From an uncultured Flavobacteriales bacterium (GTDB taxonomy: Bacteria; Bacteroidota; Bacteroidia; CAIKAF01): a stretch of DNA of 64,000 nucleotides. The notes under the pieces are model-generated. The model did no database searches and had not been told where the DNA came from. It saw only the letters and a program-made list of their open reading frames with translations. Shown in pieces: positions 1-64,000 of the stretch. A program made the translations under genes and the position numbers. Within the stretch, counting starts at the first letter, position 1; the number at the start of each line of letters is the position of its first letter. The stretch covers positions 24,987 to 88,986 of the forward strand of contig CAIKAF010000007.1 of the NCBI GenBank assembly GCA_903825395.1, given 5' to 3'.

Positions 1-1
1 A

Positions 2-2041
2 GAAAAAATTGAATGGACACTTTCACCCAGAAGCCTTTGGAAATTGAGGTATGCCAATCAGCGTTTTGAAATTCAATCGGCAGGCGTAAAACCCATGTCG
101 ATGTCCGATTTAGATAGTTTGCCATTTTATCGGGAAGTCCTTTGGAATGTGGAGAAATCCATATTTGTCATGTTTGTTGGTCTGGATGAAGAGGTCATTC
201 ATACGGCGCGCAGAGAGGCCATTGTTTTTGAGTTGAAGCGCATTGTTGAGCAGTATCAGGCAGAGCAGGCCTTGCCGGTACACATCAGCGGGCTTCCCTA
301 CATTCGAACAGAGACCATTCGGGCATCAGCCGCCGAGATAAAACTATTTGTATTGTTGGCAGCCTTAGTTACCTCTTTGGTGCTGCTGTTCTTTTTCCGA
401 TCGCTCCGGGCCATAGCGGTTCCGCTGGTGGTGGTTGGGTTTGGAGTGGTAATTTCAGGCGCAGCCTTGAATATTCTTGGCTATAAAATAACCTCATTAA
501 TTGGACTGATTCCGCCCTTATTAATTGTAATTGGCGTGCCGAATGCCGTTTATATGATTACCAAATACCACCAAGAGTTTGCTCGGCACCGGAATCAAAT
601 GAAATCGCTAACACGGATGGTATTTAAAACGGGGAAGGCGATTTTCTTAACCAATCTAACAACAGCAGTTGGTTTTGGTACGCTGGCCATAACAAAATCA
701 GAATTGCTGGTGCAATTTGGATTGGTGGCCTTTATCAGCATCATGGGATTGTTTGTTCTTTCAATTGTATTGACCCCTATTATTTTTAGTTTTTTACCCG
801 AGCCTAAACCTAGGCATTTGAAGCATTTGGAGCGAAAAGGGGCTGTAGTGTTAACCTCATTTTTACAAAGTACCACTGAGCGCAGAAGGACCTGGGTTTT
901 TGGGATTGCAATTTTGGTGTTTTGCTTTGGAGTGTTGGGGATGAGTCGGATTGAACCCAGTGGTAAAGTTTCAGATGACATGCCTGTTCAATCCAAATCG
1001 TATCAGGATTTGCAGTTTTTTGAACGGCATTTTGAAGGAGTGATGCCCTTTGAGGTTATGGTAAAAACCAACGAATCTGGAGCCATTTTGCGCAGCCGTG
1101 GTTTATGGAGGAACATCAATGCCTTGCAGGACAGCCTTACCGGATTAAAGGGGTTGTCTAGATCTGTTTCGGTGATTGAGCTTATAAAATATGCCAATCA
1201 AAGCATGTACAATGGAGCGCCGGAACAGTATGATTTGCCCAATTCTTTTGATGCATCACGGCTTCGGGCATCGATGGCCTCCTCAAAGCTTGGCTCGGGT
1301 GAATTGCTGAACGACTATTTGGATTCCAGCCGTAGGGTCATCCGAATTCGTGCCAGAATGGCGGATATGGGTACTCCGGAATTGAATGCCTTAACCCGAA
1401 AAGCAGAAGGGCTGGCTCAAGCCATTTTTGAAGATGAGGATGTTCAGGTTTACTTTACCGGCGCTGCCGTTGTGCTTATGAAATCAGCCGATTATTTAAT
1501 TCGGAATTTATTGGTTAGCCTTCTTACGGCCATATTAATTATTTCGATGTTAATGGCCACGCTGTTTAGATCCTTTAAAATGGTGTTTATTTCAATGGTG
1601 CCTAACTTACTGCCCTTATTCTTTACGGCTGGAGTTATGGGTTGGGCTGGAATTCCATTGAAGGCATCCAACTGCTTGGTTTTTGGGGTGGCTTTTGGAA
1701 TTTCAGTGGACGACACCATCCATTTTTTATCCAGGTACCGGCAATTGCTGGCTACCACACAAGGGAATATTAAAGATGCGGTCTTACTTACCTTAAATGA
1801 AACGGGCTTAAGTATGGCCTACACTTCCATCATATTGTTTTTTGGATTCTCTATCTTTATGGCCTCAGATTTCGGAGGAACAGTAGCTTTGGGAATGCTG
1901 GTTAGTTTAACCTTATTGGTGGCCATGTTTACCAACTTAACCGTATTGCCGGCCTTGCTTATGGGCTTGCACAAGGAGGCCAAAGAATTGCCGTTTATCG
2001 AAGAACCTGACGAAGAAGAAACAGAAGATTCACAGTTATGA
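2..2041 (+). CDS. RND/MMPL-superfamily exporter, 5' partial (reading frame stays open to the window edge; track start at 44 is an internal TTG)
   Basis: Two multi-TM blocks with GxxxD-type RND motifs ([19 protein letters not shown]); frame open upstream of 44. Confidence 0.85.
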
Positions 2042-2895
2042 AAGGAATTATTCTTGCCGGGGGGAGTGGAACCCGCTTGTATCCGATAACGCTTGGCATT
2101 AGCAAGCAATTGATGCCGGTATACGATAAGCCCATGATTTATTATCCGATGTCGGTACTGATGATGGCGGGAATTCGGGATATATTGATTATTTCTACCC
2201 CCGAAGACCAAGCCGGCTTTAAACGCCTGCTGGGCGATGGCACCCGGCTGGGTTGTACCTTTACCTATGCCATTCAGGAAGTACCCAATGGGTTGGCTCA
2301 GGCTTTTGTTATTGGGGCCGATTTTATAGGAAACGATTCGGTCGCTCTAGTTTTGGGCGATAATATTTTTCATGGCAGCGGATTGTGGTCTCAGCTAAAA
2401 ACCCTTTCGCCCGGCGATGGCGGTTTGGTGTTTGCCTATCACGTAACCGATCCTCAGCGCTATGGCGTGGTTGAATTTGATGCGCAAGGGAATGTGCTTT
2501 CCATCGAAGAAAAGCCCAGTCATCCCAAAAGCAGTTATGCCGTTCCGGGACTGTACTTTTACGACAATCAGGTGGTTGAAATCGCCAAAGAGCTGAAACC
2601 CAGCCCTCGTGGCGAATACGAGATTACCGATGTGAACCTGGAGTACCTGCGCCGGGGTAAATTGAAAGTTCAAAAATTGGAACGGGGAACCGCTTGGCTA
2701 GACACCGGTACCTTCGCTTCTATGATGCAGGCTTCACAGTACGTTCAGGTTATTGAAGAACGGCAAGGACTTAAGATTGGCTGCATTGAAGAAATTGCCT
2801 GGAGAATGGGATTTATTACGCACAATCAACTGATGGAATTGGCCGCACCTTTGGAAAAAAGCGGCTATGGAAGCTATTTAAAACGACTTATATGA
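2038..2895 (+). CDS. rmlA: Glucose-1-phosphate thymidylyltransferase
   Basis: [37 protein letters not shown] signature; overlaps upstream stop (ATGA). Confidence 0.95.
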
Positions 2896-3839
2896 GCAAA
2901 ACAACCATATTATTGACCGGAGGTGCCGGATTTATCGGGAGCAATATGGCCGAGAAATTGGCTCAAAACCCCGACAATCAAGTGGTGGTAGTAGATAACT
3001 TTCGTACTGGGAATCCAGATAAGTTGCCCTCCACTCAACTGTATCCAAATCTTCGATTCATTAAGGCCGATGTCAATGAATTCAGAGATATTTCCGGAGT
3101 ATTTTATGCCTATCATTTTGATTTTGTATTTCATTATGCCGCTTTGGTTGGAGTGAAACGAACCCTCAACAACCCCGTTTCTGTGCTGCGCGATATTCGA
3201 GGCATTGAGAATATTCTTGAATTGTCAAAAAATACGGGGGTTTCACGGGTGTTTTTTAGCTCCTCTTCTGAAGTGTACGGAGAACCGGTAGAGTTCCCTC
3301 AAAATGAAAAAACCACGCCCCTCAATTCCCGCTTACCCTATGCTGTGGTTAAAAACATTGGGGAATCCTTCCTACGTTCTTATCAGCAAGAGTACGGATT
3401 GGATTATACTATTTTTCGTTTTTTCAACACCTATGGACCAAAGCAAAGTCCTGATTTCGTCATGAGCCGATTCCTGCGGCAGGCCCTACGCAATGAGCCC
3501 ATTACCATTTATGGCGAGGGCGATCAAACCCGTACATTTTGCTTCATTCAAGATAATATTGATGCCTGCTATCAAGCGTTTGTTACCAATTCGTACATCA
3601 ACGACGTGGTAAACGTGGGGGGCAACAATGAAATTACAATTTTAGAGTTGGCTCAAACCATTTTGTCCATTACCAAATCCAGCAGTGAAATTCATCATTT
3701 GCCTCCCTTGGAAGAGGGCGATATGACTCGACGCCTGCCAGACACCACAAAGATGGATTCCTTGTTGAGCCGGTCCCGAATTTCGTTGGAAGAAGGCATA
3801 CGGCGGGTACTGGAAAATCCCCGATTCCTGAACGTATGA
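2892..3839 (+). CDS. NAD-dependent epimerase/dehydratase (SDR extended family, nucleotide-sugar)
   Basis: [14 protein letters not shown] Rossmann motif, YAVVK catalytic motif, RFFNTYGP. Confidence 0.9.
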
Positions 3840-4867
3840 TGCGAAGCCTTGCGCTATGTTGCATGTTTATGGTTTGGGCCTACAGCCAAGCACAGTCTTG
3901 GCCATGGCCAATGCATGCTGTCCAATCTTCTACATTGCCTGTCGATGAGCCAACCTTAAAGTCTGGTCCGGCTTACATCAATGCCTCAGAAACGGAAGGA
4001 GGATTGCTTCGATTTTGGCCTTTATCCATGCCGGGTCAATCTTCAGACACGTCTATTTCTTATGCCATAGCTGTGTTTGATACTTTGGTTGGCCCTTTTA
4101 CCCCCGGCGCTTCAGCATCCACGCTGACCGATGCGCACATCGATTCCTTGGGCATATTGATGCAGCACAGCAAAACCAGTCAACAACCTACCCGCTGGAC
4201 CATTGAATTTCTTTCGTTGAATGGGCAAGGCTATCCTTCCGGTTCAACTTGGTTCAGCGACACCATGGAATGGAACTCTTCGATGGCTCCACAAGCCCAA
4301 CGGATTTGGGTGCCCATCAACGCGGCTCCTTCTCCCGGACAGCCTTGGGCGGTGCGGGTTTCGGTATTGAACTTGGGCCTTGGAGATACCCTTCAGCTCG
4401 CGGGCCGTCACCCCATTAAAGATACCTGCGGAACACGCATACAGGCCGATACGTCAGAATTTTATCCCCAATCGTTCGCGTATTGGCAGGGATATAATTT
4501 GTTGATTCCAACTCCTGCCGGGGGCGATTTTTTTACCGATTGCAATTCCAATGGACAATTGGACAGCAGCGACGGCGCCAATCCCATTCAAACCTGGGAT
4601 ATGGCATTGGCTATAACGGCTTCGGGGCTTTCTACGCCCATTAATCAAGTTCAGCAATCAACTTTGGCATTTCCGAATCCCTGCTCAGCAACAATCAGTT
4701 TGGGCTTGCCTGCTGCCGCATGGCATATTTATGATGCATTTGGGCGTGAATTGTTGAAGGGCTTTGGCCTTGCAAGCATCGCTTGCCAGTCCTTACCACC
4801 CGGGTGCTATACCTTGGTGGTACAAAAAGAAAATTACATAGGTAGAGAAAAAGTATGCGTGCATTAA
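3836..4867 (+). CDS. Secreted protein with T9SS type A C-terminal sorting domain
   Basis: Signal peptide; C-term FPNPCSATISLGLP...IYDAFGRELLKG...LPPGCYTLVVQ. Confidence 0.75.
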   Translation: MMRSLALCCMFMVWAYSQAQSWPWPMHAVQSSTLPVDEPTLKSGPAYINASETEGGLLRFWPLSMPGQSSDTSISYAIAVFDTLVGPFTPGASASTLTDAHIDSLGILMQHSKTSQQPTRWTIEFLSLNGQGYPSGSTWFSDTMEWNSSMAPQAQRIWVPINAAPSPGQPWAVRVSVLNLGLGDTLQLAGRHPIKDTCGTRIQADTSEFYPQSFAYWQGYNLLIPTPAGGDFFTDCNSNGQLDSSDGANPIQTWDMALAITASGLSTPINQVQQSTLAFPNPCSATISLGLPAAAWHIYDAFGRELLKGFGLASIACQSLPPGCYTLVVQKENYIGREKVCVH

Positions 4868-5817
4868 TTCTTACTGCAATGGTTGCGCTGAACCTGGCTT
4901 CAGCATCGGCTCAAGCAATCAAATGGCCAATCTCCACCTCGTACAGAGCCTGGGCTGGCACTTCTTTTCCGGGACTGAAGGCAACTACAGATACCTTAAA
5001 CGTTCAGATATTAAGCGATAGCCTGACCTTGTACGGCTCACCCAACGGCGGGTATATGTCGGGCAACAGTGGGTATGGAGAATACGCCAAGCTGCAGGAA
5101 TTCGATATTGATTCTGCATGCGGAGTAGAAGGCTTCGTGTTTTGGTTCGCCAAAAAGGCGCTGAACAGCACGGTTGCAGATAGCTCAAGAGCCATCTTGG
5201 CTTGGTACGATATGGACAGCGTTACCACTGTTCCCGACAGCGGAAGGCTTATGCCCAAAACCTTGCTAAAAACCGATACCGTTCTGCTGTCCAACATCGA
5301 TACTTCTTCGGTATTTGACGGCTCCGTTTACCTGTGGCAACCCGGTTCTGATTTGGCCATCCGGAATTTTGCCGCCGGACTTATTTTGGATTTGCTGCAT
5401 CCTTCAGATACGCTAGCTCTGTGGTCCACCTTTGCCGGGAACCAGGGCAAGCAAACCTGGGAGTTTTATTTAAATACTTGGACTCCAATGCATTACAATT
5501 GGGGGATTGACGTGCGATTTAGCATATTGGCCCTGATTGACCGCTATGCTGGTTTGCCGGAAACCCAAGCCAATGCAGTCCGTATTTTCCCGAATCCAGG
5601 TCAAAATTTCATTCAAATGCGCCTTCCGTCATCGCTGGAACAGGGGGGCTATATGCTGTTAGACAATCGGGGTAAAATTGTTGCAGAGCAGCGGTTTAGC
5701 GGGCCTTCAAGCACTGAAATTGAAATTAACACAACAAATTTGATTTCAGGCAGTTATGTTTTGATTGTGTTGGAAAACAATCGGCCTGTATTTAGCAGTC
5801 GCTGGGTAAAATTGTGA
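4855..5817 (+). CDS. Secreted protein with T9SS type A C-terminal sorting domain
   Basis: Signal peptide; C-term RIFPNPGQNFIQMRLP...GSYVLIVLENNRPVFSSRWVKL. Confidence 0.8.
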   Translation: MRALILTAMVALNLASASAQAIKWPISTSYRAWAGTSFPGLKATTDTLNVQILSDSLTLYGSPNGGYMSGNSGYGEYAKLQEFDIDSACGVEGFVFWFAKKALNSTVADSSRAILAWYDMDSVTTVPDSGRLMPKTLLKTDTVLLSNIDTSSVFDGSVYLWQPGSDLAIRNFAAGLILDLLHPSDTLALWSTFAGNQGKQTWEFYLNTWTPMHYNWGIDVRFSILALIDRYAGLPETQANAVRIFPNPGQNFIQMRLPSSLEQGGYMLLDNRGKIVAEQRFSGPSSTEIEINTTNLISGSYVLIVLENNRPVFSSRWVKL

Positions 5818-5825
5818 TTTTTTTT

Positions 5826-5970
5826 GGGCGGGTTTCGGGCTTTCAGAGCTTGTCCGCGGTGGCCGGAAGGCTTGCCCAGCGGGCTTGCGGTGGCTCCTAA
5901 AGTCGCCTCCGCGCCACGCGGGCCAGGCTCCGGCCCCCTTGCGGGCAAGCTTCTTCAATCCCGCCCGCAG
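5826..5970 (+). repeat. Structured intergenic repeat family A, copy 1
   Basis: GGGCGGG...CCCGCCC ends, GGGCTTTCAGAGC, central TGGCTCCTAAAGTCGCC, CTTCTTCAATCCCGCCC; complementary arms. Confidence 0.85.
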
Positions 5971-6061
5971 CCGCCTCTTGGCTAAATTCCCCTCAAAAAT
6001 CTAAAACCTAAGCCCCAATTTTCCTACTTTTAAGATTCTATTCATTGAATGTTTTTGAATT

Positions 6062-6694
6062 ATGCCCGTAGAAAAGTTATTTCGAGATGACCCATTTCCC
6101 TCATTAAGTCAGGCTCGCCACGACGGATTGCTCGCAATGGGAGGTTCGCTATCTCCTCAACGTCTTTCTACCGCTTACCGACTGGGTATTTTTCCTTGGT
6201 TTAGTAAAGGTTCTCCTATTTTGTGGTGGAGTCCAGACCCCAGATTTGTACTGTTCCCCAAGGAATTAAAGGTGTCTAAGTCCATGCGCCAATGTCAGCG
6301 CAAAGGGACCTTTAGGGTGACCTACAATACTGCATTTCAAGAGGTGATTCAACAATGCGCTCAAATTCCAAGGGCCGATCAAGACGGTACCTGGATTTTA
6401 CCTGAAATGCAGGAAGCCTACCTTCGGCTTTTCCAGCAAAATCAGGCCATGAGTGTTGAAGTTTGGGAGGGCGAAAACTTGGTGGGGGGTCTGTATGGAG
6501 TAAAGGTAGGTCGTGTTTTTTCTGGGGAAAGCATGTTCAGTAAGGCCAGCAATTCCTCAAAATTGGCCTTAATAGAATTGGTTCAAACCGGAGCATTCGA
6601 TTTGATTGATTGTCAAATCCATTCTGAACATTTAGCCAGCCTTGGAGCCCGTGAAATACCCCGTTCTGAATTTTTAAGCTACCTTCCATCCTAG
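6062..6694 (+). CDS. aat: Leucyl/phenylalanyl-tRNA--protein transferase
   Basis: GLLAMGGSLSPQRLSTAYRLGIFPWF...WWSPDPRFVL. Confidence 0.95.
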   Translation: MPVEKLFRDDPFPSLSQARHDGLLAMGGSLSPQRLSTAYRLGIFPWFSKGSPILWWSPDPRFVLFPKELKVSKSMRQCQRKGTFRVTYNTAFQEVIQQCAQIPRADQDGTWILPEMQEAYLRLFQQNQAMSVEVWEGENLVGGLYGVKVGRVFSGESMFSKASNSSKLALIELVQTGAFDLIDCQIHSEHLASLGAREIPRSEFLSYLPS

Positions 6695-6775
6695 GTCGCT
6701 TCCAAGCCAGCACACGAATTCTATGGATTGGCTAAAAGCTGTTGTTCAGTCCTTTGTAAATTCAACCCAAAGGGT

Positions 6776-6783
6776 TACTTTTG
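6776..6783 (+). promoter_or_regulatory. Bacteroidota-type promoter (-7 TACTTTTG, -33 TTTG at 6753) upstream of hppA
   Basis: TAnnTTTG match with TTTG 19 nt upstream, 35 nt before the ATG. Confidence 0.55.
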
Positions 6784-6818
6784 CCCCCTGTCTATACGAT
6801 TAAACTGATTCGATACAC

Positions 6819-9584
6819 ATGAAGGATTTGATGATGTACATGATTCCTGCCCTAGGTTTGGTAGGTATTTTGGTGATGGCGATTAAATACGCCTGGGTTG
6901 CCAAGCAGGATGCTGGCGACGAAAACATGCAAAAGCTGGCTGGCTATATAGCCAAAGGAGCCATTGCTTTTTTACGTGCCGAATGGAAATTGCTGGGCTA
7001 TTTTGCTGTAATTGCAGCTGTGGTTCTTGCATGGTCTGGCACCATGACGGAAAACTCACACTGGGTAATTTCCATTTCTTTTTTAATTGGCGCCGTTTTT
7101 AGTGCCCTTGCTGGGTACATCGGAATGAAAGTGGCCACCATGGCCAATGTGCGTACAACTCAGGCAGCTCGGACCTCGTTGGCCAAAGCCTTGAATGTTT
7201 CCTTTACCGGCGGTGCTGTTATGGGGCTTGGAGTGGCCGGACTGGCCGTGTTGGGCTTAGGCAGCTTGTTTATTGTTTTTTATCAAATGTTTAGTGTAGG
7301 AACCGATGCCGCTTTTGATGCTCATAACATGGAAGTGGCCTTGGAAGTATTGGCTGGGTTTTCATTGGGTGCCGAGTCGATTGCCTTGTTTGCGCGCGTA
7401 GGTGGTGGTATTTATACCAAAGCAGCTGACGTTGGAGCTGATTTGGTTGGAAAAGTGGAAGCCGGAATTCCGGAAGACGATGTTCGAAACCCTGCTACCA
7501 TTGCAGATAATGTGGGTGATAATGTGGGAGATGTTGCGGGCATGGGAGCGGATTTGTTTGGTTCTTATGTGGCTACAATTCTTGCTACGATGGTTTTGGG
7601 TCGCGAGGTGTTGGTGGCCGATCAGGTGGGTGGACTTTCCCTGATTTTACTTCCCATGATCATTGCAGGAATGGGTTTGATTTTTTCTATTGTTGGAACA
7701 GTGTTTGTTCGAATTTCAAACGAAAATAGCTCCGTACAAAAGGCTCTAAACATGGGCAATTGGGCATCGATGATTTTCACTTTAATTGGCTCTTACTTTT
7801 TGATTAATTGGTTGGTTCCTAACGAAACATTGGTTTTGCGCGGCACTGAATTTACCAGAGATGGCATTTTTGGAGCCGTTCTGCTGGGCCTGATTGTGGG
7901 TGCTTTAATGAGCATGGTGACAGAATTCTACACAGCTATGGGCAAGCGACCTGTTATGTCTATTGTGCGTCAGTCCTCTACCGGCCATGCAACCAACATC
8001 ATTGGAGGTCTGGCTGTAGGAATGGAATCAACAGTGTTGCCCATTATTATTTTGGCTGCAGGTATTTTCGGAGCATTTGAGTTGGCTGGTTTATACGGAG
8101 TTGCTATCGCAGCAGCAGGAATGATGGCCACCACAGCCATGCAATTGGCTATTGATGCCTTCGGACCCATTGCCGATAATGCGGGTGGTATTGCTGAAAT
8201 GAGTGGTTTGCCAGCTGAAGTTCGCGAACGTACCGATAACCTAGATGCAGTTGGAAACACAACAGCCGCTTCGGGTAAAGGTTTTGCTATCGCCTCTGCT
8301 GCCCTGACATCTCTAGCTCTATTCGCTGCTTTTGTAGGTATAGCTGGCATCGATGCCATTGATATTTACAAGGCAAATGTACTCGCCGGATTGTTTGTAG
8401 GGGCTATGATTCCTTTTATCTTCTCTGCTCTTGCCATTGCTGCCGTTGGTCGTGCCGCCATGGATATGGTAAATGAAGTACGTAGGCAGTTCCGCGAAAT
8501 TCCAGGAATTATGGAATACAAAGCAGAACCAGAATACGAAAAGTGCGTTGAAATTTCTACTCGGGCGAGCTTGCGCGAGATGGTTGCTCCCGGCGCCATA
8601 GCTTTGCTCGTTCCCATTGTGGTTGGATTTATCTTTGGCCCTGAAGTGTTGGGTGGGCTTCTTGCCGGTGTTACCGTTTCGGGTGTTTTGATGGGAATGT
8701 TCCAGAACAATGCCGGCGGAGCTTGGGATAATGCCAAGAAAAGTTTTGAAAAAGGGGTTGAAATTAACGGAGAAACCTATTACAAAGGATCTGACCCGCA
8801 CAAGGCTGCTGTAACAGGCGACACAGTCGGCGATCCCTTCAAAGACACTTCTGGTCCTTCCATGAATATCCTTATCAAATTGATGTCTATCGTGGCTTTG
8901 ATTATCGCCCCCCACATTAAAGGCGTGGGTGGAGCTGGTTCTTCTTCCTCTTCCGTTCCTTCCTTGTCTTCTCTTGACCAGAAAATGAGTTACTCTATAG
9001 GTTTAGATATTTCTAAAAATGTCGCAGGGGCTGGTTTGCAATTGGATATCAAGGCCATGACAAAAGGCCTTGAGGATGGAATAAACCCAGATGCTGTTCC
9101 AATGTTGACCGAAGAAGAGATGGCGGCTGCATTTGAGGAATTTCAAGCCCAAATGATGGCGAAGCAGGCCCAACAATCCGAGGCAAGTGCTGCGGCTACT
9201 GTTGCCGAGGGTCAGGAATTTATGGCTGCCGAAAGCAAAAAGCCAGGAATGCAAAAAACGGCTTCAGGCATGTTATATGAAGTGAAGGTTATGGGTAAAG
9301 GCCCTAAACCAACCGCGACCGATGAAGTTTCTGTGAATTACACCGGTTCTTTGATTGATGGCACTGTATTCGACAGCAATGAGGGACGCGATCCCGCGTC
9401 TTTTCCATTGAATGGAGTTATTCCCGGCTGGACTGAAGGCTTGCAGCTAATGCCTGTAGGTTCTACATTCCGATTTATTATTCCTGCGGATTTGGCGTAT
9501 GGAAATACTCCGCCTCCCGGTTCTCCAATCCAACCCGGATCTGTATTGGTCTTCGAGGTAGAACTTTTAAATATCAATAAATAA
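6819..9584 (+). CDS. hppA: Membrane-bound (Na+/H+-translocating) pyrophosphatase fused to C-terminal FKBP-type peptidyl-prolyl cis-trans isomerase
   Basis: [35 protein letters not shown] and [10 protein letters not shown] motifs; HppA terminus [34 protein letters not shown], Ser-rich linker, then FKBP_N and FKBP domain ([18 protein letters not shown]...[26 protein letters not shown]). Confidence 0.95.
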
Positions 9585-9624
9585 ACAGTTAATATTCCCC
9601 TAATCCTCCTTAAATTTCACCTTT

Positions 9625-10356
9625 ATGAAGAAGTTGTTGTTCCTTTCGGGTTTGTCCCTTATGTTTTTTGCCTGTTCAACATCCTCTTCAGGTGAAGCTG
9701 AAGTGAAGGATCTCAATTCCCTTGAGCTTAAGGTCTCCTATGCCGCAGGCTTGGATATGGGAGCAAACCTTAGAAATCTGGATTTTGGGGTAGATAAGAA
9801 TGCCTTGATTCAAGGCATCATTGATGGGCTCGACACCTCTCGTAAGCCTCTGTTAACTCGAGAAGAAATGGAGGCTGCATTTAATGAAATTCAAATGCAA
9901 ATGCAGGCGAAAAGCCAGAAAAAATCAGAAGAGGCCGCGGCGGGCAACGTTGCTAAGGGCGCTGCGTTTTTGGCAGAAGAGGCTAAAAAGCCAGGAATGC
10001 AAAAAACAGCCTCTGGAATGGTTTATGAAGTGTTGGTGATGGGCAAAGGGCCTAAACCCAGCGCTGAAAATACAGTTTCTGTAAACTATGAAGGAACCCT
10101 TATTGATGGTACTGTTTTCGACAGCAGCTTTGAGCGTGGCCAGCCGGCTACGTTCCCACTGAATGGAGTTATTCGCGGTTGGACTGAAGGCTTGCAGTTA
10201 ATGCCCGTTGGCTCTACTTTCCGATTTATTATTCCAGCAGATTTGGCCTATGGAACGAATCCTCCTCCCGGTTCTCCCATTCAACCCGGATCTACCCTTG
10301 TTTTTAAGGTGGAATTGCTGAACATTGAAAAATCGAATCCAGAACCAGCTCGATAA
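9625..10356 (+). CDS. FKBP-type peptidyl-prolyl cis-trans isomerase lipoprotein (Mip/FkpA-like)
   Basis: Lipobox MFFAC; FKBP_N plus FKBP domain, highly similar to the HppA fusion domain. Confidence 0.95.
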   Translation: MKKLLFLSGLSLMFFACSTSSSGEAEVKDLNSLELKVSYAAGLDMGANLRNLDFGVDKNALIQGIIDGLDTSRKPLLTREEMEAAFNEIQMQMQAKSQKKSEEAAAGNVAKGAAFLAEEAKKPGMQKTASGMVYEVLVMGKGPKPSAENTVSVNYEGTLIDGTVFDSSFERGQPATFPLNGVIRGWTEGLQLMPVGSTFRFIIPADLAYGTNPPPGSPIQPGSTLVFKVELLNIEKSNPEPAR

Positions 10357-10375
10357 ATCATTAAAGTTTAATCTC

Positions 10376-10867
10376 ATGCGGTACACGTTTTTCTCTGGAC
10401 TTATTATTCTTAGTATTGTAGCTTGTCAGCCTAAACCAGCCAACGAAGCTCCTACTGTTACTTATGAATATTTTGGAGACAGCATTTCCATAGAATCGGC
10501 GGCAACAGATGCAGCAGTTTTAGACAGCCTATCGGTTCGCGATTCCATTGAGCTTACGATGGTTTCTACCATTCAGGCCGTATGTCAGGCCAAAGGCTGC
10601 TGGATGGATGTGCAATTGGGGAATAACCTCATGACCGTTAAATTCTGGGATTATGGATTTTTCGTGCCTCTTGATGCCGCCGGAAATAAAGTGTATATGA
10701 AGGGTTGGGCCAAAAAAACAGAGAATTCTGTAGAATGGCTCAAACACAAAGCGCAGGATGCCGGGGCACCACAAGATTCCATCGACCTAATTACCGAGCC
10801 TACCTACGGGTATGATTTTATGGCAACGGGGGTGGTTATTGAAAAGCCAATCGCTGAAAAGAAGTAA
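10376..10867 (+). CDS. DUF4920-like lipoprotein
   Basis: Start moved to the ATG at 10376 (MRYTFFSGLIILSIVAC lipobox); VCQAKGCWMDV motif. Confidence 0.75.
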   Translation: MRYTFFSGLIILSIVACQPKPANEAPTVTYEYFGDSISIESAATDAAVLDSLSVRDSIELTMVSTIQAVCQAKGCWMDVQLGNNLMTVKFWDYGFFVPLDAAGNKVYMKGWAKKTENSVEWLKHKAQDAGAPQDSIDLITEPTYGYDFMATGVVIEKPIAEKK

Positions 10868-10889
10868 TATTTTCAGCTTAGGCATAGCT

Positions 10890-11085
10890 GTCAGTTCTTT
10901 ACCACACAGGCCGCCTAAGGGGCCTAGAACACGTTTGATATACCACATCCCCTCTGCGCCCTTTGCGCCGACATTGTGCCCTTTGCGGTATAAAGGACCT
11001 CAAGGCCAAGCGGCCATTTTTTAACACAAAGACCACAAATGGAGCCGCAAAGGTTCGCAAAGGTTCGCAAAGGAGACTCGAACAT
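10890..11085 (-). repeat. CGCAAAG/CTTTGCG palindromic repeat family B, diverged copy
   Basis: CCCCTCTGCGCCCTTTGCGCCGACATTGTGCCCTTTGCGGTA and GGAGCCGCAAAGGTTCGCAAAGGTTCGCAAAGGAG match the reverse complement of the 53.8-54.1 kb units. Confidence 0.75.
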
Positions 11086-11154
11086 GCTCGTTGCACGATG
11101 GAATCAACCTGGTGTGGGTGAATCAAGGGCTAAAAATGCAGGGGATTTCAGTTT

Positions 11155-11883
11155 TTAGACCGGCAACAATCGCCCATCTTTTTCAAAAATGGGAACCACA
11201 GGCGCAATGTCTTCCGTTAGGCAATAGACCACATCTTCCTCCAATTCTAGATTCTTTAAGCGTGTTCGATGGGAACTTTGCCTTAGGTACTCCATTCGAT
11301 TTGCTTCAGCGATTTCAGCGATTTGCATGCACATCAGTACGGCATCGGCATCCAAATCCAGCTCAAAGCCATGCTGAAGCAAACGTCTCGATGCATCTCC
11401 GCAAAACAAACTGTCTTCCAGGTTCACCCTTCCTTTCCAGCCGGCACAAATAAACAGCACGGATTCGTTCCTCTGAACTAAAAAATCAACTACAGCCGAA
11501 ATATTCACGTAGGCTCCTGTGATTAGGCCGCTGTTCTTACGTGCTGCCTCTATGGCTTGGGTGCCATTGGTTGTTGACAATACCAGTTCTTTTCCTTTCA
11601 GGAAGCTTGATTTGGCAATCATATCTAGTGGTGAGTTCCCCAAATCAAATCCATCCACGCACTGACCTCCACGTTCTGCGGCCCAAACCCGTTGCTCATG
11701 TTTAGGAAACAATTCGAATTTTTCCAAACCGGCAATCGGTCGAACGGCATTTACACCATGGTACAAGGCTGTTGCAATAGCGCTTGTAGCACGAAACACA
11801 TCTACGACGACAACGATTGCATCTCCGTCCGCATACCTAGGGTATAAATCTGGACTCAGGCAAATGTTTACTTTCGGAGCCAA
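11155..11883 (-). CDS. comB: 2-phosphosulfolactate phosphatase family protein
   Basis: VVVVDVFRATSAIATALYHG...STTNGTQAIEAA. Confidence 0.85.
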   Translation of the reverse strand: MAPKVNICLSPDLYPRYADGDAIVVVVDVFRATSAIATALYHGVNAVRPIAGLEKFELFPKHEQRVWAAERGGQCVDGFDLGNSPLDMIAKSSFLKGKELVLSTTNGTQAIEAARKNSGLITGAYVNISAVVDFLVQRNESVLFICAGWKGRVNLEDSLFCGDASRRLLQHGFELDLDADAVLMCMQIAEIAEANRMEYLRQSSHRTRLKNLELEEDVVYCLTEDIAPVVPIFEKDGRLLPV

Positions 11884-11891
11884 GTATCGGT

Positions 11892-12971
11892 TTAAATAAA
11901 TGGTAATTTAACGACTTCAGCCTCAAGAGCTTTTCCTCTTACCTCAATCCATATCCGAGTTCCAGGACTGGAATTGTTTAGGGTTACATATCCCATGCCA
12001 ATGGCCTTTTCCAATGTTGGGCTTTGAGTTCCGCTGCGTACTTCTCCAATGGGTTCTCCTGAGCTATTTTGAATGGGGTAACCATGCCTTGGAATTCCCC
12101 GATCTAACATTGAAAAGCCAACCAATTTTTTCTGCAATCCTTCCGCTTTTTGTTCTTTTAAATGCGCTGAATTCACAAAATTGGTATCCAATTTAGTAAT
12201 CCAGCCCAATCCAGCCTCCAAAGGACTGGTACCGTCGTCAATATCGTTCCCATACAAGCAGAATCCCATTTCCATTCTAAGCGTGTCACGGGCTCCAAGT
12301 CCAGCAGGAATAAGTCCAACGTTGCTGCCCGCTTCCAAAATGGCATCCCAAAGGGTTGTGGCATCTTCATTGCTAATGTACAATTCAAATCCGCCCGCAC
12401 CGGTATAGCCTGTATTGGAAATGATGACATCTGAAATCCCCGCCAGACTTCCAATTTTAAACGTATAGTATGGAATTTGGCTCAGGTCCGTTTCGGTGAG
12501 TCCTTGCAATACCTCTATGGCTTTTGGTCCTTGAACAGCAAGCAATGAAATTGAATCAGATCGGTTTTCCATTTCGGCTCCGAAATCTTCATTTAAGGCC
12601 TTAAGTCTATCCCAATCTTTTTCAATGTTGGATGCATTAACCACCAACATATAGCGATCTTCATCCATTTGATATACCAGTAAATCATCCACAATCCCAC
12701 CTTGGTCGTTGGGCAGGCATGAATATTGAATTTTTCCCGGACTCAATTTGCTGACATCGTTGGATGTGGCAAATTGAAGAAGATCAAAAGCCTGAGGGCC
12801 AGAAATGAAAAATTCTCCCATATGGGAAACATCAAACATGCCCGCTTTTTGACGCACAGAATGGTGTTCTGCTAGGAGTCCAGAGTACTGCAAGGGCATT
12901 TCATATCCGGCGAAGGCTACCATTTTTGCACCCAAGTCCAGGTGCTTTTCCTTTAAGGCTGTGGATTTCAT
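11892..12971 (-). CDS. gcvT: Glycine cleavage system aminomethyltransferase (T protein)
   Basis: GMFDVSHMGEF, GYTGAGGFELY, GLGARDTLRMEMGFCLYG. Confidence 0.96.
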   Translation of the reverse strand: MKSTALKEKHLDLGAKMVAFAGYEMPLQYSGLLAEHHSVRQKAGMFDVSHMGEFFISGPQAFDLLQFATSNDVSKLSPGKIQYSCLPNDQGGIVDDLLVYQMDEDRYMLVVNASNIEKDWDRLKALNEDFGAEMENRSDSISLLAVQGPKAIEVLQGLTETDLSQIPYYTFKIGSLAGISDVIISNTGYTGAGGFELYISNEDATTLWDAILEAGSNVGLIPAGLGARDTLRMEMGFCLYGNDIDDGTSPLEAGLGWITKLDTNFVNSAHLKEQKAEGLQKKLVGFSMLDRGIPRHGYPIQNSSGEPIGEVRSGTQSPTLEKAIGMGYVTLNNSSPGTRIWIEVRGKALEAEVVKLPFI

Positions 12972-13069
12972 GTTCTTTTTTTAACGAGGTAAAGATACGC
13001 ACATTCCCCACTTTTCATCGGGAAGCGGGCACTTATGAAACATAGATATTGAGTCAGGAATCATGGATG

Positions 13070-13402
13070 TTAGGCCATCCCTTGTGGGCCTCCAAATGGA
13101 AACGGAAAGTTTGGACCTTCATTTCCTTCGGCGTTCGGATTCTTGATTTCACCAAAGGATTGTTCATACCGGGCAATATTATCCCTGAGTGCAATTAGCA
13201 ATCGTTTGCTGTGCTCCGGGGTCATAATTATTCTGGAACGAACTTTCCCTTTGGGCATACCCGGCATTACATTCACGAAGTCAAGTACAAACTCGCTGGG
13301 AGAATGCGCAATGATAGCCAAATTGGCATAAATTCCTCCTGCCACATCTTCTGGCAGCTCAATGTTCAATTGATTTTCTGAATCTGTTGGTTGATTTTGC
13401 AT
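13070..13402 (-). CDS. DUF3467 domain protein
   Basis: GGIYANLAIIAHSPSEFVLDFVNVMPG...RIIMTPEHSKRLL. Confidence 0.85.
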   Translation of the reverse strand: MQNQPTDSENQLNIELPEDVAGGIYANLAIIAHSPSEFVLDFVNVMPGMPKGKVRSRIIMTPEHSKRLLIALRDNIARYEQSFGEIKNPNAEGNEGPNFPFPFGGPQGMA

Positions 13403-13468
13403 AAATCAAAGGTAGGTAGTGGGAATCAATTTAATTGGCAGGGCCGAAAGATATTTCGCTCTTTCGGA

Positions 13469-13951
13469 TTAAATTGACTCTGAATACGATTCGAGCACTT
13501 CCCAGGTATGGTCACCCAGCAATTGAATTTTGGCCAAACACTCCGGCTTACTCAGGCTGCGACCCCATTCTTCGGGAGAAATCATAGATACCAAATGGCT
13601 GCCATTGTCACGTTGGTAAAAAAAATAAACTTGACCAATTACCGGCTCAAACGATAAACCGGCCTGGTAGATTTTGTAGGAAACATCGACTCTGGCTTGA
13701 AGCATTTTTGCTTGTTTGGCCAGTAGGTCCATTTGTTCGTACAGTTGTTTCATCTGCCGTTGGGTTTGCTGCTCCATGGCCGTAATGGACCGACCTTGCA
13801 GCTTACCTTTATCTTCCGGACGAATTACGGCACCGCCAACGGTATGGGCATAGGGTAAGAAGGCCGGATTTTCTGCAACAGCATCCGGATCTATAGGATT
13901 TACAAACTCAACTTTTTTTTCGGCAGATGACTCCATATGTGTAAACAACAA
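13469..13951 (-). CDS. DUF2452 domain protein
   Basis: NPIDPDAVAENPAFLPYAHTVGG...YKIYQAGLSFEPVIGQVYFFY. Confidence 0.8.
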   Translation of the reverse strand: MLFTHMESSAEKKVEFVNPIDPDAVAENPAFLPYAHTVGGAVIRPEDKGKLQGRSITAMEQQTQRQMKQLYEQMDLLAKQAKMLQARVDVSYKIYQAGLSFEPVIGQVYFFYQRDNGSHLVSMISPEEWGRSLSKPECLAKIQLLGDHTWEVLESYSESI

Positions 13952-14015
13952 GCCAAAGCCAAGATGGTTCTACTAACCCAATTTGAGCAATCAAATTGGG
14001 CTTTGGAATTTGAAA

Positions 14016-17015
14016 TTATTGCCGCTTGAAAATAGAGATGAAGCCTTGTTTGGTGATATCTCTTTTCTCACTCCGCAAAATGAAATGGTAAACCCCAGTA
14101 GTCAACTCTGTTCCATCTTGGTGTAAACCTCTAAAGCAAGCGATGCAATCTTCATCAGGAATTCCACCTTCTTGAACCGTAGTGTTTTGGGTTTTGAAGA
14201 CAAGAGTCCCCCAGCGGTTGTACACAAACAGTTCGTAATCGACACAAATATTGAATTCAACGGACAAATCTTCAATTTGGACTTGGTCGTTTCCTTGAAT
14301 TTCGGGGTTAAGAACCAAAACTGTAGGGAAGTCGAAGTCATCGGGGGCACCTTTGATTTCAATTACTTTGGTTGTATCGTGCCGGCATCCGAATGCATCC
14401 GTAATGCTTAGAACTACAGGGATATTCCCTTCGGTGCTGTCGGCATAAAAGTGTTCAAAATTAGGTACAAAATAATCCGCACCGGGAGTTTGATCAATGT
14501 TCCATTGGTAATTGTAGGGTTGTTCTCCTTTGGTGGTTTGATCTGTAAATTGATTGATCCAGTAGCAATAGGGTTCAGAATCAAAATCAGCTACAGGAAG
14601 TTCAAGCACATTGAAGGTCCCGGTTGTGGTATCTAAACAGCCTTTTTCTGTCGCGATGTAAAGTACCACACTGTACGAACCGACTTCTGGAAATACATGA
14701 TTGAAATTCTCGTTGGTATCGTTGTACAGAATATTTGAGGGAGAACTAATGTACCAATCGTAATTGGTTATCGTAGAAGGGGCATTGACTGTTGACAGGT
14801 TGTCGGTAAACAGAGTTTCTTTGAAGCAGAAATCAGAGGTATTGGCCCAAGCATAGTTGGCATTGGGCTTGGGGTGAACCGTGATTAAGTTTGGAATGGT
14901 TACAGTGGTATCGCAACCTCGGTTAGTAATGGCGGTTAAGGTCACCGAGAATGTTCCATCTCCCATGTAGGTGTAAGTTGGTAAGACACCCGTTGTTGTT
15001 CCACCATCTCCCATAGTCCAATTCCAAACGGATACTGTATCGGGTCCGGGTACATACGTGCTATTAAGCATATCAACTGTGAGAGGCTGACAACCCTGCA
15101 GAGGATCTGCAGAAAAATCAATAACGGGGCGAGGATTAACACGCACCGGAAGAGTCACCGTATCAACGCAACCGTTGTTGGTTATTACCGCTAGGGTTGC
15201 TGTGTAGTCTCCCCAACCCGGGAAAATTTGCGAAGGATTGGTTTGGGTGCTGCTTCCAACTCCGGTATTGAAAACCCAAGCGTTGCCTGTAACAGAATCA
15301 GGGTTTAATACCATACTTAGGTTGATAAAATTGGTTGCATCGCCAGAACATGCTGAATCAACAGCAAAATTTGCAACCGGATTTGGATATACGGTTACCG
15401 GATACATTACTGTGTCTGGACAGTTGTTTGCTGTCAGGATAATTAATTGGGCATTGTACGTGCCAGGATTCACATACATGTGGTCAAAAATCAGGGTGTC
15501 ATTCAGCAAAGTACCATCTCCCAAATTCCACAGTCTGGATGTAATGGTATCACCGTCCGCAAAAGAGGTGTCGGCGAAGGGTGTAACTAATCCTTCACAA
15601 AACTCCGAATAGGTGAAATCCGCTACGGGAGTCCCTACAGTCAAATAGGGTTGAGTAATGGTATCTGTACACCCCAATGAATCGGTTACTACCAATTGAA
15701 TGTCGTAGTAGCCAGGTTGGGGAAATGTGAATTGAGGGTTTGTATCGACGGATGCTCCAACTTGAAACCCTGTCGTATCTAAAAAATTCCATGCGTGAGA
15801 AATAATAGTATTCCCTGCCCAGTTTCCATTTGAGCCCAAACTATCGATGGTAGCTAGACTTGTAAACGTTTGAGTTAGCCCACAAGGCCCGGGAAGAGAC
15901 AGATTGGATTCAGGACGAGGAAAAACAGTTACAGGCAAGGTGATGGTGTCGCGGCAGCCAGCGCTAGAAATTGCAATTTGAGTCACATTATACGTGCCGG
16001 GGCCGGGGAATAAGTGTGTTGGATTTTGTGCACTATCTTGAAATGCAGGACTTCCATCTCCATAATCCCAAGCCCATTTGGTGATTTGTCCATTCAAAGC
16101 ATACGAAGTGTCGCTCATCAGCGATTTGTCTTCGCACAAAAATACATTGTCAAAACCTGCAAAAGCAGTAATGGGGTTTACCACAGCTGTCAAGGTGGCG
16201 GTGCAACCTGAGGCAGAAGTAATTACACAGTTAAGACTTTGCCCTTGTTGAGGGTTTGTAACTACAACAGTGGGGCCCGTAACGCCATTGCTCCATTGAT
16301 AGGATGAAAATCCTGGGGGAGCCACCAATACAGCATTGGTATCACCTTGACAATAGCGGATGTCGATTTGCAACGGCGCACAATCGGCAACCAGATATCC
16401 ATATCCATAATGCCCTCCCAACGAGCAATCCCCTGTTTTTGCTTGGATGGTTACGGTTTGACCAACATAATTTGCTAAGCTAACACCAACTCGAGCCCAG
16501 TTTCTCCAAACCCCTCCTGAAAAGGATTGAAAGCCTGGAATCCCGTTGCCGGCTGCCACCTGGTAATAGGTGCAAGGAATAACTTGGCCAAAAGGATCTA
16601 TAACTTGTAGTTCAAACCTTGGCTGTTGAGTAGCAGAGTGCCCGGGATCTTCCATGACAACCGCAAATTCATAAATGAAAAGTGAGTTTTGGATCGTTAC
16701 ATTAAGGGAGTATTCCAATGCTTCTGCCTGAGCTCCCGTGCTGGAGTTACCTAGACGGGCAGATCGGGTAAAGCCAGTCGGCACAGTCTGTAGAGCAGGA
16801 ACGATTGGGTCTGTACCTGGATTCATAATGGTATGACGACCAGGAACAATTCCAACGTTTGGCAAATTGATGGGGCAGCATGTTCCAGTATATCCACCCC
16901 AGTTTGTGAAATCACCCATGGCAAAATTTGCGTTCGGGCAATCTTGGTTTAATTGAGCCTTAGATTCAATAAAAAATAGGAGTGAAACGGTAGCAAAGAG
17001 AATCCGTTTAATCAT
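14016..17015 (-). CDS. Large PKD-repeat surface protein with gliding/T9SS type B C-terminal domain
   Basis: Start chosen at MIKRILFATVSLLFF (signal peptide); several PKD repeats (WDYGDGS, WNLGDGT, WTMGDGG); C-term ELFVYNRWGTLVF...GVYHFIL. Confidence 0.9.
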   Translation of the reverse strand: MIKRILFATVSLLFFIESKAQLNQDCPNANFAMGDFTNWGGYTGTCCPINLPNVGIVPGRHTIMNPGTDPIVPALQTVPTGFTRSARLGNSSTGAQAEALEYSLNVTIQNSLFIYEFAVVMEDPGHSATQQPRFELQVIDPFGQVIPCTYYQVAAGNGIPGFQSFSGGVWRNWARVGVSLANYVGQTVTIQAKTGDCSLGGHYGYGYLVADCAPLQIDIRYCQGDTNAVLVAPPGFSSYQWSNGVTGPTVVVTNPQQGQSLNCVITSASGCTATLTAVVNPITAFAGFDNVFLCEDKSLMSDTSYALNGQITKWAWDYGDGSPAFQDSAQNPTHLFPGPGTYNVTQIAISSAGCRDTITLPVTVFPRPESNLSLPGPCGLTQTFTSLATIDSLGSNGNWAGNTIISHAWNFLDTTGFQVGASVDTNPQFTFPQPGYYDIQLVVTDSLGCTDTITQPYLTVGTPVADFTYSEFCEGLVTPFADTSFADGDTITSRLWNLGDGTLLNDTLIFDHMYVNPGTYNAQLIILTANNCPDTVMYPVTVYPNPVANFAVDSACSGDATNFINLSMVLNPDSVTGNAWVFNTGVGSSTQTNPSQIFPGWGDYTATLAVITNNGCVDTVTLPVRVNPRPVIDFSADPLQGCQPLTVDMLNSTYVPGPDTVSVWNWTMGDGGTTTGVLPTYTYMGDGTFSVTLTAITNRGCDTTVTIPNLITVHPKPNANYAWANTSDFCFKETLFTDNLSTVNAPSTITNYDWYISSPSNILYNDTNENFNHVFPEVGSYSVVLYIATEKGCLDTTTGTFNVLELPVADFDSEPYCYWINQFTDQTTKGEQPYNYQWNIDQTPGADYFVPNFEHFYADSTEGNIPVVLSITDAFGCRHDTTKVIEIKGAPDDFDFPTVLVLNPEIQGNDQVQIEDLSVEFNICVDYELFVYNRWGTLVFKTQNTTVQEGGIPDEDCIACFRGLHQDGTELTTGVYHFILRSEKRDITKQGFISIFKRQ

Positions 17016-17304
17016 AGTTTGGTGGTTAAAAGTCAAAAACATGTGGATATTAAACCACATTCTGCAACTAAATTTTGGGTTAAATTTACGTTCTTTGGGT
17101 TTAATCTGCAAACGTATTGATGCCTTTAACATTGGCCTACTTTGATTTTAATAAACTAATGCTTGAAATAGGATGATATCGTCAAGGTTTTCGGGTATTA
17201 GGAATGCTCAATTTGAAATTGAGAATCAAACTCGGTGCACCTGATTAGTACCTTTTCCAATTTTTTAGGTACCTTCGATAGCCCAAAATACTAATTTAAC
17301 ACAA

Positions 17305-17379
17305 GGGCTGTTAGCTCAGTTGGTTTAGAGCGCTACCTTGACAGGGTAGAGGTCACTGGTTCGAATCCAGTACAGCTCA
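17305..17379 (+). tRNA. tRNA-Val (GAC anticodon)
   Basis: Acceptor GGGCTGT/ACAGCTC, anticodon arm CTACC-TTGACAG-GGTAG, T arm ACTGG-TTCGAAT-CCAGT; no encoded CCA. Confidence 0.95.
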
Positions 17380-17396
17380 CTGGTCCTTTTTAAATT

Positions 17397-17930
17397 ATGT
17401 GCCGGATTGCTTTTCTTATTTTCTGTTTTCCATTTTGCTTTGCTGGCATGGTGAAGAGTCAGTCTGCGCTGACACCAATGGAACAAATTGATTCTATTTC
17501 CAACGAGCTTGCTTCCGGGTCTTGGAATCTTTCAGGGGTCTTAATGAGTAAAGGGTTGGTGTATCGCTTAAGGAATCTGCCGTTTAATGAAAATGGGAAT
17601 GGTTTTTCGACCGAGTCGGTTCCGGCTTTAGATTCCCTAGCCGATTTTTTACGGTTGAATCCGAGTATTGAACTTTCTGTTTCTGTTCACTTTGCAAGCT
17701 CAGACCCCTCGGACTTGATAAAACAAGATCGTGTACGTGCCAATGCAATTTTGAAATATATTTCCCTACGCCGAATCAATTCCAAACGACTTAAGATCGC
17801 TGCAGGCGGAACAAAGAAGCCGTTGTATCCGGATGGCTTAATCGATTTGGTGCAGTCGCCCGATCTTAAGGCATTGTACATGAGTTTAAATTCCAGAGTT
17901 GATTTTGAAATTACAGCAAACTTGAATTAG
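17397..17930 (+). CDS. Exported OmpA-like domain protein
   Basis: Signal peptide; LDSLADFLRLNPSIELSVSVHFASSDPSDLIKQDRVRANAILKYI resembles OmpA/MotB fold. Confidence 0.6.
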   Translation: MCRIAFLIFCFPFCFAGMVKSQSALTPMEQIDSISNELASGSWNLSGVLMSKGLVYRLRNLPFNENGNGFSTESVPALDSLADFLRLNPSIELSVSVHFASSDPSDLIKQDRVRANAILKYISLRRINSKRLKIAAGGTKKPLYPDGLIDLVQSPDLKALYMSLNSRVDFEITANLN

Positions 17931-17966
17931 ACATCGCTTTTGTTTGGAATTAAAAATTTAAAACGA

Positions 17967-17974
17967 TACCTTTG
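17967..17974 (+). promoter_or_regulatory. Promoter -7 TACCTTTG (TTTG at 17943) upstream of rplU
   Basis: TAnnTTTG motif with suitably spaced TTTG, 23 nt before the ATG. Confidence 0.55.
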
Positions 17975-17997
17975 CATCCCCTTATATCTCTAAGCGT

Positions 17998-18309
17998 ATG
18001 TATGCGATTGTGAAAATAGCTGGTCAACAGTTTAAAGTTGAAGAGAATCAAGAAATCTTCGTTCATCGACTAGCGGCCGAAGAAGGTTCAACAGTTGAAG
18101 TGAACGATGTTTTATTGATTGATAAAAACGGCTCTGTTCAAGTTGGTGCTCCTACCATTGAAGGTGCTGCTGTCAGCCTACAAGTTCTTTCTCATGTTAA
18201 AGGAGATAAGGTGCTTGTGTTTAAAAAGAAGCGTCGCAAAGGGTATCAAAAAATGAATGGCCACCGGCAGGCCTTTACCAAAGTTAAAGTGGCCGGAATT
18301 CGTATCTAA
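17998..18309 (+). CDS. rplU: 50S ribosomal protein L21
   Basis: [25 protein letters not shown]. Confidence 0.97.
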
Positions 18310-18325
18310 TCCAAATCTATTCATC

Positions 18326-18583
18326 ATGGCACATAAAAAAGGTGTAGGTAGTTCAAAAAACGGACGTGAATCAGAAAGCAAGCGATTGGGCGTTAAAATT
18401 TTTGGCGGTCAGTCTGCCGTAGCAGGAAACATTTTAGTTCGCCAGCGCGGAACACGTCATCATGCAGGTTTAAATGTCGGTCTTGGAAAAGACCACACCC
18501 TTTTCGCCTTGGTGGACGGAACGGTTTCTTTCCGTAAACGCCGTGATAACAAATCGTATGTTTCTGTTATTCCCAACGAATAA
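18326..18583 (+). CDS. rpmA: 50S ribosomal protein L27
   Basis: [29 protein letters not shown]; start corrected from 18257. Confidence 0.97.
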
Positions 18584-18607
18584 GTCGGAAGGTATATCGT
18601 TTTTATT

Positions 18608-18636
18608 AACAGCTTCCCTTAGGAAGCTGTTTTTGT
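18608..18636 (+). terminator. Rho-independent terminator after rpmA
   Basis: AACAGCTTCC-CTTA-GGAAGCTGTT followed by a T-rich tract. Confidence 0.85.
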
Positions 18637-18685
18637 TTCAGCTTAGATTGAGTTGGCTTCACTATTTTTATAAAAAAATTGCTTT

Positions 18686-19957
18686 ATGCTACGTTTAGCA
18701 GATTTACGGGAAAACCCCGAAGCTTGGATTCTTCGATTGAAAAAGCGTGGACTGGATGCTGAAGGCCTAGTTAACCATGTTTTGCAATTGGACCGGCAAC
18801 ATCGTGAGGTTCTTCAAAAAAAAGAACTTCAACAAGCAGAGTTGAATTCCCTGTCAAAACAAATTGGGGAGTTTATTCGCGAAGGGAATCAAGACCAAGC
18901 TGAAGCTGCAAAACAAAAAACAGCAAGTCTTAAAGGGGAAATCCCCGCCCTTGCTAAGCAAGCCGAAAGTTTGGAGGCTGAAATACGCTCTTGCTTATTG
19001 GGTATTCCGAATGCCCCTCATGCCTCTGTTCCCGCTGGACTGGATGCCAGTTCGAATGAAGTTGTTCGAGTGCATGAGGCAGCTCGGTCCATTTGGGAAA
19101 AGGCTGAACCCCATTGGGATTTGGTGGCAAAAAAGAAATGGATTGATTTTGAAGCCGGAGTGAAAGTGACCGGCGCTGGCTTTCCAGTGTATTGGGCGGG
19201 AGCTGCTCGCCTGCAAAGAGCTTTAATCCAATACTTTCTTGATTTTAATACAAAAAGGGGCTACACTGAGGTGCAAGTGCCATTCATGGTGAATGAAGAT
19301 TCTGGATTTGGAACGGGGCAGTTGCCAGATAAGGAAGGGCAAATGTACCATGTGCCTGAAGATGGTTTTTATTTGATTCCAACGGCTGAAGTACCTGTCA
19401 CTAATTTATTTAGAGATACCATCCTTGATGAATCTGCGCTGCCCGTAAAATGCACCGCTTATTCTCCATGTTTTCGACGTGAAGCAGGTTCGTATGGTAA
19501 GGATGTTCGCGGTTTGAATCGCTTGCACCAGTTTGACAAAGTAGAAATAGTCCAAATTTGTCATCCGAAAGACTCATATGATGCATTGGAGGGCATGGTT
19601 TTGCATGTAGAAGACTTGATAAAATCGCTGGAATTGCCATATCGATTACTAAAGTTGTGTGGTGGAGATATGGGTTTCGCTTCTGCATTAACCTATGATT
19701 TTGAAGTGTACTCAGGGGCTCAGCAACGTTGGTTGGAGGTGAGTAGTGTTTCAAACTTTGAAACATTTCAAGCCAATCGACTGATGTTGCGCTTCCGGGG
19801 ATCGGAGGGCAAACCTCAGTTGGCACATACCCTAAACGGGAGCTCTCTTGCCCTGCCTAGGATTTTGGCTGCTATTTTAGAGCACCACCAAGTGGAAGAG
19901 GGCGTGCGGGTTCCAGCAGTTCTTCGCCCGTATACGGGTTTTGATGTCTTAAAATAA
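18686..19957 (+). CDS. serS: Seryl-tRNA synthetase
   Basis: Class II synthetase motifs, LIPTAEVPVTNLFRD, FRREAGSYGKDVRGLNRLHQFDKVE. Confidence 0.97.
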   Translation: MLRLADLRENPEAWILRLKKRGLDAEGLVNHVLQLDRQHREVLQKKELQQAELNSLSKQIGEFIREGNQDQAEAAKQKTASLKGEIPALAKQAESLEAEIRSCLLGIPNAPHASVPAGLDASSNEVVRVHEAARSIWEKAEPHWDLVAKKKWIDFEAGVKVTGAGFPVYWAGAARLQRALIQYFLDFNTKRGYTEVQVPFMVNEDSGFGTGQLPDKEGQMYHVPEDGFYLIPTAEVPVTNLFRDTILDESALPVKCTAYSPCFRREAGSYGKDVRGLNRLHQFDKVEIVQICHPKDSYDALEGMVLHVEDLIKSLELPYRLLKLCGGDMGFASALTYDFEVYSGAQQRWLEVSSVSNFETFQANRLMLRFRGSEGKPQLAHTLNGSSLALPRILAAILEHHQVEEGVRVPAVLRPYTGFDVLK

Positions 19958-19983
19958 TCGAATCCGGTCCGCGTTTCCAATGT

Positions 19984-21888
19984 ATGAAAATTGAACCTCG
20001 TTTATTGCGGCACATCGGATGGTTTACCTCCATTGGTTTTCAGTCGGCTCATAAAGCCGGAATTGTATTTTCCCTTGGATTAACCTTATTCGTTTTAACA
20101 GCATCGCCCCTTGCAGCCCAAACCGATCAAGAGGTCCAAGTGGCTCAGGTTTATTTAGAGCAGGGAGAATTGGAAAAGGCCCAAACCTTTTTTGAACGGT
20201 TTTACCAACAAAGACCCGACAGGCATTCGTATTTCACAATCTTGGTTCAAATATATATCGCATTAGAAAAGATTAAAGAGGCAGAGGCGCTATTGGAAAA
20301 GCACCATAAGAAGTATCCTGAAATTCCTGAGGTATTGAGTGCATACATAGACTTCCATTTGAGGTTTGGACAGCCCAAACTGGGGGAAAAGGCCATGAAA
20401 CAGTGGAATCGAAACATGCCTAGCGATTTTCGGTTGGTAGAGGAACTCGCCAACCTTCTATCCCTTAAAGCCCATGGAACATTGGCCATTCAAGTGGTTG
20501 AAGATTGGCAAAAGCGGAATGGGATCAACCCACTGGCTCTGTACAAGTTGGTTGATTTTTATGTTTCTGATAATCAGCCGGAAAAGGCGGCAAATCAACT
20601 TATTCAACTTCTTAAGGTCTCTGTTTCTTATTATGAGGGGGTTAAGACCCGTTTGGTTAATTTACTGTCAGAAGAGGCGGATGCTCCTGTCAATATGGCA
20701 ATTAAACAGGCTTTTGTTGCTGAATTGCAAAAGAATCCGGATGAAATGGAGTTGGCTTCTCTCCTGATGTGGGTATTTATTCATGAAACTAATTTTTCTC
20801 AGGCCCTCATTCATGCCAAGGCCATAGACCAACGCAGCGGCTCAGAGGGCCGTGTTGTACTTGATCTTGGAATGATATGCCAAGAGCAACAGGCATATCA
20901 GGCGGCCAATTCATGCTTTTCATTCGTGGCGAGTCTAGGTGAACAAAGTCCTTACTATATTGAAGCCCGAACAGCAGAAGTTCAAAACATGGAAGATTGG
21001 CTGCGCTGGGACGGCCGATTAAGTGGGGAACAATTGCTTCAACTGAGTCAGGCATATCAAGCCACCTTAAGGGTGTTGCCTTCCGGTCCCAATTCGGCAC
21101 AACTCAAGGTCCGTTACGCCAGGCTGTTGGCGTTTGACTTAAATAAGCAGGAAGAAGCTATAGCTCTCCTTAATACAGCAATGAATGAATTTAGGGCGGG
21201 AAGTATTGAGGAGGCACGAGCCAAAATCGCATTGGCCGATATCCTTATTGCAACAGGTGATTTGTGGGAACCAAGTCTTTTGTATGGTCAGGTGGAAAAG
21301 GCCTTACCAAATACACCGGAAGGACACGAAGCCAAATGGGGCAATACGCGGCTGTCTTTTTTTAGAGCTGAATTCCCATGGGCTCAAACTCAGGCTAAGG
21401 TTTTAAAAGCCAGTACAACCAAGCACATTGCCAATGATGCTTTGGGCTTGTCTTTGCTCATGAATGATTTATTGGCAGAAGATTCAAATGTGGCGGCATT
21501 GGCGACGTATGCCAGAGCCGATTGTGCTTTTTATTCGCGAAATATGGATCGAGCGGTATCCATCTTGGATTCTTTGGAAACCACGCTGAAATTTGGCCCT
21601 ATTCTAACTGCATCTAGATGGATTAGGTATCAAATTTTAGAACGGCAAGGTCAGATTGAGGGGGCAATAGAAGTACTTAAGATTTTAATAAAAAATGATC
21701 CTGAAAGCCTTTTGGTGGATGACGCATTGTTGGCAATGGCACGCATGTATGAAAACCAACTGAAGCAAGTGGACAAGGCAATGGAGGCGTACCGAACTTT
21801 GCTCTTGGAGCATTCGGGAAGTTTACACAACCAAACGGCTAGAATTCGGTATCGGGTTTTGAAAAGTCAAGGTTCAGTTGCGCCCTAA
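19984..21888 (+). CDS. Tetratricopeptide repeat protein
   Basis: Repeated TPR-like helices; N-terminal hydrophobic segment. Confidence 0.75.
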   Translation: MKIEPRLLRHIGWFTSIGFQSAHKAGIVFSLGLTLFVLTASPLAAQTDQEVQVAQVYLEQGELEKAQTFFERFYQQRPDRHSYFTILVQIYIALEKIKEAEALLEKHHKKYPEIPEVLSAYIDFHLRFGQPKLGEKAMKQWNRNMPSDFRLVEELANLLSLKAHGTLAIQVVEDWQKRNGINPLALYKLVDFYVSDNQPEKAANQLIQLLKVSVSYYEGVKTRLVNLLSEEADAPVNMAIKQAFVAELQKNPDEMELASLLMWVFIHETNFSQALIHAKAIDQRSGSEGRVVLDLGMICQEQQAYQAANSCFSFVASLGEQSPYYIEARTAEVQNMEDWLRWDGRLSGEQLLQLSQAYQATLRVLPSGPNSAQLKVRYARLLAFDLNKQEEAIALLNTAMNEFRAGSIEEARAKIALADILIATGDLWEPSLLYGQVEKALPNTPEGHEAKWGNTRLSFFRAEFPWAQTQAKVLKASTTKHIANDALGLSLLMNDLLAEDSNVAALATYARADCAFYSRNMDRAVSILDSLETTLKFGPILTASRWIRYQILERQGQIEGAIEVLKILIKNDPESLLVDDALLAMARMYENQLKQVDKAMEAYRTLLLEHSGSLHNQTARIRYRVLKSQGSVAP

Positions 21889-22915
21889 ACGCCTCTTCGT
21901 TTTGTTCAAAGAAACGCGTCAGAATCCGAGGGAAACCATAGGAATCTCTCATTTCAGGTGAAATCCATTCCACTTGGTGTAGAGCATCGGATTCAGTTTT
22001 AAACAGGAATACCCTTGCCCGAATTTCCCGGTGGGATAGCAGGTGCACAGGAAGTTCAAAGGTCCGGTAAGCGCTTAAGCTTAATCCAGGAAAAATGGGT
22101 TCAAATATTTGTATATCAGATGGTTCGGGAGTTTCGATGGATGGGAGTTCCCATAAATTCGCCCAGATTCCTTCATTGCCTCTTTTTTGGATGGCAAACT
22201 TGCCATTTTTCCAAGCCCATGCGAATGAGAGATGTAGAATGCGTTTTGCCGGTTTACTTTTTTTAATTGGAAAATCGGTGGGTCGTCCGGATTGAGTAGC
22301 TAAACAATGGGCTTGTATGGGGCAAACAGAGCATGAAGGAGATTTTGGCAAACAAATTAGGGCACCTAACTCCATAATCGCCTGGTTAAAAATTGCCGGC
22401 TCAGAAGGTTGCATGCAGGCATCTAACCAAATTTGAATTTCATTTAGAGCAACTTTTGATTCAATTGGCTCTTGAATTTGGAGGCAGCGGGAAACGACTC
22501 GTTTAACATTTCCGTCCACAACCGGATGGGGTAGGTTAAAGGCAAACGATGCAATGGCGGCTGCGGTATATGGGCCGATTCCCGGCAAGGCCAACAATTC
22601 TTGGTATGAGGCAGGGAAGTTCCCATTGTAGCGGTGCTGCACTTCTTTCGCTGTTTTGAGTAGAGATTTTGCTCGAGAGTAATATCCAAGGCCTTGCCAC
22701 AGGCGAAAAACCTCATCCTCATGGGCATTTGCTAAGTCATGGACGGTTGGATATTGCTGAGTAAAGGCGTAATAATAGGGTAGGCCTTGATCGACTCTGG
22801 TTTGCTGAAGAATCACCTCTGACAGCCAAATAAAATAGGGGTCGGAGGTATGCCTCCAGGGTAAATCTCGGCCTGCAGATTGATACCAGAACTTTAATTT
22901 CTGATGAATTTCCAT
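21839..22915 (-). CDS. mutY: A/G-specific adenine glycosylase
   Basis: DLPWRHTSDPYFIWLSEVILQQTRV, LPGIGPYTAAAI, C-terminal FeS Cys pattern; start moved to MEIHQKLKF. Confidence 0.95.
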   Translation of the reverse strand: MEIHQKLKFWYQSAGRDLPWRHTSDPYFIWLSEVILQQTRVDQGLPYYYAFTQQYPTVHDLANAHEDEVFRLWQGLGYYSRAKSLLKTAKEVQHRYNGNFPASYQELLALPGIGPYTAAAIASFAFNLPHPVVDGNVKRVVSRCLQIQEPIESKVALNEIQIWLDACMQPSEPAIFNQAIMELGALICLPKSPSCSVCPIQAHCLATQSGRPTDFPIKKSKPAKRILHLSFAWAWKNGKFAIQKRGNEGIWANLWELPSIETPEPSDIQIFEPIFPGLSLSAYRTFELPVHLLSHREIRARVFLFKTESDALHQVEWISPEMRDSYGFPRILTRFFEQNEEAFRAQLNLDFSKPDTEF

Positions 22916-22987
22916 TTTTTTAAGAACTTTTATGCAGAAACAACCGCGATTTAGTGCATCTAAAACTTTGAAGGATAGAAATCTGAT

Positions 22988-23004
22988 TAACTTTGTCAAA
23001 GTTA
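22988..23004. promoter_or_regulatory. Palindrome TAACTTTG-T-CAAAGTTA forming overlapping divergent -7 elements for mutY and hup
   Basis: Perfect 8-nt inverted repeat; each arm matches TAnnTTTG; TTTG at 22967 upstream for the + direction. Confidence 0.6.
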
Positions 23005-23029
23005 TTATCTCTAACCAATACATAACAAC

Positions 23030-23314
23030 ATGACCAAAGCTGAAATTGTGAATCAGATCTCAGAGAGTACCGGTGTAGAAAAAGCGGCCGTTCAAGTAAC
23101 GGTGGAGGCCTTTATGAAATCGGTTAAGGATTCTTTGATAGCAGGCGACCCTGTTTATTTGCGTGGATTTGGCAGCTTCATTATTAAGAAGCGTGCTGAG
23201 AAGAAGGGCCGCAACATTTCTAAAAATGCGACCATCGTTATTCCAGCACATAATATTCCCGCCTTTAAACCCGCCAAATCGTTTCAAGGACAGGTGAAAA
23301 AGAGTTTGAAATAA
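23030..23314 (+). CDS. hup: HU family DNA-binding protein
   Basis: MTKAEIVNQISESTGVEKAAVQVTVEAFM...RGFGSFIIKKRAEKKGRN. Confidence 0.94.
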   Translation: MTKAEIVNQISESTGVEKAAVQVTVEAFMKSVKDSLIAGDPVYLRGFGSFIIKKRAEKKGRNISKNATIVIPAHNIPAFKPAKSFQGQVKKSLK

Positions 23315-23319
23315 GTTTC

Positions 23320-24162
23320 ATGATTTCGAGACTTCCTGAACGACAGAAAGCAGTGCTTATTGCACTGCTTTTCTTATTCATAGGCCTTGGTATTTGGTTC
23401 TTGCCTTCCAAGCACCCCGAAGGGTATTTGCAGGCAGTTCAGACAGAAGAAATTGCTAAGGATTTGGAAGCTCAAATTGAAGAAGTGAAGTCGGGATTAA
23501 ATCCGGAGCAGCAAGTTGAAGCTCAGCGGCTGGAACTGCAGTGGCGTCAATCTAAAGGTCAAGATCGTTCTCTGTTTAGCGATACCTTGATTCGATTTTG
23601 GGGGCAAATAAATCCTGCAGTGGCTGCCATTTTTGCTAAAAAAAAGGCGGAGGAATCGGGTGAAGAAGCGGATCTTTTGGATGCAGCTCAGCGGTTTTTA
23701 ACCGTGGTGTCGGTGATGACTGAAGAGGATAAAAGTTGGGCTGCAGTTGAGGCTGCAGGACTTTTCCGAGAGGTGCTGAGCCGTTCGCCTAAGTTGTTGG
23801 AGGCTCGGAGAGGCCTTGGTACGGCTATCGTTGAAGGGGCCGGAGCTCCTATGGAAGGCATAGGAATGCTGACAGAAATTTTGGAAGAATACCCAAACGA
23901 TGTTGAAACCATTTTACGTTTAGGGCAATTTTCCGTACTTTCGTCCCAGTTTCCAAAAGCTATTGAACGGTTTAAAACAGTTTTAACCATCGATAGTGGT
24001 CGAACGGAAGTGTATTTTCTATTGGGAGATGCATTTTTAAAGGCTGGAAATCAAGACAGTGCCAAACTTTATTTTGGCCGTTATCGGGAGCGTTTGCCTT
24101 CCGGAATGGCGAAAAGCAGTTTTGATGCCTGGCTTACAGAAACATTAACTACTAACAAATAA
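23320..24162 (+). CDS. Membrane-anchored tetratricopeptide repeat protein
   Basis: N-terminal TM; TPR repeats in the C-terminal half. Confidence 0.75.
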   Translation: MISRLPERQKAVLIALLFLFIGLGIWFLPSKHPEGYLQAVQTEEIAKDLEAQIEEVKSGLNPEQQVEAQRLELQWRQSKGQDRSLFSDTLIRFWGQINPAVAAIFAKKKAEESGEEADLLDAAQRFLTVVSVMTEEDKSWAAVEAAGLFREVLSRSPKLLEARRGLGTAIVEGAGAPMEGIGMLTEILEEYPNDVETILRLGQFSVLSSQFPKAIERFKTVLTIDSGRTEVYFLLGDAFLKAGNQDSAKLYFGRYRERLPSGMAKSSFDAWLTETLTTNK

Positions 24163-24173
24163 ACATAGGAATC

Positions 24174-24266
24174 ATGCCTAGTGGAAAAAAACGCAAAAGA
24201 CATAAGATGAATACGCACAAGCGTAAAAAACGTCTTAGAAAGAACCGACACAAGAAGAAAAAATAA
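24174..24266 (+). CDS. 30-aa Lys/Arg-rich AURKAIP1/COX24-domain-like peptide (putative small ribosomal protein)
   Basis: MPSGKKRKRHKMNTHKRKKRLRKNRHKKKK, between the TPR gene and rng; below the ORF-track length cutoff. Confidence 0.8.
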   Translation: MPSGKKRKRHKMNTHKRKKRLRKNRHKKKK

Positions 24267-24315
24267 TTCGGGTTGCGCCGAATTTGTATGAATTCGGCAT
24301 ACTAAATATAATGTC

Positions 24316-25878
24316 ATGAGCAACGATTTAATTATAAACGTTGCGCCCGAAGAAGTTTCAATTGCTCTGCTTAGAAGTCGTGAGTTAACCGAACTTACGA
24401 AAGAAAAGAGCGACTATGCATTTAATGTTGGAGACTATTATTTGGCTCGGGTGAGCCGAATTCAGCCCAATTTAAATGCTGCATTTGTCGATTTAGGTTA
24501 CGAGAAAGATGCCTTTCTTCATTATCTGGATTTAGGCCCTGAAATACAGTCGCTGAATAAGTTTGTAAAAGAAACCGTGAGCGGGCGCTTAAAAACCGCA
24601 AGTTTAAGGTACTTTAAGTTTGTACCTCCTATACGGAAAGAGGGGAAAATTGGAGATGTCCTAAAAGCCGGACAAACCATTCTTGTAAAGGTCATCAAAG
24701 AACCAATTTCGCAAAAAGGCCCTCGCCTTAGCTGTGAATTGTCCCTGCCCGGCCGGTACATGGTGTTGGTCCCCTTTGCCGATAAAATTTCAATTTCCAG
24801 CAAAATTCGAGAAGCCACCGAGCGCGATCGGCTGAAAAATCTGATGCAGGCTCTACAGCCCGCTAACTTTGGACTTATTATTCGAACTGCTGCTGAAAAT
24901 CAATCGGCAGAAGATTTGGAAAAAGATTTGAAGGATTTGATGGCCCGCTGGGATGCCGCATTTGAAAAAATTAAAAGCGGTAAAACCCCGGAAAAAGTCT
25001 TGGGAGAATTAAGTAGAGCCACCACTTTACTCCGGGATCTGGAGAACAAGAACTTTACGTTCGATTCAATCGTGGTGAACGATGAATCGTATGTAAACCA
25101 AATTAGGGACTACATGCGGACCAATTTCCCAGATCGGGAGAAAACCGTACGCTTTTTCAAAGGTAGATTGCCCATTTTTGAGCATTACGGCATCAACCGA
25201 CAGATTCGCACCTTATTTGGACGTAACGTTCCAATGAAATCTGGAGCCTACCTAATCATTGAGCATACAGAGGCCTTGCATGTTATCGATGTGAACTCTG
25301 GTAACTCTGTGCGGTCTGGAAGTTCTCAGGAAGAAACAGCGTTGGCGGTAAATTTAGAGGCCGCCGACGAAATTGCCCGTCAACTCAGATTGAGGGATAT
25401 GGGGGGCATAATTGTGGTTGACTTTATTGATTTGTACAAGGCAGAAAACAGAAAATTGCTGTTTCAACGCATGCGTGATGCCATGAAAGACGATAAGGCC
25501 AAACACAATATATTGCCTCCGTCCAAAATTGGATTGATTCAAATTACGCGTGAGCGTGTACGGCCTCAGATCAACATTGAAACTGCCGAGGCTTGTCCTT
25601 CCTGTCAAGGGACAGGAAAAGTGACAGCCAGTGTGAATTTGACCGATGAGATTTCGACTGCGTTTGCTCGAAAAGTTGAAACCAACTCAACCCAGGCATA
25701 TACCCTTTTGGTGCACCCCTATGTTGAAGCCTATTTGAAAAAAGGCTTATTTACTTCCATCTGGAAAACCTGGAAAAGCAAGTATGGACGTCGGCATCGG
25801 TTAGAAGCTAGAACTACATTAGGTATGTTGGAATACCGAATCCTTGATTCTCAAGGCAAAACATTGGAAGATGTATAG
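24316..25878 (+). CDS. rng: Ribonuclease E/G family
   Basis: S1 region YLARVSRIQPNLNAAFVDLGYEKDAFLH; GGIIVVDFIDL; CPSCQGTGKV zinc link. Confidence 0.96.
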   Translation: MSNDLIINVAPEEVSIALLRSRELTELTKEKSDYAFNVGDYYLARVSRIQPNLNAAFVDLGYEKDAFLHYLDLGPEIQSLNKFVKETVSGRLKTASLRYFKFVPPIRKEGKIGDVLKAGQTILVKVIKEPISQKGPRLSCELSLPGRYMVLVPFADKISISSKIREATERDRLKNLMQALQPANFGLIIRTAAENQSAEDLEKDLKDLMARWDAAFEKIKSGKTPEKVLGELSRATTLLRDLENKNFTFDSIVVNDESYVNQIRDYMRTNFPDREKTVRFFKGRLPIFEHYGINRQIRTLFGRNVPMKSGAYLIIEHTEALHVIDVNSGNSVRSGSSQEETALAVNLEAADEIARQLRLRDMGGIIVVDFIDLYKAENRKLLFQRMRDAMKDDKAKHNILPPSKIGLIQITRERVRPQINIETAEACPSCQGTGKVTASVNLTDEISTAFARKVETNSTQAYTLLVHPYVEAYLKKGLFTSIWKTWKSKYGRRHRLEARTTLGMLEYRILDSQGKTLEDV

Positions 25879-25883
25879 GCATT

Positions 25884-26026
25884 GCGCCCGGGGCTGAACC
25901 GGCACCGAAGGCAGTAGCGCTTTAGACCGGTACCGGGCGGAGGCGACCGGAGGAAGCCCCACGCACCGGTTTACCGGGCTTAAGCGCTACAACTGAGGTA
26001 CAGGTGAAGACCCGTAAAGGCGCCCC
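25884..26026 (-). repeat. Structured intergenic repeat family A, copy 2 (minus orientation)
   Basis: Minus strand GGGGCGCC...CTCCGGTCGCCTCCG...; arms GTAGCGCTTAAGCCCGGTA / TACCGGTCTAAAGCGCTAC complementary. Confidence 0.75.
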
Positions 26027-26056
26027 AAACATTCCCCGAATCCCTTACCTTTGTGC

Positions 26057-27181
26057 ATGCAATTTTCGGATGTAGCAGGTCAGTCTCACATTAAGCAGCT
26101 CTTGATTCGTTCTGCAAAACAAGGGCGAATTCCCCATGCCCAGCTGTTTTCAGGTAAGCATGGGCATGGCACGTTGCCAATGGCCTTGGCCTACATTCAA
26201 TATTTGTTGTGCGAAGAACCCTCAGAACTCGATTCCTGTGGGCATTGTGCTGCTTGCCGAAAAGTGGCAAAATTGAGTCATCCTGACCTTCATTTTGCTT
26301 TTCCATTTGCGGCAAAAGACGACAAGGATATTGCGAAAAATTACTTGGAAGACTTTCGTGAATTTGTTTTGAAATCGCCCTACAGTTCGGTAGGGGGTTG
26401 GCAGGAATTTAGTTCCGCCGATACCAAACGACCCACCATTAATTCCGCTACAACCAAGGCCATTTTAACAGAAATGAGTCAAAAACCCTATGAAGGGAAA
26501 TTGCAGTTTATGCTGCTTTGGTATCCGGAAATGATTACCCATGGAATGGCCAATCGCCTGTTGAAATCGATTGAAGAGCCCCCGCCGAATACGGTATTTT
26601 TATTGGTCAGCGAGGAAGAGGGGAAATTGATGCCCACCTTGTTGTCAAGGCTTCAAACCATTGCCTTCCCTAAAGTCAAGGATTTTGATTTGGCCGATTA
26701 TTTGGGGAATAAAGCCGGACTGGAGTTGGAACAGGTTCGGGAGTTGGTGAATATGGCAGATGGAGATGTAGATCAAGCCCTAAGTTTGGGGAATGCCCAA
26801 GAGCAATTGGCGGTATTTTTCCCTTTTTTCAGGGACTGGATGCGTGGGGCCTACATGGCGGCCTTTCATGAATCTGTAGAATTGGCCGAGACCTTTCAAA
26901 AATGGGGAAGGACTCAGCAAATGGGATTTTTCCAATATGGTTTATACCTAATTCGAGAGGCCTTGGTGTTTCGCAGTTCCAACAGTTTATCGCGGATTAC
27001 CGAAATGGAGCGCAGTTGGTTGGAGAAATTTTCAGGCAGCGTAAACCCGGCAGTGGCTGAATCTATAATGGAAGCCTTGGAAAATGGATTGAAGGGCATT
27101 TCTGGTAATGCACATCAAAAAACAGAATTTATGGGGGTCACCATTGATATTTATCGTTCCTTTAAGCTTGGAAAACACTAA
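26057..27181 (+). CDS. holB: DNA polymerase III delta prime subunit-like protein
   Basis: HAQLFSGKHGHGTLPMALAY, CGHCAACRK zinc motif, LLKSIEEPPPNTVFLLVSE; ATG at 26057 preferred over track TTG at 26051. Confidence 0.9.
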   Translation: MQFSDVAGQSHIKQLLIRSAKQGRIPHAQLFSGKHGHGTLPMALAYIQYLLCEEPSELDSCGHCAACRKVAKLSHPDLHFAFPFAAKDDKDIAKNYLEDFREFVLKSPYSSVGGWQEFSSADTKRPTINSATTKAILTEMSQKPYEGKLQFMLLWYPEMITHGMANRLLKSIEEPPPNTVFLLVSEEEGKLMPTLLSRLQTIAFPKVKDFDLADYLGNKAGLELEQVRELVNMADGDVDQALSLGNAQEQLAVFFPFFRDWMRGAYMAAFHESVELAETFQKWGRTQQMGFFQYGLYLIREALVFRSSNSLSRITEMERSWLEKFSGSVNPAVAESIMEALENGLKGISGNAHQKTEFMGVTIDIYRSFKLGKH

Positions 27182-27203
27182 ATTTGAATTTGAATTAAAA
27201 ACC

Positions 27204-28382
27204 ATGGGATGTTCGAGTTGTGGTACGCAGGAAAAAGGGCAATTGCCCAAGGGGTGCAGGAACAATGGAGCCTGCAGCACAGGTGGTTGTCATAAGCTTA
27301 ATGTTTTTGATTGGTTGTCGAACATGGAACACCTGGCGGGTGATTCTACGGCTGTTGTAGAGGTTCGTTTTAAGCATACCCGAAAGGAATTTTACTTGAA
27401 TTCAGATGGGCTTCAATTGGTGCAGGGAGATGCCGTGGCTGTTGAAGCATCACCAGGTCACGATATTGGGGTTGTGTCATTGAGCGGCCCATTGGTCAAA
27501 ATGCAATTGCAGCGCCTAAAGCAATCAGAGGATGGCCTTAAAAAGGTATTTAGGAAAGCCAGTCCGGCCGATGTAGATCGCTGGAAAGAAGCCATGGATA
27601 AAGAGGATCAGTATCGGCTTCAGGCCAGAGAAGTGGCAGCAGGATTGAAGTTGAAAATGAAAATTTCAGATGTGGAATGCCAAGGAGATGGAAGTAAAGC
27701 CACCTTTTATTATACCGCTGATGACCGCATTGATTTTCGGGAACTGATTAAAATTTTGGCCCGAGATTTACGGGTGAAAATAGAAATGCGTCAAATAGGT
27801 TTGCGGCAAGAGGCCGCCAGGTTGGGTGGCTTAGGTGTGTGTGGACGTGAGTTGTGCTGTTCCTCCTGGCTTCGCGATTTCAGGACGGTAAGCACTGCCG
27901 CCGCTCGGTACCAGCAGCTGTCTATAAACCCCCAAAAGTTGGCTGGGCAGTGTGGAAAATTAAAGTGCTGCTTGAATTACGAGTTGGATAGTTATATGGA
28001 TGCGTTGAAGGGATTTCCCTCCAACAGCATCAAACTGAAAACCAAACAAGGAAATGCGTTTCACCAGAAAACAGATATCTTCAGGAAGGTGATTTATTAT
28101 TCCTATTCAGAACGTCCGGATGTGTTTTTGCCTTTGCCGCTTTCCAGGGTCATTGAAATAATTGAAATGAATAAGAAGGGCGAAATGCCTGAGAATTTGG
28201 AAGACCTGGTTCTGGTTCAGGTCAAAGACGATGCAGCCTTGCCAACCTTCTCGAATGTAATTGAGCAGGATGCCCTGGACCGATTTGATTCCAAAAAGAA
28301 CAAGCGCAAACCAGGTAGAAAATCGGGCCGCCGCCGACCTCAACGTCCTCAAAAATCTGCTCAAAATGGAATGGAAAATTAG
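27204..28382 (+). CDS. ricT: PSP1 domain/RicT (YaaT) family protein
   Basis: RIDFRELIKILARDLRVKIEMRQIGLRQEAARLGGLGVCGRELCC...QCGKLKCCLNYE; start corrected. Confidence 0.92.
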   Translation: MGCSSCGTQEKGQLPKGCRNNGACSTGGCHKLNVFDWLSNMEHLAGDSTAVVEVRFKHTRKEFYLNSDGLQLVQGDAVAVEASPGHDIGVVSLSGPLVKMQLQRLKQSEDGLKKVFRKASPADVDRWKEAMDKEDQYRLQAREVAAGLKLKMKISDVECQGDGSKATFYYTADDRIDFRELIKILARDLRVKIEMRQIGLRQEAARLGGLGVCGRELCCSSWLRDFRTVSTAAARYQQLSINPQKLAGQCGKLKCCLNYELDSYMDALKGFPSNSIKLKTKQGNAFHQKTDIFRKVIYYSYSERPDVFLPLPLSRVIEIIEMNKKGEMPENLEDLVLVQVKDDAALPTFSNVIEQDALDRFDSKKNKRKPGRKSGRRRPQRPQKSAQNGMEN

Positions 28383-28854
28383 GTCTTTCATCGGGCTTAT
28401 TCTGCTTTTTTTATTGTGTTCCTGCGATTCGGGAACCTATTTTTCGGAGTTCAGTAAATTGCCTGAATCGGGCTGGCCTCAAAGCAATCAGCCTGAGTTT
28501 TTGGTGAACATTGACGATACCAGTCAGGTATTTGATGTTCAGGTGATGTTTCGGCATGCGCCGCAATATCCTTTCCAAAATTTATATCTTTTCATGCACA
28601 CCACCTTTCCAAGTAATAAGCAAATTACAGATACGCTAACCCTGTTCTTATTTGACGCCGGGGGAAAGCCCCTAGGTTCATGCATGGGTGATTTATGCGA
28701 TGTTGAATTCAAATATAGAAGCCAGGTTAAATTCCCTGAAAAGGGTGAGTATCGATTCCGGCTAGAACACCGAATGCGAACACCCGATGGAATTCTTCCG
28801 CTGGTGATGGATGCCGGATTGCGTCTTCAAAACTCTGTACGGAATGAAAAGTAA
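28366..28854 (+). CDS. gldH: Gliding motility lipoprotein
   Basis: Lipobox LLCSC; GldH-like sequence; overlaps the ricT end and the PBP start. Confidence 0.85.
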   Translation: MEWKIRSFIGLILLFLLCSCDSGTYFSEFSKLPESGWPQSNQPEFLVNIDDTSQVFDVQVMFRHAPQYPFQNLYLFMHTTFPSNKQITDTLTLFLFDAGGKPLGSCMGDLCDVEFKYRSQVKFPEKGEYRFRLEHRMRTPDGILPLVMDAGLRLQNSVRNEK

Positions 28855-31159
28855 GTTGCCCAAATTCGGATTCGTGCCCATAAAATGGGTTTGGTGGCTT
28901 GTGTTGAGTCCAATCCTAGCGTTTTTTTTGATTTTGGGTTTGGCTTCGGTGGGACTGTTTGGAGCGCTCCCTGGGTTTGATGAGTTGGAAGATCCCCGGT
29001 TTAATTTGGCCAGCGTGATTTATTCCTCCGACGGAGAAGTGTTGGGCAAATATTACATTGAAAACAGAACCAATGTAGATTTTAAGGATTTTCCTCCGCA
29101 TTTAATATCCGCATTGATTTCCACCGAAGATGAACGGTTTTATGAGCATTCCGGAATTGATGCGGAGGCTCTTGCGCGTGTGGTTAAAGGGATTGCCACC
29201 GGCCAATCCAAAGGGGGCGGTTCCACCATTACTCAACAGTTGGCAAAGCTTTTATTTCATAACGAGCGCGGAGGAAAGATTAAAAGGGTTTTGCAAAAGT
29301 TTAAAGAATGGGTGATTGCTTTAAAGTTGGAACGCAGTTATACCAAGCAAGAAATTTTAACCTTGTATTTAAACCGTGCGGACTTTGGCCGTCAGGCATT
29401 CGGAATTCAATCTGCCGCCAAGATTTACTTTGATAAGCATGTACATGATTTGAGTATCGAAGAAGCTGCTGCTTTGGTGGGAATGCTTAAGGCTCCTGGG
29501 AATTATGACCCCGTTAGGAAACCTGAGGCCAATCAAAAGCGCCGAAATGTAGTCTTCGGGCAAATGGTTAAAAATAAGGCCCTTTCACCCGAAAAAGCCG
29601 ATTCTCTGTCGAAACTGCCTGTGGTAGCCGATTTGACCCAGCTAAAAGAACGGGTCAGAAAATCCGTTTATGGTCAAGGTGAGCTGGCTGGGTATTTTTT
29701 AAATGAATTGAAAAAAGATTTAAATGTATGGTGCTCGAATCACATTAATCCAGCCACCGGGAAACCCTATAATTTGTATCGGGATGGGTTAAGGGTGTAC
29801 ACCACTATTGATAGCCGTATGCAGCGGTATGCGGAACAGGCGGTAAAACAACATCTCTCCGAACTTCAAAGGGATTTTTTCCGGCATAAAAAAGGACGAA
29901 AAAATGCGCCCTTCTCCGCTCGCTTATCTGACGAACAAGTAAATTCCATTGTTCTTCAGGGAATTAAACGAAGCGACAGATATCGGGCCATGAAAGAGGA
30001 AGGGGCTTCAGAAGCTGAAATATCTAGAGCCTTTAATACGCCTGTCGAAATGACTGTATTCAGTTGGGATGGCCCAATTGATACGGTTATGACACCCCGC
30101 GATTCAGTGATTTACTACAAGTATTTTTTGCAGAATGGAATGATGAGCATGGATCCGCACACGGGCCATGTAAAAGCCTGGGTTGGGGGAATCGATATTC
30201 AACATTTTAAGTACGATCACGTCCGCGCCGGTTCGGAAAGTGAAGATGGTAAAAGCATTGTCCCCGCAGGAGGCAGGCAGGTTGGTTCTACCTTTAAGCC
30301 GCTGGTCTATGCTTTGGCTATGGAAGAACGGCGTTCGCCCTGCGATTTGGTTCCCAATACCCGAGTTTGCATTGAAGAGGGTTTGAGTCGCCCGTGGTGC
30401 CCCGACAACAGCGGCGACTACAAGGTGAACCGAATGATTACGCTACGGGAGGCCCTAGCCAATTCGGTGAATTATGTTTCTGCTATGTTAATGAAGGAGT
30501 ATGGCCCGCAGGCCACCATTGATTTGGCTAGAAAACTTGGAATTACGGCACCAATTCCAAATTCCCCCTCCATTTGCCTTGGTACTGCTGATATTTCAGT
30601 GTTTGAAATGGTCGGAGCCTTTAGTACGTTTTTCAATGATGGGGTATATTGTAAACCTTTTATGTTGACGCGAATTGAAGATAAAAACGGGAATACGTTG
30701 GCTGTTTTTAGTCCAGAACGAAGGGAAGCCCTCAGCGCAGAAACGGCCTTTTTAACGGTACAATTATTGAGAGGTGTAGTGCTTCAAGGAACAGCTCAGC
30801 GCCTTCGATATCGCTACAAATTCACCGAACCCATTGCCGGTAAAACAGGAACTACACAGAACAACTCCGATGGCTGGTTTATTGCCGGAACTCCCGATTT
30901 GGTAACGGGTGTTTGGACGGGGGCCGAAGACCGCTCTGTCCATTTTGCCAGCACTGCACTCGGTCAGGGTGCAAATATGGCTCTGCCCGTATGGGCCTTG
31001 TATATGCGAAAAGTGTACGATGACCGCTCCATCCTTATAAATCGGGGCGATTTTAAACGCCCCGAATCTTTTGCCGATTGGAATTTTGATTGCTCTGAAG
31101 AAATTCAAGACCAACTCCAGGAAATGCGCGAAGGAAATACTGAAATCGATTTTGATTGA
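28844..31159 (+). CDS. Penicillin-binding protein 1A (transglycosylase/transpeptidase)
   Basis: [50 protein letters not shown]. Confidence 0.96.
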
Positions 31160-31857
31160 TTATGAATAAAGTTGTAGCCAATGCCCATGCGGCGATTTCC
31201 GATGTTCAAGATGGAATGACTTTGATGCTCGGCGGCTTTGGCCTCTGCGGCATTCCTGAAAATTTAATCGCGGCTTTGGTCCAGAAAAATGTGAAAAATC
31301 TAACCTGCATTTCAAACAATGCCGGGGTAGATGATTTTGGCATTGGATTGATGCTGCAACAACGGCAGGTAAAAAAAATGATTTCTTCGTATGTGGGAGA
31401 AAATGCTGAATTCGAACGGCAATTGCTTTCAGGTGAACTTGAGGTGGAATTAATTCCTCAGGGCACTTTAGCAACCCGATGCATGGCTGCCGGCTATGGA
31501 ATGCCCGCTGTTTTTACGCCCGCAGGAGTGGGAACAGAAGTGGCAGAAGGCAAAGAAACGCGTGTATTTAATGGGAAAACCTACCTGATGGAGATGGCTT
31601 TTGAGGCCGATTTCGCTCTGGTTAAAGCTTGGAAAGGCGATACCCAAGGGAATTTGATTTTCCGGGCAACAGCTCGAAATTTCAATCCCCTAATGGCCAT
31701 GGCCGGGAAAACAACCATCGCTGAGGTTGAAGAATTGGTTCCGGCCGGAGAACTCGACCCCGATGCCATTCATACGCCAGGTATTTACGTGCACCGGATT
31801 TTTCAGGGGAAAGACTATGAAAAACGCATTGAACAACGCACCGTTAAACCCAGATAG
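31156..31857 (+). CDS. scoA: 3-oxoacid/succinyl-CoA:acetoacetate CoA-transferase subunit A
   Basis: [22 protein letters not shown]. Confidence 0.94.
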
Positions 31858-31866
31858 GAATTAAAC

Positions 31867-32520
31867 ATGCTAAACAAAGAACAAATTGCTCAACGCATTG
31901 CGCGCGAACTGCGCAATGGGATGTATGTTAATCTGGGCATCGGAATCCCTACTCTGGTAGCCAATTACGTTCCTGAAGAAATGACCATCGTTCTTCAATC
32001 TGAAAATGGATTGCTGGGTATGGGGCCTTTTCCTTTTGATGGAGAAGAAGACCCCGATTTAATCAACGCGGGTAAACAAACCATTACAACCATACCCGGG
32101 TCAGTTTTTTTTGATTCAGCCATGAGCTTTGGAATGATCCGTGCCGGTAAGGTAGATCTGACCGTTCTTGGAGCAATGGAAGTGGCCGATAACGGAGATA
32201 TTGCCAACTGGAAAATCCCCGGAAAAATGGTCAAAGGAATGGGGGGCGCCATGGATTTAGTGGCTTCAGCAAAAAACATCATCGTTGCCATGCAGCACTG
32301 CAGCCGCGACGGTAAATCAAAGTTGCTTTCTTCATGTACCTTGCCCATTACCGGTTTAGGTTGCGTTAAAAAGGTGGTTTCTGATTTGGGCGTTTTTGAT
32401 ATCGATCACCGAGGCTTTGTTCTTCTGGAACGAGCCCCCGGAATCTCAGTGGAAACCATTGTGGCCTCAACAGAAGGCCGCCTTTTCGTGCCAGACGAAG
32501 TTCCCGAAATGACCTTTTAA
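31867..32520 (+). CDS. scoB: 3-oxoacid CoA-transferase subunit B
   Basis: GMYVNLGIGIPTLVANYVP...SENGLLGMGPFP. Confidence 0.95.
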   Translation: MLNKEQIAQRIARELRNGMYVNLGIGIPTLVANYVPEEMTIVLQSENGLLGMGPFPFDGEEDPDLINAGKQTITTIPGSVFFDSAMSFGMIRAGKVDLTVLGAMEVADNGDIANWKIPGKMVKGMGGAMDLVASAKNIIVAMQHCSRDGKSKLLSSCTLPITGLGCVKKVVSDLGVFDIDHRGFVLLERAPGISVETIVASTEGRLFVPDEVPEMTF

Positions 32521-34029
32521 GTGCGGCTTTTTCGTTTTTTCCGAACGCATTTGCCCTCCACAATTTCTGAACGTATTGCGCTGGGAATTGGCCTTTTTTT
32601 TGCCGGCTGGTATGCCGCCATTTCTTTTGTAAACCACCATTTACTCCGCACCTTCGCGTACGACCTGGGAATTAAAAACCAAGCCATTTGGGATTATGCA
32701 CATGGCCGCTGGAATCTAAATTCCATAATGGAAGAGCTTCAAGGCAAAATCAATGTGCTGGCCAACCACTTCGAACCGGTATTGGCCCTGTTTTCGCCCC
32801 TATATTGGATTTTCGGGCATTATACACTGCTCGTGGTACAATGGTTCGCTATTTTACTCGGAGGTCGAGCCGTCTGGCTTTTGTTCAAAGAACGCCTTCC
32901 CAACCAACCTCAACTGGCTCTACTCGGCCTTATCAGTTTCTATTCTTTCTTCGGAATTTTCAGCGCTCTTTCCTTCGATTTCCACACCAATGTGGTTGCC
33001 GCTATGCTCGTGCCATGGCTGTTTCTATGCTTTTACCGCCGTCAATTTTTGGCTTTTTTCCTGATTGGACTTGCCATTGTTTTTTCCAAAGAAAATATGG
33101 CCCTTTGGCTGATGTTTGTAGGACTTGGTTTGGCGCTACATCACGTTAAACAGGCGCAGCTTCGCAATCGGGCCCTGCTCTTGTCGCTCAGCGCCGGAGT
33201 TTGTTTTATGTTGATTATGAAGGTGTTGATGCCAGCTTTTGCCAATGGTCAATTGGAATATCTACACTTTAAATATACAGCTTTGGGTCCCGATATGGGT
33301 TCGGCCTTGACCTTTATCCTTAGGCATCCTTTCGATGCCCTGCGCCTATTGTTTGAAAATCACTTGCCCGGCGTTTCTACGTACCGCGACGGCCTGAAGG
33401 CATCCACCTGGTGGCTTTTTCTGGCTGCGGGCGGTTGGCTTTGCGTGTTAAGGCCAGCCTTCTTACTGATGCTGATTCCTATTTTTGGACAGAAAATGTT
33501 CAGCGATGACCCCAATAAATGGAGTCCCTTTTTTCAATATAGCATTGAATTTCTGCCGGTTATAATTATGGCAGCCATTGAGGCGGTCCGCATACTTTCT
33601 AAAACATACTTGCGTTGGACACTGATGCTTGCGCTTGCGCTGGGCAGTGTTTTTTCTGGAATACATAGCCTGTCCATGTACCGTCCGCAAGCGTTTATGC
33701 CTCAGGGGATAAAGGTGCTGAAATCAGGGCATTGGACGCGCGAAGTGCCGGTAGAGCGCATAAAATTTGCCCTTAAAAAACACATTCCCGATACGGCATC
33801 GGTGGCCGCTTCGAGTGTGCTGGTGCCCCGCCTGGCTATGCGCCGGTCTATTTCAAATTATCCAAGTACAATTCCGGTTCAGTACATTGTGTTGTTGAAA
33901 GATGCCATCGAGCCTTATCCCCTGAAGCGGCAGGCACTGGCCGACAGCATTTCACAGCTCATTCAATCGCCCAACTGGCAATGCCTACATCAACAGGATT
34001 CTCTGTATATCTTTAAGCGAGTTCAGTGA
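32521..34029 (+). CDS. DUF2079-like multi-pass membrane protein
   Basis: GTG start directly after scoB TAA; multiple TM helices; FAYDLGIKNQAIWDYAHG. Confidence 0.75.
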   Translation: MRLFRFFRTHLPSTISERIALGIGLFFAGWYAAISFVNHHLLRTFAYDLGIKNQAIWDYAHGRWNLNSIMEELQGKINVLANHFEPVLALFSPLYWIFGHYTLLVVQWFAILLGGRAVWLLFKERLPNQPQLALLGLISFYSFFGIFSALSFDFHTNVVAAMLVPWLFLCFYRRQFLAFFLIGLAIVFSKENMALWLMFVGLGLALHHVKQAQLRNRALLLSLSAGVCFMLIMKVLMPAFANGQLEYLHFKYTALGPDMGSALTFILRHPFDALRLLFENHLPGVSTYRDGLKASTWWLFLAAGGWLCVLRPAFLLMLIPIFGQKMFSDDPNKWSPFFQYSIEFLPVIIMAAIEAVRILSKTYLRWTLMLALALGSVFSGIHSLSMYRPQAFMPQGIKVLKSGHWTREVPVERIKFALKKHIPDTASVAASSVLVPRLAMRRSISNYPSTIPVQYIVLLKDAIEPYPLKRQALADSISQLIQSPNWQCLHQQDSLYIFKRVQ

Positions 34030-34036
34030 TTTTTTT

Positions 34037-34183
34037 GGGCGGGTTTCCGGGCTTTCAGAGCTAGTACGCCGCCCGGTTAAGGCAGGCAATCGCCCAAATC
34101 TGGCTCCTAAAGTCGCCGATTTGGTCTGTTGCCTGCTACTTAACCGTTCGTGCGCGCTAGCTTCTTCAATCCCGCCCGCAGCC
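34037..34183 (+). repeat. Structured intergenic repeat family A, copy 3
   Basis: Ends and centre nearly identical to copy 1, unrelated but self-complementary arms (CGGTTAAG...GCAGGCAA / TTGCCTGCTACTTAACCG). Confidence 0.85.
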
Positions 34184-34272
34184 AACCCAATCGTCAAATC
34201 GTTTCAGTACACCTAAGCCTAGGTTCTCAACACCTCAATGCGCTTGCTTGAACGGATATACTCTAGACGGTT

Positions 34273-35973
34273 TTATGGATTTACCCACTTCGCCTCAGCC
34301 CAAGTCCCGCTACTGCCCTGAATCTGCACCCAATAAACCCCTGATGGCAAATCTTTTTTTTGCAAGTTCAAAGCCAAAGCTGTTGGCCCCTTAAGTCCTA
34401 TGCTCCGGTTTTCCCGAATCACTTCCATGCCCGAAGAATTCCGTATCGTAATGCTGACGCTATCGGCTTGCGGGGCCTCTACAATTAACCGCAAAATACC
34501 CGACTGAACCGGATTTGGAACAATGCGTAACCCGGTCGAGGCCTGCTGATTCATCAAAACCGAAGCCCGTCCAAAATGCGGTATCCCATAGCCCAACTTT
34601 TCATCGGGTTGTAGATATTGGTGGCAGGATTTCAACACAGCCTGTCGAAGTTCATTTGGCGTAGCCTCTTTATGCATCGATAAAAACGATGTCAATGCCC
34701 CGGCAAAAATGGGCGCAGAAAATGAAGTGCCATTGGCAGTGCTTATTCCTGCGGCATTCATCACCGTAGAATTTCTCCCCATGGCACAAAGTTCTGGTTT
34801 TACGCGACCATCAACGCTGGGCCCTTGACTACTAAATGCAGCATACGAACGATCGGCTTGAACGGCTCCAACGGCAAAAATGGAACGGGCGTCGGCCGGA
34901 ACACCTACATATTTCCAGGGTTTATTCCCGGAGTTGCCAGCGCTATTTACTATCCAAAGCCCTTTGCTCGCGGCTGTTTCCGCTCCACGGCTCGCCGGTG
35001 CCGTTGTTCCATTTAAGGTAAGATAACTGTGCGAAGTAAAGGGAGCATCGTATTCTGTATATCCCAATGAAGCATTTAAAACATTGGCACCCAAACTATC
35101 CGCCATTTCGGCTCCCAATACCCAATAGTACTCTTCCATGGGAGTTTCGGCCGCCACATGCTCGGTTTTAAATAAAACATACGATGCGGCAGGCGCTGTG
35201 CCTACCATGGCTCCGGGTTGCCATGCGGCCATACAGCTTAATACATAGGTGCCATGCTGAGAATCTTCGTACACATCTCCGTCTTGTTCAACAAAATCCC
35301 AATTTCCCAACATTTGACCGTTTGAAAATGCCCGAGAAAAGGCGCCCATACTTTGAACTCCGCTAAACCCTCCATCCAAAACAGCAACCAACATTCCCTG
35401 CCCCCAAAAGCCCGAACCATGCAAATAATCGCAGGCAATCATTTGATTTTGGATGCCCGCCTGACCATACACAGAGCCTGAGGCAGCAAAATTTAAATCA
35501 AATTCCTGAGTTGAGGCCAAGGTAGGATTGCTAAAGGTGGGCTTACCTTGCTTTTTTAAAATGGAACTGCCCCTGTAAATGCATTCAATCGACGATACAA
35601 AGGGCAGTTGGCTTAGCTGATTGATGGATAAGCTATCCGAACATGAAATAAGCTGGCAATTCAGCCAGCGGCTTAGTCCAGCCTCTTTGAAGTTTGAGGA
35701 AGTTGCTAAAACCTGATTTCGGTACTCAGCATGAACCGGAAAATCCAGGCTGTCTATGGCGATGCCCTGAGAAAATTTTCGGTCTATCGCCCTAAGGGAT
35801 AAATAGGAGAGTGGTGACTCCGAACTGTAATTGCAGTTTATGCCTCCTTTGTCCTTAAAAAAAACGGCAAACCTGAATTCTGTGGACTGGGCTCGAAGCA
35901 CAACCGATAGGCTAAGTAGGATAGAAAGACTAAGGAATGTATTCCAGTAATTTTTGCTCATATTGGTAACCAA
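34273..35973 (-). CDS. Subtilisin-like (S8) serine peptidase with T9SS type A sorting domain
   Basis: VAVLDGGF, SQHGTYV, GTSFSAPIFAGAL triad motifs; C-term RIVPNPVQSGILRL...LPSGVYWVQI. Confidence 0.93.
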   Translation of the reverse strand: MVTNMSKNYWNTFLSLSILLSLSVVLRAQSTEFRFAVFFKDKGGINCNYSSESPLSYLSLRAIDRKFSQGIAIDSLDFPVHAEYRNQVLATSSNFKEAGLSRWLNCQLISCSDSLSINQLSQLPFVSSIECIYRGSSILKKQGKPTFSNPTLASTQEFDLNFAASGSVYGQAGIQNQMIACDYLHGSGFWGQGMLVAVLDGGFSGVQSMGAFSRAFSNGQMLGNWDFVEQDGDVYEDSQHGTYVLSCMAAWQPGAMVGTAPAASYVLFKTEHVAAETPMEEYYWVLGAEMADSLGANVLNASLGYTEYDAPFTSHSYLTLNGTTAPASRGAETAASKGLWIVNSAGNSGNKPWKYVGVPADARSIFAVGAVQADRSYAAFSSQGPSVDGRVKPELCAMGRNSTVMNAAGISTANGTSFSAPIFAGALTSFLSMHKEATPNELRQAVLKSCHQYLQPDEKLGYGIPHFGRASVLMNQQASTGLRIVPNPVQSGILRLIVEAPQADSVSITIRNSSGMEVIRENRSIGLKGPTALALNLQKKDLPSGVYWVQIQGSSGTWAEAKWVNP

Positions 35974-36694
35974 ATTTAACCCGTTTTAAAATGGGAATCA
36001 CGCTCCAAGGTTGATCTGGAGGAAGCAAGGCAGAACAATCATTGGGGTCATCTGGATTGGTTACAATGCCAATTACATCGCACCGATAGGCATAAATCAA
36101 ACCTGTATTTCGGGCATACCGTTCGGCGAAATATTGCTTTTCCAATAAATTCTCATTGTTTCTTTGAATGACCAACGCAGTCGAATCAAACCCTAAAAAG
36201 GGAGAATCGATTTCAGCATATTTAAACAATTCAGGAGCAGGTTCAGGAATAAAGGCCCAGCCATCCCAGCTAAGTCCAATTTTCATCGGAAAAACCAATT
36301 TGATAAAGGAATTGTTTTCCTCGGTCTTAATTGCTTTCCCTGGAGCTAGACGCGTATGCCAAATGCGGGGAATTCCCCAGTTTTGGGAGGAATCATTGCG
36401 TATTTGCCGGGTGATTTTCATGAGTGAATCTCCGCCGGCCCCAGAAATCCAACCATCCATGCGCTCCCGAACTTGGTACCGAAACGTGTCGTTTCTGCCG
36501 GCTACGCAATCAATCCAAATCGAATCAACCTGATAAATCCACGTTGCACCCACCCGAATGGGGTACCAATTCCCGGCCTCGGGAGTTCCACTTTCTGACT
36601 CATTGCTGCAAGAACCGATGAGGCTAATGGAAACACCAAGCCAAATGAATCGAACCAGCGGCCGAGTAAAGGCATTCATGGCATTAATTTTCAT
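35930..36694 (-). CDS. Hypothetical lipoprotein
   Basis: Signal peptide with SLIGSC lipobox; no recognised family. Confidence 0.65.
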   Translation of the reverse strand: MKINAMNAFTRPLVRFIWLGVSISLIGSCSNESESGTPEAGNWYPIRVGATWIYQVDSIWIDCVAGRNDTFRYQVRERMDGWISGAGGDSLMKITRQIRNDSSQNWGIPRIWHTRLAPGKAIKTEENNSFIKLVFPMKIGLSWDGWAFIPEPAPELFKYAEIDSPFLGFDSTALVIQRNNENLLEKQYFAERYARNTGLIYAYRCDVIGIVTNPDDPNDCSALLPPDQPWSVIPILKRVKFGYQYEQKLLEYIP

Positions 36695-37952
36695 CTTCTT
36701 GTTCTCCTAAAATAAATAAGGCTTCCGGACCTTTAATGTAGGTGGTTGGCGTACCTTTATAGGTCGTTACAGGCCCTGTAATACAGACTTGCTTCAGCAT
36801 CAATTCGGCAGTTAAATCATAGGAGAAATTTTTTATATCACTGGCCCATACCGTAGCGCTGAAAACAGTTTCCGGAAACTTTTTATCTAAATTAATGAAA
36901 ATATGGCCCTTTCCGCTTTTATGGGCACTAACTACAGTTCCACACACCGTCAAATTTGGCTGCTCTTCCAAATAATAATCCTTAAGCATTTGAGTGTTGA
37001 TGGCTTTTTTGGGCAATTCACTTTTATCCAAAGGAAGGGTTTCGCCCATTTTGGTGTCGGGCAGCCAAGGCGCCAAAATCACCTTTTTTTCAATGCGGTT
37101 TTCCAAGGTGTCCGGCAAATTTTTAAAAAAGTCAAAACCGGTTAACTTTTCTATGGAATCTACAGGAACAGCATACCATTCTACCGGTTCCGGACAAGTG
37201 GCATTGGGCATGATAAAACCAATGGCCGACCGCGTTTTAGGATTATAGGCAACCTTCCAATACCGGTCGGGAAGGCTCATTTTATTTACGCTTTGTGGAA
37301 CCTTAGGCATATCTGGATACAAAAAAGGACCGGTCACAACAAACACATCCGAATTGTGCTGTTGTACAATGTCCCGCAGAAAGGCTTCAAGCCTAGACCA
37401 TTTCCCCCGATTTAATGCAGCGCGCTGGGGCGACATATTTGAGTAATAATACGAAGCAGCTAGGGCAGACCTTGACCATTTGAAATCGGCCGAAGGAGCC
37501 AAATGCCCGCGGTCAAATCCGTATCCCTTGTAAGAAAATCCGCCTTCAGGTTTTGGCGTTTTGGTAAAGTAGTCTTCATCCACAGCACTCCCCGTTTTCA
37601 CCAAGGGATCCACCATGAATTTATTGGTGCGCCCTTCACTGCCCGATTGAATTTCCTTTAGAATAATGTGAGCCACCCATTTGGCTTGTTCATGTTCTTC
37701 ATCGTAGGCCAACACAAATCCGGGATGGGATATAAGTTCGGGGTCAGCCGAAGGCCAGCCCATTTCTTGCAGCCGTTCCTGAATGTCGTTCAGCTTGAGC
37801 ACCTGCAAGGAATCATCAATGGCCAATTCTTGCCGAATCAGCTGCTGCTTTTGCTTCTCCAGTTTTTCGATGACAGCTCTGCTCTGCCCAGAAACAGAAG
37901 ACAACATCAATACGAAAACGCCCAGCGAAACCAATAATTTTTTCATGCTCAA
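36684..37952 (-). CDS. DNA/RNA non-specific endonuclease with C-terminal OB-fold-like region
   Basis: GYGFDRGHLAPSADFKWS...NMSPQRAALNRGKWSRLE; C-term VCGTVVSAHKSGKGHIFINLDKKFP...VCITGPVTTYKGTPTTYI. Confidence 0.88.
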   Translation of the reverse strand: MSMKKLLVSLGVFVLMLSSVSGQSRAVIEKLEKQKQQLIRQELAIDDSLQVLKLNDIQERLQEMGWPSADPELISHPGFVLAYDEEHEQAKWVAHIILKEIQSGSEGRTNKFMVDPLVKTGSAVDEDYFTKTPKPEGGFSYKGYGFDRGHLAPSADFKWSRSALAASYYYSNMSPQRAALNRGKWSRLEAFLRDIVQQHNSDVFVVTGPFLYPDMPKVPQSVNKMSLPDRYWKVAYNPKTRSAIGFIMPNATCPEPVEWYAVPVDSIEKLTGFDFFKNLPDTLENRIEKKVILAPWLPDTKMGETLPLDKSELPKKAINTQMLKDYYLEEQPNLTVCGTVVSAHKSGKGHIFINLDKKFPETVFSATVWASDIKNFSYDLTAELMLKQVCITGPVTTYKGTPTTYIKGPEALFILGEQEDEN

Positions 37953-38005
37953 TATTACAAAGATTCGCCGAGATGCCGTTTCTCTTCAGGGCCCTAATTT
38001 TGGAC

Positions 38006-38644
38006 TTACATGTTTTTTTGAATCAATGGCTCGCCTACCTTGGCGTATTTATACCTTCGGCTTCGGGCCATTCCGGCATAACCGTCCAATCCATTCGCTA
38101 CGGCAGCCTGCATCTGTTCCAACCTTAAAAACCCTTCGTCTGAGATGCATTCAGAATCAACCTGCATCCACTCTACTTGAAGTACCACCAAACGCGTCTG
38201 ATTGGCTTCAATGGCATGTTCTTCAATCGGCTTTAAACCCATTTTTAATGGAGATTCCGCTACCGCCGGACTATCAAATCCGTCAATGTACTCCGCATGC
38301 AATCCAACGGCATCAAATTCAGACTCTCCATCGGCAAAAGACGCAGAGGCCAAATGCGCCTGCGGTATCATGGCCTCCGAAACCAGATTTAGTGTGCAGC
38401 TCTGCGTACGGAATGCGTTATCATACGAATGCCTAGGTACTGTAAGCGGCCTAAACAAAACGGCAAGCATGGGAGGGTTAGCTCCAACATGCAACACATT
38501 AAAAAACAAACCCAAATTTGGCTGCCCATTGGGGTGCACCGTGCCCATTAAAAAAAGAGACCTAGGTCCTGAAATGGCGTTGATGAGTGTTCTCCGATAG
38601 GTTGAATCCCACCGTTCAAAGTCATGTGCAGTAAAGAATTCCAT
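38006..38644 (-). CDS. Flavin reductase-like (FMN-binding split barrel) protein
   Basis: GPRSLFLMGTVHPNGQPNLGLFFNVLHVGANPPMLAVLFRP. Confidence 0.75.
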   Translation of the reverse strand: MEFFTAHDFERWDSTYRRTLINAISGPRSLFLMGTVHPNGQPNLGLFFNVLHVGANPPMLAVLFRPLTVPRHSYDNAFRTQSCTLNLVSEAMIPQAHLASASFADGESEFDAVGLHAEYIDGFDSPAVAESPLKMGLKPIEEHAIEANQTRLVVLQVEWMQVDSECISDEGFLRLEQMQAAVANGLDGYAGMARSRRYKYAKVGEPLIQKNM

Positions 38645-39327
38645 TACAGCAATCTTAAAGATCCAAGTCCATTGTCCGGCCGTAGAATTTGCCCAGTCAA
38701 TCCGGCAGCAGCTTCACTGAGTAAAAACGAACTGAGTCCCGCCAATTCTTCTTCGCTTCCTATGCGTTGCAGTGGGTGGCGTTGCTTGCTATTGTCTTTT
38801 TTTTCAGGGCTAGATAACAGCCGTTGTGCCATTGGCGTGTCGGTAATAGAGGGCGCAATGGCATTCACTCGAATTTTTGGGGCCCATTCTGCGGCCAATG
38901 AACGGCATAAACCTTCAAGTGCTCCTTTGCTCGCAGCAACCGATGCATGGTAGGGCATTCCGGTGCCAACGGCTACCGTACTGAACAGCACCACAGATCC
39001 TGATCCAGAAGCCAAAAGGGCCTTTTCCGCCCGCTGTAATACCCGAACGGCTCCCATTACATTGATATTCCAATCGCTTTGCCAATCATTTGGCCTTAAC
39101 CCCTTGAAGGGCTTTAAATTGATGGAACCCGGCGCATAAACCAAACCATCAATGTGGTCCGGCAATACCAATTCAGAGGCTTCATCTGCCGCATCAAAGG
39201 GAGCCCATTCTCCCGGCCCTTCCCTGCGGCAACGCGTTAAAACCCGATGACCTTCGGCCAGTAAACGATCAGCCAAAGCGGCTGAAATTCCCGAACTACC
39301 TCCAATTATTACTATGGTTTTACTCAT
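38644..39327 (-). CDS. SDR family oxidoreductase
   Basis: IVIIGGSSGISAALADRL; YHASVAASKGALEGLCRSLA; start corrected from 39660. Confidence 0.93.
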   Translation of the reverse strand: MSKTIVIIGGSSGISAALADRLLAEGHRVLTRCRREGPGEWAPFDAADEASELVLPDHIDGLVYAPGSINLKPFKGLRPNDWQSDWNINVMGAVRVLQRAEKALLASGSGSVVLFSTVAVGTGMPYHASVAASKGALEGLCRSLAAEWAPKIRVNAIAPSITDTPMAQRLLSSPEKKDNSKQRHPLQRIGSEEELAGLSSFLLSEAAAGLTGQILRPDNGLGSLRLL

Positions 39328-39378
39328 TTTTTTCTTTAAGGTTGAAACACCTGGCCCTGAATTTTGTTTGATATTGCA

Positions 39379-40830
39379 ATGAATCAATCCGAAAAAAAAC
39401 CAATACTTGTTGTGGGTGCAGGCATTGCAGGGCTCAGTGCAGCTCTTCGCCTGAGCAAATCCGGACACCAGGTTCAGGTACTCGATCAAAATTGGATGGT
39501 GGGCGGTTGCGCCGGAACCTACCTCCGCAAACACCACCTGTATGAATCCGGCGCGACTACATTGGTTGGAATGGAAGAGTTTATGCCCCTGGGAATGATT
39601 GTGCGCGAAACCGGGCTTGACATTCAGCCCATTCACCTTGAAATCCCTATGCAAATTCACTTCCCCAACAACCGCATTCTAACCCGTTATGAATCGTTGG
39701 ACCAATGGATTGATGAGGCTGAAGGTTTCTTTGGTTTCAAACAAGCTGCTTTTTGGAAGCAAGCCTATACACTAGCGGATACAGTATGGAGAGCCAGTAC
39801 AAAGTACCTGGACTTTCCGCCGGCCAACCTTTCGGAAGCCTTCTCCAGCATGCTTAAGTTTAAACCCGCCGATTGGCAAGTGCTTCGAAAGGCGCTGATT
39901 TCTACCAACCAATGGATGAAGAATCAGGGCATGCCCCTTCAAGGAGATTTTGCTGATTTTGTGGATGCTCAATTGCTGATTACGGCCCAAAGCAATGCCC
40001 AACAAACCAATGCAGCCTTTGGAGCCGCAGCTCTGGCATACCCTCTTTTCCCAAACTATTACCTTCCCGGAGGAATTGGAAAGTTAGCTCAAGCCATGGC
40101 CGATTTGGCCCTGAAGAATGGAGCCCAAATACAGCTTAGAACTGCCGTTCAGTCCATTAAAAAAATAGGCTCTGCCTACGAAATTCAATCAAATGACCAG
40201 GTTTGGCATGCCGATCAAGTGGTTTCTGCCATTCCGGTGAACAATCTCATCGACCTGCTGGGGCAGCGGCCGGCTGGAATCCGAGACCTTAGAACGGAAT
40301 CTTCACTCTGGTCTGCCTTTCAAACCAGTTTCTCCGTTCGCCAAGCACTTCCATTTCAGGCGCTCCACCACCAGCTGCATTGCGAGCGCCCCATTCCTCA
40401 CCTGGCAGGCAAAACTCTGTTTGTCAGCTTTTCTCACCCCAATGACTCGGAACGGGCCCCCGACGGATCCTTGGTTGTTTCTGTGAGCGCCCACCTTGAT
40501 CTGTCGAAGCCTTGGAATTCGGAGTATAAGGCGGAAGTAGAAGCTGAAATTCTGATTCAATTGCGCGAACGGGGTTTTCTGGTGGCGCAACCGGACTATG
40601 TTCATTCGGCAGCCGTAGGCAGTTGGCAAAAATGGACCGGCCGAGCCTTCGGGGCGGTGGGCGGTTATCCTCAGCTTAACGGACTTAAGCCATGGCAAAT
40701 GAACAATGCCGCTTCTGGCTGGCCCGGCCTGTGGCTCGCTGGCGATACCGTCTATCCGGGGCAAGGAATTCCAGGCGCCGCCCTTTCAGGTTGGATCGCT
40801 GCCAACCGTTGTCTTGCCGCATTGGGTTGA
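39379..40830 (+). CDS. FAD/NAD(P)-dependent oxidoreductase, phytoene dehydrogenase/carotenoid isomerase-like
   Basis: VVGAGIAGLSAALRLSKSGHQVQVLDQNWMVGGCAGTY; C-term LWLAGDTVYPGQGIPGAALSG. Confidence 0.88.
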   Translation: MNQSEKKPILVVGAGIAGLSAALRLSKSGHQVQVLDQNWMVGGCAGTYLRKHHLYESGATTLVGMEEFMPLGMIVRETGLDIQPIHLEIPMQIHFPNNRILTRYESLDQWIDEAEGFFGFKQAAFWKQAYTLADTVWRASTKYLDFPPANLSEAFSSMLKFKPADWQVLRKALISTNQWMKNQGMPLQGDFADFVDAQLLITAQSNAQQTNAAFGAAALAYPLFPNYYLPGGIGKLAQAMADLALKNGAQIQLRTAVQSIKKIGSAYEIQSNDQVWHADQVVSAIPVNNLIDLLGQRPAGIRDLRTESSLWSAFQTSFSVRQALPFQALHHQLHCERPIPHLAGKTLFVSFSHPNDSERAPDGSLVVSVSAHLDLSKPWNSEYKAEVEAEILIQLRERGFLVAQPDYVHSAAVGSWQKWTGRAFGAVGGYPQLNGLKPWQMNNAASGWPGLWLAGDTVYPGQGIPGAALSGWIAANRCLAALG

Positions 40831-40841
40831 TGGATTGGTTT

Positions 40842-40985
40842 GGGCGGCAGCCGGGCTTTCTCAGGTAGCCCGCAGCTGAAGCCGTCGGGCCAGCGGCTTT
40901 GCGTGGGCTCCCAAGGTCGCCTCCGCAGCGCGCGGCCCAGTCGGCTTCAGCATTGCGTTCTACCTTGTTCAATCCCTGCCGCTGT
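40842..40985 (+). repeat. Structured intergenic repeat family A, copy 4
   Basis: GGGCGGCAG...CTGCCGC ends; CGGGCTTTC; TGGGCTCCCAAGGTCGCCTCCGC; GTTCAATCCCT; complementary arms GCTGAAGCCG/CGGCTTCAGC. Confidence 0.8.
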
Positions 40986-41166
40986 TCCCCAACGCACTCA
41001 ATGTTAAAACATGGCGCTCTAGCCCCCACCCCCAAAAAAAGTTCCCTCAAGCCCTTGAAACTTTCATTTCGTTCCGGTAAATTTGTAGAACAATCCGATT
41101 CTTCTCCCCAAAGACCATAAGTGAAACCGGCACGTTGCCGGACACAATCATGTAAATCATGTACTT

Positions 41167-41649
41167 ATGGTTCGTTTTTTGTTTTCTTTTTTTGCCCTGG
41201 CTTTACTCAGTCCGGGTTTGAATTCCACACCTCCCATGCGCTCAGCTCCGCATGAATCGGTTAGAAATCCCATGGATTTGGATGGAATTATCATTGAGCT
41301 CAAAGTTGTTTTTGGTCGGCAACGGCCAGAGGGCGAATGCCGAGGTTTTGGCATTTGCGATTTTGTACTCGTCATCAAAGGCGGCATCTCAGCCGAAGGC
41401 GGTCGAGTCGGATATGCCTCGGCAAGCCAAACCTCAAATGGCAAACTAAAACTGATCTTCGATCGGCATGCCGGAATGGACAGAGAAACCTACGATGCGT
41501 TTTTCTCTAAAGGCCATTTTGTGTTCGAGGTGGAAACGGTTGTCCCCGCAGAGCTATGTAGAAAGCTTGGTTTACCTCAAGGGTACCGGATTCGCCCCGG
41601 CAATTATCCCGTTGAACGCAACGGCTCAGCTTTGACGCTCATTCTATGA
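41167..41649 (+). CDS. Hypothetical exported protein
   Basis: Signal-peptide-like N terminus; good coding context, no family recognised. Confidence 0.65.
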   Translation: MVRFLFSFFALALLSPGLNSTPPMRSAPHESVRNPMDLDGIIIELKVVFGRQRPEGECRGFGICDFVLVIKGGISAEGGRVGYASASQTSNGKLKLIFDRHAGMDRETYDAFFSKGHFVFEVETVVPAELCRKLGLPQGYRIRPGNYPVERNGSALTLIL

Positions 41650-42191
41650 GGCGGATTATCTTCTTTGGCATGATGGCGGCATTGCCGCCATCATGCCTTC
41701 CCTTTTTGGTGGGAGTTCATACACCTAAAATGGTTACAACCGACAATTTGGTACATTGGGCAGACAAACATAAGTGGCCCAGTAAACACATGGGATATCT
41801 AGATTCATTGAGCTGGTATTCCACGTTTTATCCCCTACCTCGGCTCCCCTCTGTCATGGTATTCAATGAGGAAGGACTGTTGATGTACCGCCGAAGCCAT
41901 TCCGATTGCGATAAATCCTTCCTAACCTTTATTCAATCTGGAAATTTGTACCGCCGGTTGCCCATAGATTCTATGCCCTGGGCCACCCGAACCCAAGGCT
42001 GGAAATCGCTGGACGGAACGCCCATTCCAATTCCCAACGGAAGGCCATGTGTGGTTTCTTTATGGACCTGCTACACGCCAGGACTTCACCATTGGGTAGA
42101 TTCAGTTGAAAACCGATTGAACAATAGGCGGGAAGAAAAATGGCAACATTGGATTATCAGCGCAGATTGGGTAGGGTGGAGGCCAGATTAG
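41646..42191 (+). CDS. Hypothetical protein, weakly thioredoxin-like
   Basis: ATGA-coupled to the upstream gene; PCVVSLWTCYTPGLHHWVDSVENRL. Confidence 0.55.
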   Translation: MRRIIFFGMMAALPPSCLPFLVGVHTPKMVTTDNLVHWADKHKWPSKHMGYLDSLSWYSTFYPLPRLPSVMVFNEEGLLMYRRSHSDCDKSFLTFIQSGNLYRRLPIDSMPWATRTQGWKSLDGTPIPIPNGRPCVVSLWTCYTPGLHHWVDSVENRLNNRREEKWQHWIISADWVGWRPD

Positions 42192-42316
42192 GTTGGGAAC
42201 TTCCGCCCCTTTTTCCCGTATGCAGTTCAAAGGATGTACCTGCCTCATGGCCAATCTTAAGATTGCCTTTTCAAATCAAAAAGAAGGACGAGTTTGCAAG
42301 GAAGGCCACTGTATTT

Positions 42317-43261
42317 ATGGACCAGATTCGTAAGAAACTCGCCTCCGCAGCGGTACTAATTATCGGATGCAGTTTGGCCTTCAATGCCCAATCTCAACCG
42401 GTCACCTCGTCCAAAGCAAGTGAGCATAAATCCCGGATCAGTTTGGCCGCTCAAGGCATACATTCCCTGAATTGGCAGGGCGAATCTGAACAAAAAAACC
42501 TGTGGTTGCTCCAAGCTCAAATTGAATCTGCATTGAACTGGAAAAAAGGGCCTTGGGTTTTGTCCTTCCCCATTGATATAGAAGGTCAGGCAGCTTGGAT
42601 TCCTGATTCTGTGTACTCAATCACCAACGATCGCCTGCAATTGGGAGCAAATTTAGGATGGCACTTGATGGGTCACGATTCCTTGCCCAATGCTCTTCTG
42701 TTGGAAACAAAAATAAGATTGGAAACCCGGTGGATGCATAAGTCCTGGATTGAAAAACTGAAGTCATTCTCAAAGGGAAATTCAACAAATTTAGTTCCCC
42801 CCGATGAGCCGCATCTACTCAATCCCGGAATCGTGTTTATATCATTTGGTCTCTCTGTCAAGCTTTGGAAAGAACTGCATATTCATGCCGGTTTGGCCGG
42901 TGCAAAAATGAATTTTGTGCTTTCTAGGTTTCCAGGATCCGATTCCTTGAATTATCCCGTTTGGGGGATTGAACCACAGGGGCCAAATCCTCATGTATTT
43001 TGGGGCTGGAATACTGAATTGGCTTGGCATCACTCAGGAAAATTAGGAGAATCATATGCCCTAAAAGTGGCCATTTTTTCTTTGCCTGAACACCTTCAAC
43101 ACTGGTCGGGAAGAGCCAAGGCAGAAGTCGATTTTCCTTTGTCTAGTGCAGTTTCATTGGGCTATCGAGTGATGTGGAGCTATGAGCCTGCTCAAGTTGC
43201 ATCACAGCAATGGCAACACACATTTTTTATTCGATTGGGTTGGCCTGCTACATCAAATTAA
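42317..43261 (+). CDS. Hypothetical exported protein (possible outer-membrane/beta-rich)
   Basis: Preferred start MDQIRKKLASAAVLIIGCSLAFNAQSQ (signal peptide); track start 42140 overlaps the previous gene. Confidence 0.6.
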   Translation: MDQIRKKLASAAVLIIGCSLAFNAQSQPVTSSKASEHKSRISLAAQGIHSLNWQGESEQKNLWLLQAQIESALNWKKGPWVLSFPIDIEGQAAWIPDSVYSITNDRLQLGANLGWHLMGHDSLPNALLLETKIRLETRWMHKSWIEKLKSFSKGNSTNLVPPDEPHLLNPGIVFISFGLSVKLWKELHIHAGLAGAKMNFVLSRFPGSDSLNYPVWGIEPQGPNPHVFWGWNTELAWHHSGKLGESYALKVAIFSLPEHLQHWSGRAKAEVDFPLSSAVSLGYRVMWSYEPAQVASQQWQHTFFIRLGWPATSN

Positions 43262-43408
43262 AGGTCCTTTAAACTTTTGTGTCATATTGGCAGTCCTGCA
43301 GGTTGACCTAAGCCATATTTTCTTCTGAAAAAGGAAAAATTGACGCGAATTGCCTTCCTATTGCCTTTGGCATGCATTTCGCTATGGGTTGAGAAAAAAT
43401 GTTCAATT

Positions 43409-43687
43409 ATGTCAAACTTAAGTATTAAACCATTGGCAGACCGCGTAATCGTGGAGCCAGCAATTGCGGAAGAGAAAACGGCCGGAGGTCTTTACATTCC
43501 CGATACGGCCAAGGAAAAACCACAGCGAGGAACCATTGTTGCTGTAGGTGAAGGCAAAAAAGATGAGCCAATGACCTGCAAAGTAGGCGACGTGGTTCTG
43601 TACGGCAAGTATGCAGGAACTGAAATTAACCTGCAAGGCAAAGATTATCTCATCATGAGAGAATCTGACATTTTTGCAATTATCTAA
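43409..43687 (+). CDS. groES: Co-chaperonin GroES
   Basis: [36 protein letters not shown]. Confidence 0.97.
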
Positions 43688-43706
43688 ACCTTCAAATCGA
43701 AATTAA

Positions 43707-45347
<1,641 letters not shown>

Positions 45348-45371
45348 TCCATTTGAATTTAAACCTGAACA

Positions 45372-45400
45372 GGGCGGTTCCTCGAACCGCCCTTTTTTTT
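45372..45400 (+). terminator. Rho-independent terminator after groEL
   Basis: GGGCGGTTC-CTC-GAACCGCCC followed by T8. Confidence 0.92.
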
Positions 45401-45539
45401 GCCCTAGATTTAACGGCGCTGTTCCACCAATTTAACCCTATTGGCTTACCTTTATTATCAAATTTATATTTATGATAAATCAGGTCTGCACGGTCATGGT
45501 TGGTTTTGGTCTTTTCTTGGGCTCCGCCCTGCTTCAAGC

Positions 45540-45785
45540 TCAAGGCCTTTAGGATTGCCAAGATCGACTTTAAAATTAGCCCCATTTTTCATTACAAACA
45601 GAGAAGATTTGAAGCCCATAATTGCTTGAAATTTGTAGCTTATACGGTTTACAGGAAACTAAAAGGCAGCAAAAGGAAAATCAGATTTTTCTCCGGAAAA
45701 GGTGATTTATACCGTACATAGTATTTATGAAATTGAAGCAAAATCACGTAATGATAAAACTTGTAAATGTAGACTGCTCATTTAA
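45540..45785 (+). pseudogene. Degenerate C-terminal fragment of an IS4/IS1634-type DDE transposase
   Basis: KAFRIAKIDFKISPIFHYKQRRFEAHNCLKFVAYTVYRKLKGSKRKI, then a frameshift near 45700 into VIYTVHSIYEIEAKSR; no N-terminal part. Confidence 0.7.
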
Positions 45786-45901
45786 AAAGGCAATACCCTC
45801 AAATCTTGCATGACTTCCGCTTAAGGTGATGCAGAGACTAGTTTGGGGAATAAATTCTGAAAAGCCTATTCTATAGCATGAAAACTGAATATCTTTGCCC
45901 T

Positions 45902-47848
45902 ATGAGTTCAATGGTTAAAATTACCCTGCCCGATGGTTCAGTTCGGGAGTATCCTGTAGGAACCACAGCTATGAACGTAGCGGAGTCCATTAGCCAAGGA
46001 TTGGCAAGGCAGGTATTGGCGGCAAAAATTAACGGAGAACTAAAAGAAGCCGCCACGCCTTTAAACCACGATGCCGCCGTGCAATTGCTCACCTGGCAGG
46101 ATGCCGATGGTAAATCTGCCTTTTGGCACTCCAGTGCCCACGTATTGGCGGAAGCTGTTCAAGCATTATACCCGCACGCTTTATTCACCATAGGTCCCGC
46201 TGTTGAACAGGGATTCTATTACGATATCGATTTTGGAGATTCTGCCCCTGGAGCCGATGATTTAACCCGAATTGAAGAAAAAATGATGGAATTCGCCCGT
46301 CAGGCGAATACGTTTTCGCTGTATCCCATTTCAAAGGCTGATGCTTTGGATTATTACCGGAAAAGGAACAACCCATATAAAGTGGAATTGATTGAAAATC
46401 TTGCGGATGGCGAAATAACCTTTTGCGACCAGGGTAGTTTTACTGACCTATGCCGCGGAGGTCATATTCCCGATACCGGATACATTAAAGCCGTTAAATT
46501 GCTGAATTTGGCTGGGGCGTATTGGAGGGGAAATGAAAAAAATAAGCAATTGGTCCGAATTTATGGGGTTTCATTTCCCAAGCAAAGCATGTTGAAGGAG
46601 CATTTAGAGCTGTTGGAGGAGGCAAAAAAGCGGGACCATCGAAAATTAGGTCAGGAATTGGGCTTGTTTGCTTTCAGTCAACGTGTAGGGAAAGGATTAC
46701 CCCTATGGCTTCCTAAGGGTGCTGCCCTTCGGGAGCGTCTTGAACAGTTTATGCGCACGGCTCAGCGTAAGGCAGGATACCAGCCCGTAATTACTCCGCA
46801 CATTGGCAGCAAAGCCTTGTATGAAACAAGCGGGCACTGGGATAAATATGGAGCTGATAGCTTTCAACCCATAGAAACTCCCGAAGAAGGAGAGTTGTTT
46901 ATGCTCAAACCCATGAACTGCCCACACCATTGTGAAATTTACAAGGCCGAGCCTAGAAGCTACCGAGATTTGCCTCTTCGATTGGCGGAATTTGGTACGG
47001 TGTATCGGTATGAACAAAGCGGTGAATTGCATGGATTAACTCGAGTACGCGGTTTTACCCAAGACGATGCCCATATTTTTTGCAGGCCAGATCAGGTTAA
47101 AAATGAATTTGTTAAAGTGATTGATCTGGTTTTGTACGTGTTTAAATCGCTGAACTTTTCTGATTACCGCGCTCAGGTGAGTTTGCGTTCAAAAGAAGAC
47201 AGAAGCAAGTACATTGGGTCAGACGAAAACTGGGAAAAGGCCGAATCGGCCATTGTTGAGGCTGCTGCCGAGCGAGGCCTTACAACCGTGGTAGAGTATG
47301 GAGAAGCCGCATTTTACGGCCCAAAGCTTGATTTTATGGTGAAAGATGCCTTGGGCCGCAGCTGGCAGTTGGGAACCATTCAAGTAGATTATAACTTGCC
47401 AGAACGATTTGAATTGGAATATACAGGCCAAGACAATCAAAAGCACAGGCCGGTGATGATACATAGGGCGCCTTTTGGCTCTATGGAACGGTTTGTGGCC
47501 GTTTTAACCGAGCATTGCGGAGGAAATTTTCCGCTTTGGCTTAGTCCACAGCAGGTTGTTGTGTTGCCAATCAGCGACAAATTCCTAGACTATGCGGAAA
47601 AAGTTGCTGATTTATTGAATAATTCCGATATTCGCACCCTCGTTGACCGGCGTACCGAGTCCATAGGCCGAAAAATTCGCGATAACGAAATGCGTAAACT
47701 CCCGTTTATGCTGATTGTTGGAGAGAAAGAAGAAGCTGAAGAAAAGGTATCTGTTCGCGAGCATGGAAAAGGTGATTTGGGCTCTATGAATACTCAAGAG
47801 TTTAAACAGCTGATTCATGAAGAAATAAGTAGGCAATTGAATCATTAA
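45902..47848 (+). CDS. thrS: Threonyl-tRNA synthetase
   Basis: TGS domain, [25 protein letters not shown]; start 45902 preferred because TATCTTTG lies at 45890-45897. Confidence 0.96.
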
Positions 47849-47862
47849 CCTAAAGAGGAAAC

Positions 47863-48417
47863 ATTCTGAGACAACGTACTCCATTTAGGCCTCGGCGGCA
47901 ACAAGTTGAGCCGGAGCATAAAATTAACGACCGAATTCGGGCCCAGCAGGTTCGCTTGGTGGGAGATAACGTTGAAAACGGTGTTTTCCCCCTTAGGGAT
48001 GCCTTAAGAATGGCCGAGGAACAAGAACTCGATTTGGTGGAAATTGCTCCACAAGCCGAGCCTCCCGTTTGTAAGGTGATTGATTACAAGAAGTTCCTAT
48101 ACGACCAAAAGCGTAGGCAAAAGGAGATTAAAGCCAATGCCTCGAAAGTAATCGTAAAGGAAATTCGCTTCGGCCCTCAAACCGATGACCATGATTTTCA
48201 GTTTAAACTGAATCATGCCAAGGGTTTCTTAAATGAGGGCGCTAAAGTGAAAGCCTATGTGTTCTTTAAAGGTCGTTCAATTGTCTTTTCAGAACAGGGA
48301 GAGGTTCTTTTACTGAAATTTGCTCAAGAACTTGAGGAGTTTGGTAAAGTAGAAAATCTGCCTACCCTAGAAGGCAAACGAATGACCATGATGATTGGTC
48401 CAAAAAAGAAAAAGTAA
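47863..48417 (+). CDS. infC: Translation initiation factor IF-3, probable AUU start
   Basis: Frame extends upstream of the track start 47956 as (ATT)[53 protein letters not shown] upstream. Confidence 0.9.
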
Positions 48418-48447
48418 CCACCCTTTGGGGTCTAATTGATACGCCTT

Positions 48448-48642
48448 ATGCCAAAAATGAAGACGAACTCCAGTGCCAAAAAGAGGTTTACCCTTACCGG
48501 TACAGGTAAAGTGAAGCGGAAGCATGCCTTCAAGCGTCACATTTTGACCAAAAAATCCACCAAGCGGAAACGCAATTTGACGCATTTCACCTTGGTAGAT
48601 CCAGCAGATCAATCCAACGTTCGATTGATGCTGTTGAAGTAA
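48448..48642 (+). CDS. rpmI: 50S ribosomal protein L35
   Basis: [42 protein letters not shown]. Confidence 0.97.
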
Positions 48643-48674
48643 TTTGTATTTTTTAATCGTTAAACCATATACCG

Positions 48675-49022
48675 ATGCCACGTTCCGTTAACAAAGTAGC
48701 CTCAAGAGCCAGGAAAAAGAAAGTCCTGCAGTTGGCCAAAGGATCCTTTGGTCGTAGAAAAAACGTGTGGACGGTTGCTAAAAACTCTGTTGAAAAAGGC
48801 CTTGGCTACGCCTACAGAGACCGTAAAACCAAAAAGCGCAATTTCCGTGCTTTGTGGATTCAACGGATTAATGCAGCCGTACGCATGCATGGTATGAGTT
48901 ATTCCCAATTCATTGGGGCAGTTCACAAAAGTGGATTAGAACTCAGCCGCAAAACATTGGCCGATTTGGCATTGAACAATCCAGAAGCTTTTGCAGCTAT
49001 CGTTGCTCAAGTGAAAGGGTAA
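48675..49022 (+). CDS. rplT: 50S ribosomal protein L20
   Basis: [42 protein letters not shown]. Confidence 0.97.
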
Positions 49023-49044
49023 TCCAATCTACCAATTGCGTTAG

Positions 49045-49072
49045 AATCCTCCTTGCGGAGGATTTTTTTTTG
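49045..49072 (+). terminator. Rho-independent terminator after rplT
   Basis: AATCCTCC-TTGC-GGAGGATT followed by T8. Confidence 0.92.
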
Positions 49073-49165
49073 CCCATACTCCATTCCTGCTGTTGCTCTT
49101 TTAATTTCTACCCTTTAAAGGTTTTGAGGTACCGGCTACTTTGATTAATCGGTTTTAATGTAAGA

Positions 49166-49314
49166 GGCGCCCGCGGCAGGGATTGACGAGGCAAGCCCGC
49201 AAAGGTACCGGCGGAAAGTGGCGCGCGGTGAGGAGGCGACGCGAGGAGCCACCGCAAACCGCTGCCACTCCGTCCGGTAACTGCGGACTTGCCCGGAAAG
49301 CCCGCGGCCGCCCC
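49166..49314 (-). repeat. Structured intergenic repeat family A, copy 5 (minus orientation)
   Basis: Minus strand GGGCGGCCGCGGGCTTTC...TGGCTCCTCGCGTCGCCTCC...GTCAATCCCTGCCGC; complementary arms. Confidence 0.8.
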
Positions 49315-49370
49315 ACCCTTTAAATCTGCCATGCGTGACCTTCATCACTCCTAATGCCAAGGATTGGCCC

Positions 49371-49378
49371 TATCTTTG
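49371..49378 (+). promoter_or_regulatory. Promoter -7 element TATCTTTG upstream of the MBL/rhodanese gene
   Basis: TAnnTTTG consensus 41 nt before the ATG at 49420. Confidence 0.5.
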
Positions 49379-49419
49379 TAATCAATGCCTACCGGTATTC
49401 GAATTTTAAAACGTTGACT

Positions 49420-50835
49420 ATGCATTCGTTTATCATTGAACAATTGTACACGGGCTGCCTCGCTCAAGGAGCCTATTATGTTGAATCTGATGGGGTTGCG
49501 GCAATTATAGACCCATTGCGTGATACTCAGGCCTACATCGAAAAAGCTAAGGCAAGAAATGCGCGCATTGCGTATGTTTTAGAAACCCATTTTCATGCTG
49601 ATTTTGTGTCAGGTCATTTGGATTTGTCGGCTGCAACAGGTGCTCCTATTGTTTTTGGGCCTATGGCTAATCCTGATTTTGATTTTCATGCGGCTGCCGA
49701 TGCTGAAATTTTACCCCTGGGTAAAGTGAGCTTGAAAGTTCTTCACACTCCTGGGCATACCATGGAATCTACCTGTTATTTGTTGTTGGATGAACATCAA
49801 CAGCCTCGGGCTTTATTTAGTGGCGATACCTTGTTTATCGGTGATGTGGGTAGGCCAGATTTGGCAGCAAAATCTACCCTAACCAAGGAACAATTGGCTT
49901 CCTATTTATTTGATTCACTACGTGATAAAATTATGGTGTTGCCCGATGATGTGGTGGTGTATCCGGCTCATGGTGCCGGTTCTGCCTGTGGGAAAAACTT
50001 ATCGAAAGAAACTACAGATTCGTTGGGCAATCAAAAGAAAACGAACTACGCATTGAATGCTGAGCTAAGCCGAGAGCAATTTATTGCTGAAGTAACGGAG
50101 GGCCTTTTGCCCCCACCTGCCTATTTTCCTGAGAATGTTCGATTGAATAAGCAAGGATATGGAACATTGGAATCGGTAAAAGACAAGGGCTTGCGCGCGT
50201 TGAAGCCGGCTGAAGTCGAGGGAATTGCAGGCGATCGGCAGGCGTTGGTTTTAGACACTAGGTCTCCGCAGTCGTTTACTGCAAGTCATATTCCCGGTTC
50301 CATTAGCATTGGATTGGATGGGCAATTCGCACCTTGGGTTGGCGCTCTAATCCCAGATATTTTACAGCCTCTAATTTTGGTTACTGATGCAGGTAGGGAA
50401 GAAGAAGCCTTAACGCGGTTGGCTCGGGTAGGATACGATGGGGTAATTGGCTATTTGGAGGGAGGTATTGAGGCTTGGGAAAAGGCAGGTTATGAGGTGG
50501 ATTCCGTTGCCAATATTACTGCGGTGCAGTTGAAGGAGGTGTTAAACCAGGGGATTTCTGTGGTAGATGTGCGTAAGCCGGGTGAATACCTGAGCAGCCA
50601 TTTGGAGCTTGCTGTTTCTATTCCTTTAGACTATTTGAACGATCATTTGGCTTCGTTTTCCTCCGCAGGTACACACTACCTTCATTGCGCTGGCGGATAC
50701 AGATCTGTCATTGCGGCTTCTATTTTGAAGAGCAGAGGTATTCACAATTTAGTGAATGTTTTGGGTGGTTTTGCAGCGATAAAAGAAGCCGGAATCCCAG
50801 TCAGTCAAGAAGTTTGTCCATCGACCTTAAAATAA
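49420..50835 (+). CDS. MBL-fold hydrolase with two rhodanese domains (persulfide dioxygenase-like)
   Basis: ETHFHADFVSGHLDL, HTPGHTMEST, FSGDTLFIGDVGRPDL; two rhodanese-like domains, second with HCAGGYRS. Confidence 0.92.
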   Translation: MHSFIIEQLYTGCLAQGAYYVESDGVAAIIDPLRDTQAYIEKAKARNARIAYVLETHFHADFVSGHLDLSAATGAPIVFGPMANPDFDFHAAADAEILPLGKVSLKVLHTPGHTMESTCYLLLDEHQQPRALFSGDTLFIGDVGRPDLAAKSTLTKEQLASYLFDSLRDKIMVLPDDVVVYPAHGAGSACGKNLSKETTDSLGNQKKTNYALNAELSREQFIAEVTEGLLPPPAYFPENVRLNKQGYGTLESVKDKGLRALKPAEVEGIAGDRQALVLDTRSPQSFTASHIPGSISIGLDGQFAPWVGALIPDILQPLILVTDAGREEEALTRLARVGYDGVIGYLEGGIEAWEKAGYEVDSVANITAVQLKEVLNQGISVVDVRKPGEYLSSHLELAVSIPLDYLNDHLASFSSAGTHYLHCAGGYRSVIAASILKSRGIHNLVNVLGGFAAIKEAGIPVSQEVCPSTLK

Positions 50836-50842
50836 ATCAGGC

Positions 50843-51136
50843 ATGACGTTTCAAGAAATTATTCAGGGTGATACCCCGGTACTAGTTGATTTTTTTGCCA
50901 CCTGGTGTCAGCCTTGCCACATGTTGGCCCCTACATTGGAGCAATTAGCAGGTCGGCATGAAGAGGGGCTGCGGATTTTGAAAGTTGACGTAGATAAAAA
51001 CCCCTCTGCGGCTTCGCACTATCAGGTTACTGGAGTACCGACCTTAATTCTGTTTAAGCAGGGAAAGGCCGTGTGGAGACAAAGTGGAGTCGTACCCTTG
51101 AATGCCTTGGAGCAGGCAATCCAGCCGTATTTATGA
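50843..51136 (+). CDS. Thioredoxin family protein
   Basis: LVDFFATWCQPCHMLAPTLEQLA; VTGVPTLILFKQGK. Confidence 0.95.
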   Translation: MTFQEIIQGDTPVLVDFFATWCQPCHMLAPTLEQLAGRHEEGLRILKVDVDKNPSAASHYQVTGVPTLILFKQGKAVWRQSGVVPLNALEQAIQPYL

Positions 51137-51355
51137 TTGACTGTTTTTCTAACGTAAAATCATGGAATCGGAATCTAGACTGCACTTGGTCCACCGCTGA
51201 TTTAAGCCAAAACGGTATTTAGGTCTGAAAATGGCCGGGGTTTGAACCCTGCCAATGGAAAAAAACGAATGGGCATATTACTAGATTCATTAGGTCAAAC
51301 CGACTTTCTTTTGATGCACTGAATTTGGATGTTTAATGGTAAATACGTGTAAGGA

Positions 51356-51967
51356 ATGAACCCACAATTTTGGAATCAAAAATTTGAGCAGCAACCGGAA
51401 TTCTATGGACGAAAGCCCAACGTATGGTTTCAACAAAATCTAGATGGTTTAAAGGTCGGTACCTTATTGCTTCCTGGAGAAGGGGAGGGTAGAAATGCCC
51501 TTTATGCCTTGAGCCGGGGGTGGAACGTGGTGGCTCTAGATCAAAGTGAAGTGGCTCGGCAGCATACATTGTCAGCCGCTGGTTCCTATGCCGCGAAATT
51601 AGACTATCAAGTGGTCAATCTAGCCGAAATTACTTTGCCTGAAAATACCTATGATGCGGTGGGATTAATCTACATTCATTTACCACCAAAGGAAAGAATC
51701 AATTTTCATCAACAGGTAATTCGGGCCTTAAAACCAGGGGGGACGTTGATTTTAGAGGGGTTTGAACCAAGGCAATTGCCTATGACGTCAGGAGGCCCTA
51801 AAGATGAAAGCATGTTGTATACCATTGAACAGATTTCAAAGGAGTTTAATGGGTTAACCATCCGCCATTTAGACTATGCTCAACCGGTATTGGATGAAGG
51901 ACCTGGACACCGGGGGGCGGCTTTTGTTTTAAGGCTCTTGGCCCAAAAAGAGAACAAGGGTTCCTAA
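51356..51967 (+). CDS. Class I SAM-dependent methyltransferase
   Basis: FWNQKFEQQPEFYGRKPN...LLLPGEGEGRNALYALSRGWNVVALDQS. Confidence 0.88.
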   Translation: MNPQFWNQKFEQQPEFYGRKPNVWFQQNLDGLKVGTLLLPGEGEGRNALYALSRGWNVVALDQSEVARQHTLSAAGSYAAKLDYQVVNLAEITLPENTYDAVGLIYIHLPPKERINFHQQVIRALKPGGTLILEGFEPRQLPMTSGGPKDESMLYTIEQISKEFNGLTIRHLDYAQPVLDEGPGHRGAAFVLRLLAQKENKGS

Positions 51968-51972
51968 CCCTT

Positions 51973-53781
51973 CTACTTGACCAACAGCTTTTGTTCCTGA
52001 AGGTGGTTTCCTTGCTTGAAAATTATTCGGTACAAACCCGCAGGCCAATTGAAGGAGTCAAAAAACAAGGTGTGCTTCCCCGGAGCATAGGTTGAAGCAT
52101 CCCATGCATGCATGACTCGGCCTAAGATATCCTGAATCTGAATTTCAATTGGATTTGGATTATGTACAAACAGGGGAACAGCGGTTATGCCCGAAGAGGG
52201 ATTTGGGTATGCCGGCTCTGAAAATGGATTGTCCATTTTTTCCATAATTGTGCTTCCTAAAACATTGAATTTCCATTGACCCTGAGGGGCCGTTAATGGC
52301 CGGACCTGTAATTTTCCTGAGTTGGATTGAGCAGATATGTAATAAAACACCTGACTTCCGCCGGCAGTCCAAGGAATGCTTGTTTCCCAAATTTCTGAGG
52401 AACCAGGTTGAAGGCTCATAGGTATAGCCTGGTATCCTTGGCTGGTATCTGTGCTGTAATGAAGAATAGCGGAAGCAATGCCACTGCGGTGCATGATTTC
52501 TGCTGAAACATTAAAGGGGCCATTGCTCCAGGTATCGTTCAATGGTTGATGCGAAATATATAAGGGATCATTGACTCCAACACTGTGCGTAATGCAGTGA
52601 ATGGCGCCACTTTGACTGATAATGCGTTGATCCAAATCAGGGTTGGAATTGAAATTATCACAGTCAATACCTACAACCCGATATCCGGGAAGGTGTTCCC
52701 GTAAAATTCTTAAACCGGTTGTGTCATATTGTTCCCGATAGGTAGGCACTAAAACAGTTTTATTGATAAAAACGGAATTGGTGTATGTTCTGTAATAGGC
52801 TCCATTGTCTGGGTGCAGTCCGGAAGTGCTGGGCGGCATAGGGATGCGTACCAATTGAAATGGACCGCCCCATTTGGTTTGGTACTGACTGAGCAAATAC
52901 TGAATATTGGCTTCAATTTGAGGCCCGTCTGCTACTCCTTGTGGGTATTCTGCCACCAACAAGGTTTGTTCATCCAGCAATTTCATGTGCATATCAATAT
53001 GATGTATGCCGTCGTAGGGAAGGTTGGTCATTTTACAATAGGTATTCATTCCCATAAATGCATCGATGGTTAAATCGACCTCAGCCGGACTTTTTCCGGG
53101 ACTGTAATAGGGGTTGCCGGGTTCATTTTCATCCAGTACCAATTCCGAAGAGAAAAAATGCCCGGAACCATCGCTCATGAAATTTCCTCCTGTATGCACC
53201 AAATGGTGTGGGGCAGCATAGGTTTGGTATAAAGGAAGTCCAAGGAGCTGGCTGTAGTGTTCGGAGATGGCATTGTCGCTGGGCCGGGGGCGATTGTAAA
53301 TCCAATCTACTAGGATTAAATCTCCCACCTTGTCGCGGTACACGGAATTGGCGGCATAATCTCGAATCCAGATTGAATTAAAGGGGACTTCGAGGAATTT
53401 CAGGTTCGAACTAATTGGGATGTTATGGGTGTTTAGGTTGGCTTTAACGGCATTGGAGTCTGAACAATGAATAATCACCTTGGTCTCCTGCTGTGCATAG
53501 CGAACAATTTCACGCAGCACCGCCGGATAGCTAGTCCAGGTGATAACCAATGCTTGAATTTCTTCCCATTCAGCCATGGTTCTTAGCACGCCATTTGGAG
53601 GAGTTGTTATGCCATTTCTAAGGCTCATTTGAGCCTCGAGGTAAGCGGGCATGACCTCTATTTCTCCAGGGGCAAAGCCGCGGGGTAATCCACGGCCTTC
53701 TGTCTGTGAAAAGCCGTGTAAGGGGTTCATTATCAGTACAAGGAAATACAATAGGCGGAATTGACTCATGTTCATTGCCAT
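51973..53781 (-). CDS. Agmatine deiminase/bacterial peptidylarginine deiminase family protein with T9SS type A sorting domain
   Basis: SIWIRDYAA, HHIDMHMKLLDEQTLLV, SGAIHCITHSVG; C-term AYPNPSSGITAVPLFV...WPAGLYRIIFKQG. Confidence 0.9.
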   Translation of the reverse strand: MAMNMSQFRLLYFLVLIMNPLHGFSQTEGRGLPRGFAPGEIEVMPAYLEAQMSLRNGITTPPNGVLRTMAEWEEIQALVITWTSYPAVLREIVRYAQQETKVIIHCSDSNAVKANLNTHNIPISSNLKFLEVPFNSIWIRDYAANSVYRDKVGDLILVDWIYNRPRPSDNAISEHYSQLLGLPLYQTYAAPHHLVHTGGNFMSDGSGHFFSSELVLDENEPGNPYYSPGKSPAEVDLTIDAFMGMNTYCKMTNLPYDGIHHIDMHMKLLDEQTLLVAEYPQGVADGPQIEANIQYLLSQYQTKWGGPFQLVRIPMPPSTSGLHPDNGAYYRTYTNSVFINKTVLVPTYREQYDTTGLRILREHLPGYRVVGIDCDNFNSNPDLDQRIISQSGAIHCITHSVGVNDPLYISHQPLNDTWSNGPFNVSAEIMHRSGIASAILHYSTDTSQGYQAIPMSLQPGSSEIWETSIPWTAGGSQVFYYISAQSNSGKLQVRPLTAPQGQWKFNVLGSTIMEKMDNPFSEPAYPNPSSGITAVPLFVHNPNPIEIQIQDILGRVMHAWDASTYAPGKHTLFFDSFNWPAGLYRIIFKQGNHLQEQKLLVK

Positions 53782-53830
53782 AATGTTGGTTTACTGCATA
53801 CAATACCGTTTAAAGATATAAAAATAGGCC

Positions 53831-53980
53831 GTTATGCCTGGATGTTTTTTTTACCGCAAAGGGCTCCACGTCGGCGCAAAGTTCGCAGGGGGAATGCAGT
53901 AAAAGCTGGGTGTTCAGGAGTTTGGAGGCTCCTTTGCGAACATTGCGGCTCCTTTTGCGCTTTGCGGTGAAAAATTGGAC
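53831..53980 (+). repeat. Repeat family B tandem unit 1 (150 bp)
   Basis: Starts GTTATGCCTGGATG; internal ACCGCAAAG ... CTTTGCGGT inverted repeat. Confidence 0.95.
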
Positions 53981-54130
53981 GTTATGCCTGGATGTTTTTT
54001 TTACCACAAAGGGCTCCACGTCGGCGCAAAGTTCGCAGAGGGAATGCAGTAAAAGCTGGGTGTTCAGGAGTTTGGAGGCTCCTTTGCGAACATTGCGGCT
54101 CCTTTTGCGCTTTGCGGTGAAAAATTGGAC
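53981..54130 (+). repeat. Repeat family B tandem unit 2 (150 bp)
   Basis: Differs from unit 1 at two G-to-A positions by eye; followed by a partial third start GTTATGCCTAGATT at 54131. Confidence 0.95.
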
Positions 54131-54230
54131 GTTATGCCTAGATTAGATGCTTTAGCAAGGCAGTACCCTACTTGGTTTGTAAGTTGTATATAGAAAAAAC
54201 AACGGTGGAAATGATTTTATTTAGAATCCA

Positions 54231-55385
54231 TCAAGGTATATTGCGCAGAAGGGCTGTAGCCTCCTCAAGAATTTCAACAGGTTTGGCAAAACAGGCGCGA
54301 AGAAGACCTGTATTTCTTCCATCAGCATAAAAGGGACTCATTGGAATCAGAGCAATTCCTTTTTCTTGGCAAAGCCATTCTGCTGCCTCTAAATCGCCAT
54401 AGCCTTGCAGTCTTTTTGGAACCTTCAACAATTGGAAATAGGTGCCTCGACAAGGCATCAATCCCCATGAGCTGCCTTGCAGTCCTGCGCGAAAGACATC
54501 TCGAAGACCTTGGTAAAAAGCACCCAGCTGTTCATGGTGTTCGGGATTCTGCATCATTCGGTGGAAGGTATATTGACTGGCGCTGTGCACAGCAAACACC
54601 TGATATTGATGAATTTTTCTAAATTCCTTCATGATGCCAGCTCCGGCCACGGCATAACCCAATTTAAACCCAGTGGCATGATAGGTTTTACCAAAGGAAG
54701 AGACAACTATGCTTCTGTGCTTTAATACTGGATCTTGAAGTACGCTGAAGTGTATGTCCCCATCAAAAACGATGTGTTCATACACCTCATCGCTGATGAC
54801 AAAGGTGCCTGTGGATTGAATCAATTCTCCCAACTGCCGTAGGTCTTCGGAAGAAAGAATGCTTCCACTGGGATTGTGTGGACTATTTATGACAATGGCT
54901 TTTAAGCCAATAGAAAGTTCAGCTTCCAGTTCATTCCAGGGAATTTCGAAGCCTTCTCCCTGCAATTGAATGGGAACGGGAATACCTCCGTTCAAACAAA
55001 TCGCCGGGTGGTATGAATCATAGGCCGGTTCAAAATAAGCTACTCGATCTCCAGGCTGCACAATCGTAGTAAACGCTGTATATAAGGCTTGAGTACCGCC
55101 GGCGGTTATGGTGATTTCCTCTTGGGGGCTGGCACAAAAATCATAGCGGTGTTCCAATTGCCTAGCGATGTCTTCCCGTAAGGGTAGGTACCCGGGCATG
55201 GGTGCATATTGAAACATTCCCCTTTCGCAGGCTTCATGCAGACCAGCCTGAATTTCAGGCGAAGGAGCAAAGCCGGGGAAGCCTTGTGCTAAATTCAAGG
55301 CCCCATGGGTTTGGGCCAAAGCACTCATATGAGTAAAAATGGTAGTGCCAGCTAGGGGCAATTTAGTCTGAATACTTGGGCTCAA
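54231..55385 (-). CDS. PLP-dependent (methionine-type) aminotransferase
   Basis: LNLAQGFPGFAPSPEI, SPHNPSGSI, SSFGKTYHATGFKLGY. Confidence 0.93.
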   Translation of the reverse strand: MSPSIQTKLPLAGTTIFTHMSALAQTHGALNLAQGFPGFAPSPEIQAGLHEACERGMFQYAPMPGYLPLREDIARQLEHRYDFCASPQEEITITAGGTQALYTAFTTIVQPGDRVAYFEPAYDSYHPAICLNGGIPVPIQLQGEGFEIPWNELEAELSIGLKAIVINSPHNPSGSILSSEDLRQLGELIQSTGTFVISDEVYEHIVFDGDIHFSVLQDPVLKHRSIVVSSFGKTYHATGFKLGYAVAGAGIMKEFRKIHQYQVFAVHSASQYTFHRMMQNPEHHEQLGAFYQGLRDVFRAGLQGSSWGLMPCRGTYFQLLKVPKRLQGYGDLEAAEWLCQEKGIALIPMSPFYADGRNTGLLRACFAKPVEILEEATALLRNIP

Positions 55386-56752
55386 GGTGAAAATAACTGA
55401 TGGTAAAGTTGGCCTATACGGTCTATTCCTTTTAAGGCAATGCTATACTGCTGCACATTTAAACCTTTAAGGTTATAACTTGGCAGAAAGAGGGTTTTGA
55501 AACCTAGTTTTTCTGCTTCGTTTATCCGAGATTCAATACGGTTCACCGGTCGAATTTCTCCGGTTAGTCCGACCTCACCGCTAAAAGCTGTTTTCCCCCC
55601 TATAGGCTGATCTTCAGCGGAACTTAGAATAGCAGCCATAATGGCTAAGTCTAGCGCAGGGTCTTCAATTCGAATGCCTCCTGTTAAATTTAAAAAGACA
55701 TCTTTGCTTCCTAAAGAAAATCCACACCGCTTTTCGAGTACGGCCAGCAACATATTTAATCTGCGCAAATCAAATCCTGTGGCTGAGCGTTGAGGGGTCC
55801 CATATACAGCAGAGCTCACCAAGGCCTGTGTTTCCAGAACCAGAGGTCGGATGCCTTCCATTACAATTCCATGCGAAGTTCCGGAAAGTTCAAGCGCATG
55901 CTCACTGAACAAGGCCCCTGAAGGATCATGTACAGGATGCAATCCCTGTTGATTCATCTCAAAAATCCCAATTTCAGATGCAGGGCCAAACCGATTTTTC
56001 TGAGCCCGAAGGATACGAAATACATGATTGCGGTCACCCTCAAACTGAAGCACAACATCAACCATGTGCTCAAGTACTTTAGGCCCGGCAAGCTGCCCAT
56101 CTTTTGTGATATGACCAATTAATAGAACGGGAGTGCCGGATTCTTTGGCAAACTTCAACAGCATTGAAGCACTTTCTCTGACCTGAGATACGGATCCGGG
56201 TGGAGAGTCTAAGGCCTCACTTTGCAAAGTCTGTATGGAATCTACAATTAGGAAATCTGGATTTTCTTTAACCGCGGTGGCAACGATTTGTTCTACCCAT
56301 GTTTCTGTAAGTAAACGACCATGATTTGTGGCTAGGCTTCCCTCTAGGATGCGGTCTGCCCGGTTTTTAATCTGGGGCGCACTTTCTTCTCCCGAAACAT
56401 ACAGTACTTTTTTGGGATTCATTCCCAAGGTGGTTTGCAGCAATAGGGTGGACTTGCCTATACCGGGCTCGCCTCCGAGTAAAATAAGGGACCCAGGAAA
56501 TAGGCCTCCGCCTAAAACCCGATCAAATTCCGATAAAGAAGTAGAAAGCCGAGCCTCATTGTCAACGGTTGTAATCTCATCAAAGGATAAGGCTTTTGAA
56601 GGGCTTAAGGCATGGGAGCCACCCGAGGGCGGCCGGTGCAGCACTTCCTCCACCAAGGTATTCCAGGACTTACAAGAAACACATTGTCCTGACCATTTGG
56701 CATAGGTAGATCCGCAGGATTGGCAAACAAAGGCAACCTTTGGTTTGGCCAT
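55382..56752 (-). CDS. radA: DNA repair protein RadA
   Basis: CQSCGSTYAKWSGQC, GGEPGIGKSTLLLQ, KNRFGPASEIGIFEM. Confidence 0.97.
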   Translation of the reverse strand: MAKPKVAFVCQSCGSTYAKWSGQCVSCKSWNTLVEEVLHRPPSGGSHALSPSKALSFDEITTVDNEARLSTSLSEFDRVLGGGLFPGSLILLGGEPGIGKSTLLLQTTLGMNPKKVLYVSGEESAPQIKNRADRILEGSLATNHGRLLTETWVEQIVATAVKENPDFLIVDSIQTLQSEALDSPPGSVSQVRESASMLLKFAKESGTPVLLIGHITKDGQLAGPKVLEHMVDVVLQFEGDRNHVFRILRAQKNRFGPASEIGIFEMNQQGLHPVHDPSGALFSEHALELSGTSHGIVMEGIRPLVLETQALVSSAVYGTPQRSATGFDLRRLNMLLAVLEKRCGFSLGSKDVFLNLTGGIRIEDPALDLAIMAAILSSAEDQPIGGKTAFSGEVGLTGEIRPVNRIESRINEAEKLGFKTLFLPSYNLKGLNVQQYSIALKGIDRIGQLYHQLFSP

Positions 56753-56755
56753 GAA

Positions 56756-57196
56756 TTATTGCGGTCCTTCTTCGATTCGAACGAAATCCAGCTGTGTAAC
56801 AGAACGGTCGGATGAACCGCCTGCATATTCGTTGGTGCTAATAACCAACACATCGTCGTCACACCTATGTATTACGTATTCGGCGGCAATCATTCCTGAC
56901 CCTGCTCCTGCAATGGTTTGAGTTAGATAATTGATGGTCAAAACTCGGTGAGAAACCTCGGCACGTAAAGTATAGGTTCCTGAATCAGAAACATTGGTGT
57001 ACGGATTGTAATATTCCACTCCGCCATTGGGATAAAATCTCAATTCAAAGGGAGGGTAGGAGGGGTGCACTTCCCATAGACGCCAACGCCCTAATAATTG
57101 TTCTTCGGTATCTCCTAAACAGGAAGATAGCGAAACAGCAACCAAGCCTAAAAGTATAGCGGAAATGCGAATTGGAGAATTGAAAAATCTGCGCAT
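56756..57196 (-). CDS. Hypothetical lipoprotein
   Basis: Signal peptide with SLSSC lipobox; start moved to MRRFFNSPIRISA. Confidence 0.7.
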   Translation of the reverse strand: MRRFFNSPIRISAILLGLVAVSLSSCLGDTEEQLLGRWRLWEVHPSYPPFELRFYPNGGVEYYNPYTNVSDSGTYTLRAEVSHRVLTINYLTQTIAGAGSGMIAAEYVIHRCDDDVLVISTNEYAGGSSDRSVTQLDFVRIEEGPQ

Positions 57197-57257
57197 GGAA
57201 TAGAATTGAACGTACCAAGGGTAAAGGTACATAAAATTATATTGTTTTTTGGCCCTT

Positions 57258-57713
57258 CTATTGGTCTTTTTCTGAAATGGATTTCAGGATTTGGGTAGTG
57301 GATTGGTTGGGAATAAGGGGGACGATAACGATTTCTCCGCCATTTTTCTTGATAAAATCTGCCCCAACAACATCGGTTGCCAAGTAGTCGCCACCTTTCA
57401 CAAGCACCTGAGGATTTAAATTCCGAATCAGCTCCAAGGGGGTATCTTCTTCAAAAGGAATGACCATGTCCACGACGCGCAGGGCTTCCAATAATTTTTG
57501 TCGCTCTTGCAGCGGGCGTATCGGTCTGCTAAGGCCTTTTAACCGCCGTATAGAGTCATCTGAATTTAGACCCACCACCAATTTGTCTCCCAATTTTGAA
57601 GCGGCTTCCAACAGGCTGAGGTGGCCGGAATGGAGCAGGTCAAAACAGCCATTGGTAAAGACAATGCGGAGCCCATTCTGTTTCCAAAGATCAATGGTTT
57701 CTAGGAATGCCAT
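57258..57713 (-). CDS. rfaE2: D-glycero-beta-D-manno-heptose 1-phosphate adenylyltransferase
   Basis: VFTNGCFDLLHSGHLSLLEAASKLGDKLVVGLNSD. Confidence 0.94.
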   Translation of the reverse strand: MAFLETIDLWKQNGLRIVFTNGCFDLLHSGHLSLLEAASKLGDKLVVGLNSDDSIRRLKGLSRPIRPLQERQKLLEALRVVDMVIPFEEDTPLELIRNLNPQVLVKGGDYLATDVVGADFIKKNGGEIVIVPLIPNQSTTQILKSISEKDQ

Positions 57714-57723
57714 TTTTTAGTTT

Positions 57724-58773
57724 TTAAACCGATTTTTTACGTGCTTGGTTGTAAATTGGTGCTACAACAAGACTTATGGAGCCGGCAATCAAAACCAAAA
57801 GAGTCTGTGCTGCCCAAATAATCCAACCCAAAGCCAAACCCTGCCCTTGAGGAATACCTCCCAAATGCGGTAAGGCCAAAACAGCGGCTACAATCACCGG
57901 AAACGCACCAACTCCGCCGGGAACTAAAATGATGGCAATTGAGCCGGCCGCCATGATGGCCAATGGAGGCAATGGGCCGCTAGAATCAATGTGGGCTAAT
58001 GCGGGAAAACAGGCCCAGGTCATAAAATAATAAAGTCCCCAAATCCCTAAGGTATATCCCCAAAAGGCCGCCTTTTCCTTCACAAGAACAACCGATTTTA
58101 ATCCATCCCAAAATCCTTTGGCAATGTCTAGTGCCTTTTTGTAAAATGAGGATAATTTTGGATGTAATCTAAAAAGGAAAAGCAAAACCGCTAAGAGTGC
58201 CAGGCCAATACCCACGGCCATCCATAATGGAAATCCGGAGTCGGTCTTTTCTGTTTGACCGCCGCCCGTTGAGGCTAACGCTTCTCGTATGGAATCCAAA
58301 TACGGAAGTTGAACCAAAAAGGCAGTTATCATGAACAGCAGCAGCATGATTAAATCCACGGCCCGCTCGGCTACCACCGACCCCAAACCTTTATCCATGG
58401 GAACTTTTTCGAATCGGTTTAGCATGCCACATCGGGTAATTTCCCCCAACCTCGGTACCAGTAAATTGAAAAAATACATGTTCATAACCGCAAAAAAAGA
58501 ATTGGCAACGCTGGGATAATATCCATTCACTTTCAACAATAGCCTCCACCGAAGTGCCCTTAGATAATGGCTAACAAGTCCCAAACCAATAGAAAATGCA
58601 AGCCAACCATATTCGGCTTCACGCAATGAGGCCTGAAATTGGATTTTGTCTTCAGGCTTCATGCTAATCCAGAACCACACAACAATTCCGATTCCAAGAC
58701 TTAGAAAAAATAAAATTTTTATGACCTCAATGGTTTTTTTTGTTGAGGTCGATGTTCTTGGTTCGGTTGTCAT
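57724..58773 (-). CDS. Lysylphosphatidylglycerol synthase TM-region/UPF0104 family membrane protein
   Basis: LRALRWRLLLKVNGYYPSVANSFFAVMNMYFFNLLVPRLGEITRCGML. Confidence 0.85.
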   Translation of the reverse strand: MTTEPRTSTSTKKTIEVIKILFFLSLGIGIVVWFWISMKPEDKIQFQASLREAEYGWLAFSIGLGLVSHYLRALRWRLLLKVNGYYPSVANSFFAVMNMYFFNLLVPRLGEITRCGMLNRFEKVPMDKGLGSVVAERAVDLIMLLLFMITAFLVQLPYLDSIREALASTGGGQTEKTDSGFPLWMAVGIGLALLAVLLFLFRLHPKLSSFYKKALDIAKGFWDGLKSVVLVKEKAAFWGYTLGIWGLYYFMTWACFPALAHIDSSGPLPPLAIMAAGSIAIILVPGGVGAFPVIVAAVLALPHLGGIPQGQGLALGWIIWAAQTLLVLIAGSISLVVAPIYNQARKKSV

Positions 58774-58803
58774 ACGTGCAAAAATACAAGCCTTAGATTA
58801 ATT

Positions 58804-59649
58804 CTAGGCCAAAATAAAATTGTCAATTAATCGAGTGGCGCCAGAATAAAAGGCAATCAACACCACCGCTTTGCCTTCATTTGGCCAATCTGTTAGTTGG
58901 CGCAACGACTTCTGTTCTGCTAACTCAACATATTCTACCCGAATGGATGGCAAGGTTTGGCAAAAAACCAAAAATTGAGATTTCCAGGTTTCAAACGACA
59001 TAGTACGATGTACTTCTTGAAGGCGCATTAATTGCTGTGCCACAAAAGAGGCTTGTTGGTGTTCTGCCACACTAAGCCGTCGGTTGCGTGAACTCATGGC
59101 CAAACCACTCTCTTCCCGAAGGGTAGGCGCACCTGTAATCTGAAGGGCAGGGAAGTGCTGCCTCCCAAGTTCCTGAACCACCATGAATTGCTGGTAGTCT
59201 TTCAGCCCCAAAACAACTTCAGCAGGCTCAATATCCTTAAACAGGCGATACAGCACATTGGCTACACCTTGAAAATGACCCGGCCGAAACGCCCCCTCCA
59301 ATCGCTCTTCCAATTCTCCCAAATCAAAGTGCTCAACTGCAATTCCTTCTGGATATACCTGATTGTATTCAGGCATATATACGGCATCGCAGCAAGCATG
59401 TTGCAACATATGTAAGTCAGATTCCGGAGTCTTTGGATACGCTGCTAAATCGCCCGCATGATTAAACTGCAAAGGATTAATGAAAATGGAACTCAAGACG
59501 GTTCTGCCTCGGTGCAAAGCCAATTCAATTAAACTCATATGACCGGCATGCAATGCCCCCATAGTGGGAACAAAAGTAATTCCCTTGGCCTGATTGGAAG
59601 ATTGAGATTTCCAAGCCAATAAATCCTCTCGTTTCGTTATGATTTCCAC
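58804..59649 (-). CDS. panC: Pantoate--beta-alanine ligase
   Basis: FVPTMGALHAGHMSLIELA, SIFINPLQF, GLKDYQQFMVV, MSSRNRRLS. Confidence 0.96.
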   Translation of the reverse strand: MEIITKREDLLAWKSQSSNQAKGITFVPTMGALHAGHMSLIELALHRGRTVLSSIFINPLQFNHAGDLAAYPKTPESDLHMLQHACCDAVYMPEYNQVYPEGIAVEHFDLGELEERLEGAFRPGHFQGVANVLYRLFKDIEPAEVVLGLKDYQQFMVVQELGRQHFPALQITGAPTLREESGLAMSSRNRRLSVAEHQQASFVAQQLMRLQEVHRTMSFETWKSQFLVFCQTLPSIRVEYVELAEQKSLRQLTDWPNEGKAVVLIAFYSGATRLIDNFILA

Positions 59650-59822
59650 AGGCGTTGATGCTGATTTTCCTTGTTCTAATGAAAAAAAAATTGGAAAAGG
59701 AGTGGCAAAGTAAAGGAAAGGCTTTCAAACCAAGCATTTTTTTCGTTAATTTTGTAATTGAATTCAACCTTCTGGTTTTGGTTGTGATTCCGTTGAATCA
59801 ACTTCCAGCCGTTACTTTACTT

Positions 59823-60653
59823 ATGGAGAAACGAAAAGTCCTTTTCATTTCACAAGAAATGACCCCTTACCTCGCCACCGGGCGAACGATTTCTGAAATT
59901 TCAAGAAGCTTGCCCCAAGCCGTAATGGACCAAGGGTATGAAATTCGGAATTTTATGCCGAGGTTCGGTTGCATTAACGAACGAAGACATCAATTGCACG
60001 AAGTGATTCGGCTTTCAGGTATGAATATCGTGGTCAATGATATGGATCAGCCACTCATTATCAAAGTGGCTTCCATACCCGCCGCCCGAACTCAGGTGTA
60101 TTTTATAGACAATGAAGAGTACTTTAAACGTAAGCACACCACCCAAGACGAAAAGGGAAATTGCTTCGCCGATAACGATGAACGAGCTATTTTTTTCGCC
60201 CGAGGTGTTTTCGAAACAGTGAAAAAATTGGGCTGGAGTCCCGATATTATTCATTGCCATGGTTGGATGACCTCATTGGTGCCCGTATATTTGAAAAATC
60301 TGTACCACGAAGACCCTCTGTTTCAACATACCAAAGTGGTTCAATCCCTATATTCTACCGATGCTTTCGAGGAAAACCTAAATCCGGAATTCCCCAAAAA
60401 AGTGCTGGCAGAAGACATGCGGGAAGAGCAGTTTAACCCTGAAAATACTAGTTACGAAGCCATTATCAAAGAAAGCCTTCGTTATACCGACGCTGTGGTT
60501 TCCGGAATTGAAAAGGTGTCAGAATCCCTTCTCGATGCTGTAGATAAAACTGAACATCTAACCCATCTGCGTGTTCAAAACCAAGACTCCCTTCCCGATG
60601 CCGTAATAGCCATGTATGAGGATATCCTGGAAAACACCTTCGTAGGGCATTGA
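59823..60653 (+). CDS. Glycogen/starch synthase N-terminal-domain-like protein (GT5-like, lacks the second GT domain)
   Basis: VLFISQEMTPYLATGRTISEISRSLPQAV...PDIIHCHGWMTSLVPVYLK; ends before a GT1 domain. Confidence 0.82.
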   Translation: MEKRKVLFISQEMTPYLATGRTISEISRSLPQAVMDQGYEIRNFMPRFGCINERRHQLHEVIRLSGMNIVVNDMDQPLIIKVASIPAARTQVYFIDNEEYFKRKHTTQDEKGNCFADNDERAIFFARGVFETVKKLGWSPDIIHCHGWMTSLVPVYLKNLYHEDPLFQHTKVVQSLYSTDAFEENLNPEFPKKVLAEDMREEQFNPENTSYEAIIKESLRYTDAVVSGIEKVSESLLDAVDKTEHLTHLRVQNQDSLPDAVIAMYEDILENTFVGH

Positions 60654-60675
60654 TCGGATTCCCCTGTATTTTGAT

Positions 60676-62022
60676 ATGAGGCTTTACCCCTTTTCTTTCC
60701 ACTTTGGCATTGCAATTGCCCTCGCTGCTTTGTTGCTCCTGCCCGCATGCGGTACCAATGAGAAGTATGGAATTGATTTGATCCCTCAAGGTTGGAATGA
60801 CTCTTTACAAATGACCGATACACTTACTGTATCGGCGTTTTGCTCTCCCGATGATACACTGCGAATGGATGGGGTTGAATATGGAATACTCGGTCAATTC
60901 GAAGATCCAATTTTTGGAACTACCTCCGCACACCTCTATACCAACTTGTCTGTTGCTTCTCCTGTACAAAGTTACGGGCCTGAACCTGAAATCGACTCCA
61001 TTGTCCTTTTTCTAAAGTTCGCTGATTATTATGGCCGCAATTCCAAACTACGAAGCCTAATGCGATTTGAAGTATTTGAGGTTCTGTCGGATATGCCGGA
61101 ACCGCCGGCTGGGGGGTACAACGCCTACAATACTTCGTTCCCCACCGATGCTCAACCTTTGGGCGTACTTGAAACAGCACCCTTGTTTCCAATCGAAGGC
61201 ACCGAAGGCGCTCTGCTGAAAATCCGCCTAAATCCGAACCTAGGTACTCGATTCCTGCAGGCCGATAGCCTTAATTCATCAAACATTAGAAGCATTTTAA
61301 AAGGTCTGAAGGTCCAAGCTACCTTGCTCAGCCCAGGTTCTGGAAACGGAGCATTGATGCGATTTCAATTGAGCTCTACTGTTTCTGGAATCCGCATTTA
61401 CTACCATACCGCAAATCAAGCCGGGCAAGTGGTCCGAACTACAACCTCTGGTTCAACATCCCTGCACGTAAATGCAGTTACTTACGACCGCACAGCAGCT
61501 CAACCTGATTTGATTCAAAAAATTCAAAATCCACAATTCGATTATTCTCAGGCGCCAAATCTTTACATTCAACCACTTCAAGGCATTCGGATTGCCCTGA
61601 ACATCCCGGGACTGGATTCCCTTAAAAATACAGGTCCCAAAATCGTGAATCGAGCAGAATTGATTATCCCTGTTGCGGAAGAGGCCCCAGAATTTGGACG
61701 ACCTAGTTCACTCATTCTTTATATGCTCAACGATAAAGGCCAATTCCAGCTGCTGCCCGATGTGCTTTTTGCTGACCAATACAATTTGTCTTTATCTACC
61801 TTTTTCGGCGGATTTTACGATGCTGAAAAAAAGGAGTATCGATTCCGAATTACACGGCACATCCATGAAATTTTGAATGGAAGCAATCCCAATAAAACCA
61901 TTTGGTTGGATTATTCCCTTATCAACAAGTCCAGCAGCCTTCCAAGGGTTGTTTTACGCGGCCCAAAAGACCCTCAAAATAAACTCCGAATTGAATTATC
62001 TTTGACCTCAATTCAAGATTAA
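60676..62022 (+). CDS. DUF4270 family lipoprotein
   Basis: LLLLPACGTNEKYGIDLIPQ; DUF4270-like, lineage-typical position next to the GT5-like gene. Confidence 0.8.
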   Translation: MRLYPFSFHFGIAIALAALLLLPACGTNEKYGIDLIPQGWNDSLQMTDTLTVSAFCSPDDTLRMDGVEYGILGQFEDPIFGTTSAHLYTNLSVASPVQSYGPEPEIDSIVLFLKFADYYGRNSKLRSLMRFEVFEVLSDMPEPPAGGYNAYNTSFPTDAQPLGVLETAPLFPIEGTEGALLKIRLNPNLGTRFLQADSLNSSNIRSILKGLKVQATLLSPGSGNGALMRFQLSSTVSGIRIYYHTANQAGQVVRTTTSGSTSLHVNAVTYDRTAAQPDLIQKIQNPQFDYSQAPNLYIQPLQGIRIALNIPGLDSLKNTGPKIVNRAELIIPVAEEAPEFGRPSSLILYMLNDKGQFQLLPDVLFADQYNLSLSTFFGGFYDAEKKEYRFRITRHIHEILNGSNPNKTIWLDYSLINKSSSLPRVVLRGPKDPQNKLRIELSLTSIQD

Positions 62023-62037
62023 TACCAACAACGAATT

Positions 62038-63879
62038 ATGTGTGGAATTGTAGGCTATCTAGGTCATCAGGCCGCTTACCCAATTTTGATAAAGGGCCTT
62101 ACCCGATTGGAATACCGTGGTTACGATAGCGCAGGTGTCGCTCTAATAAATAATCATCAAATTTCTTTGTACAAATGCAAAGGAAAGGTCGCTGAACTGG
62201 AGGCTTTTGCCGCTCAACACGATGTAGGAGGAAATATTGGAATTGGACATACCCGCTGGGCAACACATGGCGCTCCTAACGATACCAATGCCCATCCCCA
62301 CTTCTCTCAATCCGAAGATTTGGTGATCATCCACAATGGAATTATTGAAAACCATGCCACTCTTAAAAAGGGCCTTGAAAAGCGAGGATACGTTTTTCGC
62401 TCAGAAACCGATACGGAAGTGTTGGCGTATTTAATTGAAGACATCCAAAAGGAAATTGGCACCAATTTGGAGGAATCCGTTCGCCTAGCCCTTAACGAGG
62501 TAATCGGAGCATACGCTATTTTGGTGATGCACCGCGACGAACCCCATAAGCTCATTGCTGCTAAAAAAGGTAGCCCCCTAGTTATTGGCATCGGGAAAGA
62601 TGATTTTTTCATTGCTTCAGATGCTACTCCTATCGTAGAGTATACCCGCAATGTTATTTACCTCGAAGACGAAGAAATTGCCCTAATCCGCTTGGGTCAA
62701 GATATTGTAATTCGAACAATAGCAGATAAAGAAATTAAACCCTACATCCACGAACTGCAAATTGAATTGGAGCAGTTAGAAAAAGGAGGGTTTGAACACT
62801 TTATGCTTAAGGAAATTCACGAACAGCCCCGCTCTATTTCCGATTCGTTACGGGGCCGGCTAGACTCTTCCACGGGCAGGGTTTCCATGAGTGTTATTCG
62901 AGATTTTGAGGCCAAAATTCTTGCCGCCGACCGATTTATTATTGTTGCCTGTGGTACCAGTTGGCATGCAGGTTTGGTGGCTGAATATTTGTTGGAAGAT
63001 TTTGCTCGCATTCCAGTTGAGGTTGAATACGCATCTGAATTCAGATACCGCAATCCCATCTTAAGTGAAAAAGATATTGTGATTGCCATTTCCCAATCGG
63101 GTGAAACGGCCGATACCCTAGCAGCCATTCAACTTGCAAAGCAACGCGGAGCAACCATTCTTGGAATTTGCAATGTGGTCGGTTCAAGTATTCCCCGGGC
63201 AAGCCATGGCGGAGCCTATACCCATGCCGGTCCTGAAATCGGTGTGGCTTCAACAAAAGCATTTACCGCTCAGGTCGCGGTCTTAACCCTAATGGCAATT
63301 ATTATCGGTAAAAAACGAGGCCACCTGAATGAGTCTAAATACAGACAGCTTCTTTTTGAGTTGGAGCGCATTCCTGAATACATTACTCAGGCGCTTACCA
63401 CCGATGCCCACATTCGAAAACTGGCTGAACGCTTCAAGGATGCTCGGAATTTCTTGTACCTCGGTCGCGGCTATAATTTCCCGGTGGCTCTTGAGGGAGC
63501 GCTTAAACTGAAGGAAATCAGCTATATCCATGCGGAGGGCTATCCTGCCGCTGAAATGAAGCATGGACCAATCGCTTTGATTGATGAGGAAATGCCAGTG
63601 GTGGTCATTGCCACTCAGGGCGATTCGTACGAGAAAATTGTTTCAAATATTCAGGAGGTCAAGGCCCGCGGAGGTAAAATTATTTCGGTAGTTACCTCCG
63701 GAGATATAGAGGTGGCCGCCATAAGCGATTATGTCATCGAGGTTCCCGCCGTTTCCGAGCCGCTGTCGCCCTTGGTCAACTCCATCCCTCTGCAGCTGTT
63801 GAGCTACCACATCGCGATTTTGCGCGGCTGCAATGTAGATCAGCCCCGGAATTTGGCGAAATCCGTTACGGTGGAGTAG
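62038..63879 (+). CDS. glmS: Glutamine--fructose-6-phosphate aminotransferase (isomerizing)
   Basis: MCGIVGYLGHQ...RLEYRGYDSAGVAL; C-term PRNLAKSVTVE. Confidence 0.98.
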   Translation: MCGIVGYLGHQAAYPILIKGLTRLEYRGYDSAGVALINNHQISLYKCKGKVAELEAFAAQHDVGGNIGIGHTRWATHGAPNDTNAHPHFSQSEDLVIIHNGIIENHATLKKGLEKRGYVFRSETDTEVLAYLIEDIQKEIGTNLEESVRLALNEVIGAYAILVMHRDEPHKLIAAKKGSPLVIGIGKDDFFIASDATPIVEYTRNVIYLEDEEIALIRLGQDIVIRTIADKEIKPYIHELQIELEQLEKGGFEHFMLKEIHEQPRSISDSLRGRLDSSTGRVSMSVIRDFEAKILAADRFIIVACGTSWHAGLVAEYLLEDFARIPVEVEYASEFRYRNPILSEKDIVIAISQSGETADTLAAIQLAKQRGATILGICNVVGSSIPRASHGGAYTHAGPEIGVASTKAFTAQVAVLTLMAIIIGKKRGHLNESKYRQLLFELERIPEYITQALTTDAHIRKLAERFKDARNFLYLGRGYNFPVALEGALKLKEISYIHAEGYPAAEMKHGPIALIDEEMPVVVIATQGDSYEKIVSNIQEVKARGGKIISVVTSGDIEVAAISDYVIEVPAVSEPLSPLVNSIPLQLLSYHIAILRGCNVDQPRNLAKSVTVE

Positions 63880-64000
63880 TGCCGAACGTACAGTTTCTGG
63901 TGCCCCTGTGTTTTCAGGGGTTTGAGACACTTTTGGTGATTTAGCTCCTCGCTTCAAAACAGCATTTTCTGCTCGCAAAATTTCCCCCACGCTTCGCAGC

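Follow-up and report, generated by a model that had tools for sequence, protein, structure and literature searches.

On the + strand of the window (the whole 64,000-nucleotide stretch of DNA analysed here), a single gene encodes a full membrane pyrophosphatase (mPPase) and a full Mip/FkpA-type FKBP in one polypeptide chain. The frame extends over 921 codons (6819..9584; 921 aa) with 0 internal stops, as the earlier note had described, and Pfam places the entire H_PPase model (PF03030; model positions 1-645 of 645, 880 bits) on residues 14-696. The remainder of the architecture read in that note likewise stands: the HppA part reaches its family's normal ending and continues through a Ser-rich linker into an FKBP_N domain and a complete FKBP_C domain, both with scores above the Pfam cut-off (Table 1). 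We consider it likely that the product is one bifunctional inner-membrane protein, a pump with a tethered periplasmic FKBP foldase, in which tethering would bring a benefit and the dimers of the two parts may pair.

Table 1. Parts of the fusion gene and adjacent features (window positions), and homologous pump loci bearing other C-terminal cargo
Feature	Position or loci	Strand	Evidence
HppA part, residues 1-700	6819..8918	+	PF03030 E 1e-264; PDB relatives 5gpj/4a01/4av3; AlphaFold model vs mPPase structures E 7e-34
TMH16, residues 659-700	8793..8918	+	Helix H659-700 in model (low confidence here); conserved catalytic-side residues
Ser/Gly-rich linker, residues 701-720	8919..8978	+	Varies among congeners, with indels of whole codons
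FKBP_N dimerisation domain, residues 721-822	8979..9284	+	PF01346 E 3.9e-20
FKBP_C prolyl isomerase domain, residues 830-917	9306..9569	+	PF00254 E 1.5e-24; FKBP12 pocket mapping
Separate FKBP_N-FKBP_C lipoprotein, signal MKKLLFLSGLSLMFFAC, next gene	9625..10356	+	Nearest relative (64%) of the fused domain within the genome
Bacteroidota-type promoter-like site TTTG-N19-TACTTTTG, upstream of fusion gene	6753..6783	+	Consensus match only
YceI-tailed mPPases, many Bacteroidota families	L011, L013, L021, L027, L028, L057, L081, L109, L141, L149, L165, L175-L178, L204-L211		
Cys-rich, partly His-rich tails after SGPSMN	L008-L010, L014, L017, L018, L020, L043, L060, L070, L092, L105, L148, L170		
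OmpA peptidoglycan-binding-like tails, three Bacteroidota family codes	L025, L181, L192, L193, L197-L199, L201		

The window belongs to a draft genome (2.6 Mb in 33 contigs, 100% complete, with 1 copy of hppA), a circumstance that would allow two genes to have been joined by an assembly or sequencing artefact. The same full-length fusion, again devoid of stops, is present in three of the five other genomes of the genus, at 97% (G003), 92% (G005; record VGMT01000009.1, L032, a Bacteroidetes MAG), and 90% (G001) identity, and the linkers of these congeners differ in length by whole codons, in frame. Nei-Gojobori comparisons of congener pairs gave dN/dS values of ~0.02 for the pump part. For the FKBP part the closest pair gave 0.18 and one other pair ~0.05, synonymous sites being near saturation in most of the rest; purifying selection acts on both halves. 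An assembly error, missed stop, or frameshift at the junction, against which the earlier note had cautioned, is ruled out by the frames of these separate genomes, the codon-wise indels, and the signature of selection, and an artefact of any kind is thus vanishingly improbable. The fusion is not universal in the genus: in two congeners (G002 and G004) the pump is unfused and ends in a 35-residue His-containing tail, and the G002 pump has different gene neighbours, with no FKBP beside it. As two of the six congeners lack the fusion and a free FKBP is encoded next door in the window genome, the tether is evidently not essential in this genus. The fusion gene lies downstream of aat, encoding a leucyl/phenylalanyl-tRNA protein transferase (6062-6694), and the free FKBP gene is followed by a DUF4920 lipoprotein-like gene (10379-10867), in an order that recurs in G005 (L218).

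Membrane pyrophosphatases have 16 helices, form homodimers, and are usually portrayed as pumps of a single domain (PMC6882861). The pump half of the fusion matches the solved mPPases 5gpj, 4a01, and 4av3, and it carries the conserved catalytic motifs of the family, whose residues are invariant or nearly so across the alignment. By inferred numbering, E186 corresponds to position 5.43, no Glu occupies 6.53 or 6.57, and Ala is found at the K+-dependence site. In the scheme that classifies mPPases by the position of this Glu, which includes the Flavobacterium johnsoniae K+-dependent H+-PPase with Glu at 5.43 (PMC6882861), these shared features would assign the pump to the F. johnsoniae-like class; the window pump bears an FKBP in addition. 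Neither a family I (PF00719) nor a family II (DHHA2) soluble pyrophosphatase was detected in the window genome, so that the main pyrophosphatase of the cell is probably this pump, which would be under strong constraint.

The last 220 residues of the fusion give full-length matches to Mip and FkpA (1fd9 and 1q6h; E 1e-47 and 3e-36), with which they share the FKBP_N plus FKBP_C arrangement. All nine residues of the FKBP12 core pocket (Y26, F36, D37, V55, I56, W59, Y82, I91, and F99) are identical in the fused domain, which makes prolyl isomerase (PPIase) activity likely; R42, F46, and E54 of FKBP12 differ or are absent, and F46 and E54 are likewise not conserved in the free FKBP encoded by the next gene. 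Mip/FkpA FKBPs have their own signal peptide, and the free relatives of the fused domain start with lipoprotein or Sec-like signals, whereas the fused FKBP is joined to a pump and lacks such a signal, both in the fused frame and after the internal starts examined. An AlphaFold2 model was built from 26 sequences, leaving out free FKBPs, which had aligned onto the pump; with a mean pLDDT of 63 and unreliable placement of the parts relative to each other, it was used for fold identity and not for domain arrangement. The model shows approximately 16 long helices, followed by another long helix spanning 765-806 and by a domain with the FKBP fold, and Foldseek matched it to Mip/FkpA structures (E 2e-11 and 4e-10) as well as to mPPases (Table 1). 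It is plausible that the pairing of FKBP_N domains is matched to the putative dimer symmetry of the pump.

A tree of 34 FKBP rows bears on where these domains came from. The four fused domains of the genus pair with the genus' downstream lipoprotein FKBP (support 92/87), and the enclosing set (98/96) also takes in the third FKBP of the genus; on the favoured explanation, the fused FKBP of this genus descends from the family of lipoprotein FKBPs that the adjacent gene still represents. A survey of 395 genomes of the class and 395 of the phylum recovered a pump-FKBP fusion only in the window's genus, and viral contigs yielded one remote FKBP. A second fusion group occurs in other Bacteroidota MAGs (L033 and the pair L034/L035, 68-70% identical overall), and its fused FKBPs cluster with other FKBPs from the same genomes. 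In L034 the hppA-FKBP gene is broken up, with an open frame of 534 aa, and in the near-identical L035 it is intact, reflecting either sequencing error or decay. A single origin of all HppA-FKBP fusions was rejected, as one clade of fused FKBPs is incompatible with the data (AU p 1.4e-7), and the pump halves of the two groups occupy separate positions in the HppA tree. The HppA-FKBP fusion, although rare, thus arose at least twice independently. Two free FKBPs lie in tandem after the fusion gene of L033 and one after that of the window, which suggests fusion with a neighbouring FKBP gene as the likely route. Such tandem genes directly downstream of hppA would also ease read-through by loss of a stop, and free paralogues remain, both as expected of a neutral chance fusion whose FKBP half is redundant; that account is nonetheless quite improbable, as four species retain the fusion with an intact pocket and a dN/dS far below 1, and as its formation would have required loss of the signal peptide in addition to that of the stop and took place more than once.

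The position of the fused domain is predicted from the topology of the mPPase family. Pyrophosphate is hydrolysed on the cytosolic side, and the catalytic D/K cluster (residues 666-676) lies at the start of TMH16; with its inner end in that cluster the helix should run outward and leave the tail in the periplasm, upholding the placement that had been predicted for the FKBP. No strict Bacteroidota-type promoter is present at the HppA-FKBP junction, the sole strict match between 6000 and 11000 being the one that precedes hppA, and a loose match occurs at 8974. A separate promoter and start for the FKBP half was accordingly rejected, given also that no signal peptide follows the internal starts, and translation of this half independently of the pump is a possible reading at most. 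The pump would instead serve as both export signal and anchor for the FKBP. A variation on this theme is that the pump acts solely as a delivery device, the FKBP being inserted with it and then cut free in the linker to work in the periplasm. The linker, rich in Ser and presumably flexible, is less conserved than any other part of the protein, and FKBP_N-type FKBPs are normally free or lipid-anchored; yet the linkers of the four congeners have no evident conserved cleavage motif and those of the independent L033 and L035 fusions are different, making release by cleavage unlikely.

The FKBP is one of several kinds of cargo found at this site. Pump tails were classified in ~200 homologous loci, a sample enriched for long frames and close relatives, so that the following counts are not frequencies: 40 distinct tails, spanning at least 14 family codes, carry YceI (PF04264, E down to 1e-35), 49 are Cys-rich (≥ 6 Cys) without a Pfam family, 8 from three family codes carry OmpA (PF00691; E 4e-16 in L025), and 7 carry FKBP. 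Short charged tails also occur, and one pump (L078) has a tail of ~140 aa with no clear family and a weak Dodecin match below the cut-off. The Cys-rich tails listed in Table 1, with a repeat unit like CDMDKCxxMTKEECAxxCDSxxCxxEQKAxCMxMYdadGK, may bind metal, and an OmpA-like tail would attach the pump to the cell wall. Even within the window's family, another genus (G009, G013, and G014) has YceI at this site on a more distant pump (66% identity). At least 19 changes of tail type map onto a tree of 106 pumps, a rough figure as this quick tree has weak forks. The YceI-, OmpA-, and Cys-rich-tailed enzymes thus share with the window protein an extra domain in the same place on a homologous pump, although their cargo is unrelated to FKBP, and the domains joined to these pumps otherwise occur in the periplasm, in agreement with the predicted topology. 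We regard it as reasonably probable that the mPPase C-terminus in Bacteroidota is a general evolutionary docking site, to which FKBP, YceI, OmpA, and Cys-rich domains have been fused repeatedly and independently, the pump providing a shared inner-membrane anchor for periplasmic functions.

This breadth of cargo also informs whether the FKBP might act on the pump itself, regulating it, stabilising it, or helping to assemble its dimer or exit channel. FKBP_N dimerises and mPPases are homodimers (PMC6882861), such that pairing would hold the dimer together, and a regulatory role has been suggested for mPPase C-terminal extensions (PMC11210485). However, structurally unrelated domains or a short tail occupy the same site in other pumps, and close congeners lack the domain altogether; the pump evidently does not need the FKBP, and an action on the pump is distinctly doubtful. 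The same pattern qualifies the reading offered in the earlier note: its architecture and predicted placement hold, and a pump-tethered periplasmic foldase is still the best interpretation, but the FKBP fusion is one case of a general pattern and does not point to a special link between folding and pumping.

A precedent for added cargo exists in Betaproteobacteria, where the mPPase of Paucibacter sp. KCTC 42545 (WP_058719013.1) and its relatives carry a C-terminal OmpA-like domain (PMC11210485, 2024). Both this enzyme and the window protein (residues 721-917) have an extra soluble domain after TMH16, but the Paucibacter tail is OmpA-like, of ~110 residues, on a pump called K+-insensitive, whereas the window domain is an FKBP. 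That report was the only published mPPase with an added C-terminal domain found, and neither a survey of other cargo nor a description of FKBP or YceI on mPPases was encountered, in a literature search that mainly covered papers outside subscription journals. Both parts are ordinary members of their families; the joining of the two, and the recurrent swapping of cargo at the pump's C-terminus, seem not to have been described in the literature searched.

In the bifunctional protein favoured here, the 16-helix pump would hydrolyse pyrophosphate in the cytosol and export cations, and its outward C-terminus would bear the Mip/FkpA-type FKBP on a flexible Ser-rich linker. The FKBP would act as a prolyl isomerase and chaperone in the periplasm beside the inner membrane, with the pump standing in for the signal peptide and lipid anchor of the free FKBP, and the fusion would represent one instance of the recurrent gain of soluble periplasmic domains by the Bacteroidota mPPase C-terminus. 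Such fusions are naturally occurring proteins on which the two activities can be assayed within a single chain, and they lend independent evolutionary support to an outward mPPase C-terminus. They also call for caution in annotation, as Bacteroidota proteins labelled 'HppA' often contain a further domain that the name does not announce. The presence of FKBP at this site in one lineage, and of YceI, OmpA, or Cys-rich domains in many more, suggests that mPPases have an additional role as membrane anchors.
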